DNA from: Nannocystineae bacterium
GTDB taxonomy: Bacteria; Myxococcota_A; Polyangia; Haliangiales; Haliangiaceae
Direction of reading: 5' to 3'
Assembly (NCBI GenBank): GCA_007133195.1
Contig: SLNH01000439.1
Span: 1-32,965 of the forward strand
Length of the DNA: 32,965 nt
Shown here: one piece after another, positions 1 through 32,965 of the stretch
How positions within the stretch are numbered: position 1 is the first letter of the stretch
Layout of the letters: each line of letters starts with the position of its first letter
The notes under the pieces: model-generated
Databases searched by the model: none
Told to the model about the DNA's origin: nothing
The model's input: the letters and a program-made list of their open reading frames with translations, nothing else
Program-made: the position numbers and the translations under genes

Positions 1-742
1 ACACGATATTGGGATGGGACAGCGAGCTCGCGAGCTGCGCTTCGCGGTAGAACAGATCGCGCACCTTGCTCTCGCCGGCGAAGTTTTGATGGATGATTTT
101 GAGGGCGAACGTCTTTTCGAGGTGCGCGTGCGTGACCTCGAAAACCTTGCCCATGCCGCCTTCGCCGATGCGGTGGATGATCCGATAGCGCCCGCCGATG
201 AGCTGTCCTTCGCCTACGCCATCGCGGGTGATCGCGCTCGCACTCGGCGGTCTGGACACGGTCTGGTGCGCGCCGGGGACGCTCGGGTTGTCGCGCCTAC
301 CGCGGGTCGCTTCGCGGCTCCGCGCGTCTTGGACTTGCGCGCCGAGAACATGGGGACCAGAGGCGTCGTCGTCGGGGGGCGCCGCGATGGGTACGGAGTC
401 GTGTCCCGCGGGCGGACCCGCGCGGAGCGGTAACCTCGCCTCGGTCTCGGGTTCGAGATCCTCGTCCGGCTGGACGTCCGGAGACGTTTCGTAGACCGCT
501 TCTTCCGGGGGCTGGCCGACGATGGTGGGCGCTTCGTCGCTCTCTCCCCAGTCTTCGGGTGGGGCCAGGGGGAGCGCGGGGAACTCCGGGTTTTGCGGTC
601 TTTGCACGTACTGACTTACGCGGACGCGGCCTTCTTGCTTCCGCCGGGAATCGGCGTCGGCTTGGCGCTCGTGGGAGCGCGGTTCCCGCGGTGCGCCGTG
701 GTCCCGATACCCCACGGTGGCCCATTGTAGGGGTCGAAGCAT
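1..742 (-). CDS. Ser/Thr protein kinase, N-terminal part (cut by window edge)
   Basis: Read on the minus strand, the frame runs open to the left edge. It contains the start of a Hanks-type kinase: [20 protein letters not shown] (glycine-rich loop, about residues 180-200), then [10 protein letters not shown] with the ATP-anchoring lysine, then [14 protein letters not shown] (helix C region). The catalytic loop and the rest lie outside the window. About 180 residues before the kinase domain are Pro/Glu/Asp-rich and probably disordered. The start is uncertain: ATG at 742 is the first in-frame ATG seen, but the first ~45 codons have weaker G/C bias at the third position, so GTG at 607 is a serious alternative, and neither has a clear ribosome site. 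The gene is divergent from the SpoIIE phosphatase genes and may be part of the same signalling island. The kinase call is firm; start and substrate are unknown. Confidence 0.85.
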
Positions 743-777
743 TGGATGCCTAGGATATCCGTCGAAAAACCTGGCCA

Positions 778-972
778 ATGTTTCGAGCCAAGAAAATGGA
801 GGTGGCTGATATCCCACATCCTCCGTCATGGGCACCAGTGATCCCTCACGTGCGGGAGGAATTTCCAGCGAACGTCCTGACGAGCCAGGCGCGCCTGGGT
901 TACGATGTGATCCGCTGCCGGCTCCTCTGTAAGGAGGGTAATACTCGGCACGTCATTTTCAGGTGCAAGTAG
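778..972 (+). CDS. Small ORF directly abutting the SpoIIE phosphatase gene (doubtful)
   Basis: A 64-codon ORF starting ATG-TTT-CGA ends with TAG at 970-972, so its stop touches the GTG start at 973. I recognise no domain. It has Cys residues near the C-terminus (RCRLLCKEG and FRCK). Third-position GC is clearly lower than in the neighbouring genes and no ribosome site precedes the ATG. An orphan AAGGAGG lies inside it at 931-937, about 35 bases before 973, too far to serve that start directly. It could be a leader peptide, a decayed gene end or chance. The rest of the 743-972 divergent intergenic region shows nothing I can name. Confidence 0.2.
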
Positions 973-2439
973 GTGGGATTTCCCTGGGTGACCGCGATGC
1001 TCCTCGCCCTCCCCGGCGTCGTTCTCGGCGTCGTCGGTGGACTCGTGGGGCCGACTACGCTGCTCGGCGTCGTCCTCGTCGCTGCGGGCGGCCTGTATAT
1101 CGCCGCCGATGTGATCTTCCTGCAGCCAAAGTTGGCGAAGGAGAGGCAGGCCAAAGGGCGGCGCGAGCGCGCGGCGGATCACTTCCTACAGCGCGCGATC
1201 GAGCTCACCGCGGTCGCGGACGTCGCCGATCAGCTCGCCCGTGCCGTCGCGGCAGGGCTCGGCCCGGCGCCCGCCTATCTTCTGGCCCCTGGCGGCGAGG
1301 GGGGCGCGAGGCTTTATGGCGCCGCCGGAACCAGCCCGCCTGAGCTCGAGATCGACCCGGCGCAGGCGCTTTCCTGGCTCGGCGAGCAGGACGGGCCCGT
1401 GCGCCGGGCCGACGTCGACTCGACTGATCACGGCGGGGCCGAATTCCTGACGCTGTTGGACGCCACCGGGTGCGACACGGCGCTACCGCTGCGCTACCGC
1501 GGCCTGTTGCTGGCGGTGGGACTCGTGAGGGAACGGGAGGCGCCGGCGGCCCAGGACGCCACCGGCTTTTATCGCGCGCTGCGAAGCTACGCGACGGTGG
1601 CGGTCGCGAACACATTCCTCGGCGCGCGGGCGTCCGACAGCGGCGCGCTCGCGTCCAGCGTTGATTTGGCCACCGCCGCCCAGGAGTCGCTCATGCCGGA
1701 TGAGCGCGTGGTCGCCGGAGCGGGGTACGCGCTCCGCGGCGTCTACCGGCCGGCGTCCCAGTGCGGCGGCGATCTTTGGACATGGCGGGAGCTCGACCGC
1801 GGACGCGTCCTCGTCGTCGTCGGCGACGCCACAGGCCACGGCATGGCGCCGGCGCTTCTGGCCGCGGCCGCCCGGGGGGCGATAGACGGCGTGTGGCAGC
1901 TGCGCGGCGCCGCCCTCGATCCGGGCGAACTCCTCACCATCGTCAACCGCGCCGTCCACCGTACGGGTCGCCGCCGCTATCTCATGACGGCGTTCGCGCT
2001 CGTGTTGGATGCCGAGGCCGGCGAGCTCGCGTTTGCGAACGCGGGCCAGAATTTCCCGTATGTTTGCGCGGGGGAGAACATCGAGGCGCTCGTCGCCCGT
2101 GGAAATCCACTGGGGTCTGGAGCCGAGGCGACCTTCGAGTCGGCCACGCGCACGCTTGCGGCCGGGCAAAGGCTGCTCCTGTTCACGGATGGCATCGTCG
2201 AGACCGAGGGGCCGCGCGGCGGGGCGTTCGGCGAGCGACGCTTTCGCAGGGCCGTCTCACAGCTCGCCGGCGAGCGACTGCAGCGCGTGCCGGAACGGCT
2301 GTTGGCGGCGGCGGCTGAGCACGCCGGCGAGGTGCCCATCGCCGACGATCTGACGGTCGTGGTCGTGGAGCTAAGCCCCGCAGACCGCCCTTCGGGAGAA
2401 CTGACGGCCGCGGGCACGAGCGCGGGCGAGTCGCGCTAG
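973..2439 (+). CDS. SpoIIE-family PP2C phosphatase, membrane-anchored, with GAF-like region
   Basis: A 488-residue protein. Residues 7-50 form two hydrophobic segments, followed by a basic stretch. A GAF-like region covers about 75-215. The C-terminal half (about 225-466) is a SpoIIE/RsbU-type phosphatase: GGDLW (265-269), GDATGHG (284-290), NAGQN (356-360), FTDGIVE (404-410) and ADDLTVV (457-463). The metal-binding aspartates expected for the family are present, so it should be active. RsbU-type enzymes usually dephosphorylate STAS-domain anti-sigma antagonists; no such substrate gene is visible here. GTG at 973 is used because an in-frame TAG immediately precedes it; GTG 988 and ATG 997 are possible. 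It is the first of several same-strand signalling genes. No sensory ligand can be predicted. Confidence 0.9.
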   Translation: MGFPWVTAMLLALPGVVLGVVGGLVGPTTLLGVVLVAAGGLYIAADVIFLQPKLAKERQAKGRRERAADHFLQRAIELTAVADVADQLARAVAAGLGPAPAYLLAPGGEGGARLYGAAGTSPPELEIDPAQALSWLGEQDGPVRRADVDSTDHGGAEFLTLLDATGCDTALPLRYRGLLLAVGLVREREAPAAQDATGFYRALRSYATVAVANTFLGARASDSGALASSVDLATAAQESLMPDERVVAGAGYALRGVYRPASQCGGDLWTWRELDRGRVLVVVGDATGHGMAPALLAAAARGAIDGVWQLRGAALDPGELLTIVNRAVHRTGRRRYLMTAFALVLDAEAGELAFANAGQNFPYVCAGENIEALVARGNPLGSGAEATFESATRTLAAGQRLLLFTDGIVETEGPRGGAFGERRFRRAVSQLAGERLQRVPERLLAAAAEHAGEVPIADDLTVVVVELSPADRPSGELTAAGTSAGESR

Positions 2440-2541
2440 GGCGGCGAACGGTTTGAGGATCTAACGCCGAGCTTCGTGATTGGTTAAAACGTCGCCTCTT
2501 ATGATCCATCGATTTCGGATGACGGCGCAAACAACGACAAC

Positions 2542-3918
2542 ATGGAGCCTCCCGTGAGCGCGTTGCCCGCTGCGATCATCATCGGTGCGGCCCTCGCCTC
2601 CGGCTGGGCCATCGCGAGCGTGGTCGCGACCCGGCGGCAGGCGAGCGGCGGGGTGGGCGAGGCGCGGGCGCGCGAGGCGCTCGTCGAGTTTTCCGAGCAC
2701 TCCCTCGAGTTGGAAACCACGCACGACCTGCTCACCTTCGCCGGCAAGGCGTCGCTGGCGATCTTCGGCAGCGAGCGCACCGTGGCGTTTCAACCGGGGG
2801 AGGAGTCGGGCGAGTGGGAGGCCTGGGGCCCCGCCGGAGACACGCTGCAGCCGGTGCCCGCGCACCTGCGCAGCGTGTTCGCGTGGTTTCGCCATAACAA
2901 CCTGATCGCGGTGGCGAGCGATCTGGGGAAAGCCCGATTCGGAGCCATGCGCGAGCCGCTCAAGCAGCTTTTCGGCCGCTACGGGCTCGACGTTCTCTTG
3001 CCGCTCATCAAGGGCGACGATGTCCTCGGCGTGCTCGGGCTCTCCCTCGGCCGGAACCCCAGCCCGCTCGAGCGAGAGCTGATGTACGTGTTTCAGCTCC
3101 AGGCGACGGCGGCCTACGCCAACGTGCTACTCCACCACGAGGCAGCCCACATCGTGTCGCTCGCGGAGGAGGTCGACCTCGCGAGCTCCGTCGAGCTCGC
3201 CCTCGTGCCCGCGGCGAGCGAAGGAACCCGCGGGGCCGTGAGTTGGGCGGGCCATTTCGAGTCGGCGGGCGAGGGAGGGAGCGACTTTTGGAGCGCGTAC
3301 GAGCTCGAAGACGGGCGCGTCGCCTTCGTCATCGGCGACGCCCTCGCGGGTGGCCTGGGTGGCTCGATGATTTCGGCCGTCGTCAAGAGCTGCGCCGACG
3401 TCATTTTCGAAAACGCCCCGGCCGACCTAAACCCGGGGACGCTCATGTCCATGCTCAGCCGGGCCCTGCGCCTGCGCGCTGAGCGCGGCGGGCAAACCAG
3501 GTGCTTCGCGGCGTTCGTGGACCCGGCAGCGAGCGAAATCACGTTCGCGAACGCAGGTCAGCCGGCTCCCTACGTCGTGGAGCACGGCGAGGGGGAGGCG
3601 AAGCTCGGCGCGCTGGCCCGGCCGGGGCTTTTGCTCGGGGACACAGACGGCCCCGACGTCGCCTACGAGGTCGTGCGCCGGCCGCTGTCCCCAGGGGCCG
3701 CGGTCGTGCTCTGCACCGACGGCTTGACGAGCACGGGCGCCGACGCACGCACGGGCGAGCGGCGTCTTCAGCGGCTACTGCGAACGAGTCGGGCGACGTC
3801 GGCCCCCGAGCTGCGCGACGCGATCGTCACCGAAATGCGCGAGCACCGCGCCGGGACCCCTGCGCGAGACGATGCGGCGCTCGTCGTGCTAAGGCTGGCG
3901 AAAGACGCGGCCGAGTAG
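2542..3918 (+). CDS. SpoIIE-family phosphatase paralogue with altered GHG motif
   Basis: 458 residues with the same architecture as the preceding gene: one N-terminal membrane helix (about 8-29), a GAF-like region (about 50-200) and a SpoIIE-type phosphatase domain. Motifs are GGSDFW (245-250), GDALAGG (265-271), NAGQP (337-341), CTDGL (391-395) and ARDDAALVVL (441-450). The core aspartates survive, but the usual GDxTGHG is GDALAGG, so the histidine and its glycines are changed. Activity may be altered or the protein may act as a regulator of its neighbour. The start ATG at 2542 lies about 100 bases after the upstream stop. The pair probably arose by duplication and diverged strongly. Family assignment is firm; catalytic status is inference. 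Confidence 0.88.
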   Translation: MEPPVSALPAAIIIGAALASGWAIASVVATRRQASGGVGEARAREALVEFSEHSLELETTHDLLTFAGKASLAIFGSERTVAFQPGEESGEWEAWGPAGDTLQPVPAHLRSVFAWFRHNNLIAVASDLGKARFGAMREPLKQLFGRYGLDVLLPLIKGDDVLGVLGLSLGRNPSPLERELMYVFQLQATAAYANVLLHHEAAHIVSLAEEVDLASSVELALVPAASEGTRGAVSWAGHFESAGEGGSDFWSAYELEDGRVAFVIGDALAGGLGGSMISAVVKSCADVIFENAPADLNPGTLMSMLSRALRLRAERGGQTRCFAAFVDPAASEITFANAGQPAPYVVEHGEGEAKLGALARPGLLLGDTDGPDVAYEVVRRPLSPGAAVVLCTDGLTSTGADARTGERRLQRLLRTSRATSAPELRDAIVTEMREHRAGTPARDDAALVVLRLAKDAAE

Positions 3919-3942
3919 TGTCCCACTAGACAAGTGCCTCTA

Positions 3943-3963
3943 GGCGCCACGAGATCGGGCGCC
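3943..3963. terminator. Hairpin after the phosphatase pair, possible terminator
   Basis: GGCGCC at 3943-3948 and 3958-3963 can form a 6-bp stem with a 9-base loop, 24 bases after the stop of the second phosphatase gene. There is no T-run, so an intrinsic terminator role is only suggestive. Confidence 0.25.
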
Positions 3964-4093
3964 GCCCGGGGAGAGCGGGGGTAAGGGCGCCGAAGACGGG
4001 TGGTGTTTCATCATGACGTAAGGCGCGGCCCCGGCTACGATGGTTGGTGTTACGCGCAACTCTGGGACCCTTACCTCGAGGGAGAAACGCGGC

Positions 4094-4654
4094 ATGGGAT
4101 TTTTCGATCGACGCGACGATAAGAAGAAGGCCGACGCATTCGACTCACCCGTCGAAACGATCGATCTGGACGCGCCGCCGCCCGAACCGGAGCCTCCAGC
4201 CGAGCCCGCGGCCCAGTCGGCCCCGCCGATCGCGGCGGACTACGGCGTCGACCAGGCGATTCAGCTGATGCGTACGCTGCCGCAGGACAACGTCGAGCTC
4301 GTGGTTCAGGTCGTCAAGCACACGCTCGAGTCTGCTCAGATTCAGATCTCCCATATCATTGATGACGCGACACACCGGCAGCAGGACATCGAGGGGCGAG
4401 TCCAGGTCCTCAAGGACGAGATCGCCGAGCTGGAAAAGGAGATCTCCACCCGAAAGCAGGAGATCGAACGGCTCGAGGCGGATCACGAGGAAACCACCAC
4501 GGTCAGGGATCGGCTCGTGTTGGCCGAGAAGCTCGAGACCGGTGGCGCCGCGCAAAAGCCGGGAGGAAAAGCGTCGAGCGCCAAGGCCCGCGGCGCGCCT
4601 CCGGCGAGCGACAAGACGACGCCGAAGCCGAACAAGGTCGACGCTGAGAAATGA
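4094..4654 (+). CDS. Small coiled-coil protein of unknown function
   Basis: 186 residues, starting MGFFDRRDDKKK. I chose ATG 4094 over the upstream in-frame ATG 4040 because GAGGGAG lies about 9 bases before it and the sequence between is not convincingly coding. Order: charged N-terminus (1-12), Pro/Glu/Ala-rich linker (about 25-47), helical segment (about 50-92), heptad-like coiled coil (about 93-146, rich in E, K, L, I), then a basic Lys/Ala/Pro tail. No signal peptide or membrane helix is seen, so it is probably cytoplasmic. Its place between the SpoIIE phosphatases and the RsbW-like ATPases suggests a scaffold or partner in the same pathway, but that is inference from position. I do not recognise the family. 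Confidence 0.75.
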   Translation: MGFFDRRDDKKKADAFDSPVETIDLDAPPPEPEPPAEPAAQSAPPIAADYGVDQAIQLMRTLPQDNVELVVQVVKHTLESAQIQISHIIDDATHRQQDIEGRVQVLKDEIAELEKEISTRKQEIERLEADHEETTTVRDRLVLAEKLETGGAAQKPGGKASSAKARGAPPASDKTTPKPNKVDAEK

Positions 4655-4720
4655 TAAGGCGGAGCGAGCGCGTCTGGGATGGTTTGGTTAAGCCTCTGGC
4701 TCGCGGTGCCGCGCAGTCTG

Positions 4721-4871
4721 CTAGTGGTTCACGGCGGAAGTCGTAACCACGGAAAAACAACGATCAGAACTGTAGCGAGGATACGAAGGACCTGGAACCG
4801 GCCTGCGCCCGCCCTCGCCCCCGCCAGGGGCGGGCGTCGGACGGTGCATCACTTCTGCCGAGCTCATCTAG
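4721..4871 (+). repeat. MITE-like dispersed repeat, copy A
   Basis: Non-coding element whose core is 4725-4867, about 93% identical by eye to the core at 12657-12800. It is flanked by CTAG on both sides (4721-4724 and 4868-4871), like a 4-bp target duplication. The ends are imperfect inverted repeats: the left carries CGGCGGAAGT and the reverse complement of the right carries CGGCAGAAGT. It contains a hairpin, GTGGTTCACG (4724-4733) against CGTAACCAC (4742-4750), with one base missing compared with copy B. A GC hairpin, CGCCCGCC (4806-4813) with GGCGGGCG (4829-4836), follows. It fills most of the gap between the coiled-coil gene and the next ATPase gene and ends 14 bases before that gene's ATG, so it may supply its 5' untranslated region. 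Confidence 0.85.
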
Positions 4872-4885
4872 CAGAGCACAGCTGA

Positions 4886-6238
4886 ATGCTTCACTACCAC
4901 ATGGCGGTCATCACCCGCGACACCGCGCTCAAGCGCGCGGTCAAGCGACTCAGCACCGCAACCGGCGCCACCGCCGAGTTTACGCCCGACGTGCGCGGGC
5001 TCGAAGGCGCGCGCAGGCCAAACTTGGCGATCTTCGACGCCCGCCGGCGGACACCCGACGAGGCGTTTTACAAGGCCGTGCCGTCCGACGCGCGGATCCT
5101 GTTTATCCTCGAGGGCGACACGCTCCTCGAAAAGCTCGAGCTCCTCGCCGACGAGCGGGTCACGAGCCTGTTTTGCCACGACGCCCGCTTCGACGACGAC
5201 GAGTTCATCTGCAGCGCGACCAAGGCCCTGCGCGGGGAGGTGTTCGGGCTGCAGAAGTACTTCCCGTGGGGGGTTACGACCTTCACCATGAAGGTGAAAA
5301 ACTACGAGGAGAAGGGCAAGGCGATCGACATCCTGATGCGGTACGCGAAGCTCGCTGGGGTGCGCGGCCCCGTGCGCGATCGCGTCCAGCTCGTTTGTGA
5401 CGAGCTCATGATGAACGGTCTTTACCACGCGCCGGTGGACGACGAGGGAAACGAGCTTTACGCGGGCTACTCGGTGAGGGAGCTCGCGCAACTGTCGGGG
5501 GTCCCCCCGATCCAGGTTCAGTACGGCTGCAGCGGCCGGTACTTCGGCGTGTCCGTCACCGACGGCGGTGGTTCGCTCACCCGCGCGAGGACGCTCGAAT
5601 ATCTCCGCCGCGCGCTCGGTGAGGTGGAGATCGAGGATAAGAAGACCGGCGCGGGCCTCGGCCTCGTGAGCGTGATGCGCTCGGTGTCCAAGCTCATTTT
5701 CAACGTCAAGCCCGGCCACGCCACCGAGGTGGTGGCGTTGTTCGACATGGAGCTGTTCGCCAAGGGAAAAATCGGCGCGCGCTCTCTGCACATCTTCGCC
5801 GACGAGCCTGAGCCCGAGGACACGGTGGTCGAGGCGGACATGTCGGACAAGCCGGCCACCTCGGGCGGGGCGCGCTCCGGGGTGTCGGCGAGCGCGACCT
5901 TCCTTCTCGTGTTTTTGGCCCTCGCCGCCGGCGGCATGGGCGCGGCGTACTACCTGCAGGAAGTCGCCGGGGTCGATGGGGGGGAGGGGGCGCAGCCGAA
6001 ACTTCGGGTTACCGCACAGCCGGAGAGCGCCACCGTCACGATGAACGGCGACGAAATTGCCGTGGGCGAGACGGTGACGGTGCCCGACGGGCAGGCCCTC
6101 GATCTCGTTGTCGAAAGCCCGGGTTATGAGCCCTGGCGCTACGAGCTGTCCCGAGACGACATCGCGGAACACCCCGCCGTGACGCGCGAGTTTCACGTCC
6201 CGCTGGTGCCCGCGGACGCCGGCTCGGGCGACAGATAG
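4886..6238 (+). CDS. Membrane RsbW/GHKL-type ATPase with receiver-like N-terminus and PEGA-like tail
   Basis: 450 residues. Residues about 5-115 look like a receiver fold without a convincing phospho-acceptor set. A linker, GEVFGLQKYFPWGV (117-130), is shared with the next gene. The ATPase domain has an N box CDELMMN (171-177), G1 box TDGGGSL (225-231) and G2 box TGAGLGL (254-260), but no dimerisation/phospho-histidine segment is evident, so it resembles anti-sigma kinases (RsbW) rather than a standard sensor kinase. One membrane helix (about 336-358) precedes a single PEGA-like domain (about 372-422). ATG 4886 is preferred over ATG 4904 because the start then aligns without gaps to the paralogue downstream (both begin ML, with I9, T13 and L15 matching). 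It likely binds ATP inside the cell with the tail outside; the substrate is unknown. Confidence 0.85.
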   Translation: MLHYHMAVITRDTALKRAVKRLSTATGATAEFTPDVRGLEGARRPNLAIFDARRRTPDEAFYKAVPSDARILFILEGDTLLEKLELLADERVTSLFCHDARFDDDEFICSATKALRGEVFGLQKYFPWGVTTFTMKVKNYEEKGKAIDILMRYAKLAGVRGPVRDRVQLVCDELMMNGLYHAPVDDEGNELYAGYSVRELAQLSGVPPIQVQYGCSGRYFGVSVTDGGGSLTRARTLEYLRRALGEVEIEDKKTGAGLGLVSVMRSVSKLIFNVKPGHATEVVALFDMELFAKGKIGARSLHIFADEPEPEDTVVEADMSDKPATSGGARSGVSASATFLLVFLALAAGGMGAAYYLQEVAGVDGGEGAQPKLRVTAQPESATVTMNGDEIAVGETVTVPDGQALDLVVESPGYEPWRYELSRDDIAEHPAVTREFHVPLVPADAGSGDR

Positions 6239-6354
6239 TGCGCGCTCCGGTTCGAGGGTGCGCCGTGGGCCCGGTCGGAAGGCCACGCTCCTTGCCCGGG
6301 CGGCGTCGGCCCGGGAATTGCTGATCTGCGCGCCGACCGATAGGATTCCCAAGA

Positions 6355-8460
6355 ATGTTGTCGAAACGAGCGATCGCCATTGCGGCGGAGACGTCTTTGC
6401 GGAAACGCGTTTCCGCAGCGCTGATGGCGGCGGGCAGCGCGGTGGACAGCTATTCGTCCCCCGGCGCTGTCGCCAACGCAGGCGAGGTCGATCTCGCCGT
6501 TTTGTGCGTGGACAGCGGCCGCGACAGCCCGTGGCTCGCCGACCTGCGGCGCCGCTTGGGCGAGGGGGTGCCGATTGTCGTCGTGCTACCCGCTCCCTCG
6601 CTCGAGGACACGGTCGCCGCGATGCGGAGCGAGGGCGTGGCGGCCGTGCTCTCCGCCGATGACCTGGGGAGCGGTGAGCTCCCCAACGTGGCCGCTCGAC
6701 TGCTTTTCGGAGACGTCTTCGGGGTCGACAAGCTCGTGCCCTGGGGCGTCCGCGTTCACACCGTCTTCGTCGGCAGCTACGAGGACAAGACCATCGCCAT
6801 CCGCGAGACGTCGGAGTTCGCCGAGCGGCTCGGCGTGCGTCGCAAGTACAGGGAGCTCATCGAGCAATGCCTCGACGAGATGTTGATGAACGCCCTGTAC
6901 GACGCGCCCGCCGACGACAGCCGCAGGGCCCCGCGCGGCTCGAAGGGAGGCCAGGCCCGCGCCTCGATGGAGCTCGGCGACCGGGCGGTCGTGGAGTACG
7001 GGTGCGATGGAACGACGTTTACTTTGGCGGTGCGCGACGCGTTCGGCACGCTCGAGCGGGATACGGTCGTTTGGTACCTGGACAAGTGCCTGCACGCGAA
7101 CGAGCAGATCGACCGCAAAGAGGGGGGCGCAGGGCTGGGGCTGTATCTCATCGCGAACGCGAGCACGCAGTTTTTCATCAACTTCCAGCCCGGGGTGGCG
7201 ACGGAGGTGTCGTGTCGGTTCGATCTCACTGCGCCGAAAGTTCGGCTCAAAGCGCTGGGGATCTTCGAGGAGAAGCAGGACTCGGCCGCTCGTATCGCCG
7301 CGCCCGCCCAAGCGACGTCCGCGCCACGAGGGCTCATCGCCGCGCTCGCCACGTCCGTGGCGGTGATCTTGGTGCTCACGGCCATGGTGGCGTATCCCCA
7401 GCTGGCGCCGGTGCCCACGGGGGACGTGCGCGCTGAGACCGTGCCGGCAGGGGCGGATGTCGAGATCGACGGGCAGCTCGCGAGCGCGGGCGAGGGCGCG
7501 CCCGCGGTGTTTCGAGACCTCGAGGCCGGCAGGCACCACATCATCACGGCGCGACTGGACGGCTACGAGGAGGAGGCCGCGATCGTGACGCCGGCGGAGG
7601 ATGAAGTCACCGAGGTCGAGATCGTCCTCGAGCCCGAGCGCGTTCCGGTCGATCTGACAAGCGAGCCGTCGGGGGCCGAGATCTTCATCGACGGTGAGCT
7701 GCGCGGCCGCACACCGCAGGTGCTGGAGTTCCCGGCGGGCAGCGAGACCGAGGTCCGGTTCGAGCGGGACGGCTACGCGCCTGCGGATGAGCGCGTGTTC
7801 GCATCGGCGGAGGCGAGCGAAGATGCTGTGACCGCTATCTTGGAGCTCAGCCCCGGCAACGCCGCGGTGTCGATCACCTCCCAGCCGCTGGGCGCGACCG
7901 TTGCGATCGACGGAGACGAGCTCGCCGATGTGACACCCATCGATGAGCATTTGCTGCCGGCCGGCGAGCGGCACGTCATCGAGCTTTCGCGACCGGGCCA
8001 CGCCCCCGTGTCGCGAGAGCTCGTTCTCGAGGACGGAGAGCGCCGAGAGCTCGATATCGGGCTCGAGCCGGGCGGGCGCATCGACGTGGTCGCGAACGTC
8101 GGGTGGGCTCACCTTTCGATCCCCCAGCTCGACTGCGACAGCGTGGGCGGCATCCGCGGCTGTCCTGCGCCCGCGGGAACCTACCGGGTGCGGGTGAGGA
8201 GTCGTGACCCATTCGTGAGAAAAGACGTCGATATCTCCGTTGGCGAGGGAGATGAGAGGTTCTCGCTGAGGCTCGGAGTCGCCGAGACGGAGGACGATAG
8301 GTATGTCTTCGACGTGGAGGACGCGGAAGACCCGCCCACACGGGTTGCGTTCCAACCGGGCGCGCACACGGTGAACATCGTGGATCGAACGAACGGGGAG
8401 CGCCGAGAGCGCCAGATCGATGTCGCCGCCGGTGAGACGACGGTGGTCGCGTGGGAGTAG
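6355..8460 (+). CDS. Larger paralogue: RsbW/GHKL-type ATPase with three PEGA-like repeats
   Basis: 701 residues, paralogous to the preceding gene. It has a receiver-like N-terminus (about 5-115), the shared linker GDVFGVDKLVPWGV (119-132), and an ATPase domain with N box DEMLMN (174-179), a divergent G1 region RDAFGTL (227-233) and G2 box GGAGLGL (257-263). One membrane helix (about 326-349) is followed by three PEGA-like repeats (about 357-427, 430-499 and 503-571; signatures such as SEPSGAEIFIDGE and SQPLGATVAIDGD) and a further beta-rich C-terminal region (573-701). PEGA domains are usually extracytoplasmic and thought to bind envelope polymers, so the protein may couple an outside state to an inside kinase or anti-sigma activity. 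It is the last gene of the same-strand run; the next gene is convergent. Confidence 0.87.
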   Translation: MLSKRAIAIAAETSLRKRVSAALMAAGSAVDSYSSPGAVANAGEVDLAVLCVDSGRDSPWLADLRRRLGEGVPIVVVLPAPSLEDTVAAMRSEGVAAVLSADDLGSGELPNVAARLLFGDVFGVDKLVPWGVRVHTVFVGSYEDKTIAIRETSEFAERLGVRRKYRELIEQCLDEMLMNALYDAPADDSRRAPRGSKGGQARASMELGDRAVVEYGCDGTTFTLAVRDAFGTLERDTVVWYLDKCLHANEQIDRKEGGAGLGLYLIANASTQFFINFQPGVATEVSCRFDLTAPKVRLKALGIFEEKQDSAARIAAPAQATSAPRGLIAALATSVAVILVLTAMVAYPQLAPVPTGDVRAETVPAGADVEIDGQLASAGEGAPAVFRDLEAGRHHIITARLDGYEEEAAIVTPAEDEVTEVEIVLEPERVPVDLTSEPSGAEIFIDGELRGRTPQVLEFPAGSETEVRFERDGYAPADERVFASAEASEDAVTAILELSPGNAAVSITSQPLGATVAIDGDELADVTPIDEHLLPAGERHVIELSRPGHAPVSRELVLEDGERRELDIGLEPGGRIDVVANVGWAHLSIPQLDCDSVGGIRGCPAPAGTYRVRVRSRDPFVRKDVDISVGEGDERFSLRLGVAETEDDRYVFDVEDAEDPPTRVAFQPGAHTVNIVDRTNGERRERQIDVAAGETTVVAWE

Positions 8461-8475
8461 CGGGCGGGTTATGCC

Positions 8476-8500
8476 TCACCGCGTTGGCCGCGTTCGGTGA
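8476..8500. terminator. Hairpin between convergent genes, possible terminator
   Basis: TCACCG (8476-8481) and CGGTGA (8495-8500) form a 6-bp inverted repeat in the short gap between the PEGA-tailed ATPase gene and nspC, which converge here. There is no T-tract on either side, so this is a weak call. Confidence 0.25.
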
Positions 8501-8539
8501 TGGACGTCGCACCGCGCCCAAGGGGGGCCGGCCATTGGG

Positions 8540-9694
<1,155 letters not shown>

Positions 9695-9700
9695 CGCGCG

Positions 9701-10888
9701 TCACCGCTCTTCGATGTGCCAGGGCAAGCCGGCGGGGCCCAGCGCTTCGAGGAACGGATCCGGATCGAGCTCCTCGATGTTGAAGACTCCCGCGCCCTTC
9801 CACGCCCCGCTCGCGATCATCTTGGCGCCGGTCGCCGCGGGGACGCCGGTGGTGTACGAGACCGCTTGGGCGCCGACCTCGCGGTAGGTCTCGGCGTGAT
9901 CGGTGACGTTGTACAAAAACACCCGCCGCGACTCGCCCGCCTTCTCGCCCTCGATGAGGCACCCGATGCTCGTTTTCCCGCGGTAGTCTTCCGCCAGCGA
10001 GCCCGGATCGGGCAACAGTGCCTTGAGAAACTGGATCGGGACGATGTCTCGGCCCTCGAAGCGCACGGGATCGATCCGGGTCATGCCCACGTTCTCGAGC
10101 ACCCTGAGGTGGGTGAGGTACTGCTCGGAGAAGGTCATCCAGAACCGGATCCGCTCGAGGCCAGGCAGGTTCTGGGACAGCGACTCGAGCTCTTCGTGGT
10201 ACATGAGATAGGCGCGCTGCGTGCCCACTTCGGGGAAGTCGAACTCCATCGACTCCGCGAGCGGCGCCGTGGTCTTCCACTCACCGCGGTCCCAGTAGCG
10301 GCCGGGCTGGGTGATCTCCCGGATATTGATCTCGGGATTGAAGTTCGTCGCGAACGGCCTGCCGTGGTCCCCGGCGTTACAGTCGAGGATGTCCACGGTG
10401 CGGATGTGATCGAAGAGATGCTTTTTCGCGTAGGCGCAAAACACGTTGGTCACGCCGGGATCGAAGCCCGAGCCGAGGAGCGCCATCAGCCCCGCGTCGC
10501 GGAACCGATCGTGATAGGCCCATTGCCACTTGTATTCGAACTTGGCCTCGTCCGGCGGCTCGTAGTTGGCCGTGTCGACGTAGGGGACGCCCACTTCGAG
10601 GCACGCCTCCATGATGGAGAGGTCCTGGTAGGGAAGCGCGACGTGGATGACCACATCCGGCTTCGCCTCGCGAAGGAGCGCCGCGGTCTGCCGGGCGTCG
10701 TCGGCATCCACCTGCGCGATCTCGATCTCGCGTCCCGTCCGCCGGCGCACGCTGTCTCGGATCTCCTCACAGCGCGCGCGTGTGCGGCTCGCCAACGTGA
10801 TATGCGCGAACGTGTGGTCGTCCTCAGCGCATTTGTGGGCGACCACGCGGCCGACGCCGCCGGCGCCGATGATCAATACCCTGCTCAT
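9701..10888 (-). CDS. Carboxynorspermidine/carboxyspermidine dehydrogenase (saccharopine dehydrogenase family)
   Basis: 395 residues. An NAD(P)-binding Rossmann motif, IGAGGVG (7-13), opens the protein, with the saccharopine dehydrogenase-type core after it (DVVIHVALPYQD, YVDTANYEPPDE, GSGFDPGVTNVF). This family reductively couples aspartate semialdehyde to diaminopropane or putrescine, giving carboxynorspermidine or carboxyspermidine. It is the first gene of the two-gene operon with nspC, which catalyses the next step; that context separates it from true lysine-pathway saccharopine dehydrogenases. The start ATG 10888 has GGAG about 8 bases upstream (minus strand). The leader just before it contains an eight-T tract flanked by CCGCC and GGCGG, which could pair over the ribosome site. 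Confidence 0.93.
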   Translation of the reverse strand: MSRVLIIGAGGVGRVVAHKCAEDDHTFAHITLASRTRARCEEIRDSVRRRTGREIEIAQVDADDARQTAALLREAKPDVVIHVALPYQDLSIMEACLEVGVPYVDTANYEPPDEAKFEYKWQWAYHDRFRDAGLMALLGSGFDPGVTNVFCAYAKKHLFDHIRTVDILDCNAGDHGRPFATNFNPEINIREITQPGRYWDRGEWKTTAPLAESMEFDFPEVGTQRAYLMYHEELESLSQNLPGLERIRFWMTFSEQYLTHLRVLENVGMTRIDPVRFEGRDIVPIQFLKALLPDPGSLAEDYRGKTSIGCLIEGEKAGESRRVFLYNVTDHAETYREVGAQAVSYTTGVPAATGAKMIASGAWKGAGVFNIEELDPDPFLEALGPAGLPWHIEER

Positions 10889-11094
10889 GGTGACGCTCCG
10901 CCTGAAAAAAAATGGGCGGCGAATCTAGCACACGCGAGCGCGCGGCCCACAGCGAGCCGCACCTTTCTCGAAGGAGGCTCGCGGGTGGCAGGGGGCTGGT
11001 GCGCCTGCCTCGGTCTCCAGCTCGCCGAGCCGTCGCTTACCAGTGGGCGCGAAGCGAGCGGCTGTCGCCGGCATCTCGTTATCAGGAGGGCGCC

Positions 11095-11529
11095 ATGCTT
11101 CCAGAGCAGCTCATGGTTTCCGATCTCATGACCACCGCCATCATCACCAGGACGGAGGTCGATACGATCGGGCGCGCGGAGCTCGACATGGAGCTCGCCG
11201 ACGTTCGCCACATCCCCGTGGTCGACGATCGGGTGAACCTCGTTGGGATCCTGTCCAACCGCGACGTCTTCCGCGCGCTCGGCCAGGAGCTCGGCAAGCG
11301 CGGCGGGGGCACGGTGAGGGTGGGAGACGTCGTGACGCGCGACGTCGTGGCGGTCGATCGCGACACCCCCGCCCACGAGGCCGCGGAGCTCCTCCTCGAG
11401 CACAAGATCGGGGCGCTTCCGGTGCTCGGCGACGACGGTCAGCTCGTCGGCCTGGTCACCGAGACGGATTTTCTGCGCGTCGCGTGGCGCGCCCTGCGCG
11501 GTGAGCCTTTGGCCCCCGTCGAGGATTGA
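11095..11529 (+). CDS. Two-CBS-domain protein
   Basis: 144 residues made almost wholly of two CBS domains: about 8-60 (VSDLMTTAIIT ... HIPVVDDRVNLVGILSNRD) and about 72-132 (VGDVVTRDVVAV ... ALPVLGDDGQLVGLVTETD). CBS pairs bind adenosyl nucleotides such as AMP, ATP or SAM and regulate partner proteins. The start ATG 11095 is set by a strong AGGAGGG at 11084-11090, although the frame is open further upstream. It lies divergent from the polyamine operon and ends six bases from the convergent tyrA stop. Stand-alone CBS proteins of this size are common in Myxococcota; the partner is unknown. Confidence 0.9.
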   Translation: MLPEQLMVSDLMTTAIITRTEVDTIGRAELDMELADVRHIPVVDDRVNLVGILSNRDVFRALGQELGKRGGGTVRVGDVVTRDVVAVDRDTPAHEAAELLLEHKIGALPVLGDDGQLVGLVTETDFLRVAWRALRGEPLAPVED

Positions 11530-11535
11530 CCGGCG

Positions 11536-12645
11536 CTACTCGCCCCGCCCCCGCCGCTCTGCGCGGTCTTGGAGGTAGGCGTGCCCGCGCTCCATGAGCT
11601 CGACGAACTCGCCTTCGTCGCCGGCGCGCACGACGGACCGCACGCGCTCCACGGCGTAAAGGAGCGCCGCGATGGACTCGGTGCCGTAGTCGTTCAGGGT
11701 CTGGATCTCGAAGTAAAGGTGGGGGTTTTCACCGGCGACCTGCGAGGCCACGGCGAGCTGGTCGTCGAAGGTGGTGCTCGACAGCTGCGCGAGCACCTTG
11801 GCCGCTTCTCCGCTCTCGGCCAGCGCGGTGAAAAACGAGATGTTGACGACGTGGGACAGCCCCAGGACGTAGGCGATGAGCCGGTCGTGGTTTTCGAGGT
11901 CCATGTCGACCACGGTCGCCATGGTGGGCGTAAACAGCTGCTTGACCTCCTCGCTCGCTTCCGGTGAGCCGGCGTCGACCACGATGACGTGGCGGCCGGA
12001 CAGGAGCTCTACGTCGGGGCCGAACATGGGATGGAGCGAGGTGACCCGCGCCCCGGCGCGCGCGAGCGCGGTGAGGCCCGACCGAAGCGGGCTCTTGAGC
12101 GAGCCGATGTCGAAGATGAGGCCGCGCGGCGGAGCCTCGGCGAGCTCGAGGAGGATCTCGGCCGAGCGCCTGAGCGGCGCCGCGACCACGATCATGTCGT
12201 GTTCGAGGTCGGCGTCACGCCAGTCGTGGTAATGGCGGCAGCCCGCCACGGGACCCGATGGATCGGCCGTCTCGACGACGTAGCCCTGCGATGACAAAAA
12301 GCGCACAAACCAGCGGCCCATCTTGCCGCCGCCGCCGATGATGAGGATTCGCTTGCCGCTCCCGGCCTCGCGCGCGGCCACCTGGTCGCGCTCTTGCACG
12401 GTGAGCGACGAGCGGATGAGGAGCAGGGTGAGCGCCTCGGCCACCTCTGCGGGGAGGCCCTGCGCCGCGGCGGCGTCGCGGGCGCGCTGGATCACCTCCT
12501 TTTCTTGACCGTAGTCTCGAGGAGGGATGCCGCGACTCCGCTTCTCCGCGCCGATCTCGGAGGAGAGCCTCTGCCTCTCGGCGACGAGCTCGAGGATGTC
12601 GCGGTCCAGCGCGGCGAGCTTGTTTCTCAGGTCGTCCAGGCTCAT
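11536..12645 (-). CDS. tyrA: Bifunctional chorismate mutase / prephenate dehydrogenase (T-protein)
   Basis: 369 residues. Residues 1-85 are an AroQ-type chorismate mutase ([20 protein letters not shown], then [14 protein letters not shown]) and the rest is prephenate dehydrogenase with the NAD-binding loop GGGGKMG (104-110), a DIGSLKSPL motif (179-187) and SLHPMFGP (203-210) carrying the conserved histidine. It converts chorismate to prephenate and then to 4-hydroxyphenylpyruvate in tyrosine synthesis. The domain order, GGGGxMGR loop and LHPMFGP motif closely follow the enterobacterial T-protein. No other aromatic amino acid genes are adjacent. The MITE-like repeat begins only a few bases upstream of its start and so probably lies in its promoter or leader. 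Confidence 0.95.
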
Positions 12646-12652
12646 GGGCGGC

Positions 12653-12804
12653 CCAGTGGTTCACGGCGGAAGTCGTGAACCACGGAAAAGCAACGATCAG
12701 TAACGTAGCGAGGACACGAATGACCCGGAACCGGCCTGCGCCCGCCCTCGCCCCCGCCAGGGGCGGGCGTAGGACGGTGCAGCACTTCTGCCGAGCTCAT
12801 CCAG
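12653..12804 (+). repeat. MITE-like dispersed repeat, copy B
   Basis: Second copy of the element at 4721-4871, in the same orientation on the plus strand; its core is 12657-12800. It is flanked by CCAG on both sides (12653-12656 and 12801-12804), different from the CTAG pair flanking copy A. It has the intact 10-bp hairpin GTGGTTCACG (12656-12665) / CGTGAACCAC (12674-12683) and the GC hairpin CGCCCGCC (12739-12746) / GGCGGGCG (12762-12769). About eleven substitutions and one indel separate the copies, several clustered around 12707-12737, while the GC hairpin is unchanged. It has no coding capacity. It occupies most of the gap between tyrA and the Asp23-like gene and lies antisense to both. 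Confidence 0.85.
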
Positions 12805-12849
12805 TTTACTCCACCTCCGCGGCGAGGACTCCCCGCGCTGGGCGATAAG

Positions 12850-13266
12850 CTACTGAACCCGCCGCTGGGGTGCCGGCTTGGTGTTTTCCTTCTCCGCGAG
12901 ATGCACGTCGACGACGTCGATGTTGACCTCCACGACCTTGCGCCCCGCCATGCGATCGACCGCCTCGGCGACCTTGCTGCGGAGCTCACCGGCGACCTGG
13001 CGGATGTCGCACCCGTGCTCGATGATGACCTCGATGTCGAGCGCGGCCTCCTTCTGGCCGACCTCGGCGGCGACGCCGCGGGTGGGCTTGTCACCGCCGA
13101 AGTTCATGAGGCGCGACTTTCCGAGCGAATGAATGCCCGGGATGTCGCGGGCCGCGAGGCCCGCGATCGTCGCCACCACGTCCTGCGACATCTCGATGCG
13201 CCCCGCGACGCCGTCTGCGCCCGCCGGCGTCTCCTGGACGATATGCTTGACTGCTTTGGTCTCCAT
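12850..13266 (-). CDS. Asp23/Gls24-family protein
   Basis: 138 residues. The start ATG 13266 is set by GAGGAGAGG about 3-8 bases upstream; the frame is open slightly further. The core resembles Asp23/Gls24 proteins: SQDVVATIAGLAARDIPGI (about 26-44), RGVAAEVGQKEAALDIEV and VVEVNIDVVDVHLAEKE. In Gram-positive bacteria these proteins associate with the membrane and envelope stress. Here there is no membrane helix, so location would depend on a partner that is not visible nearby. The family is far commoner in Firmicutes and Actinobacteria, so its presence here is slightly unusual. It is upstream of tyrA on the same strand, but a 200 bp gap filled by the repeat element argues against simple co-transcription. 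Confidence 0.85.
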   Translation of the reverse strand: METKAVKHIVQETPAGADGVAGRIEMSQDVVATIAGLAARDIPGIHSLGKSRLMNFGGDKPTRGVAAEVGQKEAALDIEVIIEHGCDIRQVAGELRSKVAEAVDRMAGRKVVEVNIDVVDVHLAEKENTKPAPQRRVQ

Positions 13267-13454
13267 AGCCTCTCCTCGAAGTAGCGCGCCGGGTGGGCCC
13301 GGCTGGTTTGTTGGCTCCAACTTCAGGGTGCCCGAAGGCCAGATTACCAGATCGCGATACGGGCATACGAGCCTGCGGGCGCGTCGTTATGGGCGCAGGC
13401 GAGGTCTTCGCTGCCGAGAGAGGGGGGCCGCGTAGGCCGTGACCCTTCAGCGCC

Positions 13455-13877
13455 CTACAGCCGCGCGTCGCCGCCGCGAACGTCGGCGTGTCGCGTGTCG
13501 GTCGCAAGGACCCGGGAGGCGCAGCTCATCGAGCGGCTCAGTTGCCGCGACCGCGCGCGCGTTTTGCCGCCCACCGCGCAAACGAACAGCGAGCCTCCGT
13601 CCACCGCGAACCGGCGCATCGCCAGGTCCCACGAGCCCTCGGGGGAGGTCACTTCTCCTTCGAAATAGTCGAGCGTGCGCCCGATGAGGGGGAGCGTCGC
13701 CGCGACCTCGTCGCAGGTGTCGGCGCTCCCCGAGGCGGCCAGGTGGATGCCCTGCTCGTCGAACACCACCATCGCATCGACCGCCCCGTCGCTGCGGCAT
13801 GCTTCGAGCTGAAGGTGCATCGCCTCCAGGGGATCTTTGCTGCGTTGTCGGCGTCTGTCGGTGCGCATTTCGTTCAT
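13455..13877 (-). CDS. Roadblock/LC7-like small protein (tentative)
   Basis: 140 residues. The segment DAMVVFDEQGIHLAASGS (about 34-51), the following DEVAATLPLIGRTL and a late GGSLFVCAVGG follow the strand-helix-strand pattern of roadblock/LC7 proteins, which in myxobacteria act as partners of small GTPases or of kinases. The similarity is by eye and modest. The last ~25 residues are Arg/Ser/Asp-rich and less protein-like, so the C-terminus may be extended. The start is ATG 13877 or the in-frame ATG 13868; neither has a clear ribosome site. It is divergent from the ABC exporter gene, about 130 bp away. Confidence 0.65.
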   Translation of the reverse strand: MNEMRTDRRRQRSKDPLEAMHLQLEACRSDGAVDAMVVFDEQGIHLAASGSADTCDEVAATLPLIGRTLDYFEGEVTSPEGSWDLAMRRFAVDGGSLFVCAVGGKTRARSRQLSRSMSCASRVLATDTRHADVRGGDARL

Positions 13878-14006
13878 GACGGCAGTGTAGGTTCACGGCG
13901 TACATGAGGGCAAAAAAACGGCAGTCGGGCGGGTCCGCCGCGGTTCCCTTGCCGGCGGCTCCGCATTGGCGCACGCTTCGAGCCGCCTCCCGGCGCCCCA
14001 CCGCCG

Positions 14007-15851
14007 ATGCCGCCCCCGACCCAAGACGCGAGCGAACGCCTCACCTTGCGCGCCCGGCTGCGCCGGTTCGTCGGCGTGTTCCGGTTCAGCCGGCGGGCGA
14101 TGCGCCTTGTTTGGAGCACGAGCAAAAAGCTCACGATCGCGCTGTGCGTCCTCAGCATCGTCGCGGGCGCGCTGCCGGCGCTCATGGCCTACGTGGGCAA
14201 GCTCATCGTCGACGCCGTGGTGCTCGCGTCCGAGACCGGCGACGCCGAGGACCGGTGGCAGGCGCTCGCGTACATGCTCATCGAGGGCGGCCTCGCCCTC
14301 GCGCTGGCGGGCGCCGAGCGCGGCATCGAGATGTGCCGCTCGCTCTTGCGCGCGCTCCTCGGTCACCGCGTCAACGTGCTCGTCCTCGAAAAGGCCCTCA
14401 CGCTCGAGCTCCGGCACTTCGAGGACTCCGAGGTCTACGACAAGATGACCCAGGCCCGGCGCGAAGCCTCTACCCGGCCGCTCAGCCTGGTCATGCGCAC
14501 CTTCACTCTCGGCCAGCGCATGATCTCGCTCGTGAGCTACGCGGCGATCCTGCTTTCGTTCTCGGTGCTCGCGGTCGTCGTGCTCGTCATCGCCGCGCTG
14601 CCCGCGTTCATCGCAGAGGCCAAATATTCGGGCGAGGCGTTTCGACTGTTTCGATGGCGGACCCCGGAGGCCCGCGAGCAGATGTACCTCGAGACCGTGC
14701 TCGCGCGCGAAGATTACGTCAAGGAGGTCAAGCTTTTCGGGATCGGGCGCCATCTCCTCGACCGCTACGTGGGCATCTTCAAGCGCCTGTTTCGCGAGGA
14801 TCGGAGCCTGACCATCCGGCGCCACGTGTGGGGGTTTTTGCTCGGCTCGGTGAGCACGGCGGCGTTTTACGGCGCGTATGCGTGGATCATCGCGGAGACC
14901 GCCCGGGGCCAGATTTCCCTCGGCGACATGACCATGTACCTCATGGTGTTTCGCCAGGGGCAAAGCGCGCTGTCGTCTTCGCTCACCTCGGTGGGTGGCA
15001 TGTATGAGGACAATCTCTACGTCGCGAACCTCTACGACTTCCTCGAGCAGCCGGTGTCCGCGCCCACCGGCACCGAGACCTTCGGACCGGATCCGGGCGA
15101 CGGCGTTCGCTTCGAGTCGGTGTCCTTTGCCTATCCCGGAGCCTCGGAGCTCGCGCTTCGCGACGTATCGTTTCAGATTCGTCCGGGGGAGAAGCTCGCC
15201 CTGGTCGGGGAGAACGGGTCGGGCAAAACCACCCTGATCAAGCTCCTCGCGCGGCTTTACAACCCGAGCTCGGGCCGCGTGACCCTCGACGGCCTGGATC
15301 TTCGCGAGTGGGACCTTCGGGCGCTCCGCCGGCGCATCAGCGTCATCTTTCAGGACTTCGCGCGCTACCAGCTCAAAGTCGGCGAAAACGTCGGCGTCGG
15401 CGACGCGGTCGCGATGGCCGACGAGGAGCGCTGGGAGCGCGCCGCCGACAAGGGCCTCGCCGCGCCGTTCATCGCGCAGCTCCCCGAGAGGTACGAGACC
15501 CAGCTCGGCAGATGGTTTCGGGGCGGACGCGAGCTGTCGCTCGGCCAGTGGCAAAAGATCGCCCTTTCGCGGGCGTTCATGCGCGAAGGGGCGCCGATCA
15601 TGGTGCTCGACGAGCCCACCGCGTCGATGGACGCAGAGGCCGAAGCTCAGGTGTTCGAGCACGTGCGCGACGCGACGGGCGAGCAGATCGTCATCGTGAT
15701 CTCCCACCGGTTTTCGACCGTGCGCATGGCCGATCACATCATCGTGCTGGGTGACGGGGAGATCCAGGAGGAAGGCACTCACGGCGACCTCATGCGGCGC
15801 GGGGGCACCTACGCCCGCCTGTTCACGCTTCAGGCCGCGGGCTATCAGTAA
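14007..15851 (+). CDS. ABC transporter, fused permease and ATPase (type I exporter)
   Basis: 614 residues. The membrane domain (about 40-335) has hydrophobic segments near 43-65, 88-104, 175-205 and 275-297. The ATPase domain (about 365-610) carries Walker A GENGSGKTT (401-409), the Q-loop VIFQDF (Q449), signature LSLGQ (510-514, normally LSGGQ), Walker B MVLDEP (532-537) and the switch histidine in ISHRFS (H567). This is the MsbA/peptide-exporter architecture, working as a homodimer or with a partner half. The substrate cannot be inferred: no precursor peptide, accessory protein or lipid gene is adjacent. No clear ribosome site precedes ATG 14007, but the reading is consistent from there. 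Confidence 0.93.
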   Translation: MPPPTQDASERLTLRARLRRFVGVFRFSRRAMRLVWSTSKKLTIALCVLSIVAGALPALMAYVGKLIVDAVVLASETGDAEDRWQALAYMLIEGGLALALAGAERGIEMCRSLLRALLGHRVNVLVLEKALTLELRHFEDSEVYDKMTQARREASTRPLSLVMRTFTLGQRMISLVSYAAILLSFSVLAVVVLVIAALPAFIAEAKYSGEAFRLFRWRTPEAREQMYLETVLAREDYVKEVKLFGIGRHLLDRYVGIFKRLFREDRSLTIRRHVWGFLLGSVSTAAFYGAYAWIIAETARGQISLGDMTMYLMVFRQGQSALSSSLTSVGGMYEDNLYVANLYDFLEQPVSAPTGTETFGPDPGDGVRFESVSFAYPGASELALRDVSFQIRPGEKLALVGENGSGKTTLIKLLARLYNPSSGRVTLDGLDLREWDLRALRRRISVIFQDFARYQLKVGENVGVGDAVAMADEERWERAADKGLAAPFIAQLPERYETQLGRWFRGGRELSLGQWQKIALSRAFMREGAPIMVLDEPTASMDAEAEAQVFEHVRDATGEQIVIVISHRFSTVRMADHIIVLGDGEIQEEGTHGDLMRRGGTYARLFTLQAAGYQ

Positions 15852-15889
15852 GACCCCTCACTCGATGCGAGGCCCGCGCCCGCGCGCGC

Positions 15890-15904
15890 CCCCACGCGTT
15901 GGGG
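15890..15904. terminator. Short hairpin after the ABC exporter gene
   Basis: CCCCA (15890-15894) and TGGGG (15900-15904) pair around a 5-base loop, about 40 bases after the exporter stop. There is no T-run. It could be a terminator in a high-GC genome or chance. Confidence 0.2.
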
Positions 15905-16003
15905 ACGCCTATGCCCAGCGCTTGCGCCGGATGATATGGGAAGTTTGCGTCTCGGCGCCGATGGGCGAGGATTCAGCGGTCACCGAGTGCTAGGCTTGAA
16001 CGG

Positions 16004-18451
16004 GTGAGCTCGAACGACGGACACCGCCCCGGTGGGGGCGGCGTCGAAGTTGCCCCGGAGCTGCGAGCGCTTACGCGCGTGGAGCTCCAGGTCGGGCAGC
16101 GCTTCGCGGGCCGCTACGACATCGAGGCGCTCATCGGCCGGGGCGGCATGGGAGCCGTGTATCGAGTGCGCGACGCGAGGCTTGGCGAGATCGTGGCTCT
16201 CAAGCTGCTCGCGCTGTCGGACGAACGCGCCGTCGAGCGCTTCGTTCGCGAGGTTCGCCTGTCGCGCCGCGTGACCCACCCAAACGTCGCGCGGACCTAC
16301 GATTTCGGCGAGCAGGGCGAGGTCCGTTACCTCACGATGGAATACGTTCGCGGCGTCGCCCTCGAAAAAGAGCTGTCGAGCGGCCGCGGCGAGCCCCCGG
16401 ATCCCGCGCGCACGGTCGCGATCGCGACCCAGGTCGCCCACGGGCTGCAGGCGGCCCACGCCGCGGGCATCGTGCATCGGGACTTAAAGCCCGCCAACAT
16501 CCTCCTCGAGGACGGGGGGCGGGTCGTGCTCACGGACTTCGGGATCGCGCGCGCCGTGCGCGATCGGCAGGACGGGCAGCCCACGGGAGCCGTGATGGGC
16601 ACCCCGCGCTATATGTCGCCCGAGCAGGCTTCCGCCAAGCCCGCAGACGCCCGGAGCGACATCTACGCGCTCGGCGTCATCCTGTTTCAGATGGCCACGG
16701 GCCAGCTCCCGTTCGCCGGCGAGGATCCGGTCGCGGACGCCGTCGCGCGCATCGAACGATCGGCCCCCGATCCGCGAGACGTCGCGTCCGTTCCAGACGA
16801 GCTCGCCGAAGCGATCAACGCCTGCCTCCGCCGCGACCCCGCGGAGCGCCCGCAAGGCGGTGACGAGCTGCGCGCCCTTTTGCCGGCGCCCGACGACGAA
16901 GCCGCCGGGCGCGACATCGGCGGGGCTCCGAGGGCCCGGCGGCCGTCGGGGCGCTCCTTGTCCGCCGATCCGGGCTCGGGGGAGTTGCGCCGTCGCGCCG
17001 CCACGGTCGAGCCGCCGTCTTTGTCCACGCCGAGCGGCCTTTACGCCCCGCTTTGCCCGTTCCGGCAGGCGCTCGCAGTGCTCCCGTTTTCGTACCGCGG
17101 GCCCGAAGACCACGACTACCTCGGCGACGCCCTGTCCGAGGAGCTCATCGACATCCTGTCGCGCACCCGCGGGCTTCGGGTGCTCGCGCCCGGCGCAACG
17201 CGGCGGTTTGCCGGCGGCGGCGAGCCGGCCCAGGTAGGCGAGGAGCTCGGCGCCGACGTGGTGGTCGAGGGCACGGCGCAGCTCGCGGGCAACCGGGTGC
17301 GCGTGTCGGCGCGCCTCGTCGAAACCGACAGCGGGGTGCAGCGGTGGAGCGAGCGGTTCGACGCCGACTTCGAGGACGTGTTTGCGCTGCAAGAGACCCT
17401 GGGGCAGCGGGTCGCTGAGTCGCTGCGGCTGGAGGTCGATGCCGCGGTCTACCGCCGCTCCGCGCCGCCCGAGGCGATCGAGCTGTATCTGCGCGCGCGG
17501 AGGCTTCTGAGAAGCACGGTGAACCTCCGTGCTCACGAGGCGGTGGACATGCTCGACCACTGCCTTTCGCTCGCGCCGGAGTTCGTGCCGGCGCTGCCGG
17601 GGCATGCGCTCGCGAGCGTGCGCGCGTGGTGGCAGCTCACCGGGGAGCCGACCGCCGAGCGCGCCGAGCGGGCAGAGCGCAGCGTAGAGCGCGCGCGCGT
17701 TCGCGCCCCGGACCTCGCGGAGACCCACCTCGCCCTGGCCATGTTTTCGGTACAGCGCGGCGCCTACGCCGAGGCGACGCCGGCGCTGGCCAAGGCGCTC
17801 GAGATCGCGCCCACCCTCGCCGAAGCGCATCAGTATCTCGGCCAGCTCCAGGCCGAAGCCGGTCACGCGAGCGAGGCGCGTCGCCGGCTCCAGCTCGCCC
17901 TCGAGCTCGACCCCAGCATGCAGGCCGCGCGCATCGGGCTCGCGCGCATCGCCGCGCTGAACGCCGACTTCGACACCGCGTGCGAGCTGTTGACGCCGCT
18001 CGAGAACACCAATTCGGCCTCCCCGCTCGCGTCCTACGGTTCGGCGCTGCGATACGCCCTGTGGACGGGACGCGAAGCCGAGGTCAGGTCGGCCTACGCG
18101 GCGATTTGCGCGAGCTCGGGGCTCGAGGTCGAGCTCGGCCGCCGGATGTTGGCGATCGCGGTGGGAGAGGGTTCGATCGACGACGCCCGCGCGGCTCAGC
18201 TCGAGCTGGAGCAGTGGCTCGGAAACGAGCGGCTGATCGGGCTCATTCGGCAGCTCGCGACGGAGGCGTTTTGCGTGGCCGGGGCCTACGACAGGGCCTG
18301 GGCCACGCTGCGCAGCGCGGCCGAGGGCGCGCTCATCGACGTCGATTGGATGCGGCGCTGCCCGCTCCTGTCGCCCCTGCGCGGCGGCGATGAGTTCGCA
18401 GGGCTGCTCGCGACGGTTCAAGCCCGCGCCGAAGTCATCTGGCGCCGTTGA
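16004..18451 (+). CDS. Ser/Thr protein kinase fused to TolB-N-like domain and TPR-like repeats
   Basis: 815 residues from GTG 16004. The kinase domain (about 38-290) is complete: IGRGGMGAVY (44-53), ALKLL with K67, HRDLKPAN (158-165), DFG (178-180) and SPEQAS in the activation segment, all compatible with activity. A Pro/Arg-rich linker (about 300-350) leads to a TolB-N/adenylate-cyclase-associated domain (about 352-480; AVLPFSYRGPEDHDYLGDAL, then GADVVVEGTAQL and VSARLVETDSG). The rest (about 490-790) is helical and TPR-like, with motifs such as EATPALAKALEIAPTLAEAH. No membrane helix is evident, so it is probably cytoplasmic. Kinase-TolB-TPR fusions are frequent in myxobacteria and are thought to recruit substrates through the repeats. 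It sits alone between the ABC exporter and a convergent SDR gene. Confidence 0.93.
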   Translation: MSSNDGHRPGGGGVEVAPELRALTRVELQVGQRFAGRYDIEALIGRGGMGAVYRVRDARLGEIVALKLLALSDERAVERFVREVRLSRRVTHPNVARTYDFGEQGEVRYLTMEYVRGVALEKELSSGRGEPPDPARTVAIATQVAHGLQAAHAAGIVHRDLKPANILLEDGGRVVLTDFGIARAVRDRQDGQPTGAVMGTPRYMSPEQASAKPADARSDIYALGVILFQMATGQLPFAGEDPVADAVARIERSAPDPRDVASVPDELAEAINACLRRDPAERPQGGDELRALLPAPDDEAAGRDIGGAPRARRPSGRSLSADPGSGELRRRAATVEPPSLSTPSGLYAPLCPFRQALAVLPFSYRGPEDHDYLGDALSEELIDILSRTRGLRVLAPGATRRFAGGGEPAQVGEELGADVVVEGTAQLAGNRVRVSARLVETDSGVQRWSERFDADFEDVFALQETLGQRVAESLRLEVDAAVYRRSAPPEAIELYLRARRLLRSTVNLRAHEAVDMLDHCLSLAPEFVPALPGHALASVRAWWQLTGEPTAERAERAERSVERARVRAPDLAETHLALAMFSVQRGAYAEATPALAKALEIAPTLAEAHQYLGQLQAEAGHASEARRRLQLALELDPSMQAARIGLARIAALNADFDTACELLTPLENTNSASPLASYGSALRYALWTGREAEVRSAYAAICASSGLEVELGRRMLAIAVGEGSIDDARAAQLELEQWLGNERLIGLIRQLATEAFCVAGAYDRAWATLRSAAEGALIDVDWMRRCPLLSPLRGGDEFAGLLATVQARAEVIWRR

Positions 18452-18499
18452 CTCTCCCGGCGCCGGCCTGCGCGCAAGGAGGCCGTTCCGCGAATGTCG

Positions 18500-19303
18500 T
18501 CAGCGCCCGCTCGATCGCCTTCGGCGCTGGCGGTCCCCGAATCGGGCGAAGCCCTTTAGCACCTTGAGCTCGGTGGAGGGCCACGGCCTGAGCGCGTGGG
18601 CCATGGCGGCGCGATGGCGCGGGTAGCTCATCACGAGCTTCGGGGTGTCCATGAGCTCACCGCACAGCTTGGCCACCTTCTCGGGCTTGAGCAGGCGGAA
18701 CGCGCTGAACATGAGCGCGGCGTTTTCATCCCCCTGGGCGCTGTGCGCCATATCCGTCTCGATGGCGTCGGGGCACAGCGCGCTCACGTGAATCGGGATG
18801 TGTGAGCGCTCGAGATCGCCCTGCAGCGAGGTGGAAAATCCGAGCACGGCGTGTTTGGACGCGCCGTAGACCGCGAGTCCTGGTGCGGGGAGCATCGACG
18901 ACAGCGACGCGATATTGATGATGTGGCCGCCGTCCGACGACTGCATGGCTTGGACGGCGGCGCGGCTTCCCCACATCACGCCGAGGACGTTGACCTCCAT
19001 CTGGATGCGCACATCCTCGTCATCGTGCTCCCAGGCCAGCCCGGTCCGCATGACGCCGGCGTTGTTGACCCAGAGCTTGAGGTCGCCTCGCTGACCCGCC
19101 TCGCGCGCGATCTCGTGATGGGACGCTGGGTCGCGGACATCTTGTTTTACCGACCACGCCCCGCGGCCGATTTCGCGCGCGGCCTGCGCGGCCGCCTCCT
19201 CGTCGATATCGGTGACGAGGACGGAATATCCCCGGTCCGCGGCCTCGCTCGCTATGAGGCGGCCGAGTCCTCGGCCCGCTCCTGTGACGACAGCCGTTTT
19301 CAC
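18500..19303 (-). CDS. Short-chain dehydrogenase/reductase
   Basis: 267 residues from GTG 19303, chosen because AAGGG lies just upstream and VKTAVVTGAGRGLG is a typical SDR beginning; an in-frame ATG at 19345 would add 14 unlikely residues. It shows the cofactor loop TGAGRGLG (7-14), NNAG (80-83), a serine at about 133 and the catalytic YGASK (Y146, K150). The aspartate in VLVTDIDEE at the end of the second strand suggests NAD rather than NADP. It is a classical SDR; the substrate is unknown. It is followed closely upstream on the same strand by the SRPBCC-like gene, with which it may be co-transcribed. Confidence 0.9.
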   Translation of the reverse strand: MKTAVVTGAGRGLGRLIASEAADRGYSVLVTDIDEEAAAQAAREIGRGAWSVKQDVRDPASHHEIAREAGQRGDLKLWVNNAGVMRTGLAWEHDDEDVRIQMEVNVLGVMWGSRAAVQAMQSSDGGHIINIASLSSMLPAPGLAVYGASKHAVLGFSTSLQGDLERSHIPIHVSALCPDAIETDMAHSAQGDENAALMFSAFRLLKPEKVAKLCGELMDTPKLVMSYPRHRAAMAHALRPWPSTELKVLKGFARFGDRQRRRRSSGR

Positions 19304-19381
19304 GGCCCTTACGATCGCGCGCCCGCCGCGCCATTGCAAGCCCACGGGGGGACGGCGCGCCGGTCACGCGACCCGAAGCCG

Positions 19382-20200
19382 CTACGCTTGCGCGGGAGGC
19401 GCGCCGTGTCCGGCGAAGAGGTCCTGGGCGAGCGACTCGAGGCCGGGCCGAAGCGCCGGGAGGCGAGCTGCGCTCTCGCCCCAGCACGAAAGCTGCGCCG
19501 CCGCGATCGAAGACCGCGAGCCGTCTGCGGGGCCGGCGGGAAACGTCCGCAGAGCGAGCGTAGCGTCGATCTCCCGGAGCCACACGAGGAGTTGAAATGG
19601 GGGCTCGGCGATCAGCACCTCGCCGCGGAGCACCTCGCCGCCGAGCACCACAGCAGGACGATCGCCGGGCGCCGGACGCTCGCTGAGCGCGAGACCGCCG
19701 GCGAGGGTGGCATAGGCGACGTCGGGGGGGGCGGAGGCCACGCCGACGGCCGCCGCGCACGCGCGCGCAGAGCCCCGGTAGTGCTCGAGGTAGAGGCGAA
19801 ATAGCGCGAGCGCCGCCTTCCACCCGGCTTCGGTGCCGGCGCGCTCGTCCTCGCCGCCGGGACCGTCGCGAAATCCCGCGTGCTCGACCTCGATCTCGCG
19901 GGTTCGTCCGCGATCCACGATGTGCACGCGCTGCGCCTGTGCCGGCCTCCCCGGCGGCTGGCCGGCGAGCCGCAAGGTGGTGGGGGGCGACGCCTCGACG
20001 ACGCGAAGTGGGATGGCTTGTCCCAAGCTGTCCCAGGCCAAGACGATCTCGTTACCTTGCGCGATCGCGCCGTCCACGCGCTCTGCATACCAGGACGACA
20101 GCGCGTCGCGCTGGGTCCACGCCTCCCAGCACGCTTGCGCCGTCGCGTCCACGACGATGCGCGCCCGAGCGACGCCTGCGCCGGCGGCGACCATCGCCAA
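19382..20200 (-). CDS. SRPBCC/AHSA1-like domain protein
   Basis: 272 residues. The first half fits an AHSA1-type START-like fold: ARIVVDATAQACWEAWTQ (about 13-30), SSWYAERVDG, IVLAWDSLGQ, PTTLRLAGQ, then a helix ending WKAALALFRLYLEHY. The second half, about 150-272, repeats the pattern more weakly (QLLVWLREIDATLALRTF), so the protein may be a tandem. Such folds bind hydrophobic ligands or act as Hsp90 co-chaperone-like proteins; no ligand can be named. The start is ATG 20200 or ATG 20194. It probably shares a transcript with the SDR gene 79 bases downstream. Confidence 0.75.
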   Translation of the reverse strand: MAMVAAGAGVARARIVVDATAQACWEAWTQRDALSSWYAERVDGAIAQGNEIVLAWDSLGQAIPLRVVEASPPTTLRLAGQPPGRPAQAQRVHIVDRGRTREIEVEHAGFRDGPGGEDERAGTEAGWKAALALFRLYLEHYRGSARACAAAVGVASAPPDVAYATLAGGLALSERPAPGDRPAVVLGGEVLRGEVLIAEPPFQLLVWLREIDATLALRTFPAGPADGSRSSIAAAQLSCWGESAARLPALRPGLESLAQDLFAGHGAPPAQA

Positions 20201-20273
20201 AGGTTAGCACGCCGACCTGCGCAAACGCCCGACGGCGAGCGCGCGGTATGCGCGCCGCCGGCTCGTCAAGCGA

Positions 20274-20819
20274 TCACCCGCGGCCGAGCAGGGCGCCCTT
20301 GAGGTCGGGGGTTACCGCGCCCGGACCGATGAAGCTCGCGAACAGCTTGCGCGCGAGCGCGCTGTCGGTCACGGAGACGATGGCGCGTCCGTTTTTGGAT
20401 AAAGACAGTGCGCCTCGGGGGTGATAGGTGAAAGCGAACACGTCCCCTTCGTCGGCGTCGGGAAGCGCGCTTAGGAACCGATCGCGCTGCGCGCCATCCG
20501 CGCCTGACGCGTCCGGCAGCGCGCTCGCGGCCACCTCGAGAAACTCGTCGCGCTCGACGGCCCGCTCGAAACGGAGGACCAGGCCGCGCGTCTGTTCCGA
20601 GTCGAGCAGCGCCTCGCCGTCCCGCGTCGTCCGCTCGACGTATAAGCCCGCCTCGAACACGTCCACATTGAACACCGTGGCCTCGTAGACCCCTGCGCCG
20701 TTCAGGTAAAGCGTCTCCTCGCCGACGGCGAGGGTGTCCGGAAGCGCGGTCGCGCCGGCGTACCCAGGCGCTGCCGCCATCCCGGCGATGAGGGAAACCA
20801 TCGAAATCCATTTCACCAC
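20274..20819 (-). CDS. Secreted chalcone isomerase-like protein
   Basis: About 181 residues if started at GTG 20819 (the adjacent GTG 20816 is equally possible); AGGAGG at 20826-20831 fixes this region, overriding the longer open frame to 20942. A signal peptide follows directly (VVKWISMVSLIAGMAAAPGYAG). The mature part fits the bacterial chalcone isomerase-like family: LYLNGAGVYEATVFNVDVFE, AGLYVER, LVLRFERAVERDEF and a late LFASFIGP. These bacterial proteins are periplasmic and mostly of unknown function; flavonoid isomerase activity should not be assumed. No metabolic partner is adjacent; the SRPBCC-like gene lies downstream on the same strand. Confidence 0.85.
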   Translation of the reverse strand: MVKWISMVSLIAGMAAAPGYAGATALPDTLAVGEETLYLNGAGVYEATVFNVDVFEAGLYVERTTRDGEALLDSEQTRGLVLRFERAVERDEFLEVAASALPDASGADGAQRDRFLSALPDADEGDVFAFTYHPRGALSLSKNGRAIVSVTDSALARKLFASFIGPGAVTPDLKGALLGRG

Positions 20820-21106
20820 GTAGGTCCTCCTGGCACGGCTTTTCGTCGTCGCGTTCGGTTTCGATCGCGAAGCCGGCTCGAGGTTGCCCGGGGCCCCGGC
20901 CTTGCGCACGTGCGGCGGGTTCGCTTTATGCGGCGGCCTCACGAAGCGTCTTGTCGGCTTTGGCGAGGGCCGCGGCTCGGCGCCTGGCGATGTCGCTACC
21001 CTGGCGAAGCCCCGGCGCGCGCCGCCGACACCGCGCAGGACACCCGCAGTGATAGGCTCGTAGCCGGGAGTGGCAGCGAGAAGGCCACACCGGGAGGGCG
21101 CCGCAC

Positions 21107-23134
21107 GTGAGCTGGATCGATGCCGCCATCGTCTTCGCGTTCATTCTCTACGCGGCGCACGCGGGGCTCAGATCGCGGGCCATCGCCGGCCAGAATCTCG
21201 AGGAGTACTTCCTCGCCGGCCGCAGCCTTCCAGGCTGGAAGGCCGGCTGCAGCATGGCCGCCACGCAGTTCGCCGCCGACACGCCGCTTCTCGTCACTGG
21301 CCTGGTCGCCACCGCGGGGATCTTCGCCGTGTGGCGACTTTGGATCTTCGGCGTCGCGTTTCTTTTGCTCGGTTTTTTGCTCGCGGCGTCATGGCGCCGC
21401 GCCCGCGTTCTCACCGACGCAGAACTCACCGAGCTCCGCTACGGCAGCCAGGCGGCGGCATGGCTACGCGGTGTCAAAGCGATCTACTTCGGCACCATTT
21501 TCAACTGTACCGTGTTGGCATGGGTGCTGCTCGCGGCCACGCGCATCGCGGAGCCGTTTTTGCTCTGGAACGAGTGGCTCCCCGCGTGGGCGTTCGAGCC
21601 CGTGCTGTCCCTGGTCACGGCCATCGGCTCGCCGATAAGCGCCGTTCCGGATCTGGGTGATCCCACGACGTGGCCGCCAGACGTCTGGGTGAGCTCCGCG
21701 AACAACGTCCTGTCCATCTTGGCGATCATCGCCGTCACCACGTTTTATTCCACGACCGGTGGCCTCCGCAGCGTGGTGCGGACCGACGTGGCGCAGCTCG
21801 CGCTCATGCTCCTCGCCACCCTTTTGTTCACCTGGCTCGTCGTTCAGCACGAGGCGGTCGGGGGGCTGCGCGCGCTGCCCGAGCGGCTAGGCGAGATGTT
21901 CCCGGCCTCCGACCCAGGGCCCGCGGGCATCAGTGCCGACCAGATCCTCTCGTTCGTGCCGTCCATGGCCAAGGACGTCACCCTCGCGCTCCTGCTCGTG
22001 TTGGCGATCCAGTGGATCGCGCAGATGAACGCCGACGGCACCGGTTATCTCGCGCAGCGCACGATGGCGTGCCGGAGCGATCGAGACGCCAAGCAGGCCG
22101 CCATCGTGTTCACCCTCGCGCAGATCGTCCTAAGGAGCCTGTTGTGGCTACCGCTCGTGCTCGGGCTCCTCATCGTGTTCGCCCCCGAGACACCTCAAGA
22201 GGCCGCCGCCGCCATCCGCGAGCGAACCTACGTCGACGGCATTCGCGATCTTCTGCCCGCCGGGGCCAAGGGCATCATGCTCGCGGCGATGCTCGCCGCG
22301 CTCGCATCGACCGTGGACACCCAGATCAACTGGGGGTCGTCGTACTGGACGAACGATTTGTTTCACCGCTTCATCTGCCGCGCGTGGCTGAAACGCGAGC
22401 CGAAGCCGCGCACGCTGGTGTGGGTCGCGCGCGCCGCGAACCCCTTCATCCTCGTGATCGCGCTCGTCATCATGACGCAGCTAAGCTCCATCGAGGCGGC
22501 TTGGCAGCTCGTGCTTTTGCTCGGCGCCGGCATGGGCGTGGTGCTCGTCTTGCGGTGGCTGTGGTGGCGCATCACCGCCTGGGGCGAGCTCGCGTCGATC
22601 GCCGCCTCCGCCGTCCTCGCGCCCGTCCTGCTGCTCGGAGTGCAAGATGTGACCGCGATTTCGGGCGTGGGGCTCGGCGGGGTGGAGATCCGGCACGGAG
22701 TCTCGTTTTTCGGCTTCGTGGAGGTCGGCGCCCGTGGCGCCGAGGAGTGGCGGCTCATCGTCATGGCCGCGTTATCCACGGCGGCGGGCGTCGGGGCGTC
22801 GCTCTTGTCGCGCGGCGAGGCGATGGAGGGGCTCGTGGCGTTTTACGAGCGCGCGCGGCCGCCGGGGTTTTGGGGGCCGGTCGCGGAGGCGGCCGGCGCC
22901 GACCCGCGCGCGGACCGTCGCCGTCTCTGGCGGGGCCTCGCGGGCGTGGTGGTGTGCTCCGTGTCCACGTTCGCGCTTCTCATCGGCCTCGGGTCGGCGC
23001 TCGTCGGCAGCCCGGCGCCCGCGTGGTTCCCGTGGCGGTCTGTGTGGAACGCGCTCATGATCGGGATCGGCGTCATCACCGTGCCGCTGTGGTGGAAGCT
23101 CGCGTTTTCGGGGCGCGATCGCCGCGCTGGCTAA
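21107..23134 (+). CDS. Sodium:solute symporter family protein
   Basis: 675 residues from GTG 21107, with GGGAGG about 10 bases upstream. It has the extended multi-helix profile of SSF transporters (a hydrophobic segment at residues 4-20 and about a dozen more), an early EEYFLAGRSLPGWKAG and the family-like motif GGLRSVVRTDVAQ (218-230). Sodium-coupled uptake of a small solute is expected; the ligand (sugar, amino acid, carboxylate or other) is not readable from the sequence. At 675 residues it is longer than the usual 450-550, with extra C-terminal helices (about 595-670). The gene is divergent from the chalcone isomerase-like gene. Confidence 0.93.
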   Translation: MSWIDAAIVFAFILYAAHAGLRSRAIAGQNLEEYFLAGRSLPGWKAGCSMAATQFAADTPLLVTGLVATAGIFAVWRLWIFGVAFLLLGFLLAASWRRARVLTDAELTELRYGSQAAAWLRGVKAIYFGTIFNCTVLAWVLLAATRIAEPFLLWNEWLPAWAFEPVLSLVTAIGSPISAVPDLGDPTTWPPDVWVSSANNVLSILAIIAVTTFYSTTGGLRSVVRTDVAQLALMLLATLLFTWLVVQHEAVGGLRALPERLGEMFPASDPGPAGISADQILSFVPSMAKDVTLALLLVLAIQWIAQMNADGTGYLAQRTMACRSDRDAKQAAIVFTLAQIVLRSLLWLPLVLGLLIVFAPETPQEAAAAIRERTYVDGIRDLLPAGAKGIMLAAMLAALASTVDTQINWGSSYWTNDLFHRFICRAWLKREPKPRTLVWVARAANPFILVIALVIMTQLSSIEAAWQLVLLLGAGMGVVLVLRWLWWRITAWGELASIAASAVLAPVLLLGVQDVTAISGVGLGGVEIRHGVSFFGFVEVGARGAEEWRLIVMAALSTAAGVGASLLSRGEAMEGLVAFYERARPPGFWGPVAEAAGADPRADRRRLWRGLAGVVVCSVSTFALLIGLGSALVGSPAPAWFPWRSVWNALMIGIGVITVPLWWKLAFSGRDRRAG

Positions 23135-23172
23135 CGCGGTCGCCGCGGCATCGGCTGCGCTGTCTCTGGCGG

Positions 23173-23487
23173 TCACCCCCGCGGGCGCGAGCGGCGCTGC
23201 CGAAGGCGGCGAACGAGGCCGTATACGAGGATGCCGAGGCCGAGGGCGAACAGGCCTCGCGCGAGCCACGTCACGACAGTGAGGGCCTGCGCCGACGCGA
23301 AGGAGACTTCTCGCGCGACGGCGTACTCCCCGACCTGCGCCAGGGTCATGAGCAAAAACGCGACGGCGAGGATCGCCTGTCGCGCTCCGCTCTCGCCGCG
23401 GCGGCGCCTTCGGACACCGAGCGCACCGAACACCGCGGCGTGCACCAAGAATACGAGGGAAAGCGCGATCGGCAACAGCCCGTCCAT
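23173..23487 (-). CDS. Small integral membrane protein, unknown function
   Basis: About 104 residues. Three hydrophobic helices are visible: ALSLVFLVHAAVFGALGV, ILAVAFLLMTLAQVGEY and LTVVTWLARGLFALGLGILV, separated by short basic loops, ending in an Arg-rich tail. The start is ATG 23487 or the adjacent GTG 23490. No family is recognised. It converges on the symporter gene (38 bp between stops). Basic residues between helices 1 and 2 and at the C-terminus suggest those parts are cytoplasmic. Confidence 0.7.
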   Translation of the reverse strand: MDGLLPIALSLVFLVHAAVFGALGVRRRRRGESGARQAILAVAFLLMTLAQVGEYAVAREVSFASAQALTVVTWLARGLFALGLGILVYGLVRRLRQRRSRPRG

Positions 23488-23490
23488 CAC

Positions 23491-23803
23491 TGGAAAAAAG
23501 CTTTCCTGCGCGCCGGGATCAAGCTCGCCCGCGCACGGATGTGCCCCGGTTTCGGGGCGGGCGCGCGGGGAAGACGCCGGCGTAGCGGACGTGATGCGCT
23601 TGCGCGTCGGCGAGCTGCGCCCATCGAGTGCTCGCCTGCTCGCCGCTCGTCCGACTGCAAGGTGGTGCTCAGTATACGCAATTGCGGCGCGCGGTCGCGC
23701 TGCCCCAGGTCCGGCAGACCTGATCGGTAGTCGATAGCGCCGTTGGAGGGCAGCCCCCGGGGGCAGCTTTGGGCGCGGCTGAGGCCCCGCGCGGCGGCTG
23801 AGG
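23491..23803. other. Gap of about 310 bases without a convincing gene
   Basis: Open frames here are short, Arg/Ala/Pro-rich and overlap both neighbours, so I do not call a gene. The stretch contains a 12-bp GC palindrome, GCCCCCGGGGGC (23753-23764), in the region after the HNH stop. It may hold the promoter of the small membrane protein gene. Confidence 0.6.
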
Positions 23804-24982
23804 TCAGCCGCAAATTCGCAGCCGGGGGACCAGGTAGGCCCGGGCGGGCTCGCGGGCGCCGGATCGGCCGGGCCCCTTACCTTCGCGGGACATGTTCATG
23901 AACGCCTCGCCATAGTCGAGCACGGCCTGATACTGGTTATGGGCGCGACAGCGAAGCTCGAGACGTTCGGGATCGTGATCGGCGCCGCGCGCCCAGTTGT
24001 CGATGTGGTGAAACTCGATCGCGCCTTTGCAGGTGCACCGGCGCCCCGCGGCGTCGCGAAATGCGCACCTGCCACCGTCGCGCGACCATACCTCGCGCCT
24101 CACCTTGGCGGGGATGTGGCGCGATCGCGGGCTGCCTGCGCGCGAGCCCTCACCGCTGGCGATCTCGGAAGATTTTCGCGGTCCTTCGGTGACCGCCGCC
24201 TTGCGGGCAAGGGAGCGCTCGAGCAGCAGAGCGAGCGCCCGGCTGACGATGGTCGCGGGGTCGCGATCGGGAATCTGGTGACTGTGCAGATTTTGAAGCT
24301 GCTCAAGGTCGCTATGGGTCTTTTCGTCGATCGTGATGCGAAGCTCGTAACGGCGCGGCGCGAGCGGCGTAACCGGCCGGTGTTTCGGCCGCTCGGGTGC
24401 GGCGGGCTCGTTTGGGCCAGGCGACGGCGCGGCTGCGGGCGCTTCGCCGCCTGGCGATGGCTCGGCCGACACCCCGAGAGAGGGCTCGGGCGCCGGCGCC
24501 GGTGCCGGCGAGGGCGCCAACGGCGGGGTGTCGACCCGCTGCGGGACCACCCGCACCCTCGAGGCGACGTCGGGTCTCGGCACAAGCTCGGCCACGAGCT
24601 TTTCGATAGCTCGCACCGGCTGATGCTTTGCGCGCTCCAAGAGATCGAGATAGTTCGTCTCGCGAAGGTGGGGGGCAAGCAGGGTGAGCCCCTTGAGGTG
24701 AAGCTCACCTCGCTCGACCATCTCGAAGATCACGGGATAGCGCCGCGCGGCCCGTGCCGCGTGGATTCGCTTGTACGCCGCCCCGTCAGAGAGGCCAAGC
24801 CGTTCGACGCAGTAGCGATGCATCGACGAGCACGCCTGTCGCAAATAAAGGCGGCGCTTGTCCACCTCGGCGATATGCGCCAATAGCACCGCGGTGAGCG
24901 CGTGCTGTCGCTTCGCCAGCTCGTCCAGCCGGATGAGCAGTGCGTCGTCAGAGAGTGCACCGAGCTGAGTTTCTAGCTGCAT
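23804..24982 (-). CDS. DUF222-like HNH endonuclease domain protein
   Basis: 392 residues. The N-terminal helical region (about 1-135; LIRLDELAKRQHALTAVLLA) resembles the DUF222-type segment that often precedes HNH domains. A Pro/Ala-rich linker (about 152-200) and a second helical region (210-262) follow. The HNH nuclease is at about 293-352: RREVWSRDGGRCAF, cysteines C306, C316, C318 and C345, HH at 325-326 and HN at 348-349. It should be a metal-dependent nuclease. Such proteins are commonly present in many copies in actinobacterial and myxobacterial genomes, and their role (mobile element, defence or other) is unsettled. AGGG about 10 bases before ATG 24982 supports the start. No partner gene is present. 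Confidence 0.88.
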   Translation of the reverse strand: MQLETQLGALSDDALLIRLDELAKRQHALTAVLLAHIAEVDKRRLYLRQACSSMHRYCVERLGLSDGAAYKRIHAARAARRYPVIFEMVERGELHLKGLTLLAPHLRETNYLDLLERAKHQPVRAIEKLVAELVPRPDVASRVRVVPQRVDTPPLAPSPAPAPAPEPSLGVSAEPSPGGEAPAAAPSPGPNEPAAPERPKHRPVTPLAPRRYELRITIDEKTHSDLEQLQNLHSHQIPDRDPATIVSRALALLLERSLARKAAVTEGPRKSSEIASGEGSRAGSPRSRHIPAKVRREVWSRDGGRCAFRDAAGRRCTCKGAIEFHHIDNWARGADHDPERLELRCRAHNQYQAVLDYGEAFMNMSREGKGPGRSGAREPARAYLVPRLRICG

Positions 24983-25669
24983 AGACGGACCCTAACATGC
25001 GCGCTTTTCGGCCCTGTGCGCGCGCCTGTGTGCGGCGAAGGGTCAAGATTCCACTCCGATTCGCCCTCGGCTGGAGTTCGCAGGACACAGTGCCTTTGCG
25101 CGCGCTCTGTGCGCCGATAACGACGCTCTCTCGAAACGCGGCTTCTTGAGGCCGAAAACCTGTCAAGGGAAATCGCCCTGCGCTGCGTTTTTTCCTCACA
25201 GATAGCCGGCAGATGTTGCCGCCTGGCAATCGCGCCGCAGGAGAGCTGCGCCCGGCCGCGGCCACACCGCCGCTCGCGCCGCGGACCTCCGATAGAGCCT
25301 GAACCGGTCCGACGGGCGAGTCGCTGAAACCTTTTTTATTTCGTTAGAGTTGTCTCCGATGGCATCTTGTTCCGCGCTGAAACTGTGAAGCTAAGGATCT
25401 TTCGCATTCCGCAGCCCAGCCCCGAAAAACCCGGGGCCTCACCGTCCAAATGGGCACCCGCGTTGCCGCGCTCTTGACAACCGCAGCCAAAGCCGATCCC
25501 CAGAGTAGGCCGCGCCGACGACCCTACAAAGGCGAACATTTATGGGCGAGGATAAAGAGATGGTGGTTCGACTCCGAGCCGTCCCCAAGCGCCCGCTTCG
25601 CAGCTCGCCGCCGCCTTCCTCCAGGCTTTTTCGAAAGCGTATTCTTCGGAGACCGACGAGGTCTTGCTA
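24983..25669. other. Gene-free stretch of about 680 bases with low-GC patch
   Basis: No convincing coding frame. The stretch includes an unusually AT-rich patch around 25330-25350 (CTTTTTTATTTCGTTAG) and a 6-bp hairpin GCCCCG (25419-25424) / CGGGGC (25432-25437) whose loop reads as Ts on the minus strand. It separates the divergent HNH and lectin-like lipoprotein genes and should hold both promoters. A TTGACA-like hexamer at about 25474-25479 has no good partner -10 box. Confidence 0.6.
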
Positions 25670-26824
25670 ATGAAACGACACTTTACCTGCGCCCTCGCTG
25701 TCTCATTCTCGTTGGTTGGTGCGTGCAATGGTTCGGATTCCAGTCCCGACGCCGTCGCCGACGCGGAGGGCGGCGGGCAGCCGAACGGCAGCGACTTAGA
25801 CGCGTCGAGCCCCATCGATGGGGGCTCCGGTGCGACCTCACCAGACGCAGATTCCGAGGCGCATGCGAACTACGCCTTTTTGACGAGCTCGCTGCACACC
25901 GGCGATCTCGGAGGTGTCGAGGGTGCCGATGAGATCTGCAACAGCCGAGCGTCTGAGGCGGACCTCCCTGGCACCTACGTCGCCTTCTTGGCGACCGATG
26001 ATCAAACGGCGCTCGAGCGCCTCGACGGGGCGCGAGGATGGATGCGGACGGACGGAAGGCCTCTCGCCGATCGTGTAGAGGATCTGGCGGTCGGCAGGGT
26101 CTTCCATCCGCTTAACGTCTTTGAAACTGGCGAGTCCGTCGGCCTTCCTTCGCCCTCGGACTACAACATCGTTTGGACAGGGATCGACGGTGCCGCCGAG
26201 ACATCACCATCGCGCTGTCAGGACTGGGACTCGGCTGACGCCTCCGAAAGCGGACAGACAGGAGAGAGCCGCGCGGGAGCAACCACCTTCATGACCTCAT
26301 TCGCGCGAGCCTGCGCGTCGCCCCGCCCGATCTACTGCTTTGGCACCGGTGAGGAGGCGCGCGTTGAGCCAGAGGCGACCGGTCGATTGGCTTTTGTCAC
26401 ACGCGACGTCGTCCGGGGCGACGCGGGACGCTCCGAATTCGACGACGTCTGTCAGAGTGAGGCGGACCGAGCGGGGCACGATGGGTCCTTTTTGGCGGCG
26501 GTGGACATGAGCGACTCGCCAGCAGCCGACCGGTTTTCGCTCTCGGGCGAGACCTGGGTTCGACCGGACGGTGCCAAGGTTTTCGCAGACGCCGCAGACC
26601 TTGAGGAGTTTAGGCCGATCACGCCGATAGCCGTGACCGCGGATGGAGAAGATCATCTGATCGAGTCGGTCTGGACCGGTGAGAACGAAAATTGCGACGA
26701 TTGGGAAAACGCCGAGGCCGGTGGCACTTCGGGTCGAAGTGATTTCTCTGGGCATGTTGGGCGCTCCGAGGGAGTGGCCGGGGACTGTTCGTCGGCTCAC
26801 CGGCTTTACTGCTTCGAATTTTAG
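25670..26824 (+). CDS. Lipoprotein with two tandem lectin-like (DUF1554-type) domains
   Basis: 384 residues from ATG 25670; an in-frame TTG six bases earlier is possible. The signal peptide ends in a lipobox with C19 (SLVGAC), followed by a Ser/Asp/Gly-rich linker (about 20-65), so this is an envelope-anchored lipoprotein. Two homologous domains follow (about 66-226 and 239-384). Each begins with an AF(L/V)T strand, has an ICNS/VCQS cysteine, GWMRTDG/TWVRPDG, a VWTG core and ends in a YCF motif (PIYCFGT and RLYCFEF), with a cysteine in CQDW/CDDW. This pattern resembles DUF1554/C-type-lectin-like domains; ligand binding is inference. Codon use is less GC-biased than the neighbours. Its stop overlaps the stop of the convergent GH15 remnant. 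Confidence 0.85.
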   Translation: MKRHFTCALAVSFSLVGACNGSDSSPDAVADAEGGGQPNGSDLDASSPIDGGSGATSPDADSEAHANYAFLTSSLHTGDLGGVEGADEICNSRASEADLPGTYVAFLATDDQTALERLDGARGWMRTDGRPLADRVEDLAVGRVFHPLNVFETGESVGLPSPSDYNIVWTGIDGAAETSPSRCQDWDSADASESGQTGESRAGATTFMTSFARACASPRPIYCFGTGEEARVEPEATGRLAFVTRDVVRGDAGRSEFDDVCQSEADRAGHDGSFLAAVDMSDSPAADRFSLSGETWVRPDGAKVFADAADLEEFRPITPIAVTADGEDHLIESVWTGENENCDDWENAEAGGTSGRSDFSGHVGRSEGVAGDCSSAHRLYCFEF

Positions 26825-27021
26825 GCCGCGTTTTCGTGGCGCTCCACCCGGTACTTCGGCGCGACTTGGAAACATCCCCCGCGCTCCTCGTCCAGCACCC
26901 GAGCGATCACCGAGGTCGAGTCGAAGCGGGGGAAGTAGGCCCGGTCGATGGACCCGTCTTTGCCCATGCGCGCCACGGAGTGGCAGTCTCCGATCAGGGC
27001 GTAGTCGCCGATTCGATTCAT
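26821..27021 (-). pseudogene. GH15 glucoamylase/trehalase N-terminal remnant
   Basis: 66 residues that match the very start of bacterial GH15 enzymes (IGDYALIGDCHS, then DGSID, FPRFDS, RVLDEERGGCFQVAP), then a stop. Intact proteins are around 600 residues, so more than 85% of the gene is absent. The usual DGSIDW is DGSIDR here, as in a decaying copy. No continuation is seen in any frame; the next DNA is the convergent lipoprotein, whose TAG (26822-26824) overlaps this TAA (complement of 26821-26823). The ATG at 27021 matches the normal GH15 beginning. It is best read as a deletion remnant rather than a functional small protein. Confidence 0.85.
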
Positions 27022-27095
27022 GCGCCCCAGCTACACGATCTCCGCGCGCCGGCCGGGTGTTCGCGTGGGCGCTCCGGGTCAGCGGAGCCGGCCGA

Positions 27096-28373
27096 CTACT
27101 CGGCCGCTAGGTCGGCGGCGAGCTCGCGGTACTCGGCCACGGTCGCGGCGTAAGGATCCCCCGACGCCTCGGGCGGAAACCCCGCGCGCACGGCGGCGAC
27201 GAAGCCGTCGCGATCGATGAAGGCGAGCACGGGAAAGCTCTGCACGTCCGTTTGCTCGAACCCAGCCGGCATGATGGTCGCGTAATCCTCGGGTCCGCCG
27301 TCGATCGGGATCATCTCCCAGTCCACGTCGAATCTCGAGACGATCGCGGCGACCGCCTCGTCGTTATAGTCCTCGTCGTCCGTGAGCTCGTAATTCAACG
27401 CGAGGATTTGCAGCTCGTCGCCGGCGTGTTCTTCGCGCAGCTCGCCGAGAAACGGCACGATGCGCATCGACGCGGGGCTCCAGCTCCCCGTGAGGGCGAG
27501 GATGGTCGGAGATCCCCGGTAGGGGGGCTGCCTTAGCTCGGGAACGGGCGGGCGATAGTCGCTGCCCGCGAACGCGACGTTCACGTTGACGGCGACCTCG
27601 TAATCCGGCTCGGCGGCGCCGGTGAGCGGCTCGCGCCATTCGAGGCCGGGACCCGCTATCCATCTCCCTTCGAGTCGATCGCCGGAGAGCTCGGCCTCGA
27701 GGAGATACGGCGAGCTGCCGTCGAAGGCCGACAGGCGCAGGCGGTCGTCGCCCGCATCACCGGCCAGGTAGATCGCGTTTCCGTTTTCTAGGTGGAGCGT
27801 GCCCTCGGCGCCCCCGTCGCCCTCGAGGGTGAGCGACAGCGCACCGTCACCCATGTCGTCGAAGGTGAGCCTCCAGTGCTCGGGCATCTGAGCCGACGTG
27901 TCGGGGTCGTCGCCGGCGCGAAAGCGCGCCGCGGGCTTGGGCGCGGCCGCGGGCTCGGCCCGAAATTCGAGCTCGCCGCTATCGAAGGCGGGCGATTCGC
28001 TGCGAAAGCTGCCGACCAGCGCGTCGTCCTCGCGCGCGGTCGCCTCGATGACCGTGCGGTAGATCGGGAACTCCACGCGGACATCCGCGCCGTCCCAGGT
28101 GTGATCTGCCTCGATCTCGTCGCGGCCGTTGCGGACGTGGGCACCCGCCGACTCGTCTTCCGGCAAGTGGATGAAAAACGGGACGGCGTCTCCGCCCTCG
28201 CCGATGATTTCGGCGCGGTAGTAGCCGCCGATCGAGATCGATTCGAGATCCACTCCGTCTCCGCCGCCGACGCAGGTGCAACCGCTCGCCGCGAGCGCGG
28301 CGAGGCAGACAGCCGCCGCAGGGAGGCCGAGGAATCGGGCGCGGCCGCGCCCCATGGAAACGTTGTCGCTCAT
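27096..28373 (-). CDS. Lipoprotein with thioredoxin-like C-terminal domain lacking CXXC
   Basis: 425 residues. A signal peptide ends in a lipobox (LAASGC, C32). Residues about 40-260 form a beta-rich region of unknown family. The C-terminal part (about 262-415) is a TlpA/AhpC-type thioredoxin fold: TILALTGSWSPASMRIVPFL (290-309), a later SFPVLAFIDRDG with the usual cis-proline P381, and a helix at the end. The place of the redox motif WCxxC is WSPAS (298-302), so both cysteines are serines and disulfide exchange is not expected. ATG 28373 or ATG 28355 could start it. It lies 13 bases after the YjbQ stop, so the two are probably co-transcribed. Confidence 0.82.
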   Translation of the reverse strand: MSDNVSMGRGRARFLGLPAAAVCLAALAASGCTCVGGGDGVDLESISIGGYYRAEIIGEGGDAVPFFIHLPEDESAGAHVRNGRDEIEADHTWDGADVRVEFPIYRTVIEATAREDDALVGSFRSESPAFDSGELEFRAEPAAAPKPAARFRAGDDPDTSAQMPEHWRLTFDDMGDGALSLTLEGDGGAEGTLHLENGNAIYLAGDAGDDRLRLSAFDGSSPYLLEAELSGDRLEGRWIAGPGLEWREPLTGAAEPDYEVAVNVNVAFAGSDYRPPVPELRQPPYRGSPTILALTGSWSPASMRIVPFLGELREEHAGDELQILALNYELTDDEDYNDEAVAAIVSRFDVDWEMIPIDGGPEDYATIMPAGFEQTDVQSFPVLAFIDRDGFVAAVRAGFPPEASGDPYAATVAEYRELAADLAAE

Positions 28374-28386
28374 TTTCGGACGAAAC

Positions 28387-28839
28387 CTAACTCACGATCG
28401 TGATCGACAGGCGCCGGCGGTGACCCTGCGCGCGGTGCTCCCACACGTATACGCCCTGCCAGGTGCCTAGGTCCAACTGGCCGCCCTCCACCGGCACGCT
28501 GAGCGAGTTTTGGGTCAAGATGGTGCGCACGTGACTAGGCATGTCATCGGGACCTTCCGCAGTGTGGGTGAATAGCGGATCGCCGTCCGGCACGAGGCGG
28601 GCGAAGAAGGCGTCGAGATCGCGCCTCACGGAGGGATCGGCGTTTTCGCACAGGATCAGCGACGCGCTGGTGTGATGAAGAAAGATCGTGCACAGGCCGG
28701 TGTCCGCGCCGCTTCGCTGCACGACGCGCGCGATCTCGTCGGTCACCGGGTACGTTCCCCGGCCGTCGGTGACCACCCTGAACGACTCTCGGTAGCAGCC
28801 TGCGGATGCGGACCATCCGCGTTTTTCGTCGCTGGTCAT
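28387..28839 (-). CDS. yjbQ: YjbQ/UPF0047-family protein
   Basis: 150 residues, near the family's usual ~135-140. The conserved segments are present: TIFLHHTSASLILCEN (about 51-66), then DMPSHVRTILTQNSLSVPV and LGTWQGVYVWEHRAQGHRRR near the end, including the expected histidines. Family members are trimeric, and some are reported to have weak thiamine phosphate synthase activity; the physiological role is unclear. The start ATG 28839 is the first in frame and needs only a short N-terminal extension (MTSDEKRGWSASAGC) over the family core. It is followed 13 bases on by the thioredoxin-like lipoprotein gene. Confidence 0.93.
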   Translation of the reverse strand: MTSDEKRGWSASAGCYRESFRVVTDGRGTYPVTDEIARVVQRSGADTGLCTIFLHHTSASLILCENADPSVRRDLDAFFARLVPDGDPLFTHTAEGPDDMPSHVRTILTQNSLSVPVEGGQLDLGTWQGVYVWEHRAQGHRRRLSITIVS

Positions 28840-29035
28840 GCGTTTGCCCTATCGAGTCTGGTGAAGCGGGGCTCGGCGAGGTCGGTCCGGGCCTCCCGTG
28901 CCGCGATTTTAGAGCAGATCGCACAGATCGCCACGTTGGCCGCGTGGTTGGCGGCGCCGGCGCCCGCCCTGGCGGGCCGCGGCGGCGGGTACGGCGCGGG
29001 CGTGGCAAAATGGATGTACGACAAGGAGCTGTGCC

Positions 29036-29425
29036 ATGCCATGGATCGGATTCGAGAGGCTCGCCGGGGCGCTCGCGGCCCTCGCGCGGCCCGCCACCGA
29101 TGTCTACAACGGTGCGAGTAAGAGCAAGGCCGATAAGGCGGCCGCCCACACCGACGGCCAGACCAAGTACAAGCCCGCGAAGCAGGCGGACAAGCCACCG
29201 GAGGTGGCCCGCGCGACGGCGGCCTCTCAGATCATGTCGCTCGAAGCCGAGCCCCCGCTGGCGTGGGTGGCCTCGCGCTCGGCGTGGCGCTGCGAGGCCG
29301 ACACGCACATTGCGCTCACGCTATCGGACGGCACGGCCGCTCGGCACGTGTACGACCAGGGGACACTCATTCCGGTCGCCGCCGGTCTGGTGCACTTCCC
29401 CGCCGGGCGAGAGGGCAGCGGGTGA
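29036..29425 (+). CDS. Hypothetical protein
   Basis: 129 residues. AAGGAG at 29023-29028, 7 bases before ATG 29036, is a good ribosome site and the main reason to call the gene. Order: a short hydrophobic start (FERLAGALAALARPAT), a Lys/Ala/Gln-rich linker (about 26-63), then a compact segment (about 68-122; MSLEAEPPLAWVASRSAWRC, ALTLSDGTAARHVYDQGTLI). I recognise no family. It stands between the divergent YjbQ gene and the convergent aldehyde dehydrogenase gene. The sequence just upstream also codes for open frames I judge to be shadows. Confidence 0.55.
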   Translation: MPWIGFERLAGALAALARPATDVYNGASKSKADKAAAHTDGQTKYKPAKQADKPPEVARATAASQIMSLEAEPPLAWVASRSAWRCEADTHIALTLSDGTAARHVYDQGTLIPVAAGLVHFPAGREGSG

Positions 29426-29483
29426 GACGGCCGCGGCGCGCCTTCGCGCGCCCGGAACGCGCGCGCGTGTGAGGGTCGCGCGG

Positions 29484-30899
29484 TTACACGAGCCGCTTGG
29501 CCCACTTGAGCTTGTGCTCGTCGTAAGGCGGGTAGCGAAGCGCCGGATCGATGCGGGTGCCCTTTTCGAGGACGCCCCTTCGGTGGCTGAACACCTCGAA
29601 GCTCTCGCGCCCGTGATAGGCGCCCATGCCGCTTTCGCCCACACCGCCGAACGGGAGGTCGGGGATCGACAAGTGCGCGAGCGTATCGTTAACGCACACG
29701 CCGCCGGAGCTGGTTTGCTCGATGACGTCGTCGATCGCTCGCTGGCGCTTTGAAAACACGTACAGCGCCAGCGGCTTGGGCCTGGCGTTTATCCGCGCGA
29801 TCGCGTCCTTCACACCGTCGACCGGGACCACGGGGAGGATCGGCCCGAAGATTTCGTCCTGCATCACCGGGGCGTCGTCGGGCACCTCGCGCAGAATCGT
29901 CGGAGCGATGTATCGCTCGTCGGGATCGCTGTCGCCGCCCTCGGCCACCCGGCCGCTTTGCAGCAGGCCCTGAAGGCGCGCGAAGTGCCGGTCGTTGACC
30001 ACCCGGGCGTAGTCGGGGCTGGACCTCGGCTCACTCCCGTAAAACGCGCGGATGTTCGCGCGCAGCCGCTCGACGAAATCGGCTTCGATCGCTCGATCCA
30101 CGAGCGCGTAGTCGGGCGAGACGCAGGTTTGGCCTGCGTTGAAGAATTTGCCCCACGCGATGCGCCGCGCCGCTCGCTCGAGATCCACGTCGCGATCGAC
30201 CACGACTGGGCTCTTGCCTCCGAGCTCGAGCGTCACGGGGGTGAGGTGTTTTGCCGCGGCTTCCATGACGACGCGGCCCACGCGCCCGCTACCGGTGTAA
30301 AAAATGTGATCGAAGCGCTGGGCGAGGAGCGCCTCGGTCTCCTGCACGCCGCCCTGCACGACGCGGACGCACTCCGCGTCGAGGTACTCAGGGATCCACT
30401 CGGCGATCGCGGCCGCGGTGTTGGGGGCGAGCTCCGAGGGCTTGAGCACGGCGCAGTTGCCGGCCGCGATCGCGCCGACGAGCGGCGCGAGCACGAGCTG
30501 GAGGGGATAGTTCCACGGGCCGATGATGAGCACCACGCCGAGGGGCTCTCGCCGGATCGTGCTGCGTCCCGGCTGGTGGACGAGTGGGGTAAAGACCCGC
30601 TCGGGGCGCGTCCAGGCGCGCAAGTGCTTGCGGACGTGCGCCGCCTCGTTGGCGAGAAATCCCGTCTCCGCGATCCACGCCTCGAAGCGGCATCGCCCCA
30701 GGTCGGCTCGGAGCGCCTCGTGGAAAATGTCCTGCCGATCGCTCAGCATCGCCTGGAACGCCTTGAGCTGGCCGTCGCGCCACGACAGCGGGCGCGTGCG
30801 CCGGGACGAAAATCGCCCGCGTAGCGACTGCACGACGGAGGCGGCCTCCTCGAGGCCGAAATCCAGGCCTGTTTCCGTCGAAAAGCTGTGCTGGTCCAT
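29484..30899 (-). CDS. Aldehyde dehydrogenase (ALDH superfamily, class 3-like)
   Basis: 471 residues from ATG 30899, which has GGGGAG about 7 bases upstream; the frame is open to 31628 but the extension overlaps the XRE gene and is not protein-like. Conserved features: GPWNYPLQL (127-135, including N130), VLKPSELAP (151-159), TGSGRVG (202-208), LELGGKSP with catalytic E225 (224-231) and NAGQTC with nucleophile C259 (254-259). It oxidises aldehydes to acids with NAD(P); class 3-like enzymes of about 460-490 residues often act on fatty or aromatic aldehydes. Proximity to the fatty acid desaturase suggests a link to lipid-derived aldehydes, but that is weak inference. It is convergent with the hypothetical gene. 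Confidence 0.94.
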   Translation of the reverse strand: MDQHSFSTETGLDFGLEEAASVVQSLRGRFSSRRTRPLSWRDGQLKAFQAMLSDRQDIFHEALRADLGRCRFEAWIAETGFLANEAAHVRKHLRAWTRPERVFTPLVHQPGRSTIRREPLGVVLIIGPWNYPLQLVLAPLVGAIAAGNCAVLKPSELAPNTAAAIAEWIPEYLDAECVRVVQGGVQETEALLAQRFDHIFYTGSGRVGRVVMEAAAKHLTPVTLELGGKSPVVVDRDVDLERAARRIAWGKFFNAGQTCVSPDYALVDRAIEADFVERLRANIRAFYGSEPRSSPDYARVVNDRHFARLQGLLQSGRVAEGGDSDPDERYIAPTILREVPDDAPVMQDEIFGPILPVVPVDGVKDAIARINARPKPLALYVFSKRQRAIDDVIEQTSSGGVCVNDTLAHLSIPDLPFGGVGESGMGAYHGRESFEVFSHRRGVLEKGTRIDPALRYPPYDEHKLKWAKRLV

Positions 30900-31069
30900 T
30901 GCAAACTCCCCGCGAGGTCCTTGAAGTGCGGCGAAGCGTAGCAGCTTTGGGGGGCGGAGCGCGTTCCGCGCGCACACGGGGGCCGGCGTCCGCGCGCCGA
31001 GGAATCCGCTCGCCCGCTTCGAACCCCCCGCCAGCGCCGGGCGCGGCGTCGGGCGCGCCGCCCTGGCCG

Positions 31070-31939
31070 TCACGTAGGCGATCCGCGCGACGCTCGTAGC
31101 TCGTCGCGCAGGCTGGCGAGGACGTCGGCCACCTCGGTGGGCTGCACCACGGCGGCGCGGATGAGATCGTCGAAGTGGGCCGACAGGGCGCGGATGTGAT
31201 CGCGGCTCGAGAGCACGAAGTACATCTGGCCCACGTAGATCGCGGCGCGCTTGGGGCCGAAAATCGAGATCGGAACCGAGTAGCGCTGGCGCTGATCGAA
31301 CAAGAACCAGCGAAAGCGCGGATAGAGCTCGTGCACGAGCTCGATCATGTGCGTGAGCTGATGCGTGCGTACGCCTACGCCGAGGTCCTTCCACACCCCG
31401 TGTCCGCGGCCGAAGCTCTCGAGGGCCTGTAGCGGCATACAGACCTCCGTGTCGGCCTCCGGCTTGCGCTGGTAGTCGCGCCGCGCCTGCGTCATCTCCC
31501 GGCGCGTCTCGGGCGTCGCCGTGGCGGCGAGCTGGTACTCGTATTCGATGACCTCGTCGCTCTTGAGGAGATCGGGCAGGCTCGTGGGAACGTGGCGGAT
31601 CTTGTAGCCGATCGCCTCGTCGTGCCATCGCTCGTGCTGCTCGTCAGAGGGCAGGCCGCCGGCGGGCGAGATCTCGAGAGTCTGCGGCATCAGGTCCGCG
31701 GACATCGGCCCTTCCTCGGTGAGACCGAGCAGCCAGTCCAGGCTCACCTGCTCCGCGCTCGCGATGCTGGCGAGGGTTTCGACCCGCGGGAGCCGGTCGG
31801 ACGCGCCCGACAGGATTTGCGAGAGCGTTGAGCGGTCGATGCCAACCCGGCGGGCGAAGGCCGACTGGGTGACGCGCGCGCGGGAGATCAGCTCGCTCAG
31901 CCGCTCGCGGAATCGATCGACGGTTTCATGGCGCTCCAT
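31070..31939 (-). CDS. XRE-family transcriptional regulator with large C-terminal domain
   Basis: 289 residues. An N-terminal helix-turn-helix (about 12-66; ARVTQSAFARRVGIDRSTLS, then QILSGASDRLPRVETLASIA) is of the Cro/C1/XRE type. The rest (about 95-280) is a large domain I cannot name, with a YRW-type core (YPRFRWFLFDQRQRYSVPIS and AIYVGQMYFVLSS), perhaps a ligand-sensing fold. It is divergent from the fatty acid desaturase gene across a ~220 bp AT-rich region full of inverted repeats, so it likely controls itself and the desaturase. The aldehyde dehydrogenase is the next gene downstream on the same strand, about 170 bases away. Confidence 0.9.
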   Translation of the reverse strand: MERHETVDRFRERLSELISRARVTQSAFARRVGIDRSTLSQILSGASDRLPRVETLASIASAEQVSLDWLLGLTEEGPMSADLMPQTLEISPAGGLPSDEQHERWHDEAIGYKIRHVPTSLPDLLKSDEVIEYEYQLAATATPETRREMTQARRDYQRKPEADTEVCMPLQALESFGRGHGVWKDLGVGVRTHQLTHMIELVHELYPRFRWFLFDQRQRYSVPISIFGPKRAAIYVGQMYFVLSSRDHIRALSAHFDDLIRAAVVQPTEVADVLASLRDELRASRGSPT

Positions 31940-32157
31940 GCCTGTCTCCCCTCGTCTGTGTGTAGGTGCGGGCGCGTTGAAGATCCTACTCGGCGATGTT
32001 TATGATATCAACGGAAAGGTGTGTAAAGTAATCAGTGTTGTAGTATGTATACGAATACAGTTAATCGTTCAAACTCGCAGCGTTTAGTTTGCGAACGATG
32101 CATAGTGTTCGCATTTTATCGTTGATACTGCATGTCATTATGGTTATCTAGCGGATT
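31940..32157. promoter_or_regulatory. Divergent promoter/operator region, XRE regulator and desaturase
   Basis: Clearly AT-rich within a GC-rich window. Inverted repeats: TATCAACG (32006-32013) with CGTTGATA (32120-32127); GTTCAAACT (32067-32075) facing AGTTTGCGAAC (32086-32096); and CGAAC (32092-32096) facing GTTCG (32107-32111). The middle one is operator-like and lies about 60 bases before the desaturase start. Whether these bind the adjacent XRE protein is inference; no clear -35/-10 pair was assigned. Confidence 0.55.
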
Positions 32158-32965
32158 GTGATACGCGTCGCTCACGAGCCGCCTTCATGGTGGCGCCGGC
32201 ACGAGCTCCCCACTTGGGCGCTCGCGCTCGCGATCTACGGGGGCTTTGCGGCGCTCACGTGGCGGGCCGGGTCCCTCCCGTGGTGGCTGGTCGGTGCCCT
32301 GGGTGGGTGGCTCGTCGCTTGGCACGGCTCCCTTCAGCACGAGCTGATTCACGGCCACCCCACGCGGTGGGACAGGGTCAACCTAGCGCTCGGGAGCATC
32401 CCGCTGGGGCTATGGCTGCCGATCGGGCTCTATCGTGACGCCCACATCGCCCATCACCGCTCCGAGGCGCTCACCGACCCGCTAGACGATCCCGAGTCCA
32501 ATTACGTGACCAGCGAGGACTGGGCGCTGCGTGGGCCGGTGGGTCGAGGGCTGCTTTGGGCGCGCGCGACGCTGGTCGGGCGGATGGTGCTCGGCCCGCT
32601 CTGGGTCATCGCCGCGCTCTACCGCGCCGAGCTCGCGAGGTTTCGGCGCGGCGACTTTCGTCACCTGCGCCACTGGCTCGTTCACGCGGCCGGGGTGGCG
32701 GTGGTAGCGCTGTGGGTGGTGGGCGCCTGTGGCCTCCCGCTTTGGCAGTACCTGCTCTTGTTCGTCTATCCCGGCGTGGCGCTCACCTTGATCCGCTCCT
32801 ACGCCGAGCACCGGCCCGCGCCGGCGCAGGGGCAGAGAACCGCGGTGGTCGAGCGGGCGCCGGTGTTCGGCCTGCTGTTTCTGTTCAACAACCTCCACGT
32901 GGTTCACCACGAGGAGCCAAAGCTGCCCTGGTACGAAATCCCGGGCCGCTATCGGGCCGAGCGGG
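32158..32965 (+). CDS. Fatty acid desaturase, 5' part (cut by window edge)
   Basis: 269 residues visible from GTG 32158, running off the right end. Three histidine boxes of membrane di-iron desaturases are present: HELIHGH (61-67), HIAHH (96-100) and HVVHH (247-251). Hydrophobic stretches lie at about 20-56, 76-92 and 175-220. These enzymes bind two irons and, with oxygen and an electron donor, introduce a double bond or hydroxylate lipids; substrate and position cannot be predicted. No strong ribosome site precedes GTG 32158, and an alternative start is possible. It faces the XRE regulator across the AT-rich region, which suggests regulated, condition-dependent expression. Confidence 0.88.
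   Translation, partial: MIRVAHEPPSWWRRHELPTWALALAIYGGFAALTWRAGSLPWWLVGALGGWLVAWHGSLQHELIHGHPTRWDRVNLALGSIPLGLWLPIGLYRDAHIAHHRSEALTDPLDDPESNYVTSEDWALRGPVGRGLLWARATLVGRMVLGPLWVIAALYRAELARFRRGDFRHLRHWLVHAAGVAVVALWVVGACGLPLWQYLLLFVYPGVALTLIRSYAEHRPAPAQGQRTAVVERAPVFGLLFLFNNLHVVHHEEPKLPWYEIPGRYRAER

Follow-up and report, generated by a model that had tools for sequence, protein, structure and literature searches.

The window, the whole 32,965-nucleotide stretch of DNA that we analysed, is contig C160 of a draft genome (5.64 Mb, 496 contigs). Its first 8,460 positions had been read from sequence as a kinase gene, two SpoIIE phosphatase genes, a coiled-coil protein gene and two ATPase genes, and this inventory proved accurate, with every gene present where it had been placed:

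2..835, minus strand: N-terminal part of a Ser/Thr protein kinase (Pfam Pkinase 8e-9), running off the contig
973..2439, plus strand: PP1, membrane SpoIIE-type phosphatase (SpoIIE 3e-38, 132 bits) with two N-terminal transmembrane (TM) helices
2542..3918, plus strand: PP2, diverged SpoIIE-type phosphatase (SpoIIE 1e-27, 97 bits) with one N-terminal TM helix
4094..4654 (open reading frame opens at 4040), plus strand: CC, small coiled-coil protein with the family start, a conserved block and a coiled coil
4886..6238, plus strand: A1, receiver (REC)-like domain with the Asp kept, RsbW-fold ATPase, TM helix at ~333-351 and a short C-terminal domain (weak PEGA)
6355..8460, plus strand: A2, pseudo-receiver (Asp slot occupied by Cys51), RsbW-fold ATPase, TM helix at 328-350, three PEGA stretches and further beta domains

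GC3 lies between 0.79 and 0.88 in PP1, PP2, CC, A1 and A2, which supports all five as real coding genes. They are co-directional within 7.5 kb and separated by gaps of 102-231 bp, a spacing that does not suggest one tight operon here. Scanning for promoters and terminators revealed nothing beyond chance (0 promoter-like sites; 7 terminator-like sites against 3.9 +/- 2.0 by chance). No STAS protein or sigma factor was matched by Pfam among the 20 window proteins scanned, a set that leaves out several downstream open reading frames, including those at 14007, 16004, 25664 and 32158. The kinase fragment consists of a 216-residue low-complexity N-terminal stretch followed by the start of the kinase domain, and the gene is absent beside PP1-PP2 in the relatives examined. 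Directly after A2, two minus-strand genes at 8540-10888 resemble carboxynorspermidine decarboxylase and dehydrogenase and are unrelated to the finding; farther along, 12850-13320 (minus strand) encodes an Asp23-family protein (Pfam 3.7e-24).

We prefer 4094 (Met-Gly-Phe-Phe) over 4040 as the start of CC because members of its family begin with MGxF and basic residues. Following the MGxFxxK start, CC carries a conserved YGI..AI.LMR.LP...ELVV.VVK.TLES block and then the coiled coil. Searches of Pfam and NCBIfam with CC returned generic coiled-coil matches only.

Domain structure of A1 and A2

The two ATPase domains score 17.0 and 21.1 bits for HATPase_c_2 (PF13581) and do not reach the Pfam cut-off of 27.4, which an A1 orthologue in genome G030 passes at 27.9 bits. 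We therefore modelled their structures with AlphaFold (pLDDT 81 for A1, mean 88 for A2). The A2 model comprises a receiver fold (1-118), an RsbW fold (~131-293), a TM helix (328-350) and beta domains (355-698), three of which are PEGA. In structure comparisons, A2 residues 133-292 align with RsbW 6m36 at Z 15.7 (rmsd 1.4, 103 aligned), and the ATPase parts match SpoIIAB at Z 15.6 for A2 (1th8) and Z 12.3 for A1. The RsbW assignment rests on these predicted structures, since profile searches of the PDB gave no RsbW match: the full-length A2 alignment found nothing at E 0.01, and a domain alignment of six rows matched receivers and, at a weak level, the ATPase domains of histidine kinases, but nothing else. 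As modelled, the A1 and A2 ATPase domains are of the RsbW/SpoIIAB type. We considered and rejected a conventional histidine kinase, because the DHp region is absent and, in both models, the RsbW fold follows directly on the receiver fold; A1 and A2 have no HisKA match, and no His is near-invariant across the ATPase family. The sequence-only reading, which had expected RsbW-type domains rather than a histidine kinase with a phospho-accepting His, is thus upheld on this point.

The family also has the boxes of a Bergerat fold, namely an N box (E...N), a G1 box (D.G) and a G2 box (G.G.G). The corresponding residues E175, N179, D228, G231, G258, G260 and G262 are invariant in 100 of 100 homologues. 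Such constancy across wide divergence argues that the domain at minimum binds and turns over ATP. In classic RsbW systems the RsbW protein is soluble, and envelope signals reach it via separate modules. A1 and A2 share the fold and the N, G1 and G2 boxes of RsbW/SpoIIAB proteins (PF13581), but they are neither small nor soluble stand-alone domains, having a REC-like domain ahead and a TM helix and tail behind. They differ further in sequence scores under the Pfam cut-off, in a Y-x-APVD insertion after the N box that marks the family, and in that no gene for a STAS or sigma partner lies next to theirs, as far as the window proteins were scanned.

Evidence for the receiver-like domain comes from a profile match to PhoP (E 8e-5) and from structure comparison, in which the A2 front domain matches receivers at Z up to 15.8. 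The phosphoacceptor column holds Asp in every row of the A1 clade and His, Ala or Cys in A2 orthologues proper. Although the A1 clade retains this Asp, the acidic pair of canonical receivers is absent. We read the site from the Asp slot and the acidic pair, the Lys column being not reliably placeable. Neither A1 nor A2 has the full Asp, acidic pair and Lys of a canonical phosphorylatable receiver.

One TM helix follows the ATPase domain in each protein, and beyond it the two tails diverge. PEGA repeats had been proposed for both ATPases. They are clear in A2 (95 bits over three stretches, above the Pfam cut-off; present in all 35 of its orthologues with E values no higher than 0.01) and weak in A1, which scores a sub-threshold 16.4 bits against a cut-off of 20.8. 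Among the nine A1 orthologues scanned, a clear PEGA match is limited to that of G039 (40.6 bits), with none in most others. Envelope sensing through PEGA is accordingly better founded for A2, whose tail is constant, than for A1.

Gene units and their ancestry

The five plus-strand genes had been taken as one set, a view that a co-occurrence survey of relatives did not support. The survey instead uncovered three separate units, CC-A1, PP1-PP2 and A2 alone. The five-gene arrangement is present in no other genome examined and is known from one draft assembly. Retention of gene order in relatives thus fails for the set as a whole but holds for CC-A1.

A survey of the class, covering 318 genomes, found CC homologues in 31; A1 is the next gene in 13 of these 31, and the 13 span five families in the GTDB sense. 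Seen from A1, the linkage is complete: CC lies directly upstream in 13 of 13 A1-bearing genomes (gaps 3-231 bp), and a reverse search with A1 returned the same 13 genomes above a clear score drop. This adjacency supports the earlier linking of the coiled-coil protein to the ATPases in the case of A1, and CC is likely the partner of A1. The other 18 CC-bearing genomes have CC without A1, suggesting that its role is wider. In one relative, the CC domain is C-terminally fused to a PP2C-type Ser/Thr phosphatase (L236:4200-5408), which ties the CC family to protein dephosphorylation. Separately, a short CC homologue divergent from apparent YajC-SecD-SecF genes is kept in one family of the class (L231, L232, L233, L237).

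Both PP1 and PP2 pass the Pfam SpoIIE cut-off. PP1 has the canonical motifs CGGD, DATGHG, TDG and DD, which its orthologues retain, and PP2 keeps the metal Asp residues and has lost the GHG motif. Other genomes carry PP1-PP2 as a tandem pair without the ATPases, and no relative examined links the pair to A1, A2 or CC. Further motif losses mark the PP2 orthologues of G039 and G035 (L152, L176), in which TDG has become TPG or APG and DD is changed; these are likely pseudophosphatases paired with an intact PP1. Given the lost GHG and the additional losses in two relatives, PP2 may be a weak or regulatory partner of PP1. We could not confirm that PP1 and PP2 have a GAF-like middle part; the one match was a sub-threshold hit to DUF3369 in PP2.

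Judged from their sequences, A1 and A2 are old paralogues of different clades. We rejected a recent tandem duplication, since A1 falls in a fully supported clade and A2 in another. Identity to orthologues elsewhere is roughly 40-60% for A1 and about 40% for A2, and the two are about 30% identical to each other. A2 is more than chance, given full-length orthologues in about 30 genomes, where its neighbours are glycosyltransferases, a phosphodiester glycosidase (NAGPA) and an FHA-sigma54 activator. PP1, PP2, CC and A1 are not among these neighbours in the relatives examined for the A2 locus, apart from two genomes of one other family (G130, G131) that carry CC-A1 inside the A2 locus, about 6-12 kb from A2. 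This spacing indicates that CC-A1 and A2 have been near each other before. The genome studied here keeps the ancestral A2 neighbourhood on contig C462 (a PMT-type and a second glycosyltransferase, NAGPA and the FHA-sigma54 activator), continuing on C423, with A2 itself missing between glycosyltransferase and NAGPA. Because that locus is still present without A2, the simplest reading, from a single draft assembly, is that A2 probably moved next to CC-A1 in this genome. The branch leading to the window A2 is 0.85 long, longer than those of most orthologues. Part of one FHA-sigma54 activator gene is present on both C462 and C423, and the overlapping copies differ slightly; the assembly was probably split here. 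One 3.6-kb contig (L010) bearing the label Acidimicrobiia carries a close A2 orthologue, most likely through a binning error.

Paralogues place the family in a wider setting. On contig C296 of this genome (L203:2345-8813), a gene whose product combines STAS-like segments with a Ser/Thr kinase domain is followed by genes for a soluble REC-RsbW ATPase and a STAS protein and then, on the opposite strand, by one for a REC-SpoIIE phosphatase. In relatives, another ATPase-family member lies close to genes for a STAS-TM protein, a giant TPR protein, a PAS protein and a membrane SpoIIE, and six of the eight such loci fetched hold an ATPase matching the family profile. Members of a third, soluble ATPase clade sit directly upstream of Ser/Thr kinases in most loci listed, and the kinases scanned in relatives carry PEGA (3 of 3 from this clade, plus L200). 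These Ser/Thr kinase-PEGA receptors of Myxococcota likewise join a cytoplasmic phosphorylation-type enzyme to PEGA repeats, but the enzyme is a Hanks-type kinase, whereas A1 and A2 have a Bergerat ATPase. From this linkage of paralogues to STAS, SpoIIE and kinase-PEGA genes, a partner-switch-like role in Ser/Thr phospho-signalling is the best reading for the ATPase family. The partner-switching frame originally proposed therefore stands for the family, whose other members sit with STAS and SpoIIE genes, but not for a conserved five-gene set.

Two features of these loci deserve separate mention. The C296 STAS protein bears Cys-pair motifs, and the C296 cluster is a fuller partner-switch-like cluster than the window. 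Seven relatives (L261-L263, L265-L268) combine a giant TPR protein, a STAS-Cys-motif-TM protein, in most cases a PAS protein, a membrane SpoIIE and usually a REC-RsbW ATPase, apparently without a sigma factor.

Expanded sets of SpoIIE, STAS and COG2172 proteins were noted in Sorangium cellulosum in 2010, some of the STAS proteins being fused to Ser/Thr kinases (PMC2887360). The family studied here resembles those networks as a myxobacterial expansion of SpoIIE, STAS and RsbW-type kinases; it differs in its REC-RsbW-TM-PEGA proteins and coiled-coil partner, which the relevant passages of that paper do not describe (PMC2887360). Literature searches on PEGA with SpoIIE or partner switching, or with Myxococcus, turned up no architecture of the A1/A2 type.

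A proposed tethered switch and its rivals

We hold with moderate confidence that the family of A1 and A2, present in multiple copies in myxobacteria, consists of receiver-gated switch ATPases of the RsbW/SpoIIAB type (Bergerat fold), with A1 most likely acting on CC and with SpoIIE-type reset. The domains, fold, catalytic motifs and topology, the CC-A1 linkage and the linkage of paralogues to STAS, SpoIIE and Ser/Thr kinase genes are observed; a kinase activity, the identity of the partner, a sensory tail and any part played by PP1-PP2 are inferred. In the A1 and A2 clades, the switch ATPase is tethered in the inner membrane with its tail on the envelope side. The cytoplasmic ATPase domain would bind ATP and then, most likely, phosphorylate or sequester a partner protein, its activity being set by the receiver-like domain and the outside tail. 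For A1, that partner would most likely be CC, which occupies the gene position held by a STAS antagonist in other family members. Resetting of phosphorylated partners would fall to SpoIIE-type phosphatases. Active-looking PP1 and diverged PP2 are the obvious candidates in this genome because they are next door to A1 and A2; their balancing of the ATPases, suggested by this adjacency and by the family context, is the weakest step.

We tentatively go further and propose that the membrane-tethered ATPase acts on CC as a coiled-coil scaffold, not on a STAS protein or sigma factor, and so governs a structural or envelope process without acting directly on transcription. If true, a switch ATPase built into the membrane and paired with a gene for something other than a STAS protein or sigma factor would widen the range of partner-switching regulation. 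The CC-A1 pair, found in 13 genomes of five families, is a compact system of two proteins that lends itself to direct tests, and the contrast between A1 and A2, with the receiver Asp kept in one and lost in the other, is a natural experiment on switch gating.

We think it unlikely that the five genes form a single membrane partner-switching operon, in which A1 and A2 would phosphorylate CC, PP1 and PP2 would dephosphorylate it and the PEGA tails would sense the envelope. The co-directional layout within 7.5 kb is consistent with such an operon, and the apparent move of A2 from its ancestral locus suits recruitment. Across this genome, moreover, two of seven SpoIIE loci lie within about 2 kb of two of four ATPase loci, a proximity with a chance of about 1 in 1000 by rough estimate. 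Against this stand the absence of the arrangement from the other genomes examined and the separate locations of PP1-PP2 and A2 in relatives.

Lower still we place the possibility that the ATPases are anti-sigma factors like LvrC, with the receiver-like domain and tail controlling how a sigma factor from another locus is sequestered, and with CC serving as an accessory scaffold. LvrC of Leptospira is a REC-Bergerat anti-sigma factor (PDB 9qih; PMC13269768). It represents the closest known architecture, joining a receiver fold to an RsbW/SpoIIAB Bergerat domain as in A1 and A2. Across both domains it is the top structural match of A1 (Z 13.8, 259 aligned), at an rmsd of 19.9 that indicates differently placed domains; it was also an early Foldseek match of A2, and the fold is that seen in SpoIIAB-sigmaF. 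But the receiver of LvrC is canonical, whereas that of A1 retains just the Asp and that of A2 not even this; and LvrC as described lacks a membrane anchor and tail, while A1 and A2 each carry a TM helix and a tail on the envelope side. The missing phosphoacceptor Asp of A2 speaks against this reading, as does the lack of a sigma factor among the typed neighbours. The conserved neighbour of A2 in relatives is instead the FHA-sigma54 activator, and RsbW-type proteins are not known to target sigma54.

The least likely of these readings, and a quite improbable one, is that the ATPase domain does no more than bind ATP and serves as a scaffold or sensor that transfers no phosphate, with Ser/Thr kinases and phosphatases as partners and sequestration as output: the kinase-PEGA partners of the soluble clade, the degenerate receivers and the CC-PP2C fusion would fit, but every catalytic box is invariant over wide divergence.
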